NCBI GenBank assembly: GCA_947565635.1
Contig: CANOGU010000001.1
Span: forward strand, 62,001 to 126,000
From: an uncultured Lactobacillus sp.
Lineage (GTDB): Bacteria > Bacillota > Bacilli > Lactobacillales > Lactobacillaceae
DNA: 64,000 nucleotides
Direction: 5' to 3'
In this document: one piece after another, positions 1-64,000 of the stretch
Layout of the letters: every line of letters starts with the position of its first letter
How positions within the stretch are numbered: position 1 is the first letter of the stretch
Position numbers and translations under genes: made by a program
The notes under the pieces: model-generated
Database searches by the model: none
What the model was told of the DNA's origin: nothing
Seen by the model: the letters and a program-made list of their open reading frames with translations, nothing else

Positions 1-1
1 G

Positions 2-226
2 CCTCATCGAATTATGGCAATCAGTAGTTATGGTGAAAATCATATTCTCCATCTGAATACTTCTAGTGATCGTCATATTGAACTTAACACTTCTGAATTC
101 CCATTGGGCGACCGCTATTCAAATGGATCTTTTGTACTAGACCCAATGACAGATGGGACTCCTGTCTCGTTAACGCTTGGCCGACCAATTGCAGATGGAA
201 GAGATAAAACTGAAAATTTATTTTAA
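2..226 (+). CDS. parC: DNA topoisomerase IV subunit A, C-terminal end (partial)
   Basis: The reading frame is open from the window edge, so this is the 3' end of a longer gene; about 74 codons are visible. The sequence contains a beta-propeller-blade-like stretch (SEFPLGDRYSNGSFVLDP) of the kind that repeats in GyrA/ParC C-terminal domains, which wrap DNA. I assign ParC rather than GyrA from the blade style and the short charged tail (DGRDKTENLF). ParC with ParE decatenates daughter chromosomes, which fits the terminus-like surroundings only loosely. A strong terminator follows the stop directly. The catalytic part is outside the window, so the assignment is moderate. Confidence 0.6.
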   Translation, partial: PHRIMAISSYGENHILHLNTSSDRHIELNTSEFPLGDRYSNGSFVLDPMTDGTPVSLTLGRPIADGRDKTENLF

Positions 227-232
227 TTAGTT

Positions 233-275
233 AAAAACTAAGGATAATGATTGAACTGTTATCCTTAGTTTTTTT
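233..275 (+). terminator. Rho-independent terminator after parC
   Basis: A perfect stem of about 12 bp (ACTAAGGATAA with TTATCCTTAGT) is followed by a run of T. It lies 7 bases after the parC stop. Confidence 0.85.
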
Positions 276-468
276 ATTAAAATAAGAATTATAGGAAAAT
301 AGTATGCATTTTATGCAAAATTTTTTATTATTATTGGCACAGGTGTTATTATAAAAAGTGTGAGATGAATATTAAGCTTTAATAAAGGACTATCAGAAAA
401 TAATTAGTTGTATTTAAAAATCTTATTCATTAGCTATTATTCCAGATTTATATAAGAGGTATTCAATT

Positions 469-1422
469 ATGAAAACAAATACTGATGCGGTTTTATCCGC
501 GAAATCGTTACGTTACTTTCTTCAATTAATTGATAATATGAGTTATACGCAAGCAGCTCAAATTTTAGGTATTACTCAGCCGGCCTTAACGCAACAAATT
601 AAAAAACTTGAACGAGCAGTTGGGTCACCATTATTTGGCCAAATGGGCAAAAAATTATATTTAACTGATGCTGGCCTAAAGATGGAAGAGACAGCAAAAG
701 CACTATTTTCAACAGTTAATAATGCTGTAGACAGTATTCAGCAATACACTAAATCAGATACCGGAACTATTTCTTTAGGAATATTATCTACTATTGAAGC
801 AAGAGTAATTGATCAATTCTTAGTTAAATTCAACCATAAATATCCTGATATAACATTACATGTGGGTTTCTATAATAGGACAGAACTTTGGGATAGACTA
901 GATAATAATCAATTAGATTTAGCAGTTCTTTACATGCCAGATCATAATTCAACTGTGAAGAACATGAAACAGTATATGGCAAAACAAATTTATCCTGAAG
1001 AAGTTATTTTCTTAACTCACGATCCAGAAGATGAGTTTAATAAAACAACTCAGCATAAATGGGTTGCTTATCCTAAGGACTACTACTTACCACAAATTGT
1101 TCGTCGCTTTTATGCTAGTGAGTTTCCAAACAATGAATTAAATACTACGGTAACATTTACTGCTCCATATCAATTAATCAAATTTGCTGAGCAAACCGAC
1201 TATAACACTTATGTCTCCAAGAGTTTTTATAAGGCACACAAAGCTGAAATTACATTATCTCCAGTAAAGACAAAAAGTGAGACAAACTTTGAGAGTTGTT
1301 TTATTTATCGTAAAAATAAGAGTGAAATACCTCGACTAGTCAACTTCTTAAAAGAGTGGGATAAGTTTATTGAAGAAAAAGATTATGATAGTAGACTAGA
1401 GGATATTAAAGTTAATATTTAG
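469..1422 (+). CDS. LysR-family transcriptional regulator
   Basis: A 317-residue protein with an N-terminal winged helix-turn-helix (about residues 12-72; motif YTQAAQILGITQPALTQQIKKL) and a periplasmic-binding-protein-like effector domain (about residues 98-305), which is the LysR layout. The ligand and targets are not evident. It is monocistronic, with terminators on both sides, and no divergent target gene lies next to it, which is unusual for LysR regulators. A GAGG-like ribosome site (AGAGGT) sits about 8 bases before the ATG. It is distinct from the second LysR gene at 8216. Confidence 0.85.
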   Translation: MKTNTDAVLSAKSLRYFLQLIDNMSYTQAAQILGITQPALTQQIKKLERAVGSPLFGQMGKKLYLTDAGLKMEETAKALFSTVNNAVDSIQQYTKSDTGTISLGILSTIEARVIDQFLVKFNHKYPDITLHVGFYNRTELWDRLDNNQLDLAVLYMPDHNSTVKNMKQYMAKQIYPEEVIFLTHDPEDEFNKTTQHKWVAYPKDYYLPQIVRRFYASEFPNNELNTTVTFTAPYQLIKFAEQTDYNTYVSKSFYKAHKAEITLSPVKTKSETNFESCFIYRKNKSEIPRLVNFLKEWDKFIEEKDYDSRLEDIKVNI

Positions 1423-1425
1423 TTT

Positions 1426-1462
1426 TAAGGCATTCTTTTTATAGCAAAAGGATGCCTTTTTA
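1426..1462 (+). terminator. Terminator after the LysR gene
   Basis: Stem AAGGCAT-CTTTTT / AAAAGGATGCCTT with a short ATAGC loop, followed by T residues, directly after the stop codon. Confidence 0.75.
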
Positions 1463-1540
1463 ATGCGTGATAGATTTGCTTAAGTTTAACTTTTAATCTA
1501 AAATAATTAGGTAGATATAATTTTAAAGGAGCTCTATATA

Positions 1541-2476
1541 ATGGCAAAAGAATTGATTTTTGGTCACCAAAATCCTGATACAGATGCAATCGGAACAGCA
1601 ATTGCATACTCATACTTACAAAATAAGTTAGGTTACGATACCGAAGCTGTTGCTTTAGGTGAAGCTAATGATGAAACTAAGTATGCTTTAAATAAGTTTG
1701 GTTTTACTGCACCTCGTGTTATTAAAACTGCTTCAAATGAAGTTGATGCAGTAATGCTTGTTGACCATAACGAACCTCAACAGAGTGTTTCTGACATTGA
1801 TAAGGTTAAAGTAACTCATGTAGTTGATCACCACCGTATTATGAACTTCAATACTGCTGATCCTTTATACTACCGTGCAGCTCCAGTTGGTTGTACCAGT
1901 ACCATTATGTGGCAAATGTACAACGAAAAAGAAATTGAAATTCCACAAGATATTGCAGGAATTATGCTTTCAGCTATTATCTCAGATACTTTACTCTTAA
2001 AGTCACCAACAACTACTGACCAAGATAAAGAAGCTGTAGTATCTTTAGCAAACATTGCTGGTGTTGACTACAAAGAATACGGTCTTAAGATGCTTAAAGC
2101 TGGTACTAATATTGCTGACAAGTCAGAAGAAGACCTAATTGATTTAGATGCTAAGAGTTTTGAATTAAACGGTAGCAACGTTCGTGTAGCACAAATTAAC
2201 GTTGTTGATTTACCAGAAGCCTTAGAACGTAAAGACGCTTTCTTAAAGGCTATGGATGAAGCTTCTAAGCGTGAAGGCTACGATATGTTTATGCTTTTAA
2301 TTACCAACATTCTTGATTCAGATTCAGAAGCTTTAGTAGTAGGTAGTGATGAATCAAAGGCTAAATTTGAAAAAGCATTTAACGCTAAATTATCAGATTC
2401 AGAAGTTAAGTTACCAGGCGTTGTTTCAAGAAAGAAGCAAGTTGTTCCTCCTTTAACTAATGCTTTTGAAGCTTAA
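1541..2476 (+). CDS. ppaC: Manganese-dependent inorganic pyrophosphatase (DHH family)
   Basis: Family II pyrophosphatase, 311 residues, which hydrolyses PPi to two phosphates in the cytoplasm and so pulls biosynthetic reactions forward. The metal ligands sit exactly where the Bacillus subtilis enzyme has them: His9, Asp13 and Asp15 (GHQNPDTD), Asp75 (VDHNE), His97 (VDHH) and Asp149 (ISDT). The C-terminal DHHA2 domain ends with the substrate-binding SRKKQ motif near residue 295. A good ribosome site (AAAGGAG) precedes the ATG. It is a single-gene unit with its own terminator. The cluster of acidic, highly translated codons suggests strong expression. Length and motifs are standard. Confidence 0.97.
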
Positions 2477-2497
2477 TTATTTGGTTTAATTTAGAAA

Positions 2498-2532
2498 AAG
2501 ACAGGTATGATCCTTTCATACTTGTTTTTTTA
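2498..2532 (+). terminator. Terminator after ppaC
   Basis: Stem ACAGGTATGA / TCATACTTGT (one G-T pair) followed by seven T residues. Confidence 0.85.
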
Positions 2533-2546
2533 TTTAGTAGAGGAAA

Positions 2547-4343
2547 ATGAAATCATCAATAGAAGTACTAAAGAATGTTTTTGGTTATACAACTTTTCGT
2601 CCTGGACAAGAACGAGTTATTGAGCAAGTTCTTAAAGGAAGAAATGTTTTAGCTGTAATGCCAACTGGAGCAGGAAAGTCAATGTGTTATCAGATACCAG
2701 CATTGGTTAACCCTGGTGTAACGTTGGTAATATCTCCTTTAATTTCCTTAATGAAGGATCAGATAGACTCTCTAAAACAAAATGGCATTAATGCTGCTGC
2801 TTTAAATTCAGCAACTCCTCAAGAAGAAGTAAATCCAATCTTGAGACAAGCCTATGAAGGAAAAATAAAACTTTTATACATAACTCCTGAGCGGCTAGCA
2901 ATGGATTATTTTCGCTATCAATTAAACTTTTTGGATATTTCTTTAGTTGCAGTCGATGAAGCCCACTGTATTTCTCAATGGGGCCATGACTTTAGACCTG
3001 CGTACCGCCAAATTATGGAGGGAGTAAAGTCAATTAAAAGCCAGCCTAATATTTTAGCTTTAACAGCAACTGCAACACCTTCAGTTCAGAAAGATATTGC
3101 AGATCAATTAAATATTCCGGCTGAAAATTATGTTATTACTTCATTTGCAAGACCAAATTTGAGCTTCAAGGTAGTAGATAATCCTAAAAATACTAACTTA
3201 TATCTTTTAGATTATATTAAAAAGCATCCCAATCAATCAGGGATTGTGTATGCGAGTACAAGAAAAAATGTTGAAGAGTTGACTGACTATTTAGCTCAAA
3301 ATGGAATTTTAACAGCGAGTTATCATGCTGGGCTATCTAATAAAGAAAGAGCCGATGTACAAGATGCCTTTCAATTTGATAAGGTCCAGGTGATTGTTGC
3401 AACAAATGCTTTTGGTATGGGAATTGATAAAAGAAATGTTCGATTTGTAATTCACGCTAATAGTACTCCAAACTTAGAATCATATTATCAAGAAGCCGGG
3501 AGAGCAGGCAGAGACGGAGAGCCATGTGAAGGAATATTAATTTATCACCCGAAAGATATTAGACTATATCGTTGGTTTATTGAACAATCTGATTTAGATG
3601 ATGAATACCAAAAAATTCAATATCAGAAATTAGCTGCAATTACTAAATACGTCAATACAACGGAATGTTTACAACAATTTATCGTCAGATATTTTGGTCA
3701 GACTTGCTCTCCATGTGGCAAATGTTCTAATTGCTTGGGAACATTTATTGAAAAAGATATTACTGCAGAAAGCAAAAAAATCATTTCAACAATTTATGAA
3801 CTTGATGGACGTTTTGGCAAAAATGTAGTTGCCGATGTAGTTACAGGTGCCAATAATCAGCGCATGCGAGAACTTCGGGCATCTAATTTTAAAAATTATG
3901 GTAGTTTGAAGTTAGGAAAGAGAGCTGCTTTAGATTTAATTAATTATCTAATCAGCCATAACTACTTGGAGTTAACAGATACTCAATATCCTGTAGTTCA
4001 TGTAACTAATTTAGGATGGGACGTTTTAGATGATAAAAAGCAAGTAAGTCAAAAGATTTCAAAAAATATCAGGAAATCAATACAACTTACTAATCAAATT
4101 TCAGAAAAGGAAAATAACCTATTCTTGCGTTTAAAGGAAACACGCTTAGAATTAGCTAAAGAGCAGGGGATACCGGCATTTTATATTTTTTCAGATAAAT
4201 CATTAAGAGATATGGCACTTCAAAAACCTAAAACAAAAACAGACTTTTTGAATATTTCAGGTGTTGGTCAAGCAAAACTAAAAGCATATGGGCAAATTAT
4301 GCTTGATACCATTAGAAAATATTTGAAAGAAGAAATAGATTAA
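2547..4343 (+). CDS. recQ: ATP-dependent DNA helicase RecQ
   Basis: A 598-residue superfamily 2 DNA helicase, 3'-5', of the RecF-pathway and replication-fork repair type. Walker A is at residues 40-45 (TGAGKS) and the DEAH box at 137-140, followed by the RecQ-specific aromatic loop (SQWGHDFRPAYR). Motif VI lies in QEAGRAGRDG. The zinc-binding cysteine cluster (C-x-P-C-G-K-C-x-x-C) falls about residue 390 and is complete. A winged helix and a C-terminal HRDC domain (about residues 525-595) follow. The start is 15 bases after the ppaC terminator, with an AGAGGA ribosome site. Many lactobacilli carry a second RecQ-like helicase, so the exact orthologue is uncertain. Confidence 0.93.
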   Translation: MKSSIEVLKNVFGYTTFRPGQERVIEQVLKGRNVLAVMPTGAGKSMCYQIPALVNPGVTLVISPLISLMKDQIDSLKQNGINAAALNSATPQEEVNPILRQAYEGKIKLLYITPERLAMDYFRYQLNFLDISLVAVDEAHCISQWGHDFRPAYRQIMEGVKSIKSQPNILALTATATPSVQKDIADQLNIPAENYVITSFARPNLSFKVVDNPKNTNLYLLDYIKKHPNQSGIVYASTRKNVEELTDYLAQNGILTASYHAGLSNKERADVQDAFQFDKVQVIVATNAFGMGIDKRNVRFVIHANSTPNLESYYQEAGRAGRDGEPCEGILIYHPKDIRLYRWFIEQSDLDDEYQKIQYQKLAAITKYVNTTECLQQFIVRYFGQTCSPCGKCSNCLGTFIEKDITAESKKIISTIYELDGRFGKNVVADVVTGANNQRMRELRASNFKNYGSLKLGKRAALDLINYLISHNYLELTDTQYPVVHVTNLGWDVLDDKKQVSQKISKNIRKSIQLTNQISEKENNLFLRLKETRLELAKEQGIPAFYIFSDKSLRDMALQKPKTKTDFLNISGVGQAKLKAYGQIMLDTIRKYLKEEID

Positions 4344-4404
4344 TGAAGTGTCTAGTAATAAATAGTAGAATAGACTAGAACAGATTAAAAATAGGAGGAT
4401 TAAG

Positions 4405-4992
4405 ATGGAATATCCACAATTAGACCTTGAAAATGTAAAAGGTCCAAAAGCAGTAATTAAAACTAATCATGGAGATATTAAAGTTCAATTATTTGAAAAA
4501 GATGCTCCAATGACTGTAGAAAATTTCGTTCGTTTAGCTAAAAAAGGTTACTATGATAATACTACTTTTCATCGTGTAATTAGTGACTTTATGATCCAAG
4601 GCGGTGATCCAAAGGGTGACGGTACTGGCGGTGAAAGTATCTGGGGACATCCTTTTGAAGATGAGTTTTCAAATAAACTCTTTAACTTACGTGGCGCACT
4701 TTCTATGGCTAATTCTGGTCCTAATACTAATGGGAGCCAATTCTTTATTGTTCAAAACAAGAATGTGCCTAAACGAATGATTAAGGAAATGGATGCAGCT
4801 GGCTATCCAAAAGAAATTGTAAAAGCATATAAACAGGGTGGAACTCCATGGTTAGATGGTCGTCATACAGTTTTTGGTCAAGTAATTGATGGTATGGATG
4901 TCGTTGATGAAATTGCAAAAGTTCCACGTGATAAGGCAAATGATAAGCCTAAAGAAGATGTAATTATTAAGAACATTCAGATTGAAGATTAA
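4405..4992 (+). CDS. Cyclophilin-type peptidyl-prolyl cis-trans isomerase
   Basis: A 195-residue cytoplasmic cyclophilin with no signal peptide. It catalyses cis-trans isomerisation of X-Pro bonds. The catalytic arginine is in FHRV (residues 55-58), followed by [15 protein letters not shown] and the GSQFFI and [12 protein letters not shown] segments that form the substrate pocket. A strong AGGAGGA ribosome site precedes the ATG. It forms a single-gene unit between recQ and a terminator. It is slightly longer than the minimal bacterial cyclophilin because of an insertion near residue 130 ([14 protein letters not shown]), which is common in lactobacilli. Confidence 0.93.
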
Positions 4993-4998
4993 TTCAGT

Positions 4999-5029
4999 TA
5001 AAACATGGTCTACCTTGATCATGTTTTTA
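4999..5029 (+). terminator. Terminator after the cyclophilin gene
   Basis: Stem AAAACATG-GTC / GAT-CATGTTTT with a loop of about six bases, then T residues. Confidence 0.7.
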
Positions 5030-5057
5030 ATTTGGGCTTATAACACGGGGGTTAAAT

Positions 5058-5753
5058 ATGAATATATTTACTAATGATAAGTATCGGCCATCAGAATCAC
5101 GTATTTTAGCCACATCCTTAACTTTTTCAGCTGGTTTTATTGATGCTTATACTTATATTCAACGAGGACATACTTTGTCTGCAGGTCAAACAGGAAATGT
5201 TATCTTCTTTGCTTCAGCATTTGCGGATCACAATATAGCAGGTATGTTAAATAGAGCAACTACATTTATTGCATTTACTTTAGGGTTATTACTGGTGGGT
5301 CTTTTTCATAAATACGTTAAAAGTAATTATTGGCGGGTATTTTGTCTATTTCCAATTTTACTTATTTGCTTAGGAGTAGGCTTTGTTCCTAAAACTGTTC
5401 CGAATTATTATGTCGTGCCTGTAATTGCCTTTGGATTGGCTGTTCAAAATGCTTCCTTTAGTAAGATCGAAGGTATGGGGTATAACAATGCATTTACAAC
5501 GGGTAATTTAAAAAAATCTGTCGTTGCCTGGAGTGCATATTTCTTTGGTGAAGATAAATCTCAGCATAATGCAGCTGTTAACTATATGTTCTTAGTTATT
5601 GCTTTTGCACTTGGAGCCATTGTGTCAGCATTACTTCAAAAAGTATTTTTCTTAAAAACTATATGGTTTGCCGTATTACTTCTAGGTACTATTAATGTTG
5701 TTTATACAATTTCATTGAGTAAACGGAAAAAATTAAATTTCAAAAATGACTAG
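5058..5753 (+). CDS. DUF1275 (YoaK-like) integral membrane protein
   Basis: A 231-residue protein with about six predicted membrane segments. The N-terminal part carries the family signature around residues 22-52 (SAGFIDAYTYIQRGHTLSAGQTGNVIFFA). Members of this family are of unknown molecular function; transport has been suggested only by topology. The ribosome site is GGGGG at 5047-5051, six bases before the ATG. The stop codon lies inside the first of two tandem terminators. It is the last gene before the gene-free terminus-like stretch. Confidence 0.85.
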   Translation: MNIFTNDKYRPSESRILATSLTFSAGFIDAYTYIQRGHTLSAGQTGNVIFFASAFADHNIAGMLNRATTFIAFTLGLLLVGLFHKYVKSNYWRVFCLFPILLICLGVGFVPKTVPNYYVVPVIAFGLAVQNASFSKIEGMGYNNAFTTGNLKKSVVAWSAYFFGEDKSQHNAAVNYMFLVIAFALGAIVSALLQKVFFLKTIWFAVLLLGTINVVYTISLSKRKKLNFKND

Positions 5754-5771
5754 TCGTTTTTGAAATTTTTA
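5735..5771 (+). terminator. Terminator overlapping the DUF1275 stop codon
   Basis: Stem AAATTTCAAAAA / TTTTTGAAATTT around the TAG codon, with a T tract after it. The stem is AT-only and so is weaker than the next hairpin. Confidence 0.65.
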
Positions 5772-5782
5772 GTACATGTTTT

Positions 5783-5838
5783 AAAATCTCACTAAATGAA
5801 CTGTGTATTCAGTGGTTCAATTTGGTGAGATTTTTATT
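5783..5838 (+). terminator. Second, longer terminator in tandem
   Basis: Stem AAAATCTCAC with GTGAGATTTT, extended by an imperfect AAATGAAC / GTTCAATTT inner stem, followed by T residues. It probably stops rightward transcription before the dif site. Confidence 0.75.
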
Positions 5839-5890
5839 TAGAAAAAATAAGTGGTAAAGAGAAAAGGAGCTAATAAATCATAAAAGCATA

Positions 5891-5918
5891 AATTCGTATA
5901 ATATATATTATGTAAAGT
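5891..5918 (+). other. dif: dif chromosome-dimer resolution site
   Basis: A 28-base site laid out as 11-6-11. It matches my recollection of the B. subtilis dif site at 24 of 28 positions. The XerD-side arm TTATGTAAAGT differs by one base, the central TATATA is identical, and the XerC-side arm AATTCGTATAA differs at three of eleven positions. It lies in the gene-free stretch 1.2 kb upstream of xerS. It would be the crossover point for resolving chromosome dimers at division. Confidence 0.8.
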
Positions 5919-6481
5919 AGTATATAAAAATTATAGAATATATCAAAAGTACCTTGTTTATATGTATTATGTTTTAGGCAGTTAAATCTTTATCAACATA
6001 TCTAAAATAATTTTTCTGAGTTAATTAGATTCTTACTAACTAAAAAATATAAGTTAAGGATTTTTATTTTGAATCTTCACTGTAAGCTTAAGTAAAAATT
6101 TTTATAGCTATGTCTATCTCTTATCTATAACTTTGTGATGCTGTGGCGGCCATTCTATGGCTTTTAAAATAATTATTGGTTAGCAGTTAATCGATTTGAT
6201 TTAAATTTTCTGTTATATGTCCTATGCAAAATGTTTGCTATTGCCAGAGCTTATTTGTGGATTTAAGCTAGTTGTACAAGTAACAAGTATTCTCAGATAA
6301 AAGCTTAGATAGGATAAGTATATTTTATCTTGAACTTATGATATTTTGAAAATAATTGAAATATAAGGGATTGCTAGATTTTATAGTTCTTACTGAATAT
6401 GATTATGGTAATACATAGAGTAATAAATTAGGACAATATTACTCCTGGCTGGGGCAATAATACATGATTTTTCATTAAAAT

Positions 6482-6517
6482 TACCTTTCATTAAAACAAT
6501 AATTTTAATGAAAGGTA
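6482..6517. repeat. Perfect 15-bp inverted repeat at the GC-skew switch
   Basis: Arms 6482-6496 (TACCTTTCATTAAAA) and 6503-6517 are exact reverse complements around a six-base loop (CAATAA). Another copy of TTCATTAAAA lies just upstream (6470s). There is no T tract on the + strand, so it is not a typical terminator in that direction. It sits where the strand composition changes from G-rich to C-rich. Function unknown. Confidence 0.7.
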
Positions 6518-7074
6518 TAGATGTATATCCTATAAAATATGGATTTTTAATTCATTCAAATCGATCTGTTTTTTCTTTTAAAGTTAACTTTTAAAATTTT
6601 GTTTTGATCCCAACAGCTACAAATTTATTTTAACCATATGTAATTCAGTCCGATATTTAAATATTTTACTATATCATTTTTGAACTAATACTTTTTATTC
6701 TCCTTTAATACCCTTATTCAGCTTATGTTTATCTCCTATTTTAACCTTAACTTCTCATACATTATAGTTAATTTTATTATTCATGCTTTGAAACTACGCT
6801 TATTTACAGCAATAATTGCTTTTTACTTAATGATTTTTCTTAAATACCCTTTATTTATACTAAAAATCCGTTCTTTTTAGATTAATTTATTGTTCTGATC
6901 CTGTTAGTTGTAAATTGATCTAAATTCCATACGCGTTATAACTAATTACCAGCCTTTTCCATAGTATACTAGCTTGTCTCCCCTCTCTCCTGCTAGGGGA
7001 CAGTAACAAAACTTTTTTTAGGTCAATAAATAAGATATAATATTATACAAACCTACGTTCGAGGAGACTATAAT

Positions 7075-8145
7075 TTGGAAACTAATAAATACTTAGAACT
7101 TATTAAGCAAGAATTGGCTAATATGCCAGATTTTGTAAAGGAATACAATCTAGGAACTTCTCATTCATTAACTACAACCTATCAATATTTAACTGAAATT
7201 CGACGTTTTTTCGACTGGCTAAGACAAAATAATATTGCTTCGGTTTCTTCTAATAAAGAGATTGAAGTAACGACGTTAGAAAATCTACAAAGAAATGATG
7301 TTATGCTGTACATTCATCATCTTAAACATACTAAAAATCAACAAGGTCGCTTAAATTCGCCAACTACCATTAATCGTTCTATTAATGCTCTACGCTCCCT
7401 CTATAAGTTCTTAACGATTACTTCTGACAATAATCATGGTGAACCATATTTTGACCGTAATGTCATGCTAAAGATTAACTCATTAAATGATACTAAGACA
7501 CTAAATTATAGAGCTCATGTTTTAGAGTCACATATGTATATGGGAGATTTAAAATACCAATTTTTAGATTTTATTGAAAATGAATATGTACATAAATGTA
7601 ATAAGCAGTCCCTACCTGCCTTTAAAAAGAATCACGAGCGAGATATGGCTATTATTGCATTGATTTTAGGAACTGGAATTAGAGTTTCTGAATGTGTTGG
7701 CGTAAATATGCGTAATATTAATTTAAAAGATGCTATGCTGGATGTTACACGCAAAGGTGGTCAAAAAGATAGTGTTCCCATTGCTGAATGGACGATTCCT
7801 TATTTAAAGAAATATAGGGAAATACGTGCCGATCGTTATCATGCTGAAAAAGAAGATATTGCTTTCTTTTTAACTAGATGGCATGGAAAGACTAAAAGGA
7901 TAACCACTAATGCAGTTGAGAAAATGGTTAACAAGTATTCTGCAGCTTTTGGGAAACCTCTTACTCCCCATAAGTTACGCCATACGCTAGCTAGTGAACT
8001 TTATGAAGTAACTAAGGATCAATTGTTAGTAGCACAGCAATTGGGTCAGAAAGGAACAACAGCTACTGATTTATATACTCATGTAGATCAAAAAAAACAA
8101 AAAGCGGCACTAAATAAAATAAATAGATATAAATCTTCTGATTAA
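7075..8145 (+). CDS. xerS: XerS-type tyrosine recombinase
   Basis: A 356-residue tyrosine recombinase, the same length as streptococcal XerS and matching it strongly (for example PYFDRNVM, KNHERDMAIIAL, DVTRKGGQKDSV). In streptococci XerS alone resolves chromosome dimers. Catalytic residues visible are Arg203, Lys227, His299, Arg302 and Tyr334. The usual His of the LGH motif is Gln325 (LGQKG). The SAM-like DNA-binding domain occupies about residues 1-150. The start is TTG with a GAGGAG ribosome site eight bases upstream; no in-frame ATG is better placed. It lies at the terminus, 1.2 kb from a XerCD-type dif site rather than a known XerS site. Confidence 0.88.
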   Translation: METNKYLELIKQELANMPDFVKEYNLGTSHSLTTTYQYLTEIRRFFDWLRQNNIASVSSNKEIEVTTLENLQRNDVMLYIHHLKHTKNQQGRLNSPTTINRSINALRSLYKFLTITSDNNHGEPYFDRNVMLKINSLNDTKTLNYRAHVLESHMYMGDLKYQFLDFIENEYVHKCNKQSLPAFKKNHERDMAIIALILGTGIRVSECVGVNMRNINLKDAMLDVTRKGGQKDSVPIAEWTIPYLKKYREIRADRYHAEKEDIAFFLTRWHGKTKRITTNAVEKMVNKYSAAFGKPLTPHKLRHTLASELYEVTKDQLLVAQQLGQKGTTATDLYTHVDQKKQKAALNKINRYKSSD

Positions 8146-8215
8146 TTCAACTCTAATCTCATTATTTAGCCTATAATAAAAGTGTATACTTTATGTAAAA
8201 AGGAAGGAACACTTC

Positions 8216-9097
8216 ATGGAATTAAGAGTTTTAAGATATTTTCTTGCGGTTTGTGAAGCAAAAAATATATCAAAGGCAGCTAAAACTCTTCATATTAGTC
8301 AACCATCGCTTTCACGCCAATTGAAAAATTTAGAGGCTGAACTTGGCGTAACTTTGTTTTATCGTGGACATCAGGAAATTACTCTTACTCAAGAAGGATA
8401 TTATCTTCAGGAACATGCAGAAGAAATAATTTCTTTGACCAATAAAACACAACAAAATCTAAAACGCTCTCAAATTATATCTGGTGAATTATACATCGGA
8501 GCAGGAGAAAGTATTGCAACTAAACGTGTAATGGATATTATACATCGAATTTTACAGAACTATCCTCAAGTAAAAATTCACTTCTTTAATGGAAATTCAT
8601 CCATGATTGAAAGCAAGCTTGAGCGTGGACTATTAGACTTTGGAATTACAATGGGCCAATATGATACTACTCAAAATTTTAATAGTCTGACCCTTCCTGA
8701 AATTAATGAATATGGTGTGATTGTAAGTAAAAATCACCCATTAGCTGATCATTCCTGTATTACTGCCGAAGATTTACAAAATTATCCTGTCATTATGTCG
8801 AAACATACGGCTGATTCTGATAACTTTAGAGATTGGTATACTGAGTCAAAAAAGTTAAATATCGTGGCTACATTTAACTTACCTGATAATTTGCAGTATC
8901 TCGTATACAAGGGACCTTATTGCCTATTGATATATAAAGATTTGCTTCCTTTAGATAAGAGTAACTTATGCTTTTTACCACTTGAGCCTAAAATTATTGA
9001 CCATAATCGGTTGATTTGGAGTTCAAGAAATCAACTATCAAATGTTGCAAGTCTATTTCTTAAACTGATACGAGATTCTATAAAAAGCAAAAATTAA
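8216..9097 (+). CDS. LysR-family transcriptional regulator
   Basis: A 293-residue LysR protein. The N-terminal winged helix-turn-helix is at residues 1-60 (SKAAKTLHISQPSLSRQLKNLEAELG) and the effector-binding domain spans about residues 90-290. The AAGGAAGGAA ribosome site precedes the ATG. It follows xerS by 70 bases and ends at a bidirectional terminator. The neighbouring gene at 9155 converges on it, so no divergent target is apparent. Ligand unknown. Confidence 0.88.
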   Translation: MELRVLRYFLAVCEAKNISKAAKTLHISQPSLSRQLKNLEAELGVTLFYRGHQEITLTQEGYYLQEHAEEIISLTNKTQQNLKRSQIISGELYIGAGESIATKRVMDIIHRILQNYPQVKIHFFNGNSSMIESKLERGLLDFGITMGQYDTTQNFNSLTLPEINEYGVIVSKNHPLADHSCITAEDLQNYPVIMSKHTADSDNFRDWYTESKKLNIVATFNLPDNLQYLVYKGPYCLLIYKDLLPLDKSNLCFLPLEPKIIDHNRLIWSSRNQLSNVASLFLKLIRDSIKSKN

Positions 9098-9106
9098 TTT
9101 ATACAT

Positions 9107-9153
9107 AAAAAAACGATTTGAAGATCTAAAAAAGATTTTCAAATCGTTTTTTA
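9107..9153. terminator. Bidirectional terminator between convergent genes
   Basis: Long stem AAAAAACGATTTGAA / TTCAAATCGTTTTTT with an inner AGATC pairing. The A tract upstream and T tract downstream let it serve both the LysR gene (+) and the gene at 9155 (-). Confidence 0.85.
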
Positions 9154-9154
9154 A

Positions 9155-10267
9155 TTAATGACTTTGCTGACTAGCAGCAGATTGTTGGTTGTTTTGTGCT
9201 TGTCCTTGATTATTGTGGTTAGTATCTGAGCTGTTGTTACTATTATTGGCTTGTGATTGTTGACTAGATTCTTTATTATCAGAGGATTGGGTTGATGTAC
9301 TACTTTGACTTTGAGAATGTTGACTTTCCTCGTTATGTTCTTCTGATTTGCTACTTTGCGATGAACTAGATTGTTGGCTACTACTTGAAGAACTTTCACT
9401 TGATTGACTAGATTGAGTATTTGAATTTCCAGAATCAATATCAATATCAAAACTATCATCAGCTTTTGGATGGTATACTCTATGACTCTTCTTTGTGGCT
9501 GTCTTAGCTCTCAATGCTTTTGGAGTACTTACCTTAATTGCATTGATTTCTGTATATGTCCCCTCTTGAGAAATATTGTATCCAGCATAAGCAAAACGCA
9601 AGTAGAATGAAAAGCTCGTCAAGACTAAGTGGCCGCCCTTTTCTTTTAAGGTGTATTCAACCTTTAACCTTTTAAGTGCTCCCTCATTATCTAATCCAGA
9701 TGCATTACCTTTAAGCTTTTTAATTAGCTTACTGTGGGTCTTATTCCAGAATTTTAGACTATTACCATTGTAGCTAACGCGATAGATAGAGCCAGATTTC
9801 TTAAGTTTCATATCGCCTTTAATTGCTTTACTTCCGCTTAAAATAATTGCTGGGTCGAATTGGCTAACTACTTTATTAGGAGTCATAGTAGAAGAAGCTT
9901 TCCACTTTGGACTACCAGTATTATCCCACATTTTTTGATATACTTTGTCTTCATTTAGCCACATAGATGTCTTATCAACTTTAGCTTGTGCCTTAAGTGG
10001 ATCATTTTGATATTCCCCAGTCCAAGTTCTTGTAGCTTGAATTCCGGGTGAATTCTTTACATTAAATTTATAGCTTTTGAAATCGGTATTGAGTGCTTCT
10101 GCAATAATTTCTTTGTCACTACTATTACTTGTAGCAGAATTAACAGCGGTAGGACTACTACTTTTAATAGCACTTGTGTTCATAGCTAATATAACTTGAA
10201 AAACGATTACCAGTCCTAGACCAATACCAGCGACTAGTCCTAATATTTTTAAAAACTTATTTTTCAT
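9155..10267 (-). CDS. Membrane-anchored extracellular protein with S/Q/N-rich tail
   Basis: A 370-residue protein of unknown function. Residues about 8-29 form a single hydrophobic segment (a signal-anchor; there is no lipobox cysteine), which would place the rest outside the cell. The middle part (about residues 50-260) looks like a folded domain of beta-rich character, with WTGEYQNDP and AYAGYNISQEGTY. The last 95 or so residues are a Ser/Gln/Asn low-complexity tail, probably disordered and cell-wall spanning. A similar tail is on the PBP1A at 28401. I do not recognise the domain. It is expressed alone, between two terminators. Confidence 0.75.
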   Translation of the reverse strand: MKNKFLKILGLVAGIGLGLVIVFQVILAMNTSAIKSSSPTAVNSATSNSSDKEIIAEALNTDFKSYKFNVKNSPGIQATRTWTGEYQNDPLKAQAKVDKTSMWLNEDKVYQKMWDNTGSPKWKASSTMTPNKVVSQFDPAIILSGSKAIKGDMKLKKSGSIYRVSYNGNSLKFWNKTHSKLIKKLKGNASGLDNEGALKRLKVEYTLKEKGGHLVLTSFSFYLRFAYAGYNISQEGTYTEINAIKVSTPKALRAKTATKKSHRVYHPKADDSFDIDIDSGNSNTQSSQSSESSSSSSQQSSSSQSSKSEEHNEESQHSQSQSSTSTQSSDNKESSQQSQANNSNNSSDTNHNNQGQAQNNQQSAASQQSH

Positions 10268-10307
10268 TTAATCACTCTCGTTTTAAGTTCATATAATTTA
10301 CTTTATT

Positions 10308-10346
10308 AAAAAAATAGGAAAGCAACTTTAGCTCTCCTATTTTTGA
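10308..10346 (-). terminator. Terminator of the degV gene
   Basis: Read on the - strand, AAAAATAGGAGAGC pairs with GCTTTCCTATTTTT across a seven-base loop and ends in a T run. Confidence 0.8.
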
Positions 10347-10351
10347 TATGA

Positions 10352-11239
10352 TTATTTTTTACTAAAGTCCATTTTATCTATGTCTGCCATCCAAGTAATA
10401 CCAAGAGATTTTTCTCCTAAATAGGTAGCAATTACGGAACTAAAATTGAACATTTTAATGGTCATATTAGGGAAAGCAGCTTGAAAATCATTTTTAACCT
10501 TAGTAGCCTGCTCTAAATCATTAGAATTATAAACTGCTAATGACAATTTATCCTTAATAGGCGAATTATTAATTCGCTCAATAGTGATATTTTCAGCCTT
10601 CTTAACAGCTCTTTTCATGGAACGAACTTTATCAAAACTTACGATTTGATAATCATCCTTTTTAAATGTTAAAAGTGGCTTAATTTGAAGCATAGTACCA
10701 ATAAAAGCACTTGCATTACTCAAACGGCCGCCGCGCACTAAGTTATTCAAATCATCTACAACGAAAAGAACATCAATTGTATCTCTAATTTCGTCTAACT
10801 TAGCTAGAATTTCTTTAGGTTCCCAACCATTTTTAATCATTTTAGCAGCTGCTAGCACTAGATTTCCCATTGAACGAACGGTCATTGCTGGATCATAAGG
10901 ATAAAGATTAAATTCAGGATGATTATGAGCTAAAGTAACTAAACTGTTATAAAAGCCAGAAATACCAGATGTTAAGGGAATAGCAATAATAGCTTCATAA
11001 CCTTCATTTTTCAATTTTTGGCATAATTCAAGCATAGTACCCGGACTAGGCTGCGAAGTCTTAGGAAAAGGTGCTCCATCGCGTTCTAGCTCAAAAAGCT
11101 TCTCTGCAGTAATATCTACCCCATCCATGTATTGCTTATCCCCAATAATAACCGGAATAGGTACTACTGTAATATCATTGGCCTTGGCTTCTTCTGGGCT
11201 TATATCACTAGTACTATCTGTAATGAGTGCTATCTTCAC
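10352..11239 (-). CDS. DegV family fatty-acid-binding protein
   Basis: A 295-residue DegV protein. The N-terminus ITDSTSDIS and the SQPSPG segment (about residues 60-65) form the lipid headgroup pocket; the second half contains RGGRLSNASAFIGTMLQIKPLL, a hallmark of the family. DegV/FakB proteins bind fatty acids and present them to the FakA kinase; which lipid this one takes is not readable. The start is GTG, preceded by an AAGGTAGG ribosome-site-like run. A MarR regulator lies upstream on the same strand, separated by a weak hairpin. A second DegV paralogue is at 21491. Confidence 0.88.
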   Translation of the reverse strand: MKIALITDSTSDISPEEAKANDITVVPIPVIIGDKQYMDGVDITAEKLFELERDGAPFPKTSQPSPGTMLELCQKLKNEGYEAIIAIPLTSGISGFYNSLVTLAHNHPEFNLYPYDPAMTVRSMGNLVLAAAKMIKNGWEPKEILAKLDEIRDTIDVLFVVDDLNNLVRGGRLSNASAFIGTMLQIKPLLTFKKDDYQIVSFDKVRSMKRAVKKAENITIERINNSPIKDKLSLAVYNSNDLEQATKVKNDFQAAFPNMTIKMFNFSSVIATYLGEKSLGITWMADIDKMDFSKK

Positions 11240-11257
11240 GTGTGAAAACCTACCTTA

Positions 11258-11291
11258 AAATTAAAATGGCAGCATTAAGTTGCATGCTGCA
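11258..11291 (-). terminator. Weak terminator between marR-type gene and degV
   Basis: On the - strand GCAGCAT and ATGCTGC form a stem with an eight-base loop, followed by CATTTTAATTTT. The T tract is interrupted, so termination may be partial. Confidence 0.45.
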
Positions 11292-11354
11292 ATACTACTT
11301 ATCAAAATGAAATTATATCATAAAATCCGACGTTTTTTAAACATAATCGATGAT

Positions 11355-11765
11355 TTATACTTCATCTGTTACAAGGTTGTTAACAATAAGTTGTAGTTTA
11401 CTATCAAACTCCTGTATTTTTTCTTCACTCCAACTAGAAAAAATTTGTGCTTCAATTTGAGCTAGAACTTTTTTTAATTCTTGAGCTTTAGCTAACCCTT
11501 CATTATTTAGATTTAAAGATTTACTAGAATCTTTCTTTGAACGTTCTACTTTAATTAAAGACGCAGTTTTCTTCTGCTTGATTTGTCTACTTAGGGTCGA
11601 AAGCGATATACTTAATTCCTGTGCTAATTCTCCCATCGTCAAAGTTTCATTCTGATGATGATCAAAGAATAGTAATAAGCGAGTTTGAGAGAGATTTAAT
11701 CCACACTTTTTATTAATCACTCGCTTAATATTCTCGCTAACGCTATTAAATATTAAGACATTCAT
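11355..11765 (-). CDS. MarR-family transcriptional regulator
   Basis: About 136 residues with the MarR winged helix (about residues 25-100): SQTRLLLFFDHHQ, MGELAQELSISLSTLSRQIKQ for the recognition helix, then a charged wing (VERSKKDSSKS). The ATG at 11765 is preferred because AGGTGG lies eight bases before it; the upstream in-frame GTG lacks a ribosome site. A 12-bp-arm palindrome lies in the divergent promoter region upstream and may be its operator. Ligand unknown. Confidence 0.83.
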   Translation of the reverse strand: MNVLIFNSVSENIKRVINKKCGLNLSQTRLLLFFDHHQNETLTMGELAQELSISLSTLSRQIKQKKTASLIKVERSKKDSSKSLNLNNEGLAKAQELKKVLAQIEAQIFSSWSEEKIQEFDSKLQLIVNNLVTDEV

Positions 11766-11829
11766 TTTATTTACCACCTATACTTAATTTTCCCATTTTT
11801 TCTAATCAACAATAATTCTAAGACATAAT

Positions 11830-11881
11830 TTAATTTTTCACAAGATTCGTGAAAAATTAACAATATTAGTGAAAGAATCAC
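11830..11881. promoter_or_regulatory. Palindromic operator candidate between the MarR gene and rqcH
   Basis: Arms 11830-11841 (TTAATTTTTCAC) and 11849-11860 are perfect reverse complements around a seven-base spacer. A second GTGA-AAGAA-TCAC palindrome follows at 11869-11881 and shares the GTGAAA half-site. MarR proteins bind such palindromes and usually repress their own gene. Confidence 0.55.
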
Positions 11882-11953
11882 ATGTTTATTTAACAAGGAA
11901 ATTCAAGAGATTAAAGAGTATAATTAAATATACTGTTTTAAAGGAGGATATTT

Positions 11954-13645
11954 ATGGCTTTTGATGGTTTATTTATTCATAGTCTTCTACAAGATCTCTC
12001 CCCTACTCTGGTTGGAGGAAAACTTACTAAAATATACCAACCATTTGAACAAGATTTAGTTTTAAATTTCAGGAAAGATCGTAAGAATCAGCGTTTACTG
12101 ATTTCTGCTAATGCTCAAAATCCACGCTTTTATATTACAAATGATACAATTGCAAATCCTGACGTTGCTCCTACTTTTGTTATGGTTTTGCGGAAATATT
12201 TAGAAGGATCAGTTCTTCAAAAAATCGAACAAATCGGTGTTGAGAGAATAGTTAACTTTCATTTTTCTAATCGAAATGAATTAGGAGATGAAATGCAGCT
12301 TATTTTATCAGTAGAATTGATGGGACGACATAGTAATGTGATTTTATATAATGCGGATAATAATAAAATTATTGATTTGCTTAAAAGAATCAATCCTGAT
12401 GAAAACCGCGCTCGCTTATTACTTCCACATGCCCCTTATGAACTCCCTCCTCTTCTTCCAGGAATCAACGGTTTTGACCTTTCTGCTGATGGCTTCACTG
12501 AATTAAAGGAAAAGTATTCTGAACCAGCAGATTTTGTAAAACAATTTAATGGTTTAGATGGAGATGATAAAAAAGAACTTACTGGTTACTTAGAAGACGA
12601 TTTTTCATATAGTTCTTTACAGACATTTTTTAATCAATTTAATAGACCAAAAGGATATGTATTACAAACCATTAAGCATAAGGATCGTGTATATACTTAT
12701 CTACCATATCATCTAGAATTAAATTTGATTTATTCTAATGACGATGTCAATAAAACATTAGACGAGTTTTATCGTGATCAGGCCAATCGTGAATGGGTAA
12801 AGCAAAAGTCTAAAAGAATTGAAAATATTGTTAATAATGAGCTTAAAAAACTTAAAAAGAAGATTATTAAGTTACGTAAGCAATTAGATCAAGCCGAGAA
12901 TTCTGAAGAATATCGAATTAAGGGTGAATTACTTAATGCTTATCTTCATGAAGTAAAGGCTGGGATGACAAGTATTGATCTACCAAATTATTATAAAAAT
13001 AATAAGCCCTTAAAAATAAAACTTGATCCCGCACTTTCACCTGCTAGAAATGCACAAAAATACTTTACTCGTTATCAAAAATTACGTAATTCAATTAAAC
13101 ATGTTAATGAACAAATTAAATTAGCAAACGAGAACTTAGATTACTTTGATTCTATCCAAACTGCAATTGATAATGCGGATCCACAAGATATTGATGCAAT
13201 TAGCGATGAATTGATTAATCAAGGCTATCTAAAAGAACAAAATCATAATCATCGCCGGAAGAAAAAGATTAGCGAAAAAAATTTGAATACTTTCAAACTA
13301 AGTGATGGTAAAAAAGTATTAGTTGGTAAAAATAATTATCAAAATGATTGGCTAACTTTAAAAAAGGCAGACAAACGTGATTACTGGTTCCATGTCAAAA
13401 ATATGCCTGGCTCTCATGTCATTTTGCAGGACAATGATCCAAGTGATGAAGATATCAAAGAAGCAGCCGAAATTGCTGCCTATTTCTCTAAAGGAAAGAA
13501 TTCTAGTCACGTCCCAGTTGATTATGTGCAAGTTAAAAGAATTAAAAAACCTAATGGTGCTAAGCCTGGTTTTGTCATTTATACTGGTCAGAATTCAATC
13601 GAAGTCACTCCCAATGAAAAAGATATTTTAGAAAAAAGAATATAG
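11954..13645 (+). CDS. rqcH: Ribosome quality control factor RqcH (NFACT family)
   Basis: A 563-residue NFACT protein, formerly called fibronectin-binding protein. RqcH binds obstructed 50S subunits and adds C-terminal alanine tails to stalled nascent chains. The NFACT-N domain covers about residues 1-210 (MAFDGLFIHSLLQDLSP start, LMGRHSNVIL), followed by a coiled-coil region (about residues 270-420) and the NFACT-R domain (about 450-560; DYWFHVKNMPGSHVIL). The AAAGGAGG ribosome site is very good. It is transcribed against its neighbours and ends at a bidirectional terminator shared with carB. Confidence 0.93.
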   Translation: MAFDGLFIHSLLQDLSPTLVGGKLTKIYQPFEQDLVLNFRKDRKNQRLLISANAQNPRFYITNDTIANPDVAPTFVMVLRKYLEGSVLQKIEQIGVERIVNFHFSNRNELGDEMQLILSVELMGRHSNVILYNADNNKIIDLLKRINPDENRARLLLPHAPYELPPLLPGINGFDLSADGFTELKEKYSEPADFVKQFNGLDGDDKKELTGYLEDDFSYSSLQTFFNQFNRPKGYVLQTIKHKDRVYTYLPYHLELNLIYSNDDVNKTLDEFYRDQANREWVKQKSKRIENIVNNELKKLKKKIIKLRKQLDQAENSEEYRIKGELLNAYLHEVKAGMTSIDLPNYYKNNKPLKIKLDPALSPARNAQKYFTRYQKLRNSIKHVNEQIKLANENLDYFDSIQTAIDNADPQDIDAISDELINQGYLKEQNHNHRRKKKISEKNLNTFKLSDGKKVLVGKNNYQNDWLTLKKADKRDYWFHVKNMPGSHVILQDNDPSDEDIKEAAEIAAYFSKGKNSSHVPVDYVQVKRIKKPNGAKPGFVIYTGQNSIEVTPNEKDILEKRI

Positions 13646-13684
13646 AAAAAAGCGTTCATATCAAAATGAGCGCTTTTTCTATAT
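13641..13684. terminator. Bidirectional terminator between rqcH and carB
   Basis: Stem ATAGAAAAA-GCG-TCAT / ATGA-CGC-TTTTTCTAT with a loop of about six bases. It is A-rich before and T-rich after, so it can work in both directions. Confidence 0.8.
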
Positions 13685-13717
13685 TCTCTAAATTTACATA
13701 ATAAATAATATTTAATT

Positions 13718-16700
13718 TTACAAAGGCTGAGTAGTCATTGCTAAAGTTTCAAGTACTATTAAAACATCTTGCGCTGATTGTAAACTAGAAAAAACAGGAA
13801 TATGTGTGCTTAAAGCTGCATCTTTAATCATAATTGCATCATGACTAGCAGAGTCGGATAAACTGGTTACGTTGATTACTAGATTAATTCGGTGCTGCTT
13901 TATCTTTTCAAGTAAGCTATTGCTTCCCTCTTGAACCTTTTCAATAATTCCTGTTGTTATTCCCTCTTCAGCTAATACATTTGCAGTACCTTCAGTTGCT
14001 AAAAGCTTAAAACCTAACTGATGAAAACGTGCAGCTATTTTAATTGCATTATGTTTTTCAGAATCTTTAACCGAAATAAAGACAGTACCATATGTTGAAA
14101 TCATTAAATCACTGCCTTCATATCCTTTAAACAAGGCAGTCGGCAAATGCTTGGCTCGTCCCATCACACTACCAGAGGTCTTCATCTTAGAATCAAAGGT
14201 ATTTTCACTACTATATGATAAATAAGAAAAGACGGGCATTTTAACGTGAATTAAGTCGTTTGATGGCCAAATATCGCTTGGAAGATCTAATTCAGACAAT
14301 GTACTTCCTAACAAAACTTTCATTGTTATAGCTGTAATATCTTTTTTTAGTGCTTTAGTTAGAAAAGCTACATTGTGTCCAGAGTAACTTTTAATTTGTA
14401 ATAAATAGATTTGATCATTAGCTAGTAAAAAGTGTAAGTTAACTGGTCCTCTTAAATTAAGTTTAGTGGCAATACTAATTGCACTATCACGTAATCTACG
14501 CTGATCATTAGTTGATAAATTTTGTGGACGATAGACAGCTATGGAGTCACTGGCATGTGAGCCGGTCTGTTCAAAGTGTTCAATAATTCCGGGAATAGTA
14601 ACATTTTTACCATCAGAAATAGCAGTCACTTCATACTTTTTACCTTCAATAAACTTCGAAACATTCATATGCTCTAATGAATTTTCAGCAATATATCTTT
14701 GTAAAGCTGGTAAATCAAAGACCACAGCAGATTTTTGCTTCTTACCGTTACTTGTACCACCAATTAAAGCTGGAAAACCATTTCTTTTAACAAAAGCTAA
14801 AATGCTTTCTTCATTATCGCATTGAAGAGCTGGGACTGGATTAACGCCGGCCTGATATACTTCGTCTGCATGATCTTCCCTTAGAATTTCCTTCAAATTA
14901 GGCTGACCTAAAATTGTTAGACCATGTTCTAAGAGTGAACTGCGATATTCATTAATCTGTTTGCCAGAAAATTGCGTTACCACTTCTTTGATATTTTCTT
15001 TCCATGCAACTTCAAGAATATTTTCTAAAGTAATTGGTTCAAAGTAAATTCGATCGCATACATCATACGCTGCACTCACACTTTCTGGATTATTACTAAT
15101 AATCACAGGGCTAATTCCTTGCTCTTTTAAGGTCTTGGCAGCATGGTAGAGCATATAATCAAACTCACCAGTTAGAGATACTTGAAATGGCTTTAATCCT
15201 AAAAGAAGGCATTTTTTCGAATTAGATAGCGGTATTATTTCATCTTCAATTCCATAACTACTGTAAACAGCTTGAATATTAGGATGGATTAACCCAGCTG
15301 TTCCATCAATTTCAATATAGCTAGGCTTAATTGACCATTTTTTACATAAATCAGCAATTGATTTTTCATCTTGCTGCGTAATTTCAGCAATTAATCGATT
15401 AGAAAAACCATTTTTCTTTACTTTCAGCATTAAATCAGCTGTAAGTTCATCATTACGTAATTTCTTTAATAAAATCAAAATATGATTAAACTTCTGCAAA
15501 AATACTAAATGAATATGTAAAAGCTGGTGAAGAGTGTGGTAATTAATTCCCTTTGCTATCGCGGCTAATAGTGTAATTAGGTGTATTTCATTAGGCTTCG
15601 ATAGATCTTGCAATAATTCTTTTTCGCTTTTTTTATATTCCTTTTTAAAGGTCTTAACATTATTAGAAAAACCAGTAGTTGACTGGAGAGCCTTTAAAAA
15701 TGCACTTTCAAAGTTACGACCAATTCCTAGAGCTTGGCCTCCGGAAGTGGTTTTATTATTAAGAGTGTAGTGATTATAACCAGCTTCTGTGAAAGACCAA
15801 TAAGGTAATTTTACAAAGCAAGCATCTTGCACGGGATCAACAGCAGCAGAAATTCCAGATTGTGGATCGGTAATTTCATTTAAATTATAGCCAAGTGCAA
15901 TTTTGGCCGTTACATATCCAATAGAATATACGCCACTTCTATAAGAAAGCAAACTACTCTGAGTCAAACGGGGCTTAATACTTAATACTTTAAAATTAAA
16001 GTCTTCCCCACTTTGCTTAACAGCAAAATGAATACTCAAAGCTCCATGTAAATTAAGACAATTAGCAATCTTTCGACAGCAATTTCTTAAGCGTTGAATT
16101 TGATTATTATTTCTAGTTAAAATTGGCGTCACTAATAAAGAATCTGAAGAATTAATACCAACTGGTTCTAAACTACCAATATTTCCTACAAATACAAAAT
16201 TTCCATTATTATCCCGAACAATATCAAAAATTAATTCTTCCCAATTCGATAAATCTTCAGTTAAACGATAATCTTTCCAATTAAAATGGTCATCAGCTTC
16301 TTCGTCTAAGAAGTATTGCTCTAATTGAGTTAGATTTTCTAAAGAGATCATGCTATCGGGGCGATAATGCTGCTTTTTTGATAAAAGCAAAGGAAAATGA
16401 GCATGTTCAATTACTCGCCTTAAGTCCTCTTCTTTTTCTAACAGCCATTGATTGGCCACCGCAATCTTATTTGCTTTAAGAAAACTATAGAAATTATGAG
16501 GAGCTGATAGACTCAATGCCAAGCTGTTAATAGTTAGTAACTCAATATTCATTTGGGTTAAGATGCCCGACTCTAATAATTCACTGGTAAGTTTTAAAGC
16601 CGGTTTGCCCCCAAAAGCCGGAATAATAGCATCTGGCTTCTCCATCCGAATGATTCGCTTCACAAAAGGCAACGTCATTGGTTCAAGATATACATTTACA

Positions 16701-16882
16701 TTAGGATGCGGATCTGTTGTGACGGTTGCAGGATTGGGATTAATCAATACAACTTGTACGTTACTTTCTTCAAAAGCCGTTAACGCTTGTTTAGCAAGAA
16801 TATCAAGTTCTGTTACTTCTCCAACAATACTTGGCCCCGCTCCAATAACAAGAACTTTATTAATTTCATTATGTAAAGGCAT
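13718..16882 (-). CDS. carB: Degenerate carbamoyl-phosphate synthase large subunit
   Basis: A 1054-residue protein with the full CarB layout: two ATP-grasp halves (about residues 1-400 and 550-920), an oligomerisation linker and a C-terminal MGS-like allosteric domain (about 925-1050). Key residues are missing. In the first half the Glu and Asn metal ligands (E299/N301 in E. coli) are Ser301 and Lys303, the ATP Arg169 is Ser168, the glycine loop is gone and Gln285 is His285. In the second half Glu841, Asn843, Arg845 and Arg715 are Gln829, Lys831, Tyr833 and Gly708. The frame is unbroken. By family knowledge neither site should bind Mg-ATP normally. It lies three bases after carA. Confidence 0.85.
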   Translation of the reverse strand: MPLHNEINKVLVIGAGPSIVGEVTELDILAKQALTAFEESNVQVVLINPNPATVTTDPHPNVNVYLEPMTLPFVKRIIRMEKPDAIIPAFGGKPALKLTSELLESGILTQMNIELLTINSLALSLSAPHNFYSFLKANKIAVANQWLLEKEEDLRRVIEHAHFPLLLSKKQHYRPDSMISLENLTQLEQYFLDEEADDHFNWKDYRLTEDLSNWEELIFDIVRDNNGNFVFVGNIGSLEPVGINSSDSLLVTPILTRNNNQIQRLRNCCRKIANCLNLHGALSIHFAVKQSGEDFNFKVLSIKPRLTQSSLLSYRSGVYSIGYVTAKIALGYNLNEITDPQSGISAAVDPVQDACFVKLPYWSFTEAGYNHYTLNNKTTSGGQALGIGRNFESAFLKALQSTTGFSNNVKTFKKEYKKSEKELLQDLSKPNEIHLITLLAAIAKGINYHTLHQLLHIHLVFLQKFNHILILLKKLRNDELTADLMLKVKKNGFSNRLIAEITQQDEKSIADLCKKWSIKPSYIEIDGTAGLIHPNIQAVYSSYGIEDEIIPLSNSKKCLLLGLKPFQVSLTGEFDYMLYHAAKTLKEQGISPVIISNNPESVSAAYDVCDRIYFEPITLENILEVAWKENIKEVVTQFSGKQINEYRSSLLEHGLTILGQPNLKEILREDHADEVYQAGVNPVPALQCDNEESILAFVKRNGFPALIGGTSNGKKQKSAVVFDLPALQRYIAENSLEHMNVSKFIEGKKYEVTAISDGKNVTIPGIIEHFEQTGSHASDSIAVYRPQNLSTNDQRRLRDSAISIATKLNLRGPVNLHFLLANDQIYLLQIKSYSGHNVAFLTKALKKDITAITMKVLLGSTLSELDLPSDIWPSNDLIHVKMPVFSYLSYSSENTFDSKMKTSGSVMGRAKHLPTALFKGYEGSDLMISTYGTVFISVKDSEKHNAIKIAARFHQLGFKLLATEGTANVLAEEGITTGIIEKVQEGSNSLLEKIKQHRINLVINVTSLSDSASHDAIMIKDAALSTHIPVFSSLQSAQDVLIVLETLAMTTQPL

Positions 16883-16885
16883 AGT

Positions 16886-17941
16886 CTACTCCATCATATT
16901 TAAAAACTGATCATAAATGCTGGCTGCATCAAAATTACCTGGTGAACCTTCTGGATTAAAGGCAGTTGCTAAAACTTTATCTTCTTTGATACTATAGCCC
17001 GCTAATAACTCCGACCTTAAATCAAAATATTTACGTGAAAGATTCAAAGATAAACTATCAGGTACTACCAGTTGATCAATATTCATTGCAGTTTGCCAAA
17101 TTCGATTATTAGTTTGTTCAATAACTGGAAAATTACTGCCATTATAGGCTGGAATTAAGTCCAAGAGTTCCAGATTTAAATAATTACTAATTGCTAAAAA
17201 GCCTAAGCCAATTCCTAGAATAGGCAATTTTCCGTAAAACTTATCAAATACTGGTTTTAAAAATGGTGCAACTTCTTCTACTCTACTTGGCCCATTAGAA
17301 ATAACAATTGCATCAGCTCGAAGATTAATAATATCGTAAATCGATGCATTGTATGGTAAAACCACACTATTAATTTTCCGTAAAGAAAGGGAGCGCAGTA
17401 ATGAATGCTTTAAACCAAGATCAATTACAGCTACAGTTTTTCCAATATTTGGGGCAGCATAAGGATGCGTTGTAGATATTTGTGCTGTTTTGTTTTTTGG
17501 TAAAACCAGGGCCTTTATTTGATCAAAAGCATGGGCATCATCTGTATCCATAATAGACGCTTTAATAACCCGCTTATTCTTCAATTTTTGAACTAAAGCG
17601 CGAGTATCAACACCGTAGATTGCTGGAATTCTTTTCTCTTTTAGAAAATCATTTAAATCTTGAAAAGTTGGATTAGCAGAAATATGAAAAGCAATATCGT
17701 TAGCAATTATTCCACGTACACTTGGATCAATTGATTCATAGTCGATTGCATTAATACCACTTCCACCAATCATTGGAGTAGTAAAAGCCAAAATCTTACC
17801 AAAATTGGCAGGGTCGGAAATTGCTTCCTGATATCCAAAATTGCTTGTTTGAATACCGAGCTCCCCTGTAGCAGTAATGGGAGCACCAAAACCGTGTCCC
17901 GAAAATGCAGTTCCGTCTTCAAGAATTAAATATCTTTTCAT
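16886..17941 (-). CDS. carA: Degenerate carbamoyl-phosphate synthase small subunit
   Basis: A 351-residue protein colinear with CarA: N-terminal CPSase small-chain domain (residues 1-150; TGYQE-like segment FGYQEAISDP) and a class I glutamine amidotransferase domain (about 165-345). The nucleophile elbow usually reads GICLGHQ; here it is GIGLGFL, so the catalytic Cys is Gly245. The catalytic His of HPE is Asn329 (NPE). Other active-site residues have also changed (SNHPV to SNFPV). It should be unable to hydrolyse glutamine. It begins three bases after rluD and ends three bases before carB, so it is almost certainly cotranscribed with both. Confidence 0.87.
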   Translation of the reverse strand: MKRYLILEDGTAFSGHGFGAPITATGELGIQTSNFGYQEAISDPANFGKILAFTTPMIGGSGINAIDYESIDPSVRGIIANDIAFHISANPTFQDLNDFLKEKRIPAIYGVDTRALVQKLKNKRVIKASIMDTDDAHAFDQIKALVLPKNKTAQISTTHPYAAPNIGKTVAVIDLGLKHSLLRSLSLRKINSVVLPYNASIYDIINLRADAIVISNGPSRVEEVAPFLKPVFDKFYGKLPILGIGLGFLAISNYLNLELLDLIPAYNGSNFPVIEQTNNRIWQTAMNIDQLVVPDSLSLNLSRKYFDLRSELLAGYSIKEDKVLATAFNPEGSPGNFDAASIYDQFLNMME

Positions 17942-17944
17942 AAT

Positions 17945-18859
17945 CTATTGCTTCATTTCTTGTCGTAAATTCTTTAATTGTTTTTCAAAAATTGTTGGCA
18001 ATGGTGCAGAAAATTCCAACCATTCATTCGTAGAAGGTTGATAAAATCCCAAAGTCTTGGCATGCAAAAATTGTCCATGACCTGACAAGGTTCTCTTTGG
18101 GCCATATAAGGGATCGCCAGCTAATGGATGACCGATGTACTTCATATGCACTCTAATTTGATGCGTTCTACCCGTTTCCAGTACACATTTGACTAAACTA
18201 TAATTTTTAAATTGCTCTAGTACTGTAAAGTGTGTAACTGCAGCTTTCCCCTTTGGATTAACCGCCATTTGCTTTCGATTATTTGGATTTCTACCAATCG
18301 GAGCATTGATTACGCCATTTTTTACTTCAAAGTTGCCATGAACAATTGCCAAATATTCTCTTTTATTTATCTTTTCTGCTAATTGCTTTTCTAAGCTTTC
18401 ACGTGCTTTATCATTTTTAGCTATCATTAATAAACCAGAGGTATCTTTATCAATTCGATGCACAATCCCTGGACGAAACCTTTCAGGACTATCAGCTAAA
18501 TCACGTGTATGATAAAGTAATCCGTTGACTAAAGTATGATCTGGATGACCGGCTGAGGGATGAACAACCATCCCTTGAGGCTTATTAACCACAATCACAT
18601 CCGAGTCTTCATAAACAATATCAAGATGTAAGTTTTCAGCTTCTAATGATAATGGTTTAACAGGCGGAATAGTAACATCAATTACATCCCCAGACTGTAC
18701 TTTATAAGATACTTTTTCAGCTTTATTATTAACTAAAATATTTTTATCATTAACTAATTCCTTAATCTTAGTTCGACTTAAATCTGTAATTTTCTCAGCG
18801 ATTACCTTATCTAAACGTCCTTTTTCGTCATCAATTACTAATTTATAATTTTTAGTCAT
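17945..18859 (-). CDS. rluD: 23S rRNA pseudouridine synthase, RluD type
   Basis: A 304-residue RluA-family enzyme. An S4-like RNA-binding domain is at residues 12-70, then the catalytic domain with the HRIDKDTSGLLM motif carrying the catalytic Asp (about residue 139). The C-terminal GRTHQIRVHMKYIGHPLAGDP segment is standard. It modifies uridines in helix 69 of 23S rRNA, in the RluD pattern; the exact target set is inferred. It sits between lspA (14 bases) and carA (three bases). The lspA-rluD pair is conserved widely in Firmicutes. Confidence 0.92.
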   Translation of the reverse strand: MTKNYKLVIDDEKGRLDKVIAEKITDLSRTKIKELVNDKNILVNNKAEKVSYKVQSGDVIDVTIPPVKPLSLEAENLHLDIVYEDSDVIVVNKPQGMVVHPSAGHPDHTLVNGLLYHTRDLADSPERFRPGIVHRIDKDTSGLLMIAKNDKARESLEKQLAEKINKREYLAIVHGNFEVKNGVINAPIGRNPNNRKQMAVNPKGKAAVTHFTVLEQFKNYSLVKCVLETGRTHQIRVHMKYIGHPLAGDPLYGPKRTLSGHGQFLHAKTLGFYQPSTNEWLEFSAPLPTIFEKQLKNLRQEMKQ

Positions 18860-18873
18860 TTACTCTTCGTCCT

Positions 18874-19338
18874 TTAGTCTTTTTCGCTTATAAATATTAG
18901 ATAGATAAAAACTAAGATAATTCCAACTGTAATTGCGCTGTCAGCAATATTAAAGATATTAAATTGAATAAAATCTAGTTGCAACATATCAATTACATAT
19001 TTTAGATGCAAACGATCAATAAAGTTACCAATGATTCCACCTAAAACTAAGGCTAATCCTGTATCAAAAAGGCCATTTTTATACTTTGGATTAAAAAGAT
19101 AGTAAATTACAACTGCAATAGCGGCAATACTGATTAAATAAAATAAAATCATTTGTCCACTGAAGATATTCCAGGCTGCTCCATCGTTTTGTAAATATGT
19201 AAATGAAAGGACACCAGGAATAATGGTTTTTTCATCACCAATTTTAAAATTAGTAACTATATAATTCTTTAATAATTGATCTGCAATAATTACTAATAAA
19301 GAAATTATTAGATATAAGGCTTGTTTAGCTTTACTCAT
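18874..19338 (-). CDS. lspA: Lipoprotein signal peptidase (signal peptidase II)
   Basis: A 154-residue membrane aspartyl protease with four predicted membrane segments that removes the signal peptide from prolipoproteins. The catalytic aspartates are in NFIDR (about residue 111) and IFNIADSAI (about 133). The NDGAAWN segment also matches the family. It overlaps the fhs stop by one base and is followed by rluD. Confidence 0.95.
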   Translation of the reverse strand: MSKAKQALYLIISLLVIIADQLLKNYIVTNFKIGDEKTIIPGVLSFTYLQNDGAAWNIFSGQMILFYLISIAAIAVVIYYLFNPKYKNGLFDTGLALVLGGIIGNFIDRLHLKYVIDMLQLDFIQFNIFNIADSAITVGIILVFIYLIFISEKD

Positions 19339-21017
19339 TAGAATAATCCTGAAATCTTTCCGTTATTATCTACATCAATATCTAAGGCAGCTGGATGTTT
19401 TGGCAATCCTGGCATATCTAAAATAGATCCCGTAGCTACCACAATAAAACCTGCTCCATTTTTAAGAGCTAAATTCTTAACATGGAGTGTAAAATCTTCT
19501 GGAGCTCCTAAGATACTCTTTTTATCAGTAAAGCTATACTGTGTTTTAGCCATAATTACTGGTAAGTTGTCTTTACCCATTTTCTTAATTTCTGCTAATT
19601 GATCCTTAGCTTTATCAGAATATTCAATATCCTTGGCATGATAAATATTATGGGCGATTTTACTAATTTTTTCTTCTACAGAGTCAGTAGGTTCATATAC
19701 TGAGGTAAAGTCACTAGCTTTATTAGTTAACTCAACCACTTTTTCTGCCGCCTTAATTCCGCCCTTTGATCCTTCATCATGGTAAGAGACCACTTCACAT
19801 TCAAAACCATCAGCTTTAACAAGTTCTTTCAATTTTGATAGTTCTTGTTCAGTATCACTAGCAAATTTATTTATTAGTACAATTACAGGTACACCATAAT
19901 GAGCCATGTTTTCCATATGGCGCTTTAAGTTCTCAAAACCTTTTTCTAAAGCTGGAATATTTTCTTCATCTAAGTGATCAGTTGTCTCTTCTGCTTGATA
20001 CTTCAACGCTCTTACAGTTGCAACAACTACCACAGCATCAGGACGTTTGTCCAAATGGTTAGAAACAAAGTCCATAAACTTTTGGCCACCCAGATCTGCC
20101 CCAAAACCAGCTTCAGTCAAAACATAGTCGCTTAAGTGTAAAGCAGTATTAGTAGCAATTACTGAATTAGCACCATGAGCAATGTTAGCAAATGGACCGC
20201 CGTGAACAATTGCTGGGGTATGTTCAAGTGTTTGAACTAAGTTAGGCTTTAATGCGGTTGATAAAAGCGCAGCAATTGCCCCCTCAAACCCTAAGTCTTT
20301 AACATAAACAGGTTCATCTTTCACAGAAAAGCCAACTAGCATATTTCCAATGCGCTTTTTCAAGTCATCAATATCAGTTGCTAAACATAAAATAGCCATT
20401 AATTCATTAGCTACAGTAATTGCAAAGCTAGCTTCATGTTCTATTCCATTAAAACGTGAACCTTGTCCGATAGTGATTTTTCTTAAAGTACGATCATTAA
20501 CGTCAATTCCACGTTTTAATAAGATACGATTAGGATCTAGCTCTAGACTATTATCTTGATAAATATAGTTATCAACTAAAGCAGCCAAAGTATCAATTGC
20601 ACTAGTTAATGCGTGCATATCACCAGTAAAGTGTAAATTAATATCTTCCATTGGGATGATCTGTGCATATCCACCACCAGTTGCACCACCTTTTAATCCA
20701 AAAACAGGACCCATTGAGGGTTCTCTTAATGCAATTAAAGTATTTTTGTGAAGTTGGTTGCTGATTGCATCCCCTAAACCAATGGTAATAGTAGATTTTC
20801 CTTCACCAGCCGGTGTAGGACTAATTGAAGTAACAAGAATTAGCTTACCAAGCTTTTTACCTTGTTTAATTCTGTTAATTCCCTTCCAGCTAATCTTAGC
20901 CTTATCATTACCATAAAGTTCAATTTCATCTGGTTGAAGATCAACTTTTTTTGCAATTTCTGTAATAGGTAATTCTTTAGTGTCTTGTGCGATTTTAATA
21001 TCTGACTTCAAATTCAT
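19338..21017 (-). CDS. fhs: Formate-tetrahydrofolate ligase
   Basis: A 559-residue enzyme that joins formate to THF using ATP and yields 10-formyl-THF. The ATP loop TPAGEGKST is near residue 67, and [18 protein letters not shown] follows it. Length and motifs are standard for this family. It overlaps the upstream 114-residue membrane gene by four bases (ATGA) and lspA by one base, so the set is translationally coupled. folD at 56010 supplies the linked dehydrogenase and cyclohydrolase step. Confidence 0.96.
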
Positions 21018-21358
21018 TTCTTCTTTCTTTTAAGTGCTAAAAGCAAGTAAGTATTAATCTTACTCTTTGCTTCATATACAACAAATACCTTCCATTGCCA
21101 CTTAATCTTTAAATTTTGAAGCTGAAGTTTCTGACGATATGGTAGTTTTAGCCAGTAAATACTTGCTTCTTTCTGAAAATAAGAATTAAACCAGGTATAA
21201 ATAACTATAACCACAAAAATAGCTCCTAAGCTAAGTGCAGGATAGCTAATTGCTTTATTGCTTTCATACCCGACAATAAAGGCTACAAAAATTAGTGCTA
21301 GGAGCCAGGAGTAATAAATTACACCAGCAGCGCCTAAAAAAATAAAATGTTTTTTCAT
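21014..21358 (-). CDS. Small membrane protein, unknown function
   Basis: A 114-residue protein with two predicted membrane segments (about residues 5-30 and 38-62) and a basic cytoplasmic C-terminus ending RKKK. I do not recognise the family. It is the first gene of the fhs-lspA-rluD-carA-carB operon, and its stop overlaps the fhs start by four bases. Confidence 0.7.
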
Positions 21359-21490
21359 AATTTAGAATTTAGGTCACACCCTATTTGTTAATTACCTCTA
21401 TTGTAACAAAAATCAAGCAGATTTACGTTTTTGTTTAAAATAGCGTTCTAGACTATAATATTAAACAAGAATATGGAGGAAAATAACAAC

Positions 21491-22414
21491 ATGAAAATCG
21501 GCGTTTTAACTGACAGTTCATCTTATTTAACTAAAGAACAATGTGAAAAATATGGAATTGATGTCTTACCAATTCCAATTATCTGGGATAATAAAGAATA
21601 TCTGGATTTAATTGATATTGGTTTCCATGAATTCTATGAAAAGCTAAGCACTTCTTCTACTCTTCCCACTACCTCTCAACCCTCAACTGGAACCGTAAAA
21701 AAATATGTTGATAAATATATTGATGAAGGTTATACCGATCTAATTATCATTACTCTTTCAAGCGGTATTTCTAGCTTTTACAATAATGTTTTAAGTGTGG
21801 CTGATGAAGAAAGCAGAATTAATATTCATCCCTTTGATTGTAAAATAACCTGTGCAGGAGAAGCTAATGCTGCAATACTAGCTGGTCGACTAGTCAAGGC
21901 TGGGGCTGACATTGATTTAATCATGCATGACTTAAAGGATTTAAGAAACACTACCGATGTTAGATTTATGGTAGCCAATCTTAATCATTTAAAAAGAACA
22001 GGCCGCTTATCAAATGCCGCTAGTTTCGTAGGTTCTATTTTAAAGATCAAGCCAATCTTATCTATGGACGTTCAAAATGAGGGTAAAATTTCAGCAATTG
22101 CCAAAGAGAGACATTATAAACGTGCCTATAATCATATTAAAAAAGACTTTGATAGTTTAACTTCTGATATGCCTTATCCAATTCAGTTAACAATTTTTCA
22201 TGCTGATGATGAAGAAAGAGAAGCTGAATGGGTTAGTGATTATGAAAGTAGTTTTCCTAAGGTCAAAATTTATCAAAGTATTATCGGACCAGTAGTTGGT
22301 GTTCATGTAGGACAACATACTATGGCTATGATTTGGGGCAGAGATTTAGATTCTTATTTCGATGAAAATGGCAAGCCGATTAAGGATATTAAGTCAAAAG
22401 TTGTTGAAGATTGA
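21491..22414 (+). CDS. DegV family fatty-acid-binding protein (second copy)
   Basis: About 307 residues, paralogous to the protein at 10352. It has TDSSSYLT at the N-terminus, the TSQPSTG pocket segment, and RTGRLSNAASFVGSILKIKPIL in the second half. The ATG at 21491 is chosen because ATGGAGGA overlaps the further upstream ATG (21473) and places a GGAGG ribosome site 11 bases before the chosen start. It is a single-gene unit with its own terminator. Lactobacilli commonly carry several FakB-like DegV proteins with different fatty-acid preferences. Confidence 0.88.
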   Translation: MKIGVLTDSSSYLTKEQCEKYGIDVLPIPIIWDNKEYLDLIDIGFHEFYEKLSTSSTLPTTSQPSTGTVKKYVDKYIDEGYTDLIIITLSSGISSFYNNVLSVADEESRINIHPFDCKITCAGEANAAILAGRLVKAGADIDLIMHDLKDLRNTTDVRFMVANLNHLKRTGRLSNAASFVGSILKIKPILSMDVQNEGKISAIAKERHYKRAYNHIKKDFDSLTSDMPYPIQLTIFHADDEEREAEWVSDYESSFPKVKIYQSIIGPVVGVHVGQHTMAMIWGRDLDSYFDENGKPIKDIKSKVVED

Positions 22415-22430
22415 TACTATTTAACTAATA

Positions 22431-22478
22431 TAATTAAGAGAAGCAAGAATTTTATTAAATTTGCTTCTCTTTTTAATT
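22431..22478 (+). terminator. Terminator after second degV
   Basis: Stem AGAGAAGCAA / TTGCTTCTCT with flanking TAATTA / TAATTTA, then a T run. Confidence 0.85.
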
Positions 22479-22500
22479 TATAACTTTAAGAGTGCTAATT

Positions 22501-23628
22501 ATGAAAAAATATAAATATTCTAGTTACGATATTGCAGATATTGGTGACTATTTAAAAGTTTTTGCTTGTACGGCGGTCATGTCGCAGCCAATTATGAGCC
22601 TTATTATTAATCTGCCCCAGTCTCAGCAAACGCAAGTTGGTTTTGGTATTCTTTATAATCTAGTTAAATATACTGCTCCAGCCTTTATTTTTGGTATTTT
22701 ATACACGACTATTAGGACTAGTGACTTAAACGGTCATTTCTCTTACTTCAAGCATCTGCAAAAGAATTGGTCCAATCTCTTTGTACCAACGATTTGGTGG
22801 ACTTTAATTTATTTATTAGGGATGCCATGGCTTCAGCAAGGTAACAAGTTTAATAGCTTTGGTACTTTTTGCTGGCAATTTATTAATGGTAATGCAGCAC
22901 CTCACTTATGGTATAACACGATGATGCTACAGTTTATTATTCTAATGCCGTTTTTCTGGTTAATTAGTCGCTATGTAAGAAATAATATTAAACGTGGTTT
23001 TGCAGTGGCAATTGTTACTTTAATTCTTTACTTAGCCTGGTTAGCATTTTACGACTATTATGTTTTTCATGGTGTTCACCAAAATGACTGGTATTTATTA
23101 GATCGAGTATTTATCTCTTTTTTTATTTATGCTGTTTTTGGTGTTTTAGCCTGGCAATTTAGATCGTACTTTAATCAATTTATAACTAAGTTTTGGTGGT
23201 TAATCGTAGTAATCTTTATTCTTTGCTTCATCTGGACTAATTATGAATTAAGTCAATTCGGTTACCCTGTTAATTTCTATAATGCGCTTTACTATAAACC
23301 ATCAATGACGTTTTACTGTTTGGCAGTAATTTGTTTAATTGCTGCTTTCTGTTTATATCAAGTTCGTAAAAGACAGATAAATAGCTTGAGAATATTCCAT
23401 TTTTTAGCTATTTATGCTTATAGAGCCTATCTTGCTAATGTCTTTTGGAATCAGTTAGTCTGGCGGGGATTAAATATGCAATATCATGCAAAATTCCATC
23501 CATTTTTAACCTTATTTGGTTGCTGGTTATTAACCTGGATCTTATCATTTTCATCTGCGTATCTTTTACATATGTGGTGGACAAAAGTAAAGAAAATGAT
23601 AGCTAGAAATACCCACCTATATATCTAA
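22501..23628 (+). CDS. Acyltransferase-3 family membrane protein
   Basis: About 375 residues with about ten predicted membrane segments, resembling membrane-bound O-acyltransferases of the acyltransferase-3 (OafA-like) family, which modify surface polysaccharides or peptidoglycan. The family usually has a conserved His in the first membrane helix; here the equivalent helix reads FACTAVMSQPIMS with no His, so activity is uncertain. I prefer the ATG at 22501 over the GTG at 22492 because an AAGAG run is better spaced for it. It is a lone gene between terminators. Confidence 0.7.
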   Translation: MKKYKYSSYDIADIGDYLKVFACTAVMSQPIMSLIINLPQSQQTQVGFGILYNLVKYTAPAFIFGILYTTIRTSDLNGHFSYFKHLQKNWSNLFVPTIWWTLIYLLGMPWLQQGNKFNSFGTFCWQFINGNAAPHLWYNTMMLQFIILMPFFWLISRYVRNNIKRGFAVAIVTLILYLAWLAFYDYYVFHGVHQNDWYLLDRVFISFFIYAVFGVLAWQFRSYFNQFITKFWWLIVVIFILCFIWTNYELSQFGYPVNFYNALYYKPSMTFYCLAVICLIAAFCLYQVRKRQINSLRIFHFLAIYAYRAYLANVFWNQLVWRGLNMQYHAKFHPFLTLFGCWLLTWILSFSSAYLLHMWWTKVKKMIARNTHLYI

Positions 23629-23673
23629 AAAACTCTGAAAATTGCCACTAGGAGCAGTTGTCAGAGTTTTTTA
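23629..23673. terminator. Terminator between convergent genes
   Basis: Stem AAAACTCTGA / TCAGAGTTTT with a longer loop, followed by T residues, between the acyltransferase gene and the phosphoesterase gene. Confidence 0.75.
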
Positions 23674-23676
23674 TCT

Positions 23677-24909
23677 TTAGTATTTAATTTTTACATGCAA
23701 GTTATCATGATTTGACATATCGTATAACGTTTGTAAATACAATTCATAATGTGGGTTGTCCGCAATTAAACGTTGATAAATTGGTGACTTTTTAAGTTTT
23801 TGCAATTCTTCACTTTCAATATGATTTTTTCCAGTAAAAAAGTGATAATTCATTTCGCCGAAAAGACGCCCCATTTTTCTGACAGTATCTAAATCATCAT
23901 GATTTTGATAAAGATTTTTCTGCATTAATTCTGCCGAAATAGTTCCTAGTTGAATATTTTCTAAATAATCATGAAAGTGAGTTAAAGTCCAGTTTTGTTT
24001 TTCTTTGTCAGTTAAATAGTCCTTCATCTTAAAATGATGACAAGTATAACTAACTTCTTTCGGCGAAACTTTAACTACCCCATAGCCTTGATCATTGGAG
24101 CAAAAACTAGCAGTTACAACTTCGGTAGCTGGGCAAGGATCTTGCGGCAACATAATATTCTGAGCATGAATATGACCAGAGAAAACTAATTTTACATTAT
24201 ATTGAGCTAATAACTTACGCAGTTCACGATAATCACCAACAACATATCCTTTGTTTACAGCTGGATTATGGGCATAGAGGTTATGATGCATACAAAAAAT
24301 CACTTGAAGATTGTTCTCACTAGCATATTGTAGTTGTGCCTTAATCCAGCGCCGTTGCTCTCTTCCTAAAAAGCCAGCTGTCGCAGGTGCAGTAGTAGCT
24401 TCTTCTTTACCATAGTCATTAGAATCAGCTAAAATCAACAAATAATCAGGATTAAGCTGAACACTATAAGCTAAAGATTTATCATCAACACTAACTGCAT
24501 TTTTATAGGATGTTTTAAAAATATTACGCCACATTCTAGGACTAATTTGACCAGCGTAGTATTGTTTCTTTCCGCGGAATTCTCTGGCCCAGCCATCATA
24601 AATATCATGGTTTCCAGGAAGAACTAAAAGCTGTGTTTCTTCTAAAGGTTTAAAAATCTCAGCGAATTTTTCTGCTGACACTCTCTCGCCATTAAAAGTT
24701 ACATCCCCCGTAACAACGATTGCAGCCGGTTTCTTTTTTTGCGCCATTCTTACAAATGCGCTTAAAGCAGTTTCTTGATAGTATAGATCTTTACCCTGAC
24801 TAGTTTTTTGCATTTGTGAAAAAGCCTGTCCATGATCATGTAAGCTATCTGCAATTAAATGAGTATCACTAATAACCCAAAAACTAGTCTTCTTATCTTG
24901 CGTTAACAT
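23677..24909 (-). CDS. Metallophosphoesterase (calcineurin-like)
   Basis: A 410-residue cytoplasmic protein with the complete metallophosphoesterase motif series: SDTHLIADS (DxH), VVTGDVTFNG (GDxxxxG), LPGNHDIYDG (GNHD), CMHHNLYAH and FSGHIHAQN (GHxH). It thus should bind two metals and cleave phosphoesters. The C-terminal 130 residues are helical and family-specific. The substrate is unknown; related lactobacillar proteins are annotated only as phosphoesterases. It starts five bases after the methyltransferase gene, so the two are probably cotranscribed. Confidence 0.88.
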   Translation of the reverse strand: MLTQDKKTSFWVISDTHLIADSLHDHGQAFSQMQKTSQGKDLYYQETALSAFVRMAQKKKPAAIVVTGDVTFNGERVSAEKFAEIFKPLEETQLLVLPGNHDIYDGWAREFRGKKQYYAGQISPRMWRNIFKTSYKNAVSVDDKSLAYSVQLNPDYLLILADSNDYGKEEATTAPATAGFLGREQRRWIKAQLQYASENNLQVIFCMHHNLYAHNPAVNKGYVVGDYRELRKLLAQYNVKLVFSGHIHAQNIMLPQDPCPATEVVTASFCSNDQGYGVVKVSPKEVSYTCHHFKMKDYLTDKEKQNWTLTHFHDYLENIQLGTISAELMQKNLYQNHDDLDTVRKMGRLFGEMNYHFFTGKNHIESEELQKLKKSPIYQRLIADNPHYELYLQTLYDMSNHDNLHVKIKY

Positions 24910-24914
24910 AATTG

Positions 24915-26039
24915 TTATCTCTTATTAGCCCAATATTGATAATAGTCGGTCCGTAAATTACCATTATAGAATTTTCTCTTCTTAGTGGCCTTTGCACCAA
25001 AGTATTTTTCAAATTGAGGATCAGATGTAAGGTAGTACTGACTAAAAGAAGTAAGAGGACGCAATGTCTGTCCCATTTCTTCATAGATCTTTTCAGCTGC
25101 TTCTCGATCCTTAAGCCGTTTACCATAAGGAGGATTTGCAACAATAACTCCATTTTCTAAGTCAGTTGAAAAGTCTTTTACAGCGACTTGCTTAAATTTT
25201 ACATCTTGTAATACGCCCGCATTATGCGCGTTCACTTTAGCAATTTCTAAAATTGATTGATCAATATCGCTAGCTAAGATTGGAGCATGCTCCTTTTTTT
25301 CTTGTGCTTTAGCTTCTTCTACTAATTCGGGATGCAATTTCTTATCAAACCAATCAAAATTATCAAATGCAAATTTTCTCCAAATACCAGGAGCTACATT
25401 TTTTGCCTTAAGAGCCGCTTCGATTGCAATTGTTCCGGAACCAGTCATAGGGTCAATAAAGGGATGAGAACCATCAAAAGGAGTTAGTTCAATCAAACCT
25501 GCTGCAAAATTTTCTTTTAAAGGAGCTCCACCATGCTCGACACGATAGCCACGTTTAAATAAACTTTGACCAGTAGTATCTAAGCTTAAACGTGCAGTGT
25601 CTTTGTAGAGATGGATGTCTAGCGGATACTCGGCCCCGCTTTCTGGTAAAAATCCACGTCTTCGATATTGATCGGTCAACTTATCTACAATAGCCTTTTT
25701 TACAATTGATTGAACATCAGGTTCAGAATGTAACTTACTACGGACGCTTCTTCCCTTTACAGGAAATTGAGCATCTACCGGTAATAATTCTGCCCAATCA
25801 TAGCTATAAACTTCATCATATAATTGGTCAAAACTGGTGGCCTTAAATTCTTTTAGTAAGATCTTTACGCGGTCAGCACTTCTCAGCCATAGATTAGTTC
25901 TTACAATATCTTTTTGGGTTCCTTTAAAAAATACACGGCCATTTTCAGTTGTTGTTTCATAACCTAAATTGTTTAATTCTTTTGCAACTACACTTTCAAA
26001 TCCAGCGCCCATTGTTGCATATAATGTATATTCTTTCAT
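24915..26039 (-). CDS. ypsC: THUMP-domain class I rRNA methyltransferase (YpsC/RlmL-like)
   Basis: A 374-residue N-methyltransferase. A ferredoxin-like and THUMP RNA-binding region spans about residues 1-160. The Rossmann methyltransferase domain has DPMTGSGTIAIEAAL for SAM binding (about 195-210) and NPPYGKRL as the catalytic NPPY motif (about 305). The likely substrate is a guanosine in 23S rRNA, by analogy to RlmL; that is inference. Its neighbours rnpB, gpsB and ypsA are the B. subtilis arrangement. Confidence 0.88.
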   Translation of the reverse strand: MKEYTLYATMGAGFESVVAKELNNLGYETTTENGRVFFKGTQKDIVRTNLWLRSADRVKILLKEFKATSFDQLYDEVYSYDWAELLPVDAQFPVKGRSVRSKLHSEPDVQSIVKKAIVDKLTDQYRRRGFLPESGAEYPLDIHLYKDTARLSLDTTGQSLFKRGYRVEHGGAPLKENFAAGLIELTPFDGSHPFIDPMTGSGTIAIEAALKAKNVAPGIWRKFAFDNFDWFDKKLHPELVEEAKAQEKKEHAPILASDIDQSILEIAKVNAHNAGVLQDVKFKQVAVKDFSTDLENGVIVANPPYGKRLKDREAAEKIYEEMGQTLRPLTSFSQYYLTSDPQFEKYFGAKATKKRKFYNGNLRTDYYQYWANKR

Positions 26040-26072
26040 TTTATATTTTCTCTATCTATATAAATTTTTCTA

Positions 26073-26101
26073 TAAAAAAAGGCTGAGCCAAAGCTCAACC
26101 C
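26073..26101 (-). terminator. Terminator of rnpB
   Basis: On the - strand GGTTGAGCTT pairs with AGCTCAGCC around a short loop and runs into seven T residues. Confidence 0.85.
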
Positions 26102-26107
26102 TAACCT

Positions 26108-26484
26108 ACAAATCTCTATAAGCCACGTTCTGTTCCAATAGGATTTGGTTAATTCCTATTTTCAGCGACCATCTATCTTCATTAAAAATGACCTCGTCTT
26201 TAGTTCATTTACTTAGACGAAAGCGCCCCTACCAAATTTGGGTTGCCCGCTTGCAGGGTTTACCTCGTTCCACCAGCAAAGTTTCCTTCACTGCTTCGTC
26301 ACTGTGGCACTTTTCAGGATAGTCACACATGTCAAAAATGATTTAGTGCTTTTTCCGCCGTAACTTGTAAAAACAAGTTCCCCAGCTTATTGGGCTGAGT
26401 ACAAAAACTACAAGCATCTCAGCTTGTGCGTGCGTGGACTTTCCTCAGCTAGCATAAGCTAACCGCGATCGCTCGAAATTTGCA
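26108..26484 (-). ncRNA. rnpB: RNase P RNA, bacterial class B
   Basis: About 377 nt, the catalytic RNA that trims tRNA 5' leaders. Read on the - strand, the conserved GAGGAAAGTCCACG is near the 5' end and ACAGAACGTGGCTTATA near the 3' end. The outermost P1 helix pairs CAAATTTC (5' side, 26475-26482) with GAGATTTG (3' side, 26109-26116), which fixes the ends. It is located between gpsB and ypsC, as in B. subtilis. The promoter lies eight bases upstream and the terminator just downstream. Confidence 0.95.
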
Positions 26485-26490
26485 ATAATT

Positions 26491-26519
26491 ATTATACCAT
26501 AGTTTTAATTAGCTTGGTA
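26491..26519 (-). promoter_or_regulatory. Promoter of rnpB with extended -10
   Basis: On the - strand TGG-TATAAT forms an extended -10 box (TATAAT at 26491-26496), seven bases from the mapped P1 start. No strong -35 is visible (TTACCA with an 18-base spacer at best). It overlaps the gpsB stop codon, so rnpB can be made independently of gpsB. Confidence 0.65.
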
Positions 26520-26954
26520 AGTTCTATCTTGTTGATTCATTCTTTGTTCAAGGTTGTAAACTTTACGCTCTAAAGTAGAAATACGTTGAATCATAGCAAC
26601 ATTAGTAGTTAATTCCGGTGCTTCTTTGTCTTCATTAGTATTATTTACAGCAGCTTTTTGTACTTTCTGAGGAGTATAAGTTTTAACATCATCTTCAATT
26701 TCCTCATTCTTAAAATCTAACTTAGGTGCAGTACTTTTAGCTGTTTGCTGTTTTTGTTGAGCTTTTAAATCACTGATTTGTGTTTGCAAATCTTCAATAA
26801 TAGTCGCAAAAGTACTGTAGTCTGAAATAATTGTATCAAGATATGAATCTACTTCATCAGAATCATATCCCTTCATTTTTGTTCTAAATTGCTTTTTTAA
26901 AATACTTTGTGGATTTAATTGAATATCATTTAAACTTGCCATTGGTTTCGTCAA
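26505..26954 (-). CDS. gpsB: Cell-division regulator GpsB (DivIVA-like)
   Basis: A 149-residue protein. The DivIVA-type membrane-binding domain is at residues 8-75 (LNPQSILKKQFRTKMKGYDSDEVDSYLDTIISDY), followed by a coiled coil, a Gln/Lys/Thr-rich variable linker and a C-terminal helix (about 118-145). It coordinates septal and peripheral wall synthesis by docking PBP1-class enzymes; a PBP1A gene lies 1.5 kb away. It is longer than the B. subtilis protein (98 residues) because of the linker. ypsA lies upstream on the same strand, as in other Bacilli. Confidence 0.93.
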   Translation of the reverse strand: MTKPMASLNDIQLNPQSILKKQFRTKMKGYDSDEVDSYLDTIISDYSTFATIIEDLQTQISDLKAQQKQQTAKSTAPKLDFKNEEIEDDVKTYTPQKVQKAAVNNTNEDKEAPELTTNVAMIQRISTLERKVYNLEQRMNQQDRTYQAN

Positions 26955-27147
26955 ACTCCTTAGTTACAGACTAACGTCTGTTTTAATTTAGGCGATAAAA
27001 TGTTAGCTAGTTGATAGCTTAATGGCACTCATTCTATCGTATACAACTAGTATAAGTTATAAGTATCCTTCAAGCAATAATAGTAATACCATCTAAAAAA
27101 AATCTTATTTTCTTAGGTATATAAAAAATTAAAGAGTATATTTATTT

Positions 27148-27711
27148 TCAATAAAAATTCTTTCGATGATTTTCTTCATATTCTTCTGCAGCTTCTTGTA
27201 AGTCATAAAAATCAATTATATCCAGTGGATAGTCACTTTTTTCTTGATACTTTTTAATGGCTTCATAGTCATATTTTGTTTTACCGGGATGCTCAGGATC
27301 ATAAAGTAAAAGAGCTCGATCTGTGTGTTCTAACATAAAATTTTGATAGTTTTTAAGCTGGGATGGCCTCATGTAGGGATAGTCAGAAGTAGAAGCAGTA
27401 AAATCAACCTGTTCAGTAAGGTTTTGATACTTCATTTGATTACTATCATTCCACCTTTTGGAAAATTCTAAATAAGGTGTCATCAAAGCCGTATGAACAC
27501 TGTATTCATTTTGAAGACTAATTGCTGTTTCTAGCGCCCATTGTTCGACACCAAGGTTTGCCCCACTAATTACCCAGTCAATCTTTCCTTCTTCAAGTAA
27601 ACTCTTTAGATAATTGCTTAGAGCATACTTAATTACGGTCAACTTCGGATCTTTATCGCTAAAAACTCCCAATTCATAAGAACGATATCCGGTAACCCAT
27701 AGTCGCTTCAT
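27148..27711 (-). CDS. ypsA: YpsA family (DUF1273, SLOG fold) protein
   Basis: A 187-residue protein starting RLWVTGYRSYELGVF, a signature of the SLOG/YpsA family. The body has the Rossmann-like pattern (WVISGANLGVEQWALE) that binds nucleotide-derived ligands in related folds. In B. subtilis and S. aureus ypsA affects cell division, and the next gene is gpsB here as there. The exact ligand is unknown. Confidence 0.88.
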   Translation of the reverse strand: MKRLWVTGYRSYELGVFSDKDPKLTVIKYALSNYLKSLLEEGKIDWVISGANLGVEQWALETAISLQNEYSVHTALMTPYLEFSKRWNDSNQMKYQNLTEQVDFTASTSDYPYMRPSQLKNYQNFMLEHTDRALLLYDPEHPGKTKYDYEAIKKYQEKSDYPLDIIDFYDLQEAAEEYEENHRKNFY

Positions 27712-27778
27712 TCTGATCCTTCCTTTCTCTAAAAATGATTTAAAATCTTTGCTATAATTCTAAACAGGAGTGATGTTG

Positions 27779-28390
27779 ATGGTAAAATATCCAACAGGCA
27801 GTTTAACACATTATACTAAAGATCAAACTGACCTTTTACATCCAAGAAAGCAAAAACATCGTAAAGATGTTGTATTTTCTGATCGTGGAATGAGCCTAGA
27901 ACAACAAATCAATGAGTCTAATAAGTATTATCTTCTTGAAGATATTGCCGTTGTTCATAAAAAGCCAACCCCAGTCCAGATTGTTAAAGTAGACTATCCT
28001 AAACGATCCCGTGCAGTTATAAAAGAAGCTTACTTCAGGCAAGCTTCTACAACTGACTATAATGGCGTATATCAAGGACGCTATTTGGACTTTGAAGCTA
28101 AGGAAACGAGAAATAAGAGCTTGTTTCCTTTAAAGAACTTCCATGAACACCAAATTATTCATCTTGAAAGATGTTTAAAGCAAAAAGGAATTTGCTTTAC
28201 GATTATTCGCTTCGTAACTCTTAATCGATATTTTGTAACTCCTGCTAGTTTTGTGATTGAAGCTTGGAAGACACCACATAAGAGTTCAATGACCTTGCAA
28301 GAGTTAATTGATAATTCAATTGAGATTAAAAGTGGATTTCGCCCAACTCTCCCATACTTGGATGCAATCGATAATTTTATAGATAGATAG
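27779..28390 (+). CDS. recU: Holliday junction resolvase RecU
   Basis: A 203-residue RecU. The conserved N-terminus (RYPNG-like KYPTGS), FSDRGMSLEQQINESNKYY, and the nuclease core GRYLDFEAKETRNKSLFPLKNF are present. It cleaves Holliday junctions in repair and chromosome segregation. The ATG at 27779 is chosen from several close in-frame starts because AGGAG (27766-27770) lies eight bases before it. It is divergent from ypsA and 10 bases before the PBP1A gene, the usual recU-ponA pair. Confidence 0.95.
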   Translation: MVKYPTGSLTHYTKDQTDLLHPRKQKHRKDVVFSDRGMSLEQQINESNKYYLLEDIAVVHKKPTPVQIVKVDYPKRSRAVIKEAYFRQASTTDYNGVYQGRYLDFEAKETRNKSLFPLKNFHEHQIIHLERCLKQKGICFTIIRFVTLNRYFVTPASFVIEAWKTPHKSSMTLQELIDNSIEIKSGFRPTLPYLDAIDNFIDR

Positions 28391-28400
28391 GAACAAAAGA

Positions 28401-30788
28401 ATGGCAGATAATAATCAAAGGCCAAGTAATTCTAGAATGGCTAAGCTTCACCCAAAAGGTAAGCCTCGTAAACGAATTTGGCTACAAATAATCAAGTGGT
28501 TCTTTATCGTAGCAATGTTAGTAGTTGTTTCTGGAGTAGGTTTATTTGCATACTATGCTAAAGACGCTCCAAGCATCTCACAGGCTCAACTTCAAAGTGG
28601 TGGGACAAGTAGTCTGTATACTCGTGATGGAAAATTTCTTCTTTCTCTAGGGTCAGAAAAAAGAACCTATGTTGATAATAATGAAATCCCTAAAGAACTT
28701 AAAAATGCCATTGTCTCTGTTGAAGATAGGCGTTTTTATAAAGAAGGCATTGGACTCGATCCAATTAGAATTATTGGGTCTGTCTTAGTTAATGCTAAAA
28801 GTAAAGGCGTAGCTGCAGGTGGATCAACTATTACTCAGCAATTAGTTAAGTTATCGGTCTTCTCCACTGCTGCTTCTCAAAGAACCCTTCGTAGAAAAGC
28901 TCAAGAAGCATGGCTTTCAATGAAGGTAGAACGAGAATTTAGCAAAGAACAAATCTTGGAATTTTATATTAATAAAGTTTATATGAACTATGGTAATTAC
29001 GGGATGGGTACAGCAGCCGACTATTACTATGGGAAAGATCTAAAAGATCTTGATTTAGCTCAGACTGCTCTACTTGCTGGGATGCCTAATGCCCCGGTTA
29101 CATATGATCCATATGTTTATCCAGAAAAAGCAAAATATAGACGTGACATTGTATTAAAAGCAATGCTCAGAAATGATAAAATTTCAAAAGCCCAATATAA
29201 ACAAGCAGTTAATGAGCCCATTACTCAAGGTTTGCAGCCTAAGAAGAATAATTCTACTTCTGAATTACGAAAAGTAGATGATCCATACATCAAAGAAGTA
29301 ATTAATGAAGTTAAGAGTAAAGGCTTTAATCCATACAACGATAATTTAAAGATTACAGTTAATATTGATCAAGATGCTCAACAAAAGCTTTATGACTTAG
29401 TAAATGATGGTTCGGTTCCATTTACTAACGATAAGATGCAAGTTGGAGCTACAATTATTGATCCTCGAACTGGTCATGTTATTGCCATTATTGGTGGACG
29501 TAAACTTCCTGCAGTTCAATTAGGTTTAAATCGTGCTGTTCAAACTGGTCGTTCAACTGGTTCTACTGTTAAGCCTGTATTAGATTATGGTCCTGCAATT
29601 GAGTATCTTAACTGGCCAACTTCTCATATGTTAGATGACTCTAAATATGTTTACCCTGGTACTAACATTCAACTTTATGACTGGGACAATAAATATGAGG
29701 GTAAAATGACTATGCGTCACGCTCTTGAACAATCTAGAAATGTTCCAGCTGTTAAAACTTTAAGCAAGGTTGGAGTGGCAAGAGCTTCTCTTTTTGCAAG
29801 AAAACTCGGAGTTAATGTTCCTTCTGATTCTGGTCTATCAGTCGCAATTGGTGCTAATGCATCCTCTCTTCAAATGGCAGGCGCATTTGGTGCATTTGCT
29901 AATGACGGTATTTACCACAAACCACAATTTGTTTCAAAAATTGAAACTCCAGACGGCTTGACTAGAAATTATGATAGTAGTGGTACAAGAGTAATGAAGG
30001 AATCAACCGCCTATATTATGACCGACATGCTTAAAGGGGTTATGACTAAAGGTTCGGGTACACAGGCACGTATTAAAAACTTATACGAAGCTGGTAAAAC
30101 AGGAACGGTTAAATATTCTGATGAAGAGTTAGTAAGATATCCTCAATACAAAAATTCACCAAAAGATTCTTGGTTTGTTGGTTATACCAAACTCTATTCA
30201 ATGGGAATTTGGACAGGATATGATAATCTGAAAGATGGTACTCCTTCAGGTGTTGGCTCATCATCTGCGCAACTTCTATATAAGCAAATGATGTCATATT
30301 TAATGAGTGATAAAGCTAATAAAGACTGGTCAAAACCAAGCACAGTTGTTAGACGCAGAATTGCTAATGGTACCCAAGATAAAGTCGTTTCTCCGAATGC
30401 AAGTAATTCTAGCTGGCAACTATTTGTTAAAGGTCATGCACCAAGTAATCCGTATAGTGATGTGACTGTTGATAGACGAAAAGAGGAAGACGACGATATT
30501 GATACACGAGTTGATACAGAAGATGATACTTCTTCTAAGGGCCAATCTCGTTCCCAAAGCAGTAGTTCTTCATCATCGAGTCGTGCTGAACAATCTTCAA
30601 GTCAAAGACAATCTTCTTCTACTTCTAACAACAACTCCAATACTCAAACGCAAAATAATAATCGCCAGACTGAAAAACAACCAGAAAATAATAACAATAA
30701 TTCACAACAGAATCAGAATACAAATAATCAGGGTAACAATCAAAATCAACAACAAAATCAGGGAAATAACTCCAATAATAATCAATAA
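28401..30788 (+). CDS. pbp1A: Class A penicillin-binding protein 1A
   Basis: A 795-residue bifunctional peptidoglycan synthase. It has a short cytoplasmic N-terminus, one membrane segment (about residues 28-52), a glycosyltransferase domain (EDRRFYKEGIG, GGSTITQQLVK) and a transpeptidase domain whose SxxK is in TGRSTGSTVKP-like sequence (STVK, about residue 390). It also has SxN (SRN, about 449) and the KTGT motif (about 570). The last 110 residues are Ser, then Asn/Gln rich, and presumably disordered. It is cotranscribed with recU. GpsB, a known partner of such PBPs, is encoded nearby. Confidence 0.95.
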   Translation: MADNNQRPSNSRMAKLHPKGKPRKRIWLQIIKWFFIVAMLVVVSGVGLFAYYAKDAPSISQAQLQSGGTSSLYTRDGKFLLSLGSEKRTYVDNNEIPKELKNAIVSVEDRRFYKEGIGLDPIRIIGSVLVNAKSKGVAAGGSTITQQLVKLSVFSTAASQRTLRRKAQEAWLSMKVEREFSKEQILEFYINKVYMNYGNYGMGTAADYYYGKDLKDLDLAQTALLAGMPNAPVTYDPYVYPEKAKYRRDIVLKAMLRNDKISKAQYKQAVNEPITQGLQPKKNNSTSELRKVDDPYIKEVINEVKSKGFNPYNDNLKITVNIDQDAQQKLYDLVNDGSVPFTNDKMQVGATIIDPRTGHVIAIIGGRKLPAVQLGLNRAVQTGRSTGSTVKPVLDYGPAIEYLNWPTSHMLDDSKYVYPGTNIQLYDWDNKYEGKMTMRHALEQSRNVPAVKTLSKVGVARASLFARKLGVNVPSDSGLSVAIGANASSLQMAGAFGAFANDGIYHKPQFVSKIETPDGLTRNYDSSGTRVMKESTAYIMTDMLKGVMTKGSGTQARIKNLYEAGKTGTVKYSDEELVRYPQYKNSPKDSWFVGYTKLYSMGIWTGYDNLKDGTPSGVGSSSAQLLYKQMMSYLMSDKANKDWSKPSTVVRRRIANGTQDKVVSPNASNSSWQLFVKGHAPSNPYSDVTVDRRKEEDDDIDTRVDTEDDTSSKGQSRSQSSSSSSSSRAEQSSSQRQSSSTSNNNSNTQTQNNNRQTEKQPENNNNNSQQNQNTNNQGNNQNQQQNQGNNSNNNQ

Positions 30789-30806
30789 TTGAAATTAAAC
30801 TAAAAT

Positions 30807-30849
30807 TAAAAGATCCCAAAGTCGTTAAAACGACTTTGGGATCTTTTTT
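30807..30849. terminator. Strong bidirectional terminator
   Basis: Stem AAAAGATCCCAAAGTCGTT / AACGACTTTGGGATCTTTT is 19 bp and almost loop-free at the tip, followed by T residues. It lies between pbp1A and nth. Confidence 0.95.
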
Positions 30850-30859
30850 ACATTATTTA

Positions 30860-31489
30860 TTAGTTTAATGGTGGTAAGAAAGAATACGGATCTTGATTTT
30901 TAGTCCGAGCGGGCATTGTATATCTGCCGAATAAAATCATAGCATGATGAGTATGAATCCATTCTTCTTTTGGAAGCAATTCTTCAAGCCGCTTCTCAAC
31001 TTCATGAGGAGTCGCTTTTGCACTAACGATATTAAATCTTTTAGAAATACGAGATACATGTGTATCTACTGCAATTGCTGGTACTTTGAAGCCTTCTGCT
31101 AAAACAACATTAGCCGTCTTTTCCCCCACGCCAGGTAAGGTCATCAAAATCTTTTTATCTTTTGGAATCTGACCATCAAATTTTTCGGTAATAATTTGTG
31201 CTGTCTCTTTTAAATGCCTAGCTTTTGTACGATATAAACCAATTGTACGAATGTGATTTTCAATATCTTTGATATCTGCTTGGGCTAAAGTGGCACTATC
31301 TGGATAGTCCTTAAAGAATTTAGGTGTGGTTCTATTAACCATTTTATCAGTGGTCTGGGCACTCATTAAAACAGCACATAATAGGTGAAACTTTGTGTCC
31401 CAATTCAATTCTCCTTTAGCATCTGGATATAAAGAAAGAATCCTTTTTAAAACCAATCGTGCTTCATCGTCTGATAATAATTCTTCCAT
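30860..31489 (-). CDS. nth: Endonuclease III-like DNA glycosylase without Fe-S cysteines
   Basis: A 209-residue HhH-GPD base-excision glycosylase/AP lyase. The catalytic Lys is in LMSAQTTDKMVN, the helix-hairpin-helix is LPGVGEKTANV (about residues 113-123) and the catalytic Asp is in AVDTHVSRI (about 138). It acts on oxidised pyrimidines. The C-terminal 4Fe-4S cluster loop (C-x6-C-x2-C-x5-C), present in E. coli and most relatives, is missing: the protein ends GRYTMPARTKNQDPYSFLPPLN with no cysteine there. It follows dnaD by nine bases. Confidence 0.92.
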   Translation of the reverse strand: MEELLSDDEARLVLKRILSLYPDAKGELNWDTKFHLLCAVLMSAQTTDKMVNRTTPKFFKDYPDSATLAQADIKDIENHIRTIGLYRTKARHLKETAQIITEKFDGQIPKDKKILMTLPGVGEKTANVVLAEGFKVPAIAVDTHVSRISKRFNIVSAKATPHEVEKRLEELLPKEEWIHTHHAMILFGRYTMPARTKNQDPYSFLPPLN

Positions 31490-31498
31490 CTTAATTAC

Positions 31499-32143
31499 CT
31501 AGTTTCTTTGAAGAAAATTTTTAATTTGATCTAACGTAGTAAGGCCATGGCGCTGCCAATTTAGGAGGATTCTGTCAACATATTTAAAATTATATACCTG
31601 CGCTAAAATGGCTTCTCTAAGAGCTAGCTTGACTATTTCTGGGTCATAGTGATCAATATTAATCCAAGCAGCAATTTCTTGTTTTTCAATTGGGCTCAAT
31701 AAACGGCCAAATTCTATCTCAAATTGTCTTACCAACTCTTGAATTGGATTTGCGGATTGTTGAGTAGATGTAGAGGATTTAAAAGTAGCTTGATCTTGAT
31801 AAGATTCTTCCCTCTCATCAATAAGCGTATCTAATTTCTGATATAAATGATTTAAATCATAGAAATTAGTTATGCGACCTTCCCCATCTCTTTTTTGCCC
31901 CAATTCAATTAAATTTTTATCAATTAAGTTTTGAATTAGCTGGGAAATCTCAATCGGAGACAAATTCATTCTCTCTGATAAATTGTTATCGCTAGGGAAA
32001 AACTTTTTCTCCTGTTTGAAAGATTCTAGCTGCAATAATAGCATTGCTTCAGTTTCAGATATTTTTAAAGAGGGATAGTAACGTAAAAGACTATTAGAAA
32101 TAACCGTAAAACCTTCATTTTGAATAGCCGAAAAAGACGCCAT
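31499..32143 (-). CDS. dnaD: DnaD-like replication initiation protein
   Basis: A 214-residue DnaD. The N-terminal winged helix oligomerisation domain (about residues 1-110) includes LSERMNLSPIEISQLIQNLIDKNLIE. The C-terminal DnaD/DnaB-like domain (about 135-205) has FEIEFGRLLSPIEKQEI and the conserved W-x-x-x-x-x-x-L near the end. It helps load the replicative helicase at oriC and during restart. The asnS-dnaD-nth order is conserved in Bacilli. Confidence 0.9.
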   Translation of the reverse strand: MASFSAIQNEGFTVISNSLLRYYPSLKISETEAMLLLQLESFKQEKKFFPSDNNLSERMNLSPIEISQLIQNLIDKNLIELGQKRDGEGRITNFYDLNHLYQKLDTLIDEREESYQDQATFKSSTSTQQSANPIQELVRQFEIEFGRLLSPIEKQEIAAWINIDHYDPEIVKLALREAILAQVYNFKYVDRILLNWQRHGLTTLDQIKNFLQRN

Positions 32144-32156
32144 ATAATTTTCCTTT

Positions 32157-32190
32157 CAAAAAAAGCTGAACTAAAATAGTTCAACTTTTT
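32157..32190 (-). terminator. Terminator of asnS
   Basis: On the - strand AAAAAGTTGAACT pairs with AGTTCAGCTTTTTT with a five-base loop. It separates asnS from dnaD. Confidence 0.8.
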
Positions 32191-32214
32191 ATATTTATGA
32201 TATTAGATTATCAA

Positions 32215-33513
32215 TTATGGTTGCATTCTGTTGATCAATCTTGGGAATGGAATAGCTTCACGAATGTGATCTAACTTACAAATCCAAGCGATTGTACGTT
32301 CAAATCCCATACCAAATCCAGAGTGAGGAACACCACCGAATTTACGCAAGTCAAGGTACCATTGGTAATCTTCTAAGTTAAGACCTGCTTCTTCAATTTG
32401 TTGTTTCAAAATTTCGTAGTTACCTTCACGTTCAGAACCACCGAAAATTTCACCGTATCCTTCTGGTGCAATTACATCAGCACATAAATATTCTTTAGGA
32501 TTATCAGGATTTTTCTTCATGTAGAAAGGCTTAATTGTGGTTGGGTAGTTAACGATGAAGACTGGACGATCAAATTGTTCTGAAATGTATCCTTCGTCAG
32601 GTGCACCAAAGTCGTCACCCCATTTAATATCACGACCAGCTTCTTGAAGCATTTTAATAGCATCATCGTATGAAAGACGAGTAAAGTTACCTTCAGTAGT
32701 CGGACGTAATTTTTCAGGATCTCTACCCAAGATCTTTAATTCATATTCATTATTTTCAAGAACTTGTTTAACCATATAAGCCAAGTATCTTTCTTGGATA
32801 TCTAAAGACTCATCTTGGTGCATCCATGCCATTTCTGGTTCCATCATCCAGAATTCTGTCATATGACGACGGCCCTTGGATTCTTCTGCTCTAAATGTTG
32901 GTCCAAAAGTAAAGATTTTTCCGTAAGCCATAGCACCAGCTTCACCATATAATTGACCAGATTGTGACAAGTAAGCATCATTATTGAAGTATTCTACATG
33001 GAATAATTGGGTAGTACCTTCTGGAGCAGAATGCATGAAGATAGGAGCATCAAACTTAATGAATCCTTCTTTTTCAAAGAAATCAACAGTTGCTTTAAAC
33101 ATAGTATTTCTAATTTGCATAATAGCAAACGGACGCTTAGATCTTAACCATAAATGACGATTATCGAGTAAGAAGTCAACACCATGTTCCTTATTACCAA
33201 TTGGGTAACCTTCGTTGTTAGAAACAATTTCTAAATCTGAAATTTGAATTTCATAGCCAAAGTGTGAGCGCTTATCTTCGTGAACAGTACCAGTGATGTA
33301 AAAACTAGCTTCTTGACGCAAAGATTTAGCTGCTTCAAAAACTTCTTCAGAAACATCATTCTTACGAATAACACCTTGGAAAAATGCTGTTCCATCACGT
33401 AATTGTAAGAAAATAATCTTACCACTTGATCGTTTATCAGTTAACCAAACATGCATTTTAACTTCTTGGTCTACATGTTTAGAAGAATCTTTAATTGAGA
33501 TTAATTCTGTCAT
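32215..33513 (-). CDS. asnS: Asparaginyl-tRNA synthetase
   Basis: A 432-residue class IIb synthetase. The N-terminal OB-fold anticodon domain is about residues 1-105. Class II motif 2 is [21 protein letters not shown] (about residues 208-228) and motif 3 is [13 protein letters not shown] (about 400-412). It charges tRNA-Asn in the cytoplasm. The use of Glu-Met-Ala (PEMAW) rather than the AspRS pattern and the overall length support AsnRS. A TATAAT box precedes the gene on the - strand (about 33548-33553). I saw no T-box leader in the 68-base gap. Confidence 0.95.
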
Positions 33514-33581
33514 TACTTACCAACCTTTTTAATTAAATTTAATTTTATTATACTAAAAAATCACTCTTTAGTTTAACAAAT

Positions 33582-34076
33582 TTATAAATTATCCGCATAG
33601 ACTACTTCTTTTCCATTTCTAAAATCATAAAGAACATAGCCATAATTACCATTTTTCTTTTTATATGTTACTTCCCAAACTGGCATCCCCTTATACCAAC
33701 CTAGCTGGCATTTAGGGTTATTGTGTCCAGGATGCTCATCATTAAAAGTATTTAAAATCTGTTCTTCACTTTTACCTTTATTTGCTTGATAAAGGTAAGC
33801 TTTTTTACTTTTTGGAAGATAAATGAAGTAATACTTTTTACCCTTCTTACTCATTCCTTCTAAACTATTGCTCTCAACGCTACGACTTAAATGGTAGTTC
33901 TTGGTAACTGTAGTAATTGGGGTCTTTTCAAGGGCAATTTTATTAGTTTCTTTAACTGTGTCACTTGCTGGCTTAGTTGCAATATAAAACACAATACAAA
34001 GACATAGATAAATTGCTGCCAAAATCCCAACCACAATTCCAGTGATTTTAAGTCCTTTTTTTACATATTTATTCAT
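33582..34076 (-). CDS. ypmB: YpmB-like membrane-anchored protein
   Basis: A 164-residue protein with a single N-terminal membrane segment (about residues 12-34) and a small extracellular domain (YYFIYLPKSKKAYLYQANKGKSEEQ, GWYKGMPVWEVTYK) of the YpmB type (PepSY-like, DUF5590). Function is not established. Position between dinG and asnS matches the Bacilli gene order. It overlaps the dinG 3' end by eight bases. Confidence 0.78.
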   Translation of the reverse strand: MNKYVKKGLKITGIVVGILAAIYLCLCIVFYIATKPASDTVKETNKIALEKTPITTVTKNYHLSRSVESNSLEGMSKKGKKYYFIYLPKSKKAYLYQANKGKSEEQILNTFNDEHPGHNNPKCQLGWYKGMPVWEVTYKKKNGNYGYVLYDFRNGKEVVYADNL

Positions 34077-36885
34077 TCTGTTTACTATTCCTTAAAACAT
34101 TTAGTAGTTGCTGCTTGCTAACCTTTTTAGCACTCACAGGTAGTCCTGATAAAAACTGTTCGCCATAAGATTTATTCCAAACTCGTTGATCTAAAACTAC
34201 AAAGACTCCATGATCACGCTCATTTCTGATCAAACGACCGCATCCCTGCCTAAATCTTAAAATTGCTCGTGGAAGTGTATCCACTTCAAAAATTTTATCA
34301 GCTCCAACTTGCTTTTTTAAACATTCTGTTCGTAATTTTACCTCGGGTTGATCGGGTGACTCAAAAGGTAAACGCGTAACAATTGCAAGATCTACCCCAT
34401 TATGTTTAAAATCAATTCCTTCCCAGAAACTATTTGCTCCAAGTAAAATGGCTTTTTCAGCAATTCCGAAACGTTTAGCAATTTTTTCATTAGAACCAGT
34501 TAAGCCTTGAGCCAAAATTTCATAGTCCTTTAAAGCATTACTGTTTTCACTTAATCTGCTAAAAACATCCCGGATAACATCTAAATTAGTAAATAAAACT
34601 AACACATGCTTATAGTCTTTAATTTGAGTAAGTAAATTACTAATAAATGTTTCATATTCAGGACTGTTTGGATCCTCCGGAGCATTATTATCGGAAAGTG
34701 CATATACTTTTAAATGCTTTTCAACTTTGAAAGAAGGCTTTGCTCGATAAGTAAGTGTTTTTTTAGGATCTAAATATAGGTTTTTGATAGTGTATGAGAA
34801 GTCGTCTTGTTCTGCTAAAGTAGCAGAAATAAATAATTTTTTATCAAAGTAATGATATAACTGTTTAACTTCTTCTTCAGGATCAAGTGTTAACCAAGTT
34901 AAATTAGTAGATAGTGGGTCATCTTCATTACTTATTTCTAAAACAAATCCTTCATGGTCTAACTTTTTAGGGTCACTTAATTGATCAAGTAAAAGATAGT
35001 TTTGCTCTGAGTAATAATCTAACTGATCTATTTCTTCCTGAAGATCTCTTATTAAAACATCATCGCTCGTTAAAAGATTCTTTTGTTGATGATATAGCAA
35101 AAAGAGGAGTTGATTAGTCTCTTGGCGCACAATTTCAATATTATCTTGCATAAGATTTAACAAATGCTTGAAGTGCCCAATATTGTTGAACAAATCCTGT
35201 CCCTGAAATCCGAGACTAATAGCATTTTGTCTCTTCTCTTCCCAACTGGTAGCAAATTTTCGATTATCATAAAGGGCTTGCTGGATCTTGTTAATAGAAT
35301 GAATTAAATTATTTGTATCTTTTTCAAGTTTATCTAAGATCAATTTGAATTCTAAATTATTACCAAAACGTGCCTTAGCACTATCTTCTGCATAAAAAAG
35401 TAAGTTACGTAAGTGACTACACATCCCCCAGAAGCTTTCAAATTGAAGTGAATCATTTCTTGAACTTGCTACATTTTCAACAAAACGATGCGCCTCATCA
35501 ACAACTAGGAACGGATTCTGGCCCCAAATTGAGTCCATATAGTGATTAGCTAAATAGGCATGATTAGTAATTAAGATATCGGCTTGTTCTTGTCTACTAC
35601 GTGCTAAATTCCAGAAATCATATTCTGCAAAAGCTGTTCCAATTCTCGCATCTCCAGGATGTTCAATTGCTGCAAAGAGAGGTGCCTGATAGTTAGTTAA
35701 CTGGAGTTCATCTAAATCACCAGTTTCTGTTTCAGTAAGCCAGATCAAAATCCCCATTTGTAAAATTAAAGTTTGCTGAATCGGATTATCAGTCTGATAA
35801 AGAGAATTGTAAAATCCATCTAAATCTAAATAATGACTGCTTGATTTAACAATTTGGGCATCTAAGTCTAAATGAGTAACCCGTAAAAGTTGCGGAATTT
35901 CCTGCTTTAGAATTTGTTCCTGTAAAACCTTAGTGGGCGTTGCTACGACTAATTTTCTCCCAGAATATAGCTCATATGCATAAGCCATTAAGTAACTAAA
36001 CGTTTTTCCGCTACCATTTGGTGCTTCAACAACTAGTGAGTTATCTGAGTCACTGTAAACAAAGTCGTGGAGTCTATTAATTAGACTAACTTGTCCCCGT
36101 CTAAAGCGGAGATTCTTTTTAAATAATTCTTTCTTTTCATCATCGCTTTGAGGAAATGATCCAGGACTTGCTACATCATTACGACGTGGAGCTATATTTT
36201 GCTTTTTCAATATTAAATGTTTTACCTGAACCAAATCTTTAGGCAACGGTCTCTTAGTCTGCCGAGCAACTTGACCAATTTCATAAAAAATATAATCAGT
36301 ATCTCGTAGCAGTCCTTTTGATAAGGAAGTCAAAGTATTGAGAGTTGCCTGAGGAAGATTTTCCAGTTTCTTAATTGCTTTTAGTAGTAACTTTGCCGTT
36401 ACTAGTGCATCTGAATCAGCTCGGTGCGGGTTTAAGTGTTTAATTCTCAAGCGAGCTGTTAAATCTCGTAATTTATAAGATGGAAAAGTTGGAAAAGCAA
36501 TTTGTGCTAACTCCACCGTATCAACTGCTTTTCCAGTTAGTGGCTCTAAGCCCGCATTTACAAGCTCATAGTTTAAAAACGGAAGATCAAAGTTTACATT
36601 ATGTGCAACAAAAATCGTATTTTCTAAGATTTTTCGTATCTTTGGTGCATAGTAGCTAAAATCATGAGCCTGCGCCACGTCTTCATTACTAATATGAGTT
36701 AAGTTTTCAACAGCTTGAGGGATTTCACGATGAGGATTGATTAAGAATGAATATGTTTTTACTACCTTACGCTTTTTGATGATTGCACAACCAAATTGAA
36801 TAATATGATCGCCTTGATTGCGCTGGGTGCCCGTAGTTTCAAGATCGACGACGGCAAAAACATCATCTGTAAAGGCTTTTTTCAT
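34069..36885 (-). CDS. dinG: DinG-type helicase/exonuclease
   Basis: A 938-residue fusion. Residues about 8-170 are a DnaQ-type 3'-5' exonuclease (VVDLETTGT with DE, HNVNFDLPFL, and HxAxxD in PHRADSDA). Residues about 250-930 are an XPD/DinG superfamily 2 helicase-like core: Walker A APNGSGKTF (about 290), DEAH (about 465), and the C-terminal QGCGRLIRNE motif. There is no obvious Fe-S cluster motif between Walker A and the DEAH box, as in S. aureus DinG, which acts as a nuclease. It is in the addB-addA-dinG-ypmB operon. Confidence 0.9.
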   Translation of the reverse strand: MKKAFTDDVFAVVDLETTGTQRNQGDHIIQFGCAIIKKRKVVKTYSFLINPHREIPQAVENLTHISNEDVAQAHDFSYYAPKIRKILENTIFVAHNVNFDLPFLNYELVNAGLEPLTGKAVDTVELAQIAFPTFPSYKLRDLTARLRIKHLNPHRADSDALVTAKLLLKAIKKLENLPQATLNTLTSLSKGLLRDTDYIFYEIGQVARQTKRPLPKDLVQVKHLILKKQNIAPRRNDVASPGSFPQSDDEKKELFKKNLRFRRGQVSLINRLHDFVYSDSDNSLVVEAPNGSGKTFSYLMAYAYELYSGRKLVVATPTKVLQEQILKQEIPQLLRVTHLDLDAQIVKSSSHYLDLDGFYNSLYQTDNPIQQTLILQMGILIWLTETETGDLDELQLTNYQAPLFAAIEHPGDARIGTAFAEYDFWNLARSRQEQADILITNHAYLANHYMDSIWGQNPFLVVDEAHRFVENVASSRNDSLQFESFWGMCSHLRNLLFYAEDSAKARFGNNLEFKLILDKLEKDTNNLIHSINKIQQALYDNRKFATSWEEKRQNAISLGFQGQDLFNNIGHFKHLLNLMQDNIEIVRQETNQLLFLLYHQQKNLLTSDDVLIRDLQEEIDQLDYYSEQNYLLLDQLSDPKKLDHEGFVLEISNEDDPLSTNLTWLTLDPEEEVKQLYHYFDKKLFISATLAEQDDFSYTIKNLYLDPKKTLTYRAKPSFKVEKHLKVYALSDNNAPEDPNSPEYETFISNLLTQIKDYKHVLVLFTNLDVIRDVFSRLSENSNALKDYEILAQGLTGSNEKIAKRFGIAEKAILLGANSFWEGIDFKHNGVDLAIVTRLPFESPDQPEVKLRTECLKKQVGADKIFEVDTLPRAILRFRQGCGRLIRNERDHGVFVVLDQRVWNKSYGEQFLSGLPVSAKKVSKQQLLNVLRNSKQNE

Positions 36886-36909
36886 AATAATCTCCCTTCT
36901 ATTCTGTTT

Positions 36910-39900
36910 CTAGTCTACTGGGACCACTTTCCTTGCGTCAAGCAAAATTAAATATTTTCCAATTACCTTTTTATTTTCCGATATTTCATTTAATGCTTGT
37001 TCATATAAACGTAGTTGCCCAGTATATTTTTGCTTAATTTTGTCTATAGCTTGTTCTTCATGAGTTTTATCAACAAAATCAGTTTTATAGTCAAATAAAA
37101 TTAAACCTTCATCTGTTTCAAAATACCCATCAATTGTTCCGTGAACTAGAATTTTAGCTGCTGAGTCAGAAAAATCATTAAACAGTTCACTAGCATTCAC
37201 TAAGCTTGAAAATTGGCTTTCTCTATGTAATTTTTCTGGTTTTTGCCAAAATTCTGCCGCAAATTCACTCATTACAAACCAATTTAAAGCTTCTTTTGAT
37301 AAATGTGGCACCATCAATGGGTTTAATTTACCTAATTCTACAAGCTCTTCAATTTCTTGTTCTAAATTTATCTCAGTTTTATCACCCTGATAATCATAAT
37401 ACTGTAAAACTAGGTGCATCGCTGTTCCGATCTCTGCTCCAGTAAATTTTTGTTTTTCTAAAAATACGGGAGTCTCATCAATTGGTTGTAAATATCGATT
37501 ACTTGAAGAAATAAGACGTGAATTCTCAAGTTCAGTATCCATAGGATCATTAAATACTTTTTTTATCTCAGAAACAGACTGATAGGCTGTAGTCTTAGTG
37601 GCATCCGCAAATGGATATTCAAAATTATAAAGGGTTTTGACTACATCATTCATTTTAGAACTTAATTTTTGAGTATCGTCTTTTTGCTCATCCTTTTCTT
37701 CTATATCTGACTGCACAGCAAACTTTAAGTAATATATCTTATCTTGCTCTTCTAAAGCTAAGGTCATGTCTTCAATCGTTTGATCAAATTCATGCTTTTG
37801 TTCTAGCTTAGGTCCTAGAAAATCTAGTGGAGACTGGGCATTGATTTTTCTTATTAATGGAAGGATGTTCGTTTTTTGATCAATTTCACTTTCCCACTTT
37901 TTCTGCTTAGCTTCCATCTCACTTACACTAGCAACTAAGATGAGCTTTTGTTGAGCACGTGTTAAACCAACGTATAAGATTCTAGCTTCTTCTTCAAGCA
38001 TTTGTTGTCTTTTTTCGACATCGGCTAAAGATTTAACTAGGGAATCAATTCGATAATCTTTTTCTTTAATTGTTAACCCTAGTCCATCTTTACTAATCGT
38101 AAAATTGCCACTTAAGTCACGTGTCTGATACTTGTGACCTAGTCCCATGACAAACACTACCGGAAATTCGAGACCTTTAGAAGCATGGATAGTCATTAGT
38201 TTTACAGCCTTATCAGCCTTATCACTTAAAAGTGGTTGTGCTAAATCCTTTTGATTTTTCCGCATGCGCTCGATAAAACTAATGAATTGATATAATCCTT
38301 TAAAACCGGCACTTTCGTAAGAAGTGGCTCTCTCATATAGAGATTCTAGGTTTACTCTACGCTGTTGTCCATTAGGCAAGCCAGTTACAATTTCTAACAG
38401 ATGGGTTCTTTCGTAAATACTCCAAATCAATTCAGAAATTCGATGGGTTGCCGCAAATGAACGCAGAGATTCTAATTGCTGAAGGAAGTTTTTACATTTT
38501 TGACCAAGATCCGAATTGACTGATGCAAAGCTGGTTAAAGCATTATAAAAATTTCCGGATCTAGTTTTGACCCTGATTTGCGCTAATTCAGGCTCTTTAA
38601 AGTTAAAAAGCGGTGAACGTAAGACTGCCACTAGAGGGATGTCCTGTTGTGGATTATCAATCAATCTCAAGTAATTCATGATCATCACTAATTCAAATGT
38701 TTGAAAATAGTTCTGAGCATCAGTTACAAATAAAGGTAGATCTGCCTTTGCAAATTCTTGCATTACCTGTAAATTGTCACTTCTAGTACGCGTAATAATG
38801 GCAATATCAGAATATTCCAGCGGGCGTTTAAGCTGTGTTTTTCGATCCCAGACTTGGAAATTCTCTTCCTTAAGTTGCTTAATTCTGGCAATAACCATTT
38901 GAATTTCACTGAAGTCCATTTCGTCTCCGAAATTTTCTTCAAATGAAGCTTGCGTTTGTTTTTTATCCGTGAAAATATATTCACTTGCAGTAGGCAAGTC
39001 AGTAGGATAATAAGTCGCGCCAAATTGTAATTGTCCTTCTTTTTTGTAATCAATTCCGCCAAAATTTGCAGTTAGAATTGGATTGAACAAAGAGTTAACT
39101 GTCTTAGTAACTCTTTTTGTTGACCTAAAATTATCTGATAAGACAATTTTTTCACTATCATCATTCTGTCCATAAGCATGATATTTGCTTAAAAACAAGT
39201 CAGGACGTGCTTGTCTAAAACCGTAAATAGATTGTTTTATATCTCCAACCATAAATAGGTTGTTTTGTCCCTTCTTTTTGATAGCTGCAATGATATTTTC
39301 CTGCAAAGCGTTAACATCTTGATACTCATCAATTAATATTTCATTGAATTTTTCTTGGTAATACTCTTGGGCAATATGAGCATTTGAAGTATCGGTAGTA
39401 AGAATGCTGAAAGCAAATTGCTCCATGTCACTATAGTCAATTAAATTCTGTTCTCGTTTTAATTGACCAAATCTCTTAATTAATTTTTTTTCAGCATCAA
39501 CAATGGTTTTAACTAATTTTTCTGATTTTTTGAGAATATTTACCTGTTCTTTTTCTTCTACTACAAAAAAGTTAGCAAAGATCTTCTTAAGTTGATCATT
39601 TAAATCAGATTTTAGCTTTTGACTTTCTTGGTAAGTTTCAAGACTTTCCTCTGACCACTTTTTAGACTTGCGAATATTCTTTTCAAACTTACAATTCATT
39701 AGACTAGCTCGAATTTCATTATAAGAATGATCATCTTCCAAAGCATTTAAGAATTGCTCTAAACGACTGGTAAAGATATCGTAGTTTTCCTTAACCTTCA
39801 CTAAATCTGGATTTTCCATTTGAGGATTTTCAAAGAACTGTCTTATTTCAGTTTGTAGATCCTTTATCTCTTTTATTAAAAGCGGTTTAATTTGAGTCTG

Positions 39901-40524
39901 CCACAGGTCAGATTCAATTAAATCATCTTGAACTTGATAAGAATTAGGTAAATTATTGAGAAATTTTTCATAATTAGGCTCAGTAACTACAGTATTGTAC
40001 AACTGCAATAAAAGATTTCGAGCTCCTTCTGCATCCCTATCACCAGAAAAATTATCATAAAAGTCCTGAAAATCTTGATCATTTTTTTCAAGGTACTCAA
40101 TTTCTATTTCATGGAGAGCACGCTCTTTTAAAAGCTCAGCTTGGGTTTCATCAGTTAAAACACTAAATTGTGGGTCAAGATCAATTACATAATAAAAACG
40201 TCTAATTACATCTAAACAAAAAGAATCAATTGTAGATATATTAGCAGTATCCACATCAAGTAATTGGCTACGAAGAAATTGATTATTAGGCTCTTTTTCA
40301 ATCTGATTACTTATTTTTTGCTTGATTCGTTCCTTCATTTCACGAGCAGCAGCTTTAGTAAAAGTGATGATCAAAAGCGACGAAACTGGTGTACCAGATA
40401 AAATGCGTTTCAAAACACGTTCAACTAATACTGTGGTCTTTCCTGAACCAGCGGATGCTGAAACTAGGATATCTTTCCCATAATCGTTAATTGCTTGATT
40501 TTGTTCCTTAGTAAATTTCGTCAA
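36910..40524 (-). CDS. addA: ATP-dependent helicase/nuclease subunit A (AddA/RexA)
   Basis: A 1204-residue UvrD-like helicase fused to a RecB-type nuclease. Walker A is SASAGSGKTT (residues 22-31); LIDEYQDVN is motif II; TIHASKGLEFP is motif V; the C-terminal nuclease has LFDYKTDF near residue 1150. With AddB it processes double-strand ends for RecA loading and Chi-regulated repair. The start is TTG, immediately after the addB stop, with GGTGAAG in the end of addB as ribosome site. No nearer ATG fits. Confidence 0.95.
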   Translation of the reverse strand: MTKFTKEQNQAINDYGKDILVSASAGSGKTTVLVERVLKRILSGTPVSSLLIITFTKAAAREMKERIKQKISNQIEKEPNNQFLRSQLLDVDTANISTIDSFCLDVIRRFYYVIDLDPQFSVLTDETQAELLKERALHEIEIEYLEKNDQDFQDFYDNFSGDRDAEGARNLLLQLYNTVVTEPNYEKFLNNLPNSYQVQDDLIESDLWQTQIKPLLIKEIKDLQTEIRQFFENPQMENPDLVKVKENYDIFTSRLEQFLNALEDDHSYNEIRASLMNCKFEKNIRKSKKWSEESLETYQESQKLKSDLNDQLKKIFANFFVVEEKEQVNILKKSEKLVKTIVDAEKKLIKRFGQLKREQNLIDYSDMEQFAFSILTTDTSNAHIAQEYYQEKFNEILIDEYQDVNALQENIIAAIKKKGQNNLFMVGDIKQSIYGFRQARPDLFLSKYHAYGQNDDSEKIVLSDNFRSTKRVTKTVNSLFNPILTANFGGIDYKKEGQLQFGATYYPTDLPTASEYIFTDKKQTQASFEENFGDEMDFSEIQMVIARIKQLKEENFQVWDRKTQLKRPLEYSDIAIITRTRSDNLQVMQEFAKADLPLFVTDAQNYFQTFELVMIMNYLRLIDNPQQDIPLVAVLRSPLFNFKEPELAQIRVKTRSGNFYNALTSFASVNSDLGQKCKNFLQQLESLRSFAATHRISELIWSIYERTHLLEIVTGLPNGQQRRVNLESLYERATSYESAGFKGLYQFISFIERMRKNQKDLAQPLLSDKADKAVKLMTIHASKGLEFPVVFVMGLGHKYQTRDLSGNFTISKDGLGLTIKEKDYRIDSLVKSLADVEKRQQMLEEEARILYVGLTRAQQKLILVASVSEMEAKQKKWESEIDQKTNILPLIRKINAQSPLDFLGPKLEQKHEFDQTIEDMTLALEEQDKIYYLKFAVQSDIEEKDEQKDDTQKLSSKMNDVVKTLYNFEYPFADATKTTAYQSVSEIKKVFNDPMDTELENSRLISSSNRYLQPIDETPVFLEKQKFTGAEIGTAMHLVLQYYDYQGDKTEINLEQEIEELVELGKLNPLMVPHLSKEALNWFVMSEFAAEFWQKPEKLHRESQFSSLVNASELFNDFSDSAAKILVHGTIDGYFETDEGLILFDYKTDFVDKTHEEQAIDKIKQKYTGQLRLYEQALNEISENKKVIGKYLILLDARKVVPVD

Positions 40525-43500
40525 CTATTCTTCACCATCCAAGTCTAATTTTTCTCTTATTAGGGTCAAAAGTGTCTTTTTATCAATAGATTTAATCTTA
40601 TGATAGTTATTTTCTTTAAGCATTGCATCAAAGAAGAATATGTCTTTAAAGTCAGAATAAGTAAGGGATGTTTGTTGCCCATAAGAATAAGGATCTAGCT
40701 CAATCTTTCCTGACAAAATCTCATTACCAGCATTTTTTATTAAGTAGGAGTTATAAGCTAATAGCAAATCTAGTTGATCCGGAGTAAAACTCTGGTTTTG
40801 TGGCCAGCTAATATCGCCGTTTACTTTTCGTTTAACACTGGTATATAGATCAGAGACAGCACGATCTTTTTCCATTCCAGGTTCTATTAGATCAAGCATT
40901 TCTTCATCTGCAATTAAGATTCCGTTATACATTAGCTTCTTAGTACTTTCTTTAGCCAAATCTTTAATTTGATAATTGCTTAAGATCATTTTTTCACTGC
41001 TCAAACGTTCAAGACTACTAGTAATATTTTGGTAAAATGCGCCTAAAACATCTAAATCCTTACCTTGAGCAAAAAACTTATTATTATTTTTTAAAACTTC
41101 TAAGTAGGAAATCATCTGCATTGAAATTCCGTTTGCAAATAAACCTAGGTCAAATTTTTTTGCGGATGACTTATAATCGATCACCTCACCTAAAACTCGA
41201 TCATTTACTTGAGCCAAATCAACTCGGTCCATCTTTCCGCGAAGATCTACAATCTTCTTTTTATTATTATCATCTTTCCAGCTATATGAAAGACCACTTA
41301 CCTTTTGATTTTTACCAAAACTTAATTCGGAATATTGTGGTCTAAAAGTCGTCTTATTTACATTGCTATGCCAGTAATGAGCTACATTAGCTGTAGTTTG
41401 GTCTAACTTATGAAATAGATACTTATTAAATGGATCATTTAAAAGCTGACGATATCTGCCCTTTTCTTTTAGTTCTTCTCTTACTTCAATTAAAAGCTCG
41501 CCTAACTTCTCCTCCGTTAGATCAGCAAAGTTTAACTTCTTTTCTTTAATTCTTTTAACAAGATAATCAAAAGTTTCATGGTAGTAGTTTCCCGCTTGAA
41601 TTACATCAAGTTCATTTTCAAAGCGTTTCTTCAAATGTAAGCCATAGTTTAGAAAGTATTCAAAAGAATTTTGATAATACGTTTCTAGTTGTGAAACGGA
41701 AGTTTCAATACGATCACCGTACAGCTGTTGGGCTAGCTCAGGCGAAAGATCTTGAGGTATATTCTTAAAACTGCTCCCTTCAAGCACATTTTTCGCTATT
41801 TCACCAATTTTTTCTTCCGTCATATCTAGTAGAGACTCTACATCAGTAGCTGCTTTATTCTTTAAGTAAGTCAGGTAACCTAAACTTGCTTCTGGATTAG
41901 TTATAAAAGTTAAAACCTCTCCATTATTCTGAGGTAAATCATGTTGAGCAAATTCATCAGCGCGAGTTAACTTTAATAACTGCTTATAAAAAATTGAAGG
42001 TTCTAATTGTTCATTTGCAGTATTAATTACTGGATAAGAAATATAAATCTTATCACTAGCCAAGCTCAAAGCATTTCCAAATTGGTAATTTTGGTCTAAG
42101 TTATTGATTTTTTGCTGATCTTCTAAGTATCCATTAGCTTCATTTCCTTCATTTAGCTGTTCTAAATTTTCAGAGCTAAAGAAACCTGGTATTTTTTCAA
42201 TTTGGGGCAAGTTAGTACTAGTTGCACCAATAATGAAAACCTGTTTATATCCTTGGCCTTGAACCATACCTAATTCAGAAATGTTAACTGCATCAAGAGT
42301 AGACGGAATTTGTGAAAAATTAGCTTCACTAAAGCCGCTGATTAACAGATCAAAAAATTGATCTACAGAAAACTTATTTGCTACCAGTAAGTAGTCCTTT
42401 AATAAGTCAGTTAAAGTTGACCAAACTTGCTCTGGTTGCTGGGCTAATTGTAAATCACCAGTATCATTAGCTTCTTTGCGCCAACTTTCTAGACGTTTCG
42501 CAACACGATTTTTAATTAGAAAATTCCAGAAAACTGTTACTCCAGCTTGGGGATCCTCTTCTTTATCAAGTTGCTCAAAAAACTTAGTTAAAGCATCAAT
42601 AAAGTAATCTCGTAGTCGATCAAGATCCTCTACTTCTTTCTCAGATTTATCTAAGGCAATTACATCTGCATCTACAAAACTCTTTAGTGATTTCGTCCAT
42701 AGCTTCCCTTTTATACCGTGGGCTAAGACAAAATTTTCAAGTAGGTCAACATCATTTTGATAGCGAGCAGAATTTTTGTACCAGTCAGGGATGAATAACT
42801 GCGTCTTCATTAAAGCAATTACATTATCCGTTTGAAAACCACGCTTAAAAATTTGCTGTAGATTTTCAACAGCAACTACTAGGGGATGGTATTTCATTTC
42901 TCTTTGCAAATCATTAAAGAAAGGAATTTGGTTTTTCCTTAAAATCGGAGTTAAATATGTTTCATATTCACTTAAATTAGGTGCTAAAACTAGAAAATCC
43001 TGATAGCGATAGTTATTTAAGGCTACCTGTTGGTAAATTGTCCGCGCAACAAAATAGGCTTCTGCATACCGCGAGTCTGCTTTGACTGGCTGCAAAAACT
43101 TACTTAAACGTTCATCAAACCCACTCGTTTTTGTCCAAACCCCATTTAGTAAAGAGCTAGGACTTGTTTGAGTAAGTGGATACTCTTGAGTTTGATAATC
43201 TAATTGCTGATTTTGCCAAAAATGCTCTAATTGGCCGATTGTACGTTGCACTACGTAGTCATAGTCACCTGGTTCAGCGTTATTATCAATTTTGCCAATT
43301 TTTGTCTTAAAAGCTAAAGTTGTATTTTTTGCTTTTTTTGAAATTAAACGAACCGAGGTTAACTCTTGTAAAGAAAAATGTGAAAAATCAGAAAAATAAA
43401 ATTCCATCGTACTCAAGTTATTGCTTTTTGCTAAGAACTCATTAAGCAATAATTGCATTTCATCTTTGGTAGCAAATTTTTCTGATAAACGTTCAATAAA

Positions 43501-44001
43501 CTCATCATAAATAATTCTTAAGTCATGAATTTTATAGCTGGTCTCTTCATTTAATTTCTTTTCATCAATATTGTCTAGTTCAATGTTACCGGCTCGTACA
43601 GATAAAATAGCCTCATACATTTGTCTTAAGGCACCGGATGTAACTTGAGTTTGATTCTGAAATAGTTTTAATTCATCTTGATGATCTTTAACAATTTGCT
43701 CTAGTAGCATGACACTAGCGGCATCATCTAGAATTTGTGGTAGTTTAATTGCCTCATCTCTCAAGAAATACCAAGCTAGCCGTGAAAAAGAAAGGATGTG
43801 CAATTTATTTACTGCAACTTGTTTTTTATTTGTTAAAACAGAGAGCTTGCTAAGTGCGCGTACTTCTGTGGTAAACTTAATATGGTTTGGCACGATAATA
43901 AAAACATCGTGTCTTTTATCTTGGTAGTATGACTTAACAGCTTGATCAATTATTTCATTTTGCAAGTTGTCTACTTGTCTACCAGTAATTACATTAATCA
44001 T
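40525..44001 (-). CDS. addB: ATP-dependent nuclease subunit B (AddB/RexB)
   Basis: A 1158-residue partner of AddA. The N-terminus has the UvrD-like fold but the Walker A is replaced by ITGRQVDNLQ, so the helicase half is not active, as in streptococcal RexB. The RecB nuclease motif is VIDYKSS near residue 945. I find none of the four cysteines that hold the 4Fe-4S cluster in B. subtilis AddB. Both points place it on the RexB side of the family. It is the first gene of the operon and is divergent from the mevalonate cluster. Confidence 0.93.
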   Translation of the reverse strand: MINVITGRQVDNLQNEIIDQAVKSYYQDKRHDVFIIVPNHIKFTTEVRALSKLSVLTNKKQVAVNKLHILSFSRLAWYFLRDEAIKLPQILDDAASVMLLEQIVKDHQDELKLFQNQTQVTSGALRQMYEAILSVRAGNIELDNIDEKKLNEETSYKIHDLRIIYDEFIERLSEKFATKDEMQLLLNEFLAKSNNLSTMEFYFSDFSHFSLQELTSVRLISKKAKNTTLAFKTKIGKIDNNAEPGDYDYVVQRTIGQLEHFWQNQQLDYQTQEYPLTQTSPSSLLNGVWTKTSGFDERLSKFLQPVKADSRYAEAYFVARTIYQQVALNNYRYQDFLVLAPNLSEYETYLTPILRKNQIPFFNDLQREMKYHPLVVAVENLQQIFKRGFQTDNVIALMKTQLFIPDWYKNSARYQNDVDLLENFVLAHGIKGKLWTKSLKSFVDADVIALDKSEKEVEDLDRLRDYFIDALTKFFEQLDKEEDPQAGVTVFWNFLIKNRVAKRLESWRKEANDTGDLQLAQQPEQVWSTLTDLLKDYLLVANKFSVDQFFDLLISGFSEANFSQIPSTLDAVNISELGMVQGQGYKQVFIIGATSTNLPQIEKIPGFFSSENLEQLNEGNEANGYLEDQQKINNLDQNYQFGNALSLASDKIYISYPVINTANEQLEPSIFYKQLLKLTRADEFAQHDLPQNNGEVLTFITNPEASLGYLTYLKNKAATDVESLLDMTEEKIGEIAKNVLEGSSFKNIPQDLSPELAQQLYGDRIETSVSQLETYYQNSFEYFLNYGLHLKKRFENELDVIQAGNYYHETFDYLVKRIKEKKLNFADLTEEKLGELLIEVREELKEKGRYRQLLNDPFNKYLFHKLDQTTANVAHYWHSNVNKTTFRPQYSELSFGKNQKVSGLSYSWKDDNNKKKIVDLRGKMDRVDLAQVNDRVLGEVIDYKSSAKKFDLGLFANGISMQMISYLEVLKNNNKFFAQGKDLDVLGAFYQNITSSLERLSSEKMILSNYQIKDLAKESTKKLMYNGILIADEEMLDLIEPGMEKDRAVSDLYTSVKRKVNGDISWPQNQSFTPDQLDLLLAYNSYLIKNAGNEILSGKIELDPYSYGQQTSLTYSDFKDIFFFDAMLKENNYHKIKSIDKKTLLTLIREKLDLDGEE

Positions 44002-44087
44002 AAGTCTCTAGTCTCCTTAGCAAATATTTTAGCATATGAGACAAGGCAATTAGACTTAATGAAATTTATAATATAGGAAAGATAATT

Positions 44088-45005
44088 GTGAATAAAAAAA
44101 TAGAAGTCAAAGCACATGGAAAAGTGATTCTTATTGGTGAGCATTCTGTAGTTTATGGCTATGATGCCCTCGCTCTTCCAATCCAGGCCTTAAATATCAC
44201 CACAACTGTTGAAGAAACTGATGGTCCTACTTGGATGGATACAACTCATTATCATGGTGCTTTTTTTGATGCGCCGGATGAATACGATGGTATTAAATAT
44301 ATTGTGAAAACTTTACTTGAAAGAGTAGAAAACGCTCCTAATCTTAAAATTACTTATACTGGTGAAATTCCTATGGAACGGGGTTTTGGATCAAGTGCTG
44401 TTGTAGCTTTAGGAACTACCAAGGCTGTTTCACAATTTTTAGGATTAACTCTTTCTGAAGCTGAGATCATGGAAATCACTAATCATGCAGAAATGATTAA
44501 TCATGGAAAAGCTTCCGGCCTTGACGCTGCTACCGTAAATTCCGATTACTTAGTTTTCTTCAATAAACAAGACGGACCAAAACAGCTTTCTCAAAAATTA
44601 GGTGCTACCTTATTAATTATGGATACGGGTGAACTTGGAAATACCAAAGTCGCAGTTCAATCAGTTAAAAAGCAAATGGATGAAAGTGATCTTAAAAAGA
44701 AACAAATTGCACGGCTTGGAGAATTAGCTACCGCAACACGACAAAATTGGTTTAACCAAAATGCAGAAGAGATCGGGAAGATTTTTAATGAAGCCGAAGA
44801 CATCCTTGCCTCCTTTAAGCTTTCAACTGAAAGAATCGATAATATTTGTAAAATTGCCAATGAAAATGGCGCTTTAGGAGCTAAATTATCTGGTGGTGGC
44901 TTAGGTGGCATTGTAATTGCACTATGTCCTAATCAAGAAGTTGCTAAAAAAATTGCCGAAAAGGCTAAAGCTAATTTTGATAATGACTGGATTGAGGAAA
45001 TTTAA
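44088..45005 (+). CDS. mvk: Mevalonate kinase
   Basis: A 305-residue GHMP kinase that phosphorylates mevalonate, the first of four consecutive isoprenoid genes. ATP-binding motif 2 is MERGFGSSAVVALG (about residues 95-108), the N-terminal motif is GEHSVVYG (17-24), and the C-terminal motif is KLSGGGLGG (about 264-272). The start is GTG with AGGAAAG upstream; no ATG fits better. The stop overlaps the next ATG by one base. Confidence 0.95.
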   Translation: MNKKIEVKAHGKVILIGEHSVVYGYDALALPIQALNITTTVEETDGPTWMDTTHYHGAFFDAPDEYDGIKYIVKTLLERVENAPNLKITYTGEIPMERGFGSSAVVALGTTKAVSQFLGLTLSEAEIMEITNHAEMINHGKASGLDAATVNSDYLVFFNKQDGPKQLSQKLGATLLIMDTGELGNTKVAVQSVKKQMDESDLKKKQIARLGELATATRQNWFNQNAEEIGKIFNEAEDILASFKLSTERIDNICKIANENGALGAKLSGGGLGGIVIALCPNQEVAKKIAEKAKANFDNDWIEEI

Positions 45006-45970
45006 TGAAGAAAACTGCTCGTGCCCACACTAATATCGCCTTAATTAAATATTGGGGAAAAGCTGACCAAGCTTTAAAGACACCGTTAATGTCTAGTCTT
45101 TCAATGACATTAGATGCTTTTTATACTGATACTACATTTGAACATAATTCTTCATTAACTGAAGATGTCTTTATTTTAAATGATCAAAAACAATCATTAG
45201 AAAACAGCAAGCGAGTTTTTAATTATATTCATTTATTACAAGAAAAATTTGGCGTTATTGATCATTTTACAATTAGATCTACAAACCATGTTCCTACTTC
45301 TGCTGGCCTTGCTTCCTCAGCATCAGCTTTTGCGGCTCTTGCAACAAGCTTTGTTGCAAGCTATGGATTAGATCTTTCTAAAAAGGAGCTTTCAAGACTT
45401 GCACGCCTTGGGTCTGGGTCAGCGACTAGATCAGTTTATGGCGGCTTTGTTGAATGGAAAAAAGGATTTGATGATGAGAGCTCCTATGCAGCTCCAATTG
45501 ATGAAAATCCTGATCTTGATCTTTCTCTACTAGCAATCGAAGTTAATACAAAGCAGAAAAAAATTTCTTCAACAAAAGGAATGCAGTTAGCCCAAACCTC
45601 TCCTTTTTATCAACCTTGGTTAGCTAGAAACGAAGAAGAAATTGCTGAAATTAAACAAGCTATCCAAAATAATGACTTTACTAGAATTGGTGAACTTAGT
45701 GAACTAAGTGCCAACGAGATGCACGCTTGCAATTTAACTGCTAAAGAACCCTTTACTTATTTTGAACCGGAAACAATTAAAATTATTAAATTAGTTGAAG
45801 ATTTAAGAAAAAATGGCATCGAATGTTACTATACAATTGATGCTGGTCCAAACGTAAAAATTCTCTGCACCTTAAGAAATAGAAAAGATATTATTTCAGC
45901 TGTTCAGAAAACCTTGACTAATGTTAAAATAGTCGTTGCGAGTTTCGGCCCAGGCGTTACTCTGCTTTAG
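45005..45970 (+). CDS. mvaD: Diphosphomevalonate decarboxylase
   Basis: A 321-residue GHMP-fold enzyme that forms isopentenyl diphosphate with ATP hydrolysis and CO2 loss. The N-terminal NIALIKYWGK is the substrate-binding signature; PTSAGLASSASAFAAL is the ATP loop (about residues 98-113); GSGSATRSVYGGFVEW follows. The C-terminal TIDAGPNVKIL carries the catalytic Asp. It overlaps mevalonate kinase by one base. Confidence 0.96.
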   Translation: MKKTARAHTNIALIKYWGKADQALKTPLMSSLSMTLDAFYTDTTFEHNSSLTEDVFILNDQKQSLENSKRVFNYIHLLQEKFGVIDHFTIRSTNHVPTSAGLASSASAFAALATSFVASYGLDLSKKELSRLARLGSGSATRSVYGGFVEWKKGFDDESSYAAPIDENPDLDLSLLAIEVNTKQKKISSTKGMQLAQTSPFYQPWLARNEEEIAEIKQAIQNNDFTRIGELSELSANEMHACNLTAKEPFTYFEPETIKIIKLVEDLRKNGIECYYTIDAGPNVKILCTLRNRKDIISAVQKTLTNVKIVVASFGPGVTLL

Positions 45971-46004
45971 TAATTTGAAAATAAAAAGATTAGAGGAATA
46001 TTCG

Positions 46005-47078
46005 TTGATTACAGAACAAGCACCAGGAAAGTTGTATATTGCGGGAGAGTATGCAGTTCTTGAGCAAAACTGCCCTGCCATTTTAGTTGCAGTAAATGAA
46101 TTTGTACGTGTTTCAATTGCAAAGAGTACAGGTACAAGTGGGTTAATTCATTCTAAACAGTATTCTCAAGATTCAATTCACTGGATCCGTAAAGGTAACC
46201 AAATGGTTATTGATAATCGTGATAATCCGTTTGAATACATTTTATCTGCTATTAACTTTACAGAACGTTTTTGTCTTGAACAAAAAGTTTCAATGTCTTT
46301 ATATGACCTACATGTTAATTCAGATCTTGATTCAGCCGACGGTAAAAAATACGGTCTTGGCTCTTCAGCGGCTGTAACAGTTGCTACGGTGAAGGCTATT
46401 CTTAATTTCTATGGATTACACTGTACAAAAGATCTTATTTTTAAACTTTCTGCTATTTCTCACTATAGCGTTCAAGGTAATGGTTCTGCTGGTGATATTG
46501 CAGCAAGTGTTTACGGTGGTTGGCTTGCTTATCAAACTTTTGATAAAGCATGGCTTAAGAAAGAATTAGCTACTAAATCTCTTAGCGAAGTTTTAAATGA
46601 AGCTTGGCCTGGTCTTAAAATTCAATTATTAACTCCTCCAGAAGGACTAAACTTGGTAATTGGCTGGAGTCAAAAGCCTGCTTCAACTTCTCAATTAGTT
46701 GATAAAACTAATGCAAAGAAAAAGTTTATTAAGACTCAATATGACACTTTTTTAGATGAATCACGGAAATGTGTTCTTGATATGATTAAGGGCTTTAATG
46801 AAAAAAATATTTCTTTAATTCAAAAACAAATTCGTTTAAATCGTCAGTTATTAAAAGACTTTGCTTCTCTTAACCATATTGCTATCGAAATTCCACGTTT
46901 AACTAAATTAATTAATATTGCCGAACAATTTAATGGCGCTGCTAAGACTTCTGGTGCAGGAAATGGCGATTGTGGTATTGTGATTGCAGATGAAAAAACT
47001 GATATCGAAGAAATGAAAAATAATTGGCGTAAAAATGGAATTATGCCATTGAACTTTCTAGTTCACTCAATTGCTTAG
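46005..47078 (+). CDS. mvaK2: Phosphomevalonate kinase
   Basis: About 357 residues, GHMP kinase that makes diphosphomevalonate. N-terminal APGKLYIAGEYAVLE, the ATP loop KYGLGSSAAVTVAT and the C-terminal KTSGAGNGDCG are typical. The TTG at 46005 is chosen because AGAGGA lies seven bases before it; a longer frame back to 45936 would overlap mvaD by 35 bases and add residues that do not match the family. In pathway order it acts before mvaD, though it lies after it. Confidence 0.94.
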   Translation: MITEQAPGKLYIAGEYAVLEQNCPAILVAVNEFVRVSIAKSTGTSGLIHSKQYSQDSIHWIRKGNQMVIDNRDNPFEYILSAINFTERFCLEQKVSMSLYDLHVNSDLDSADGKKYGLGSSAAVTVATVKAILNFYGLHCTKDLIFKLSAISHYSVQGNGSAGDIAASVYGGWLAYQTFDKAWLKKELATKSLSEVLNEAWPGLKIQLLTPPEGLNLVIGWSQKPASTSQLVDKTNAKKKFIKTQYDTFLDESRKCVLDMIKGFNEKNISLIQKQIRLNRQLLKDFASLNHIAIEIPRLTKLINIAEQFNGAAKTSGAGNGDCGIVIADEKTDIEEMKNNWRKNGIMPLNFLVHSIA

Positions 47079-47089
47079 TGGGAAAAATT

Positions 47090-48115
47090 ATGTCACAAAG
47101 ATCTCAAAGAAAAGAAGAACATCTAGCATTAGCTAAGATGTTTTTTAATAGTAATAAAGATAATGATTTTAATCATGTTCATTTAATCCGCCCTGCTCTT
47201 CCAGAAAGTGCAGTAAGTAGAGATAGTATTTCAACTGAAATGTTTGGTCATACTATCAGTGCTCCCTTCTTTATTAATGCAATGACTGGCGGCTCTGATA
47301 CTTCCTATACCATCAATCAACGTTTAGCTAAAGCGGCTGCTGCAGAAAATATTCCGATGGCTTTAGGATCCGCTAGCATTCTTGAAAAAGAAATTGATCA
47401 AATAAAGAGCTTTGAAGTTGCACGTCAAGAAAATCCTGATGGACTAATTTTTGCAAATGTTAATCCAACTACTGATCCAAAAATAGCTCAAAAGATTGTT
47501 GACGCTTTAGATGCAAATGCATTACAGATTCACCTTAATAGTGTTCAAGAAGCTGTAATGCCTGAAGGCGATCGAGATTTTCATTGGATAGATAATCTAA
47601 AAGAAATTAGAGATACAGTTGATGTGCCAATTATTATTAAAGAAGTTGGAATGGGAATTGATCCTGAATCTCTTCGTACCCTTTTAATCAATGACTTTTC
47701 AATTATCGATTTAGGTGGAAGTGGCGGAACTAATTTTGCGCAAATTGAAAATGAAAGACGAAAGACTCAAAAATTAAACTTTTTAGAAGATATTGGTCTT
47801 TCTACTGTTAAAACGCTGCTTGCAGCACGCCCTATCCCTGTTAATAAAACTATTATTGCAGCTGGTGGCATTACAAATGCACTGGACATTTTTAAGTCTT
47901 TAGTTTTAGGTGCACAGTATGTTGGTATTGCAAACTATTTCTTGCAGTTTGCTAGCCAAGATTCCGAGACTTTAATTGCTGCTATTCAAAACTTAAAATA
48001 TGAATTGAAACTTTTAACTGCTCTATTTGGGTTAGATCATATTTCTAAAGCCGATGAAGTTAAATATTATTTGGATACAGACCTTTACAATTTCACTCGA
48101 CAACTCTATAATTGA
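47090..48115 (+). CDS. fni: Type 2 isopentenyl-diphosphate delta-isomerase
   Basis: About 341 residues, FMN/NADPH-dependent TIM-barrel isomerase that interconverts IPP and DMAPP. Motifs: RKEEHLALA at the N-terminus, NAMTGGSDTS (FMN site), QIHLNSVQEAVMPEGDRDF with the catalytic Gln and Glu, and AAGGITNALD. The ATG at 47090 starts the usual MSQRSQRKEE; the GTG at 47078 overlaps the previous stop. Last gene of the isoprenoid operon; a terminator follows. Confidence 0.95.
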   Translation: MSQRSQRKEEHLALAKMFFNSNKDNDFNHVHLIRPALPESAVSRDSISTEMFGHTISAPFFINAMTGGSDTSYTINQRLAKAAAAENIPMALGSASILEKEIDQIKSFEVARQENPDGLIFANVNPTTDPKIAQKIVDALDANALQIHLNSVQEAVMPEGDRDFHWIDNLKEIRDTVDVPIIIKEVGMGIDPESLRTLLINDFSIIDLGGSGGTNFAQIENERRKTQKLNFLEDIGLSTVKTLLAARPIPVNKTIIAAGGITNALDIFKSLVLGAQYVGIANYFLQFASQDSETLIAAIQNLKYELKLLTALFGLDHISKADEVKYYLDTDLYNFTRQLYN

Positions 48116-48125
48116 TGCTATTTCG

Positions 48126-48158
48126 TTGGATGGCTGCTGTAAGCAGCCATCCTTTTTG
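48126..48158 (+). terminator. Terminator of the mevalonate operon
   Basis: Stem GGATGGCTGCT / AGCAGCCATCC with a two- to four-base loop, followed by TTTTTG. Confidence 0.95.
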
Positions 48159-48211
48159 TTTTGTTATATATTAATGTTAAAGTAACAATTTTATTAATTT
48201 AAATATAAACA

Positions 48212-48269
48212 TAAAAAAGTTCATTAAATTAAATTTGGACCTATACCACAAGTTAATTTAATGAACTTC
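48212..48269 (-). terminator. Terminator of the ABC exporter operon
   Basis: On the - strand AAGTTCATTAAATTAA pairs with TTAATTTAATGAACTT with a 20-base loop, then T residues. The stem is long but AT-rich. Confidence 0.7.
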
Positions 48270-48305
48270 ATTCTCCTAAATATCAAAAGTCAATTGATAT
48301 TGGTT

Positions 48306-49889
48306 TTATTCTTTTATCAAATGAATTTCGCGGTCAAATAATTCATGCATTTCTTCAGTAAAATTATGGGCAATAAATACAATTGTCGCTTTACTTTTTA
48401 ATAATTTGTCTAAAATATCAATGGTTCCACTTTGATCAATCGCACTCGTCCCTTCATCAATTAAAATAATATCACTCTCATGAACTTGAGCCCTTGCTAA
48501 AACAATTTTCTGCCTCTGTCCTCCCGAGATGTTTAATTTATCAAGATCCAATTGTTTATTAATGCCCTCATCAAATTTTTGCAGATCAGCAGATAAATTT
48601 ACTTCTTCTACTGACTTTTCAACCTTATTATCTAGCTTGTTGTTAAACATAGTAATGTTTTCTTTAATTGAAGCTGGGAATATAACCGGATCTTGCGGTA
48701 AGTATCCAATTGTTTTCAAATCTGGATTAATTTCATTTCCATCCTTATCTTCAAAAATAATCTTCCCAGCACTAGGTGCTAATTCTCCCAATATTAATTT
48801 AAATAGAGTTGATTTACCAGTACCAGAATCTCCTGTTAAGAGAATCTTTTCACCCTGATTAATCTGAATATCCGGATAACTTAGTTTTTCGCCATTTGGA
48901 AAATTTAGTCTTAATGATTCTGTTTTAATTACAGTAGGCATATTTGTTTTTTGCTTATCTGAAACTTGAACTTTTTCCGCTACTTCATTTACTTCTTCAA
49001 TTAGACTCTTTACTCCCTTCATTTCTCCCCTAGCCTGAGAGATTTCATTAATTGCTTGATTTAAATAAAATCTGAAATTTCCCACTATTAATAGAGTACT
49101 CATTTGTACTAAGCCATTTTTGACTAAAAATCCAGTCAAAACAAATATGATCAACCCAAACAATGCAGAAGCTATCCCGTTAATCGCATTAAGTAATTTA
49201 GTATAAGTAGTTTGCTTAACAGTTGCGTCTTCAAGTTTTTTACTAGCATTTTGAGTGACAGAAAATAGCTTTGCACCAGCTGCAAATTGTCTTAATTGAT
49301 CTAAACCGCGTAGCCAGTCATTTAAAGTATCTAAATATATTTCATTGCTAGTCGAAATAAGTTTATTAGCTTTTTGGAGTGGTTTTTCAATCAATTTTGG
49401 CAAAGCTAGAGAAATGGCTACAATTATACAAATTGTAATTAAGAGAGCCCAACTTAACATAATTAAATATATGATAATTGCAATAAGTTGAACAACTCCA
49501 AAAATTAGATTTAGAAGAGAGCCGTAGTAATTATCATTAATTAATTCTAAATCATTAGTTAGTCTACTTTGAATTTTTGAAACCGGATGATCTCTATCAT
49601 CATGGAAATAATGATCTACTATCTTTTCTCTTACACTATTATTTAAATCTTGCGTTTGAGCAAGAAGTAGATATTGGGTCAAACTAAATAATGCATAAAA
49701 CATTATACACACAGTTAAACTAATAGCTGAAATTATCAAAAAATTTGGTAAATTTCTTGAAAGAATAATACTCGTCTCTATTTGAACTAAGGCCGTCATC
49801 GCAATTGTTAAAAGAGGAGAAAGAATAGCTAAAATTAAAAACAGAAAAAAACGTGTCCTATTAATTCGAATAAAATTTCTTAAATTCAT
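48306..49889 (-). CDS. ABC exporter half-transporter, second subunit
   Basis: A 527-residue permease-ATPase fusion. About six membrane segments (residues 15-300) and a nucleotide-binding domain (about 315-520) with Walker A GDSGTGKST, Q-loop YLPQDPVIF, signature ISGGQ instead of LSGGQ, Walker B IILIDEG with the catalytic Glu, and H-loop IAHNF. It overlaps the partner gene by one base, so the two probably form a heterodimeric exporter. The substrate is unknown; both subunits are shorter than typical multidrug exporters (about 580 residues). Confidence 0.88.
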   Translation of the reverse strand: MNLRNFIRINRTRFFLFLILAILSPLLTIAMTALVQIETSIILSRNLPNFLIISAISLTVCIMFYALFSLTQYLLLAQTQDLNNSVREKIVDHYFHDDRDHPVSKIQSRLTNDLELINDNYYGSLLNLIFGVVQLIAIIIYLIMLSWALLITICIIVAISLALPKLIEKPLQKANKLISTSNEIYLDTLNDWLRGLDQLRQFAAGAKLFSVTQNASKKLEDATVKQTTYTKLLNAINGIASALFGLIIFVLTGFLVKNGLVQMSTLLIVGNFRFYLNQAINEISQARGEMKGVKSLIEEVNEVAEKVQVSDKQKTNMPTVIKTESLRLNFPNGEKLSYPDIQINQGEKILLTGDSGTGKSTLFKLILGELAPSAGKIIFEDKDGNEINPDLKTIGYLPQDPVIFPASIKENITMFNNKLDNKVEKSVEEVNLSADLQKFDEGINKQLDLDKLNISGGQRQKIVLARAQVHESDIILIDEGTSAIDQSGTIDILDKLLKSKATIVFIAHNFTEEMHELFDREIHLIKE

Positions 49890-51469
49890 TATTCCTCTTC
49901 CCCTTTCTTAGCTAACTTTATTTCTTGATCAAACTTAGCTCTTAACTCTGGTGTAAAATTATGGGCAATCATTAAAATTGTCTGATCAGTTTTTAGCAAC
50001 GCAGTAATAATCTCTTCAGTAGCTTTTTGATCAATTGCACTAGTTACCTCATCCATTAATACAAATGGTTGATGATAAATTTCACTTCTAGCTAATACGA
50101 TCTTTTGTCGTTGGCCTCCGGATAGATTATTTTTCTTTAAATTAACTTCTGTATCAATTCCAGAAGGCATTTTATCTAAATCATTTTTTAGTTCGACATT
50201 ATTAATAATATTCATTAATTGTTTTTCTGTTCTTTTAACAAACATCGTTATATTATCTTTAATTGAAATCGGAAAAACTATTGGATCTTGCGGTAAATAA
50301 CCAAGGTTAGCATTGGTTATTGGTCGACTTTCTTTATCAAAATAAGTAATCTTACCACATTTAGTCTCAATTTTCCCCAACAATGCTTTAAATAAGGTGG
50401 ACTTCCCTGTTCCCGAATCTCCAGTTAAAAGTACTTTTTCACCAGGTTTAATAGTGAAATTTGGATAAGTGAGAGTCTCACCTTCATCGTATGTGACTTT
50501 CAAATTTTCAACCGATACACCATAAGCAGCTGTCTTTACAGGCTGCTTTTCTTTTTTGCGTAAAGTTAAAATTTCCTCTCTTAATGTTTTAGTTGATTTA
50601 ACTAAAGTAATTGAATGGGTAATTTCCCAAACTGCTGAAAAGATAGCTGATCCAAATGCACCCGCTACAGCGAATTCTCCAAAAGAAATCACATGATTTA
50701 AGAATAAAATTCCTGCAAAAAATGATATTCCTATTTGTGCTAAGGCATTTCCGAAACCATTGAATAAGTAAGAAGTAGTTTGGTACCGATAGTTTTTCTT
50801 ATTTGCCTTCGTGTAATCGTCACTTGCCTTATGTAGCTGTCTTCTCAATCTCTCATATGCACTAAAGCGTCTTAACTCTTGCAGTCCACCAAACCAATGT
50901 TCAATCGTATTTAGCAACTTTTCATTTTTATCATTTACGTTCTTAGTTGCCTGAGCTGTTTTCTTTTCCATAATTTTAGGTAGAAGAAAATTAATCGCTA
51001 GTAATATCGCACTAACTAAAATTAAGCTCCAGTTCATAGTAAATAACAAAACAACTGCGATTAAAATTTCAAGAGTTCCACTCAAAATTGATACCCATGG
51101 CATAGCAAAGTTGGTAGTTAATAGCTTAAGATTTGCTGTTAATTGATTTTGCATTTTGGAAGTTTTTTCATCTTCTGAAGAAGCATAGTAATGCTCAATA
51201 ATTTCTTCTCTAATCTTATGAACATAGTCTTGGGTTTGTCTTGTGAAAGCAATTGTTGCAATTGGTAATAAAACTGCCGTCCCTATTTCCATCCCAGCCT
51301 GAATAAAAGTCCAAAAAAGATATCCATTTAAGTTACCTTTAAGAATATTGTTTAATGAATCTTTAAAAAGATATTCTCCCATTGAACCCGCAACTGCATA
51401 TAAAATATACAAACAAAAAATCAGTATTGAACGGGGAACATTAATTTTAACCAACTCTTTAAACGTCAT
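49889..51469 (-). CDS. ABC exporter half-transporter, first subunit
   Basis: A 526-residue permease-ATPase fusion, paralogous to its neighbour. It has about six membrane segments, then Walker A GDSGTGKST, Q-loop YLPQDPIVF, signature LSGGQ, Walker B VLMDEV, H-loop IAHNF. The Glu after the Walker B Asp is present in both subunits, so both ATP sites could work. The ribosome site is strong (AGGAGGGG on the - strand). It is divergent from the leader and MFS gene. Substrate unknown. Confidence 0.88.
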   Translation of the reverse strand: MTFKELVKINVPRSILIFCLYILYAVAGSMGEYLFKDSLNNILKGNLNGYLFWTFIQAGMEIGTAVLLPIATIAFTRQTQDYVHKIREEIIEHYYASSEDEKTSKMQNQLTANLKLLTTNFAMPWVSILSGTLEILIAVVLLFTMNWSLILVSAILLAINFLLPKIMEKKTAQATKNVNDKNEKLLNTIEHWFGGLQELRRFSAYERLRRQLHKASDDYTKANKKNYRYQTTSYLFNGFGNALAQIGISFFAGILFLNHVISFGEFAVAGAFGSAIFSAVWEITHSITLVKSTKTLREEILTLRKKEKQPVKTAAYGVSVENLKVTYDEGETLTYPNFTIKPGEKVLLTGDSGTGKSTLFKALLGKIETKCGKITYFDKESRPITNANLGYLPQDPIVFPISIKDNITMFVKRTEKQLMNIINNVELKNDLDKMPSGIDTEVNLKKNNLSGGQRQKIVLARSEIYHQPFVLMDEVTSAIDQKATEEIITALLKTDQTILMIAHNFTPELRAKFDQEIKLAKKGEEE

Positions 51470-51500
51470 TATTTGCCCCTCCTATTTTTATTTGTTATTA

Positions 51501-51528
51501 ATTATACTAATATTTTTTTAATTTACAA
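51501..51528 (-). promoter_or_regulatory. Promoter of the ABC exporter operon
   Basis: On the - strand TTGTAA (51523-51528) and TATAAT (51501-51506) with a 16-base spacer, about 32 bases upstream of the ATG. Confidence 0.55.
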
Positions 51529-51570
51529 TCATATTTTTATAAGCGGACAAATTTATGACCTAAGTGGTAT

Positions 51571-51599
51571 ATTTTCGGACTTAACGAGTATGCTATACT
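51571..51599 (+). promoter_or_regulatory. Promoter of the leader-MFS transcript
   Basis: TTAACG (51571-51576), 17-base spacer and extended -10 TGC-TATACT (51591-51599). It would start transcription near 51606, just before the leader ORF. Confidence 0.6.
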
Positions 51600-51633
51600 T
51601 ATTTTATCTATGATAAATCGAGGTGATTACTAA

Positions 51634-51750
51634 GTGTTTATTCTAAATAACTTAGGATTAAGCTTAAAACTGAATTATTTTCTTTCAGTTATTAAGCTAT
51701 ATTTAATAAATATCCCCAAATTTGATGAAAGTTTGGGGTTTGTTAACTAA
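51634..51750 (+). CDS. 38-codon leader ORF upstream of the MFS gene
   Basis: GTG start, GAGGTG ribosome site eight bases upstream. The peptide is hydrophobic with many Leu (FILNNLGLSLKLNY at its N-terminus) and ends GFVN. It overlaps a stem (51661-51698) and a hairpin (51714-51738). Being between a clear promoter and an efflux gene, it looks like a regulatory leader peptide; an alternative is a secreted signal or toxin peptide. No known leader sequence is recognised. Confidence 0.5.
   Translation: MFILNNLGLSLKLNYFLSVIKLYLINIPKFDESLGFVN
51660..51698 (+). promoter_or_regulatory. Upstream stem-loop in the leader
   Basis: AGCTTAA-AACTGAA pairs with TTTCAGTTATTAAGCT with one bulge and a loop of about eight bases. 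It lies inside the leader ORF. Confidence 0.6.
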
Positions 51751-51778
51751 AATCTAGCTATCTTTTCCCTAAACTTTC
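51714..51778 (+). promoter_or_regulatory. Attenuator with two mutually exclusive hairpins
   Basis: Segment 1 (51714-51723, CCCCAAATTT) pairs with segment 2 (51729-51738) to give a 10-bp hairpin with a five-base loop, followed by TTTGTT. Segment 2 in its longer form (51727-51738, GAAAGTTTGGGG) can instead pair with segment 3 (51767-51778, CCCTAAACTTTC) over 11 pairs including one G-T. The two structures cannot coexist, as in ribosome-controlled attenuators. A translating ribosome on the leader would occupy segments 1 and 2. Confidence 0.55.
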
Positions 51779-51818
51779 ATGTACTCAATAAATTTAAGTA
51801 TTAAAAAGGAACGGGAAA

Positions 51819-53033
51819 ATGACTAACAAAAATAACTATAACATTATAAACCTCTTAATCGGCCGGATCGGAACAAATGTTGCTGACTCTCTTTTCTATA
51901 TGGCGATATTGTGGTACTTTAAAACCCATTTTAATTCACCAATGCTTCTTTCCGTAATATTCATAGCTGAATCTAGCATTGATATGTTTTCGTTTACTTT
52001 AGGACCTATAATTGATCGTATAGAGATCAAAAAAGCATTAAAATTAGTGACAATTACTCAAACAATGCTGAGCGTAATCATTATTCCGCTATTTAATAAT
52101 CAAAAATTACACTTTTTAGGAATTACATTTTTGATAGTAGTCTATGTTTTGTCAACTATCGGCTCAACATTAATCTATCCTGCTGAAGACAAGATACTGC
52201 CCAATATAGTAGAAAAGAAAGAATTACCTAAAGTTAATGGGATTTTTCAGATGTCTTATCAAACTTTAGACTTATTCCTCAATGCTGGAGCAACAATTTT
52301 AATTACCTTTTTATCTATAAAAAATACAATTATTATTTCAGCATTAGTATTTGCATTTGCACTTTTGTTCTACACGCGTTTACACTTTAAACTTCCAGCT
52401 GCCTCATCACCTGAAGGTAATACTAGCTATTTCAAAGATTTAGTAAGTGGTTGGCAAGCATTACGCACTAATAAAAATATTTTAATTTTAATCTTGCCTT
52501 TTGCTCTAACTAACTTATTTTATGGAATATCATCTGTTGGTTTACCTTACTTTGCCACCAAATACTTAAACAATAGTGCACTTAGCTATGGAAGTTTAGA
52601 ACTTGCCTCTTCAATTGGAGGATTACTAGGCAGCCTTATCGTACAGCGACTTTACGTGAAAGACAGCCAACTAAGACTATTAATTGTTACTTGCTTAATG
52701 CTATCTGGATTAGCAATTGTTTTAGAAGTAATAAGTGCCCCAATTTGGCCTATTTTAATTCTAATATTTGCTCTATGTAGTACTTTCTGGATTAGCATCA
52801 TGAACATTAATTTTAAGGTTCTAGTTCAAGAAAGTTTTTCTTCTAATTTATTAGGACGAATTATCACGATTAACAGCAGCATTGTTAATTGCATGATTCC
52901 GATTGGATCATTTTTAGGAGGATTTATTGTTAAAAACTACGGTGCTTGTCCAGCCATTATTCTTGAAGGGCTGGCTCAGCTAGTAACAGCTGTCTTCTAT
53001 CTAATAATATTTTTAAAAAGAAAAAGAGCATAA
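51819..53033 (+). CDS. MFS efflux transporter (MefA-like)
   Basis: A 404-residue 12-segment major facilitator protein resembling macrolide/multidrug efflux proteins of Firmicutes (N-terminal LLIGRIGTNVADSLFYMAILW, then DRIEIKKALK in the first cytoplasmic loop). The substrate cannot be read. The ribosome site is AAGGAA about eight bases upstream. It is preceded by the attenuator-like leader and followed, in the same direction, by a micro-ORF and an AAC(3)-type acetyltransferase, so drug export and inactivation is a reasonable inference. Confidence 0.85.
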   Translation: MTNKNNYNIINLLIGRIGTNVADSLFYMAILWYFKTHFNSPMLLSVIFIAESSIDMFSFTLGPIIDRIEIKKALKLVTITQTMLSVIIIPLFNNQKLHFLGITFLIVVYVLSTIGSTLIYPAEDKILPNIVEKKELPKVNGIFQMSYQTLDLFLNAGATILITFLSIKNTIIISALVFAFALLFYTRLHFKLPAASSPEGNTSYFKDLVSGWQALRTNKNILILILPFALTNLFYGISSVGLPYFATKYLNNSALSYGSLELASSIGGLLGSLIVQRLYVKDSQLRLLIVTCLMLSGLAIVLEVISAPIWPILILIFALCSTFWISIMNINFKVLVQESFSSNLLGRIITINSSIVNCMIPIGSFLGGFIVKNYGACPAIILEGLAQLVTAVFYLIIFLKRKRA

Positions 53034-53057
53034 ATGCTCTAACTAAGGAGTTTTCTA

Positions 53058-53132
53058 ATGAGTAATAAAAAAGTAAAAATTAATAATGCTGAAATAAAAA
53101 CAAGAGTAGTTTTCTATCGTCCAAGTCAATAA
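53058..53132 (+). CDS. 24-codon micro-ORF between MFS and AAC(3) genes
   Basis: ATG with an excellent AAGGAG ribosome site seven bases before it. The peptide is basic (KKVKIN..., ending FYRPSQ), has no Cys and no hydrophobic segment. It may be a small peptide product, a translated leader for the acetyltransferase, or a coupling ORF. I do not recognise the sequence. Confidence 0.5.
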   Translation: MSNKKVKINNAEIKTRVVFYRPSQ

Positions 53133-53160
53133 TTAATTTTAATTTAGAAAAGAGATTTTT

Positions 53161-53967
53161 ATGGCGAAAGATTTGATTACTACAGTTACAACAAAAAATG
53201 ATTTCAAACAGGCATTTAACAGTGCTCATCTTAATGCCTCCGACACAGCTATTGTCCATACATCATTAAGCAAGTTCTACTATGTTCCCGGTGGTCCTGA
53301 AACGGTCATCCTGGCACTTAAGGAGACGATAAGTAAAGGAACCATTATGATGCCTTCAGAAGTTTCGACAAATTGTGATCCAGCAAGCTGGGAGTATCCT
53401 CCAGTTCGTTCTGATCTAATTCAAACAATTAGAGATAATATGCCACCCTATGATCCAATAACCTCAGCTACTGAGGGACTCGGAAGAACACCTGAATGTT
53501 TCAGAACTCTGCCTGATGTAGTTAGAAGTAACCATCCCTATCTACCAATCGCAATTTGGGGTAAAAATAAAATTCAAATAGCCAAAGAACAACCATTAAA
53601 TCTTCCATACGGCATTAATAGTCCTTTAGATTATCTCTACAAAAATAATGGTAAAATAGTTTTTCTAGGAACAGACTATGAAACTTGTACTGCCCTTCAC
53701 TATGCCGAATCAACAATTAATCGGCCAACCGAAACATGGTCAGCTGCTACTGGTCTTGATGATCAAGGTAAAACTACCTGGACTAAATATCAAAATGTTG
53801 ACCTAGACTCTTATGATGATTTTAATGAGCTTGGATTAGCTTTTGAGAAACAATATCCCGAGTGCTTTAACCAGCTGAGCTTGAACAATAGTTTTATCAA
53901 GGTAATCGAAATGAGACCTTTAATTGACTTTGCTAGAGACTGGTTTAAAAAGAAAGATAATAATTGA
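53161..53967 (+). CDS. AAC(3)-family aminoglycoside N-acetyltransferase-like protein
   Basis: A 268-residue protein of the antibiotic N-acetyltransferase fold: IVHTSLSKFYYVPGGPETV (acetyl-CoA side), GTIMMPSEVS, VRSNHPYLPIAIWG, and YGINSPLDYLYKNNGKIVFLGT. AAC(3) enzymes acetylate the 3-amino group of aminoglycosides, but many members lack that activity and some acylate other amines. Whether it protects against an antibiotic is unknown. It is last in the MFS-micro-ORF unit, with a bidirectional terminator after it. Confidence 0.85.
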   Translation: MAKDLITTVTTKNDFKQAFNSAHLNASDTAIVHTSLSKFYYVPGGPETVILALKETISKGTIMMPSEVSTNCDPASWEYPPVRSDLIQTIRDNMPPYDPITSATEGLGRTPECFRTLPDVVRSNHPYLPIAIWGKNKIQIAKEQPLNLPYGINSPLDYLYKNNGKIVFLGTDYETCTALHYAESTINRPTETWSAATGLDDQGKTTWTKYQNVDLDSYDDFNELGLAFEKQYPECFNQLSLNNSFIKVIEMRPLIDFARDWFKKKDNN

Positions 53968-53969
53968 TA

Positions 53970-54004
53970 ACAAAAAAAGTAGGATTTAAATCCTACTTTT
54001 TTCT
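53970..54004. terminator. Bidirectional terminator
   Basis: Stem AAAAAAAGTAGGATTT / AAATCCTACTTTTTT, no more than two bases in the loop, between convergent acetyltransferase and rbsU genes. Confidence 0.9.
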
Positions 54005-54036
54005 ATAAGTTTCTTTTTTTACAAAAACTCTATACG

Positions 54037-54927
54037 TTATACGATCACTGTCATCGTAGCAGCTCCGATAATGATGGCTAAACCAATTAAAGTAACTACC
54101 ATTTCTTTCTTAGTCTTCTTTTCATGCAAAAACCAGATTCCTGTTAAAGTTGCTAATACTACAGATGTCTGTGACAAAATAAAACCAGTTGCTAAACCAT
54201 TCATATTTGGTTGAGCCGAAATTAAATATGTCAATGCAGCAAATGCAAAGAAAAATCCAGAGATAATTTGTTTGTAAGAAACCCCTTGAGCTAAAGCGCT
54301 TCTTTGACTTGGTTCTTTAACTTTTAAGTAAACTGCATAACAAATAGCAACTAAGCACATTCCAATAGCTTGTGGTAAAAATGCTTTGGATCCATCAATT
54401 TTAGCAGCTTGAGGGGCTGCAGAATATGCCCAATATCCAATTTCACCAACTAATAAAATGATTACGGCTTTTCTTAACTTAGCACTGTTTTCATCAGTTT
54501 TATGTTCACTCCAGGTTGTCATCCAAGCACCTAAAATGATCAGCGCTAATGCAAGAAAACCTACTAACTTATCACTCGTACTTGGCCAATCTCCTAAAGC
54601 AAATACTCCCCATAAAGAAGTACCTAACAACTGAAAGGCAGTTGTAATTGGCATTGCGCGTGATGATCCAACCAAAGTAAAAGAATGAAAAGTAAGAATC
54701 TGCGCACTAGCCCAGCCTATTCCGGAGATAATTGACCAGATCAAAGCAGCACCGCTAGGCAACGCTATTCCTTGAACTAAGTTATAGACTAAAGCAAAGA
54801 TAAAAGTACCAAATGTAGTACCAATAATTTGATTTACTGGTTTACCGCCAATTTTTGAGGCAATTGTCGGAAACAAGCCCCATCCAAGTAATGGCCCTAA
54901 ACCAATTAATAAAGCTATTCCATTCAT
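54037..54927 (-). CDS. rbsU: Ribose/glucose uptake transporter, GRP family (RbsU)
   Basis: A 296-residue protein with about ten membrane segments (LLIGLGPLLGWGLFPTIASKIGG at the N-terminus), typical of the GRP sugar uptake family (GlcU/RbsU). The upstream rbsD favours ribose as substrate. RbsU is proton-driven and replaces the ABC ribose permease in lactobacilli. The ribokinase and regulator that often accompany rbsU/rbsD are absent here. An AT-rich hairpin lies between the two genes. Confidence 0.88.
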   Translation of the reverse strand: MNGIALLIGLGPLLGWGLFPTIASKIGGKPVNQIIGTTFGTFIFALVYNLVQGIALPSGAALIWSIISGIGWASAQILTFHSFTLVGSSRAMPITTAFQLLGTSLWGVFALGDWPSTSDKLVGFLALALIILGAWMTTWSEHKTDENSAKLRKAVIILLVGEIGYWAYSAAPQAAKIDGSKAFLPQAIGMCLVAICYAVYLKVKEPSQRSALAQGVSYKQIISGFFFAFAALTYLISAQPNMNGLATGFILSQTSVVLATLTGIWFLHEKKTKKEMVVTLIGLAIIIGAATMTVIV

Positions 54928-54947
54928 ACACTAAACTTTCCTTAAAA

Positions 54948-54988
54948 TATAAAAGTAATTGTAGTTTACATACGCAATTACTTTTATA
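54948..54988 (-). terminator. Hairpin between rbsD and rbsU
   Basis: A perfect 14-bp AT-rich stem (TATAAAAGTAATTG with CAATTACTTTTATA) with a 13-base loop. On the - strand it is followed by ATATTTTAAGG, so it may act as a partial terminator or mRNA stabiliser. Confidence 0.5.
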
Positions 54989-55002
54989 GCTAAATATCTA
55001 CT

Positions 55003-55398
55003 TTAAAAAACTACTCCACTTTCCAAAATTACATTAGAATATGGAGTTTCTTCACCAGTTCTAATAAATGCTTTAGAAGACTTTAAATCCTTCTTTAGTT
55101 CTGAATGAGGAATAAATTCAATCTCAACATTCGGAACTGCCTTCTTAATAGCTTCTAATTGCTTTGGATTTTCAGTTTTAATTTCCTCTGCAATATACAT
55201 TTTTTGAACTTCTAATTCTTTCAAGACTTCTTCTAGAACATCAATAAATGATGGCAAGCCTGGACGCACAGATAAATCAATCTTTTCAGTCTCAGCTGGA
55301 ACTGGAGTACCAGCATCTCCAACTCCTAGCCAATCCATGTGGCCCATGTCCGCAATTACTCTTGAAATATTAGAATTCATTACGCCAGTTTTTTTCAT
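55003..55398 (-). CDS. rbsD: D-ribose pyranase
   Basis: About 131 residues; interconverts pyran and furan forms of ribose so that ribokinase can act. The catalytic His20 is in GHMD, Asp28 in VGDAG and the C-terminal [16 protein letters not shown] matches E. coli RbsD. I choose the ATG at 55398 (MKKTG) on family grounds; an ATG two codons upstream is closer to the AAGAAGAGG ribosome site and is the alternative. Confidence 0.95.
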
Positions 55399-55529
55399 AG
55401 TCATTAGTCCTCTTCTTAAAACGTATTTACTAATATTCTAATATCTCTTTTTAATATTAACACTTTTAAAGCAGTTTATGTACCGAATTTATTTTACTCG
55501 CTTCTCTCTCCTACCTCCTTAATCTTGTA

Positions 55530-55561
55530 TAAAAACCACCTAAGAGTTCCTAGGTGGTTCT
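55530..55561 (-). terminator. Terminator after the arginase remnant
   Basis: AACCACCTA / TAGGTGGTT stem with an eight-base loop; on the - strand it ends TTTTTATAC. It probably served the degraded gene at 55616-55798. Confidence 0.65.
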
Positions 55562-55615
55562 ATGCTTATTAAATTATTCTACTCGTCAAAAAAGATTTTT
55601 GTATTTCCCATCAGA

Positions 55616-55798
55616 TTATACATTTTCTGGATTATTGGGTTCTGGACTCATCACATCGACATCTAAGTGAATATAAATATAATCAAAATTATTTTCTTTA
55701 ATCCATTCCTTAGCCCTTTCAAAATTTAGGACATTTCCTTTTTCAATCGTATACTTAAGAATACCTTTTTGTCTTTCTGTAAAGAAGATTACTACGCA
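55616..55798 (-). pseudogene. Remnant of an arginase/agmatinase-family gene
   Basis: On the - strand about 60 codons (after TGA) encode FTERQKGILKYTIEKGN ... DYIYIHLDVDVMSPEP, where HLDVDVMSP matches the third metal-binding signature of the arginase family. The frame has no start and ends early at NNPENV. A good ribosome site (AAAAGGAGT) and ATGATG lie at about 55803-55815 in another frame, so the copy is deleted and frameshifted. A real arginase is about 300 residues. Terminator at 55530. Confidence 0.6.
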
Positions 55799-56009
55799 TC
55801 ATTAGAAATTCACTCCTTTTAATTGTATGATAAAGTCTATAGCAACTAGAGAGTCAAGAAAAGAATATATTTTCAATTGGAAAATATCTGGAGTTGTCTA
55901 CAAACTTTTACTTGATGACTTAATAGATATTCTATAGATTTATTAAAGGAACTTTGAATACAAATTTTCTGCTCTAAAGTAGTATTTTTTGAAAGGAGCG
56001 TTTTCATTA

Positions 56010-56861
56010 GTGACAAATATTATTAACGGCCGTCAAATTGCCAAACAACTTAATCAAGAAACCAAAACCAGAGTTGATAAATTAAAAGAAGAAGGGATAA
56101 TTCCAGGAATTGTAGTTATTCTTGTAGGAGATGATCCGGCTAGTGTAATTTATACACGTAATAAACAGAAAAATGCTGAAAAGTTAGGCATGAAATCTAT
56201 CTTGAGAAAATTTCCAAAAGATGTCAGTCAAGTTGAAGTTTTACAAGCAATTCATCACTACAATGATGATCCAACTATTCACGCGATTTTAATTCAGCTT
56301 CCTTTGCCTAAGCATCTTAATCAAACTGAACTAATTGAAGCAATTGCTCCTGAAAAAGATGTGGATGGTTTTAATTCAAAAAACGTTGGAAAACTCTATA
56401 ACAATGAAGAAGGGCACTACCCCGTTTCTTGTACTTCCCGCGGAATTATGACTTTGCTTCATACTTACTTAGATAAAATTGAAGGCTTAAATGTCACAAT
56501 TGTCGGCCGCAGTATCTTAGTAAGTCGCCCTCTTCAATCGCTCCTCATTAATGAAAATGCGACCGTCACTATGGTGAGTCTACACACCGATAATATCGAT
56601 TATTACACTAAACATGCTGATATTTTAGTTGTGGCTGCTGGCAAACCTAATTTGATTAAAAAAGATCAGGTTAAACCTGGTGCAACCGTGATCGATGTGG
56701 GGATTAATCGAATGGCAAATCATCATTTAGTTGGGGATGTCGATTTTGATGATGTCAAAGAAGTCGCTAAAAATATCACCCCAGTTCCTGGTGGAGTAGG
56801 TCCAATGACTATCGCAACTTTAATGCAACAAACGGTCGATTTGGCTGAATGGAATAAATAG
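56010..56861 (+). CDS. folD: Bifunctional methylenetetrahydrofolate dehydrogenase/cyclohydrolase
   Basis: About 283 residues. FolD interconverts 5,10-methylene-THF and 10-formyl-THF using NADP. Motifs: [14 protein letters not shown] with the catalytic Lys, [22 protein letters not shown] (dinucleotide site), [10 protein letters not shown] near the C-terminus. GTG at 56010 gives the usual [11 protein letters not shown] start; GAAAGGAG is 12 bases upstream, which is rather far. The TTG at 55989 would add seven unsupported residues. Confidence 0.95.
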
Positions 56862-56903
56862 AAAAAGATGTTAAACAGTATTACATTACTTAACGTCTTT
56901 TTA
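56861..56903 (+). terminator. Terminator of folD
   Basis: AAAAAGATGTTAA pairs with TTAACGTCTTTTT (one G-T pair) with a 15-base loop. Confidence 0.8.
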
Positions 56904-57018
56904 TCTTCTACTACTTCCTCTATCTCAATTGATTCGAGCTAGAGCCAAAGATTTGTTTAATGGTCTGTGAATCATGGTGATCAAAAGATTGATCAATGTT
57001 TTTATCTAATGAATTTTT

Positions 57019-57468
57019 TTACTCTACCTTTTCAAAAACTTCACATACCATTGGTGCCTGAAGATAAAATACTTTACCTGCTTCTCGATATTCCCAATCA
57101 AAAAAATCATCATGGGCTCGACGCCAATATTCATAACTTCGATCACCCTCACCTTCATGATAGGCGTACTCTTTAGAAATCAAATTATAAGGAACAATTT
57201 CCACTACCTTATCTTGAATGACACAAACAGGTTCTTCTTTACTATTCAAAACAATACTCCACTCCCCTGCAGTAGGTAATTTTTCATTTTTATCATAAAG
57301 TTCGTAAGCAGAAGTAGTAGCCGTTTTTATGCCCTGACTTACTAATTGAGCCAATTCGTCTGCCTGCTGCGGCGTTGCACCAAAAGCCCATACTTCTACC
57401 GGAGTATCATATTCTAAGTTATGCCTTTGACAAAAATCTTGCCAAAATTGTTTCAATTGTTTATTCAT
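57019..57468 (-). CDS. ASCH domain protein
   Basis: A 149-residue ASCH (PUA-like fold) protein: AFGATPQQADELAQLVSQGIKTATTSAYELYD and LPTAGEWSIVLNSKEEPVCVIQ are typical. ASCH proteins bind RNA or modified nucleosides; one E. coli member, YqfB, hydrolyses N4-acetylcytidine. It overlaps the adjacent phosphorylase gene by eight bases, so a role in handling modified nucleosides is an inference from context. Confidence 0.85.
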   Translation of the reverse strand: MNKQLKQFWQDFCQRHNLEYDTPVEVWAFGATPQQADELAQLVSQGIKTATTSAYELYDKNEKLPTAGEWSIVLNSKEEPVCVIQDKVVEIVPYNLISKEYAYHEGEGDRSYEYWRRAHDDFFDWEYREAGKVFYLQAPMVCEVFEKVE

Positions 57469-58243
57469 TTTTACCTAATTTCGTTAAAACTTTAGATCCA
57501 ATCTCTAACCCCGCACTGTGAGATTCATACCCCCAGTCGCGTTCATCATAGTTTTCTATATCAGCCAATGTATCAGCAGTAAATAAAATTTGAGCAAAAT
57601 CCACTTTTCTAAATTGCGCACACGCTGCCAAAGATGCACATTCCATTTCAACAGTTGCAGCTCCTAATTGACGAAAATGTGCAACTTTCTTGGGCGTTTC
57701 TCTGAAGAAGCCATCAGTTGTCCAAGTTGTAATTTCATCATATTTAAGATTTAAAGTAGCTAATACATCTTCTACCTGTTTTAAGAAATTCTGATTCAAA
57801 TCGATAAATTGACCTGGCTCCATATAATGAAAAGATGTTCCTTCATCGCGAATTGCCCGTTTGACTAGTAACATCTCATTTTCTGGTAAATCAGTTAACG
57901 CCCCCGCATTACCAACAGTTAAAACTTGTTTCACGCCATAACTAATCAACCAATCAAGTAATTGGACCGAAGCCGGTCCTCCAAGCGGTGCTTGACATAA
58001 AGTAAAATATTCACCGTTTAATTCAACTTCATAAATCTTAGGACTAAAAGATACTGACTCAAATTCACCTATAGTGCGGTGAAGATGTTGATCTAAAAAA
58101 GCATCAATTTCATTTTTAGGAACAAATGCGTAAAGCAAGCGTGAGTGAAAACGAAATGGTGCCTGATCATAATCTGGTTCAATTACTGCATGATGATTTG
58201 AGTCAAAGTTTAAAATAAATGGTTGTTCTGTTTTTTCTGTCAT
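57461..58243 (-). CDS. Nucleoside phosphorylase (NP-I family), copy 1
   Basis: A 260-residue phosphorylase: VLTVGNAGAL (phosphate and sugar site), RAIRDEGTSFHYM, and AATVEMECASLAA, the NP-I Met-Glu motif that binds ribose. It should cleave a nucleoside with phosphate to base plus ribose-1-phosphate. Base preference is not readable. It is the third of three adjacent, highly similar genes in one leftward operon; the 12-base gaps each hold a ribosome site. Confidence 0.87.
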   Translation of the reverse strand: MTEKTEQPFILNFDSNHHAVIEPDYDQAPFRFHSRLLYAFVPKNEIDAFLDQHLHRTIGEFESVSFSPKIYEVELNGEYFTLCQAPLGGPASVQLLDWLISYGVKQVLTVGNAGALTDLPENEMLLVKRAIRDEGTSFHYMEPGQFIDLNQNFLKQVEDVLATLNLKYDEITTWTTDGFFRETPKKVAHFRQLGAATVEMECASLAACAQFRKVDFAQILFTADTLADIENYDERDWGYESHSAGLEIGSKVLTKLGKNE

Positions 58244-58255
58244 AATTATTTCTCC

Positions 58256-59035
58256 CTATTTTGGACTTAATTTACTTAGAACTTTAGATCCAATTTCTAA
58301 TCCAATTCCATATGACTTACGTCCCCAACCACGGCGGTCGTAGTTTTCCATTTTTGCTAATGAATCTCCAGTAAACAAAATTTGAGCAAAATCTACTTTT
58401 CTAAATTGCGCACATGCTGCTAAAGCCGCACACTCCATTTCGACAGTATCGGCTCCTAATTGACGAAATTGAGCAACTTTCTTTGGCGTTTCTCTGAAGA
58501 AACCATCTGTCGTCCAGGTGATGATTTGATTGTATTTATAGCCTAATTCTGAAATTACTCTTTCAACTTGAGACAAGTATGCAGGTTCTAGTTCTACAAA
58601 CTGACTAGGTTTTAAGTAATAAAATGAAGTTCCCTCTCCTCGAATTGCTTTTGTAGGTACAAGCATTGTATTTTCGGGCAGATCATTTAATGCACCAGCA
58701 TTTCCAACCGCTAAAATTTGTTTAACTCCATAGTTAATTAACCAATCGAGTAACTTTGTGGCCGCAGGCGCTCCTAATGGAGCTTGGCATAAAGTGAAAT
58801 ATTTGTTTTCAATTTTGACCTCATAAATTTTAGGTCTAAACGAAATAGTGCGGAAACTTCCTAGCGTGCGATGAGGATATTGATCTAAAAAAGAATCAAT
58901 TTCTTCTTTAGGAACAAAGGCGTAAAGTAATTTGGGATTAAAGTGGAACGGTAAGTCTTCAAAATCTGGTTCAAGCACGGCATGATGATTCCCATCAAAA
59001 TCTAAAATAAATGGTTGTCCGGTCTCTTCTTTCAT
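58256..59035 (-). CDS. Nucleoside phosphorylase (NP-I family), copy 2
   Basis: A 259-residue paralogue of the flanking genes, closely alike in most segments (ILAVGNAGAL, KAIRGEGTSFYYL, ADTVEMECAALAA). Differences cluster at the substrate-pocket segments, for instance RDEGTSFH to RGEGTSFY and FTADTLA to FTGDSLA, so substrate specificity may differ between copies. Confidence 0.87.
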   Translation of the reverse strand: MKEETGQPFILDFDGNHHAVLEPDFEDLPFHFNPKLLYAFVPKEEIDSFLDQYPHRTLGSFRTISFRPKIYEVKIENKYFTLCQAPLGAPAATKLLDWLINYGVKQILAVGNAGALNDLPENTMLVPTKAIRGEGTSFYYLKPSQFVELEPAYLSQVERVISELGYKYNQIITWTTDGFFRETPKKVAQFRQLGADTVEMECAALAACAQFRKVDFAQILFTGDSLAKMENYDRRGWGRKSYGIGLEIGSKVLSKLSPK

Positions 59036-59046
59036 ACCTACTCCTC

Positions 59047-59808
59047 CTACAATTTTTGTAATATCTCAAAGCAAATTTCTAATCCACGCCGATGTGAATC
59101 GGTTCCACCATCACGTGGATCATAGTCCTCTTCATTAGCTAAAGTATCAGCTGTAAACAAAATTTGAGCAAATTCAATTTTTCTAAATTGCGCACAAGCT
59201 GCTAGTGCTGAACACTCCATCTCTACTACGGATGCCCCTAAATCACGAAATTGATTTACTTTTTTCGATGTTTCTCTAAAAAAAGCATCTGTAGTCCATG
59301 TCGTCACTTCATCGTATTTGTAATCTAGCTCAGTTATTACATTTTTTACCTGACTTAAAAATTCAGTGTTCAAATCGACCATTAGACTATCTTCTAAATA
59401 ATGGAAAGAAGTTCCTTCATCTCTAATTGCCTTAGTGGGAATAAACATTTCATTTTCTGGTAAATCTACAAGTGCACCAGCATTTCCAAATGCTAAAACT
59501 TTCTTGACACCATATGCAATTAACCAATCAAGTAATTGTGTGGCGGCCGGAGCTCCTAAAGGAGCCTGACATAAAGTAAAGTATTCTCCGTTACTTTCAA
59601 TTTCATAAATATCTGGCTGAAAGGAAATGGTATCATACGACCCTAACACTTTATGGGGAACTTGTTCTAAAAAATTAGCAATATCTTCTTTAGGAACAAA
59701 GGCAAATAATAATTTAGAATGAAATTTAAAGGGTTGTTTTTCATAATCGGGTTCAATAACAGCGTTGGGATCTTTATCTATTTGTAAAATACATCGCTCT
59801 TCTTTCAT
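59047..59808 (-). CDS. Nucleoside phosphorylase (NP-I family), copy 3
   Basis: A 253-residue paralogue, the first of the three in transcription order, eight bases after the Nudix gene. It keeps VLAFGNAGAL, KAIRDEGTSFHYL and ASVVEMECSALAA. It is the most divergent copy at the N- and C-terminus (RDGGTDSHRRGLEICFEIL). All three have unbroken frames. Confidence 0.87.
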   Translation of the reverse strand: MKEERCILQIDKDPNAVIEPDYEKQPFKFHSKLLFAFVPKEDIANFLEQVPHKVLGSYDTISFQPDIYEIESNGEYFTLCQAPLGAPAATQLLDWLIAYGVKKVLAFGNAGALVDLPENEMFIPTKAIRDEGTSFHYLEDSLMVDLNTEFLSQVKNVITELDYKYDEVTTWTTDAFFRETSKKVNQFRDLGASVVEMECSALAACAQFRKIEFAQILFTADTLANEEDYDPRDGGTDSHRRGLEICFEILQKL

Positions 59809-59816
59809 ACATACTC

Positions 59817-60281
59817 CTATTCAAAAAATGGATAATCACCTTGATAGTAATGCTCAATAAACTTTAAATGCTGCTTATTAAAAATATCCGGTAAATTATC
59901 TTTAGGAAAATATTTTAACTCCAATGTTTCTGAATCTGGTTTCTTATTCGTTTTGCCTACTAGCTCTACCAAGAATTCAATTACGACAGCTTGGGCTACA
60001 TCCCCATTAGGATAATGCTGAATAAAATCAGTCGAAATTCCTAGCAAAGATTTGACTTTCACTTTTAATCCTGTTTCTTCTAAAAATTCACGAACACATG
60101 CTTCTTGACACGATTCTCCAAATTCCATTGCTCCACCCGGCAGCCCCCATGACTTAAAATCTGACCTTTTCTGCAATAAGATTTCATCTTGATCGTTGAC
60201 CAAAACTCCACCAGCAAAATTTAAAATTAGTGGTTCATGCCCTACCTTTTTACGCAAATTTTTAATGTAATCTTGTTCCAT
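59817..60281 (-). CDS. Nudix hydrolase
   Basis: About 154 residues with an intact Nudix box GGAMEFGESCQEACVREFLEETGL (about residues 52-75; G-x5-E-x7-REUxEExGU). It should cleave a nucleoside diphosphate linked to X. The ATG at 60281 (MEQDY) has AAAGGA seven bases before it; the longer frame to 60398 would run over the opposite antitoxin gene. It heads the phosphorylase-ASCH operon. Confidence 0.88.
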   Translation of the reverse strand: MEQDYIKNLRKKVGHEPLILNFAGGVLVNDQDEILLQKRSDFKSWGLPGGAMEFGESCQEACVREFLEETGLKVKVKSLLGISTDFIQHYPNGDVAQAVVIEFLVELVGKTNKKPDSETLELKYFPKDNLPDIFNKQHLKFIEHYYQGDYPFFE

Positions 60282-60341
60282 ATCATTTTCCTTTTTACAA
60301 TAGTATTTGTTTATTATATGAATAATTGGAGATAGTGATGA

Positions 60342-60623
60342 ATGAAAGTTATAACTTACAGTAATTTTAGAAAAAAGATCAAAGATTATTTTAAGCAAGT
60401 TAATGAAACAGGGGAACCTTTATTGGTTGCTAATAAATCATCCGACGAAAATATAGTTATTCTATCTAAAGACGAGTATGATTCGCTAATAGAAACTCTT
60501 GAAATCCAATCAAATCCATCTCTTATGAATAAAATTAATGCTGGTCGACAAGAAGTAGAAAATGGAAATATTGAAAAAATTGGAACTTTAGACGATCTGG
60601 ATAATTGGATGGAAGAGTTATGA
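60342..60623 (+). CDS. Orphan YefM/Phd-family antitoxin
   Basis: A 93-residue protein of the Phd/YefM antitoxin family: VITYSNFRKKIKDYFKQVNETGEPLLV and VILSKDEYDSLIETL. These proteins bind their own promoter and neutralise a RelE/YoeB RNase. GGAGAT lies eight bases before the ATG. The expected toxin gene would overlap the stop; it starts ATG but ends after four codons. The antitoxin frame and ribosome site are intact. Confidence 0.85.
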   Translation: MKVITYSNFRKKIKDYFKQVNETGEPLLVANKSSDENIVILSKDEYDSLIETLEIQSNPSLMNKINAGRQEVENGNIEKIGTLDDLDNWMEEL

Positions 60624-60634
60624 GAAATATTTAA
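60620..60634 (+). pseudogene. Residual start of a YoeB-type toxin gene
   Basis: The ATGA overlap typical of yefM-yoeB pairs is kept (ATG at 60620 over the antitoxin TGA), but the frame reads Met-Arg-Asn-Ile-stop. A terminator follows at once, so the body of the toxin gene is deleted. Confidence 0.5.
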
Positions 60635-60647
60635 ATTTACATAGGTA

Positions 60648-60685
60648 TGACGATCAACCAAATTATGGCTGATCGTCTTTTTTTA
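60648..60685. terminator. Bidirectional terminator
   Basis: GACGATCA pairs with TGATCGTC, followed by seven T residues; the MFS gene ends in the opposite direction just after. Confidence 0.8.
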
Positions 60686-61879
60686 TTTTGCACTTAACTC
60701 TTCCTTCTGCTTTATCAACGGAATTATTAATAAAACAATGCTAAAGTAAGCTGCTGATACAAAAAACATTACTTTTAAATTACCAGCCCACTTCATAATT
60801 GCATTACTTACAAATAGAGAAAGACTGACTAAAATTTCAGCAATAAATGAAACTGTCGAAAGCATAGTGGATTTGTTGCTTTCTCCATAAATTGCTTCAT
60901 TACTAGTAGCAGAAATCTGTCCTGACATCATCCCCATTAATAATTCAATTAATAGAAAAAGGGTCAATAACAAATATTTATTTTCTAAAATTCCACTCAA
61001 AACAAACACAGAAATCATGCACAGTGTATTTAATATCGTGATGCTTCTTGAACTAGCAAATGTTGATATCCTATTAAATATGAGTGACCCTAAAATAAGT
61101 GCACACATAAACAAGGTATAGACAAGAGATAAGTTAAAGCCTAATTTTTCAACATAGATAATTGACCAATATATTAAAATAAATTGCGTCCCACAATCAT
61201 ATCCAACGTTTAGCAACAACAATATCCAGAAATTTCTTTTTTTAAAGAAATTAGCGATATTTTTAATACTATTATTCTTCCGCTTATGCGCTGCCTTATT
61301 ATCCGAAAAAGATAAAAACTTTATCATGACAAAAATAAACGCAGGATATAATCCTAAGCCAATCAATGCAAACCAAACTGGTGCAGTATCTGTAATTGCA
61401 AAGAGCCCGGTGCCAATATTTCCACCTATTAAGGTGGTTAAATTTAGAGTAATAACTTGCATCCCCATCAATTTGCTATTCGGAGAAAGCTGATTTTGCT
61501 CCTGCAAGTCAGTTATATAGGCAATGAGTGTTCCAGAATTAAGTGCAAGTCCAATTCCATATAAGAGTTCGGCTAAAGAAAAGAATAAAAAGTTTCTAAA
61601 TAGAATTAGGATTAAAAAACTACTCGCAATAACTATTGAAGATAAAGATAGAACTTTTAACCTTCCAATTCTATCTGCTAAGTACCCTGCTGGTAGCAAC
61701 CCTAGCATGATACCAATATTTTGAAAGGATTTTATTGAACTGATATTAGCATTCGGGATGCCATTTTTAGCATAGAATAATGAAAATATTCCTGACATTG
61801 ATGATCGGAATAGTGTAAACACTGCCGTAAAAATTAAAAATAAAACTGCAATTTTAAAGCTTACACTTTTTGATTTCAT
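60683..61879 (-). CDS. MFS transporter
   Basis: About 398 residues with 12 predicted membrane segments. The first loop motif GYLADRIGRLKVLS matches the MFS consensus GxLaDrxGrkxxl. Substrate unknown. The ATG at 61879 is chosen because GAGGAG lies nine bases before it. The context is nucleoside-related genes, but the sequence gives no direct link. Confidence 0.85.
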   Translation of the reverse strand: MKSKSVSFKIAVLFLIFTAVFTLFRSSMSGIFSLFYAKNGIPNANISSIKSFQNIGIMLGLLPAGYLADRIGRLKVLSLSSIVIASSFLILILFRNFLFFSLAELLYGIGLALNSGTLIAYITDLQEQNQLSPNSKLMGMQVITLNLTTLIGGNIGTGLFAITDTAPVWFALIGLGLYPAFIFVMIKFLSFSDNKAAHKRKNNSIKNIANFFKKRNFWILLLLNVGYDCGTQFILIYWSIIYVEKLGFNLSLVYTLFMCALILGSLIFNRISTFASSRSITILNTLCMISVFVLSGILENKYLLLTLFLLIELLMGMMSGQISATSNEAIYGESNKSTMLSTVSFIAEILVSLSLFVSNAIMKWAGNLKVMFFVSAAYFSIVLLIIPLIKQKEELSAK

Positions 61880-61944
61880 AATCATCAACTCCTCTATTTT
61901 TATGCTAATTCAGTAACTTATTTGTATAATGAAACATTATCTGT

Positions 61945-62337
61945 TTATAACCACCATTCTGGGGTCAATTCACTTAATTTCATTATTTTATCTGATTCAT
62001 AATCCACCATTATTTCAATATTACGATAATCTTTCTCCATTAGCTGAACAATAAATTCACGACATGCACCACATGGAGCACCGGTTTTACCATTTGGCAT
62101 TATTGCTAAAACTCTAGTAATTTCATTTTCTCCATTTGTAATCATATTAAAAATGGCGTTTCGCTCTGCACAAATTCCTAACGTACAAGCTGTATCAATA
62201 CAAACGCCCACGTAAATTTTTCCCGTAGTTGATAAGACTGCTGCAGCTACTCCTCCCGCTTCCATATGTGCAGAAATTTGGCGATAATTTTGTGCACTTT
62301 GCGCTAATTGATACATCTTTTTCCATGTTTTATCCAT
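61945..62337 (-). CDS. cdd: Cytidine deaminase
   Basis: A 130-residue zinc enzyme that converts cytidine and deoxycytidine to uridine forms. Zinc and proton-shuttle residues are in CAERNA (Cys and Glu) and PCGACRE (two Cys). N-terminal segment SAHMEAGGVAAAV is somewhat unusual against the typical SxFxVGAAL. It fits with the nucleoside phosphorylases upstream. Confidence 0.9.
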   Translation of the reverse strand: MDKTWKKMYQLAQSAQNYRQISAHMEAGGVAAAVLSTTGKIYVGVCIDTACTLGICAERNAIFNMITNGENEITRVLAIMPNGKTGAPCGACREFIVQLMEKDYRNIEIMVDYESDKIMKLSELTPEWWL

Positions 62338-62381
62338 AGTAATGACTGCCCCTTTTCATAATTATCAATCTTTCAGTTTTT

Positions 62382-63161
62382 CTATTCTAATTTAGCAACA
62401 TCCTTCACTATCCTTGCAATCTCTCGCGGGTATTCAAAATGAATATAGTGATATGTCCCTAGTGAAACAACTTTAGAATTTTTTGAAGTATATTCAGAAC
62501 GTTTATATTCTTTTTGACGATAATTCTCAGTAATTAATACACTTAAAATATCATTGTCTAACTTTGTATCGTCTTTCCAATAGGAATCATTTTCAAGAGC
62601 AGCTTGAGCATTTTGATTATCTTTTTCATCGAACTTCTGTACATTTTGCTCTGTAGTATTCCAGAAATTCTCATTTTTTTCTGGAGTAAGTATTTTTGAT
62701 AGATCAGCTCTAATTTGCTCTTCCAATTTATCCATGTTCTTACTTTTTTCAATATATGCTGATTCTTTAGGCGGATTCAAAATTATTTCTCTAGTAGTTG
62801 GTTCAATCCCAACAAAAGCCTTCAAATTATTTATTTTATCTTTCATCTGCATGGCATAAACTCCGCCAATGCTATGAGCCAAAATAATAACTCTTTTTGC
62901 TTTAAAGCTATTAATAATACTTGCTAATTTATTAGCTTCATCGGCGATAGTATAGCTTTTTAAAGATTTACTGCTGAAACCACTATTCAAATAATCTGCG
63001 GCAAATATGCCGTAGCTTTCTGGTAAAGAATCTATTATCTTAAAAAAGATTGTGCTGTATCAAAGCTGCCAAAACCATTCAAACAAACAATTAATGGCTC
63101 ACCTTCTCGATAAGCAAAATTAATTTTACCTAGCTCAGTTTCAACATCTTTTCTTTGCATA
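62382..63161 (-). pseudogene. Alpha/beta hydrolase broken by a one-base frameshift
   Basis: From ATG at 63161 (ribosome site AAAGGTGAG) the frame reads QRKDVETELGKINFAYREGE and CLNGFGSFDTAQSF, then stops after an A6 run on the + strand (63042-63047). Skipping one base restores KIIDSLPESYGIFAADYLNSGFSSKSL and continues to 62382. The joined 260-residue protein has an oxyanion-type LNGFGS and nucleophile motif AHSIGG. One T lost from a T7 run explains it, either as a true mutation, a slip-switch, or a sequencing error. The downstream part alone (202 codons) starts at a non-functional site. Confidence 0.8.
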
Positions 63162-63172
63162 AACTCACCTTT

Positions 63173-63787
63173 TTACTCAAATTCCGCCTGCCAATATGTA
63201 TCATGATATCCCTTAAAGCACATTTCTACCTGCTCACGTGATCCCTTATCTTCACTCAACTTAGGTAAATCATCTAACGCAAAATAATCACTTGCAATTG
63301 TTTCATCATTTTCTTTAAAAGTTCCACCAGTTGGCTTACATAAGAAAAATACTGTACTAATTCCATAAGGATACATTCCTTTATAGTGCTTATTACTATC
63401 ATGAATCGCAATTAGCTTTTCAACTGTAATATCAATGCCAGCTTCTTCTTTGATTTCCTTAATTACGTTCTCTTTAACTGATAGATTTACCTCACACCAG
63501 CCACCAGGGATCGACCATAAGCCATCACTTTCTTGGACCAGCAACATTTTATTATCTTTAAAAATAGCTGCCCGAGTTCCGATCTTAGGAGTTTGATAGC
63601 CTATTTCATTACAAAATAGATTTTTTACCTTCTCAATTGGTAGACCTGACTTCTCAGCCATCATTTCAGCTGAAATATCGCGGATTTCTTGATATCTCTC
63701 AAGATCAAAACTATCTTTTCCATATGTTAATCCAGCTTGTGCTAAGCTTTGAAGCCGTATAGCCCAATCAACAATTTTATCTGTCAT
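63173..63787 (-). CDS. Nudix hydrolase with N-terminal helical domain
   Basis: About 204 residues. An N-terminal helical domain (about residues 1-60; IVDWAIRLQSLAQAGLTYGKD) typical of the lactic-acid-bacterial Nudix_N family, then a Nudix domain. The Nudix box GGWCEVNLSVKENVIKEIKEEAGI lacks the first Glu (Leu in its place) and has Lys for Arg, but keeps the EE pair that binds metal, so activity is likely but not sure. The ATG at 63787 has AGGTGG upstream. It overlaps the preceding gene by 11 bases. Confidence 0.83.
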   Translation of the reverse strand: MTDKIVDWAIRLQSLAQAGLTYGKDSFDLERYQEIRDISAEMMAEKSGLPIEKVKNLFCNEIGYQTPKIGTRAAIFKDNKMLLVQESDGLWSIPGGWCEVNLSVKENVIKEIKEEAGIDITVEKLIAIHDSNKHYKGMYPYGISTVFFLCKPTGGTFKENDETIASDYFALDDLPKLSEDKGSREQVEMCFKGYHDTYWQAEFE

Positions 63788-64000
63788 TATTTTCACCACC
63801 TAAATCGAGCACTAACACAATTTCTTCCCCATCTTTTTCTCCATTCGGAACAAACCCAGCTTCTTTGTATAATTTTTCTGCCCAGTCGTTTCCAGGTACA
63901 TAGGACAAATATATTTTTTCACCCTCACCTAGAGGATTTGTTCTTATATAATCAATAAGTTTATTTAGTGCTTTTTTGCCTAATCCTTTTTCTTGGTATC
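63777..64000 (-). CDS. GNAT-family N-acetyltransferase, C-terminal part (partial)
   Basis: The frame is open to the window edge; about 74 codons are visible. YQEKGLGKKALNKLIDYIR is the acetyl-CoA pyrophosphate-binding segment (QxxGxG/A), and YVPGNDWAEKLYKEAGF is the usual C-terminal signature of polyamine/amine-type GNATs. It ends 11 bases inside the Nudix gene, so the two are coupled. Confidence 0.8.
   Translation of the reverse strand, partial: YQEKGLGKKALNKLIDYIRTNPLGEGEKIYLSYVPGNDWAEKLYKEAGFVPNGEKDGEEIVLVLDLGGENNDR

What the first reader, a model, noticed from the sequence alone, without database searches (positions are those of the whole stretch)
13718..16882. CarB with both ATP-grasp sites disarmed but the reading frame and allosteric domain kept
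Seen: E299/N301 equivalents are Ser301/Lys303, and E841/N843/R845 equivalents are Gln829/Lys831/Tyr833. The Arg169 and Arg715 equivalents and the glycine loops have gone too. The MGS-like domain that senses UMP/IMP/ornithine in known CarB is retained. An ATP-less CarB with a matching dead CarA might be a sensor or a partner protein with a new role.
Basis: partly seen in the sequence, partly recalled or inferred. Interest (0 to 1): 0.75.

Follow-up and report, generated by a model that had tools for sequence, protein, structure and literature searches.

The report
Conserved dead twin of carbamoyl-phosphate synthase
Lactobacillus bacteria carry, often beside a normal one, a two-part copy of carbamoyl-phosphate synthase that has lost its catalytic residues yet is kept intact by selection, so it most likely senses or regulates rather than makes anything.

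Summary
CarB* (13718-16882, -) and CarA* (16886-17941, -) are an intact CPS pair with both ATP-grasp sites and the glutaminase dead; the predicted CarB* fold is still that of CPS. The genome also has a normal carB. CarB* occurs in 74 of 75 held genomes of the genus, under purifying selection even where normal carB and pyrB are gone. Site-2 replacements are fixed (E841Q, N843K, R848H in 73/73 rows), site 1 drifts, and the MGS residues recalled to bind UMP/IMP are almost all invariant. The locus is the ancestral pyr-operon slot after rluD. Elsewhere in Lactobacillaceae, 46 of 54 slots read hold a carA with Cys269 to Gly and a degraded carB, and 41 of the 46 also a pyrR; 40 slot PyrRs form one clade (support 94) apart from operon PyrRs. 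So the window holds one branch of an old, family-wide pseudo-CPS module, not a decaying gene. Best reading: a non-catalytic, ligand-responsive regulatory complex; what it binds and acts on is not shown. Boldest reading: elsewhere in the family it supplies the inorganic-carbon signal credited to PyrR2.

The parts
13718..16882 (-). CarB*: full-length CPS large-subunit pseudoenzyme, 1054 aa; both ATP-grasp sites dead, MGS domain kept
16886..17941 (-). CarA*: CPS small-subunit pseudoenzyme, 351 aa; C269G, H272F, Q273L, H353N (E. coli numbering)
17945..18859 (-). rluD, upstream neighbour in the same run of genes; marks the ancestral pyr-operon slot
18874..19338 (-). lspA, conserved neighbour (name recalled, no family search)
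19338..21017 (-). fhs (formate-tetrahydrofolate ligase; name recalled, no family search), next gene upstream
11954..13645 (+). fbpA/rqcH (NFACT family), convergent gene that closes the slot here
13647..13678 (.). terminator-like stem-loop between fbpA and carB*, with A and T runs on either side; could serve both strands
   Evidence: scan only, listed on the + strand; 8 terminator-like sites found in the region against 4.1 expected

Best explanation
CarA*/CarB* is a conserved pseudoenzyme complex derived from the carAB of the ancestral rluD-linked pyr operon. By sequence it cannot make carbamoyl phosphate from glutamine, bicarbonate and Mg-ATP, because the glutaminase nucleophile and the metal ligands of both ATP sites are gone (residues shown; their roles recalled). 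It is kept by purifying selection over the genus, also where normal carAB, pyrB and in one complete genome pyrR are gone (shown). Inferred mechanism: a non-catalytic regulatory complex with the CPS fold. The MGS domain still binds a nucleotide-like or phosphate ligand. The remodelled, more basic second ATP-grasp pocket holds a metal-free anionic ligand or locks a conformation. The state is passed on through the well-kept CarA* N-domain to a partner not yet known. My estimates: non-catalytic and functional about 0.93; a ligand-responsive regulator of this kind about 0.5.
Against: No ligand, partner or phenotype is known, and the output is pure inference. Most dead-slot CarBs elsewhere in the family (40 of 46) have lost the MGS domain, so MGS sensing cannot be the job common to the whole family. 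One genome (G020) has a broken CarB* frame. MGS conservation could reflect assembly rather than ligand binding, and the margin over the normal enzyme is small (.766 against .735). Switched positions may have been fixed once by drift in the ancestor and then merely kept for folding. A kept fold shows no function, and the pocket itself was not inspected in the model.
Confidence: 0.5

Rival explanations
1. Neofunctionalised enzyme: the remodelled second ATP-grasp domain catalyses a different reaction, perhaps without the usual Mg-ATP chemistry.
For: Site 2 has a new fixed set (G715, K761, Q841, K843, H848 in 73/73; H829 and Y845 in 71/73) while site 1 drifts; 25 canonical-invariant positions there are switched to another fixed residue.
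Against: Metal ligands and the phosphate-binding Arg are gone at both sites (roles recalled); no further enzyme gene is tied to the pair beyond rluD and lspA in the 20 regions compared.
Confidence: 0.17
2. Regulatory subunit of the normal CPS: CarA*/CarB* assembles with normal CarA/CarB and tunes it.
For: CarB* keeps the CPS fold; an analogous inactive partner, the pseudo-dihydroorotase of Pseudomonas, is known (recalled).
Against: 15 genomes at least 90% complete lack an intact normal carB, yet CarB* is intact in 14 of them. Pairs of genomes without any normal carB match still show dN/dS 0.02-0.12 (three of the genomes in these pairs are 67-85% complete). The oligomerisation domain is the least conserved part (.461 identity).
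Confidence: 0.08
3. Inorganic-carbon or pyrimidine sensor working through PyrR2: in the family the dead CPS partners the neighbouring second PyrR; the genus Lactobacillus copy is a derived form.
For: 41 of 46 dead slots hold a pyrR, in 35 as the next named gene before carA; 40 of the 43 slot PyrRs in the tree form one clade apart from operon PyrRs, support 94. L. [quoted passage not shown] CPS uses bicarbonate. G080 and G117 look canonical at all 12 checked site-1 positions while site 2 is dead.
Against: In the window's genus the slot PyrR is gone and complete genome G290 has no PyrR match at E <= 0.001, yet CarB* is intact. In the 46 dead slots E299 is kept in 8 and N301 in 8. I could not verify that L. 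plantarum pyrR2 lies in this slot.
Confidence: 0.2
4. Dead relic: a pseudogene that happens to be open.
For: Catalytic sites gone; one broken frame in G020.
Against: Complete CarB* frames in 73 of 77 genomes, down to 43% pairwise identity; dN/dS well below 1; clade-specific fixed residues.
Confidence: 0.02
5. Residual or ammonia-dependent CPS that uses unusual metal ligands.
For: Dead glutaminases are known in working CPS such as human CPS1 (recalled).
Against: Unlike CPS1 (recalled), both ATP sites are lost too; 14 of the 15 genomes with CarAB* but no intact normal carB also lack pyrB over the cut-off.
Confidence: 0.03

Closest known systems
Glutamine-dependent carbamoyl-phosphate synthase CarAB (E. 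coli; PDB 1c30, 1bxr, 1a9x)
   Same: Both subunits, domain order and length; phmmer 421.8 bits over residues 1-1029; predicted fold TM 0.89/0.88 to 1c30_A; MGS ligand residues kept.
   Different: No glutaminase Cys or His, no metal ligands at either ATP site; shifted pattern of conservation.
Human CPS1
   Same: Glutaminase is catalytically dead and the C-terminal domain is the effector site (recalled); fold match.
   Different: CPS1 keeps both ATP-grasp sites and makes carbamoyl phosphate (recalled); CarB* keeps neither.
Pseudo-dihydroorotase PyrC' of Pseudomonas ATCase (recalled, no call)
   Same: Inactive homologue of a pyrimidine enzyme, kept for a structural or regulatory role.
   Different: It is bound to an active enzyme of the same pathway; CarAB* persists where normal carB and pyrB are gone.
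PyrR2 of Lactiplantibacillus plantarum
   Same: A second PyrR beside dead carAB is the rule in the family slot; PyrR2 is reported to act on pyr genes in response to inorganic carbon (PMC3582564 passages).
   Different: The window's slot has no PyrR; location of lp_1782 in the slot not verified.

Membership tests
Carbamoyl-phosphate synthase (CarAB), as an enzyme | Homology and full domain architecture of both subunits | tested here: met
   Pfam CPSase_L_D1, D2, D3, MGS and CPSase_sm_chain, GATase; phmmer to CPS structures
Carbamoyl-phosphate synthase (CarAB), as an enzyme | CPS large-subunit fold | tested here: met
Carbamoyl-phosphate synthase (CarAB), as an enzyme | Cys-His-Glu glutaminase triad in CarA | tested here: not met
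   C269G and H353N in 71/71 distinct rows; only E355 kept
Carbamoyl-phosphate synthase (CarAB), as an enzyme | Metal and phosphate ligands of ATP site 1 (R129, R169, E299, N301) | tested here: not met
   R129 0/73, R169 0/73, E299 0/73, N301 1/73
Carbamoyl-phosphate synthase (CarAB), as an enzyme | Metal and phosphate ligands of ATP site 2 (R715, E841, N843) | tested here: not met
   0/73 each; replaced by fixed G, Q, K
Carbamoyl-phosphate synthase (CarAB), as an enzyme | NCBIfam TIGR01369 equivalog score | tested here: not met
   654.1 bits against cut-off 1027; but NF003671 passes, 678.5 against 599, so automatic annotation would call it CPS
Carbamoyl-phosphate synthase (CarAB), as an enzyme | Carbamoyl-phosphate synthesis | not testable with these tools
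   needs protein
Pseudoenzyme (conserved non-catalytic homologue) | Catalytic residues missing in orthologues | tested here: met
   73 CarB and 71 CarA distinct rows; four genomes (G001, G020, G031, G123) left out as incomplete
Pseudoenzyme (conserved non-catalytic homologue) | Kept by purifying selection | tested here: met
Pseudoenzyme (conserved non-catalytic homologue) | A demonstrated non-catalytic role | not testable with these tools
   no binding or genetic data
Family-wide dead carAB slot module with PyrR2 | Dead carAB downstream of rluD | tested here: met
   20/20 regions of the pseudo clade, closed by fbpA; 46 of 54 other slots dead, fbpA seen in 31 of the 46 stretches
Family-wide dead carAB slot module with PyrR2 | PyrR gene in the slot | tested here: not met
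   absent in the window though present in 41 of 46 other dead slots
Family-wide dead carAB slot module with PyrR2 | Single origin | tested here: inconclusive
   CarA tree needs 2 or 3 changes, one clade not rejected, p-AU 0.133; PyrR clade support 94

The most novel reading that the evidence does not exclude
The Lactobacillaceae carry an ancient pseudo-CPS that has been turned into the missing inorganic-carbon and nucleotide sensor of pyrimidine control. The dead CarAB, descended from the bicarbonate-using enzyme, reports bicarbonate, ATP or UMP status to PyrR2, which explains the CO2-dependent pyrimidine phenotype of lactobacilli. The genus Lactobacillus then uncoupled it from PyrR and kept the nucleotide-sensing MGS end for another target.
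Probability: 0.18. Interest if true: 0.92.

Novelty: new variant of a known kind. Interest (0 to 1): 0.75.

Why it matters
The genes that automatic models would name carA and carB at this locus are not working carbamoyl-phosphate synthase in any of the 73 genomes examined in full, so metabolic models that count them for pyrimidine or arginine synthesis would be wrong; 20 of 75 genus genomes, seven of them under 90% complete, show no other full carB match. A large two-subunit pseudoenzyme kept over a genus, and in related forms over a family beside a second PyrR, makes the unexplained CO2 control of pyrimidine synthesis in lactobacilli testable by a clean deletion.

Tried and rejected
Rejected: recent decay or assembly error (77 genomes; dN/dS). 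Rejected: only copy in the genome. Rejected as sole explanation: partner of normal CPS and dependence on PyrR. A Fusobacteriaceae hit (L173) and a divergent CarB of G040 (L296) keep their ATP-site residues, so they are ordinary CPS. In 23 genomes of other families of the order, CarB* as query gave at most one match each at E <= 0.001, so I saw no second, dead copy there; I read only that of G040. No PyrR-binding RNA or other Rfam element reached the gathering score near the locus; the only hit in 5-30 kb is RNase P.

Papers: I saw no description of a dead or second slot carAB in lactobacilli in what I looked at: searches (no paper; 20 of 52 listed; 2 of 2; 15 of 3,788; 15 of 231; 5 of 924; 2 of 2; 1 of 1; 1 of 1), 84 (2 of 2, both on cotton); beyond the listings I read passages of four papers. 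The library holds only open-licence papers, and the two most relevant ones are not held. My recall that the L. plantarum operon is written pyrR1BCAa1Ab1DFE suggests that second copies were noticed there; I could not check.

The long-branch warnings of the concatenated tree mean that the exact sister of CarAB* is unsure. In one search one canonical pair (G261/G260) had dN/dS 0.30-0.39; G260's normal carB is only 56% identical to that of G000, so I left G260 out of the matched comparison (20 of 21 kept). In VIA-align the list is of Foldseek's own candidates, so no fold is excluded by it.
Full report
OBSERVATION. The window encodes on the minus strand a 114-aa protein, fhs, lspA, rluD, carA* and carB*, packed head to tail, then a terminator-like stem at 13647-13678 and the convergent fbpA. 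CarB* (1054 aa) and CarA* (351 aa) align with E. coli CarB and CarA over nearly their whole length. Against E. coli numbering the window has CarA C269G, H272F, Q273L, H353N; CarB site 1 R129P, R169S, G175R, G176P, H243N, Q285H, E299S, N301K; site 2 R715G, G721K, E761K, Q829H, E841Q, N843K, R845Y, R848H. The roles of these residues in E. coli CPS are recalled, not from a call.

WHERE IT COMES FROM. The nearest named records are an uncultured Lactobacillus MAG (100% in CarB*) and Lactobacillus johnsonii ATCC 33200 (99%). The held genome G000 has 1.64 Mb in 32 contigs, 79.6% complete. It also has an intact normal carB (1627 bits), whose residues at the sites compared are canonical (L001 is one of the 21 canonical rows), near pyrB and flanked by two pyrR genes.

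DISTRIBUTION. A CarB* match was found in 74 of 75 genomes of the genus, own included; the exception, G275, is 59% complete. The 60 that are at least 90% complete with at most 5% contamination all have it. Among 201 family genomes, eight of them of the genus, it is also in G086 and G123 (one genus, unnamed) and in G099, whose contig length equals that of the Holzapfeliella floricola record L159. Of the 77 genomes read, CarB* is cut by contig ends in G001, G031 and G123, and broken in frame in G020; CarA* is cut or missing in G123, G269 and G031. CarA* and CarB* lie on one strand with spacing from -17 to +16 bases in all 76 genomes where both were found.

THE SITES. In 73 CarB and 71 CarA distinct rows (G001, G020, G031, G123 left out) the losses are universal: C269G 71/71, H353N 71/71; E841Q, N843K, R848H, R715G, E761K 73/73; R845 is Y in 71 and F in 2; E299 is kept in none and N301 in one. 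The two halves behave differently. Of positions invariant in 21 canonical CarBs, the first ATP-grasp domain has 23 kept, 12 switched, 88 variable; the second 22 kept, 25 switched, 43 variable; switched against variable gives Fisher p 0.0002. The site-2 set is more basic: +4 formal charges over 22 of the 29 switched positions that one search lists there; G908D, among the seven left out, would make it +3. MGS positions S948, K954, T974, G976, T977, K993 and N1015 are 73/73, T1017 63/73.

MATCHED CONTROL. In 20 genomes that carry both paralogues (21 fetched; G260 dropped, its normal carB being only 56% identical to that of G000), mean pairwise identity pseudo/normal is: preATP 1 .753/.923, ATP-grasp 1 .585/.892, oligomerisation .461/.723, preATP 2 .625/.880, ATP-grasp 2 .654/.831, MGS .766/.735; CarA N-domain .812/.755, GATase .681/.813. 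So the MGS and CarA N-domains are slightly better kept than in the working enzyme, while the other domains are relaxed. By count of invariant positions the MGS domain is not ahead (45 against 49 of 137), the CarA N-domain is (72 against 66 of 150).

SELECTION. Nei-Gojobori dN/dS over 19 pairs is 0.010-0.104 for CarA* (18 defined) and 0.024-0.115 for CarB* (17 defined); many dS values exceed 1.5, so these are rough. For the five pairs in which neither genome has a normal carB match, CarA* gives 0.023-0.104, and CarB* 0.024-0.115 in the four defined; G004, G272 and G277 in these pairs are 67-85% complete, so absence is less sure there.

NATURAL EXPERIMENT. Normal carB is over the TIGR01369 cut-off in 51 of 75 genomes; G033 has it split over contigs, G009 has an internally deleted copy, G013 a fragment, G275 none, and 20 have no full match beyond CarB* (the list is cut at weak matches). 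PyrB is over its cut-off in 52 of 75. Fifteen genomes at least 90% complete lack an intact normal carB; 14 of them have an intact CarB* (all but G020), and 14 lack PyrB over the cut-off (all but G009). On a CarB* FastTree the presence of normal carB needs 7 changes, gains or losses. G290, one contig, has no normal carB, no PyrB over the cut-off and no PyrR match, yet an intact CarB*. The function therefore does not need the normal enzyme or PyrR.

ORIGIN. The order lspA-rluD-carA*-carB*-fbpA is the same in 20 of 20 regions read, G086 and G099 included. In other Lactobacillaceae I read 56 rluD regions (of the 61 genomes; four are in the pseudo clade, and G087 was skipped because its contig ends). 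G088 has no carAB there and G092 is cut by the contig end. Of the 54 others, 8 hold a pyr operon with pyrR, pyrB, pyrC, carA, carB and later pyr genes and Cys269, and 46 hold a carA with Gly269 (46/46), no His353 (46/46), and neither pyrB nor pyrC. Of these 46, 40 have a shortened CarB (605-901 aa) with at most 18% of the MGS domain aligned, and 6 a full-length one. E299 is kept in 8 of 46, N301 in 8, E841 in 1, N843 in 1. In G080 and G117 the 12 checked site-1 positions are as in canonical CarBs while site 2 is dead. A pyrR is in 41 of the 46, and fbpA was seen in 31 of the 46 stretches. dN/dS between congeneric dead slots is 0.009-0.115 for CarA (9 of 16 pairs defined) and 0.017-0.229 for CarB (12 of 16). 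Names of pyr genes rest on matches to L228, whose order I read by recall of the known operon.

TREES. The CarAB* rows are one clade in the concatenated tree, support 100, with long-branch warnings. In the CarA trees the dead set needs 2 or 3 changes, and one origin is not rejected (p-AU 0.133; one search left out five dead rows with long branches and four near-copies). In the PyrR tree 43 rows were labelled dead slot: 39 of the 41 (G068 and G107 are not among the rows), G092 whose slot is cut, and three g55 genomes whose carAB I did not read; 40 of the 43 form one clade, support 94, apart from the operon PyrRs; G069, G081 and G092 lie outside. The PyrRs of G000 and G015 group with each other, those of G012 and G276 on a long branch apart. 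This fits an old module pyrR2-carA'-carB' from which the genus Lactobacillus lost the PyrR.

LINK TO KNOWN GENETICS. PMC3582564 (passages) says that PyrR1 and PyrR2 control the pyr operon of L. [quoted passage not shown] PMC7911632 (passages) gives pyrR2 as lp_1782 and pyrR1 as lp_2704. PMC9159523 (passage) gives the fibronectin-binding protein as lp_1793. So pyrR2 lies about eleven locus tags from fbpA, as this slot would have it, but I could not verify it. In four genomes of g55 a slot PyrR (83-99% identical to that of G097) coexists with a second PyrR that is 65% identical to it.

ANNOTATION. NCBIfam NF003671 accepts CarB* as CPS (678.5 against 599) and NF009475 accepts CarA* (414.4 against 221), while TIGR01369 and TIGR01368 reject them. 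Automatic annotation would therefore call a dead protein CPS.

JUDGEMENT. Shown: both subunits are dead by sequence, keep the CPS fold by prediction (CarB*), are kept by selection, sit at an ancestral locus and do not need normal CPS. Inferred: a regulatory role with a nucleotide or phosphate ligand at the MGS domain. Unknown: ligand, partner, output.

Noticed in passing
L226, L234-L256, L259-L281 (dead slots): Across Lactobacillaceae the slot after rluD holds carA with Gly269 and usually a shortened carB beside a second pyrR: 46 of 54 slots read.
   Followed up: partly
L253 (G080), L280 (G117): Full-length dead-slot CarB that looks canonical at the 12 checked site-1 positions but is dead at site 2: possibly a bicarbonate-dependent half-enzyme.
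   Followed up: no
L001; G000:C1:177798-185542: The window's genome has two pyrR genes flanking its normal pyrB and carB, each about 65% identical to the slot PyrR of G097.
   Followed up: partly
L297 (G009): Normal carB with a large internal deletion in one open frame (535 aa) beside a CarA with its catalytic residues; may be an assembly fault.
   Followed up: partly
L116 (G020): The only CarB* with a broken frame (about residue 949 of 1054) among 77 genomes; the genome also shows no normal carB and no PyrB.
   Followed up: no
window 57461-59808: Three similar genes of about 255 aa in tandem on the minus strand, resembling nucleoside phosphorylases (by eye; no search).
   Followed up: no
L133: A record titled Faecalicatena absiana carries this Lactobacillus locus; probably misnamed or contaminated.
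   Followed up: no
window 26114-26480: Class B RNase P RNA on the minus strand, 301.7 bits.
   Followed up: no
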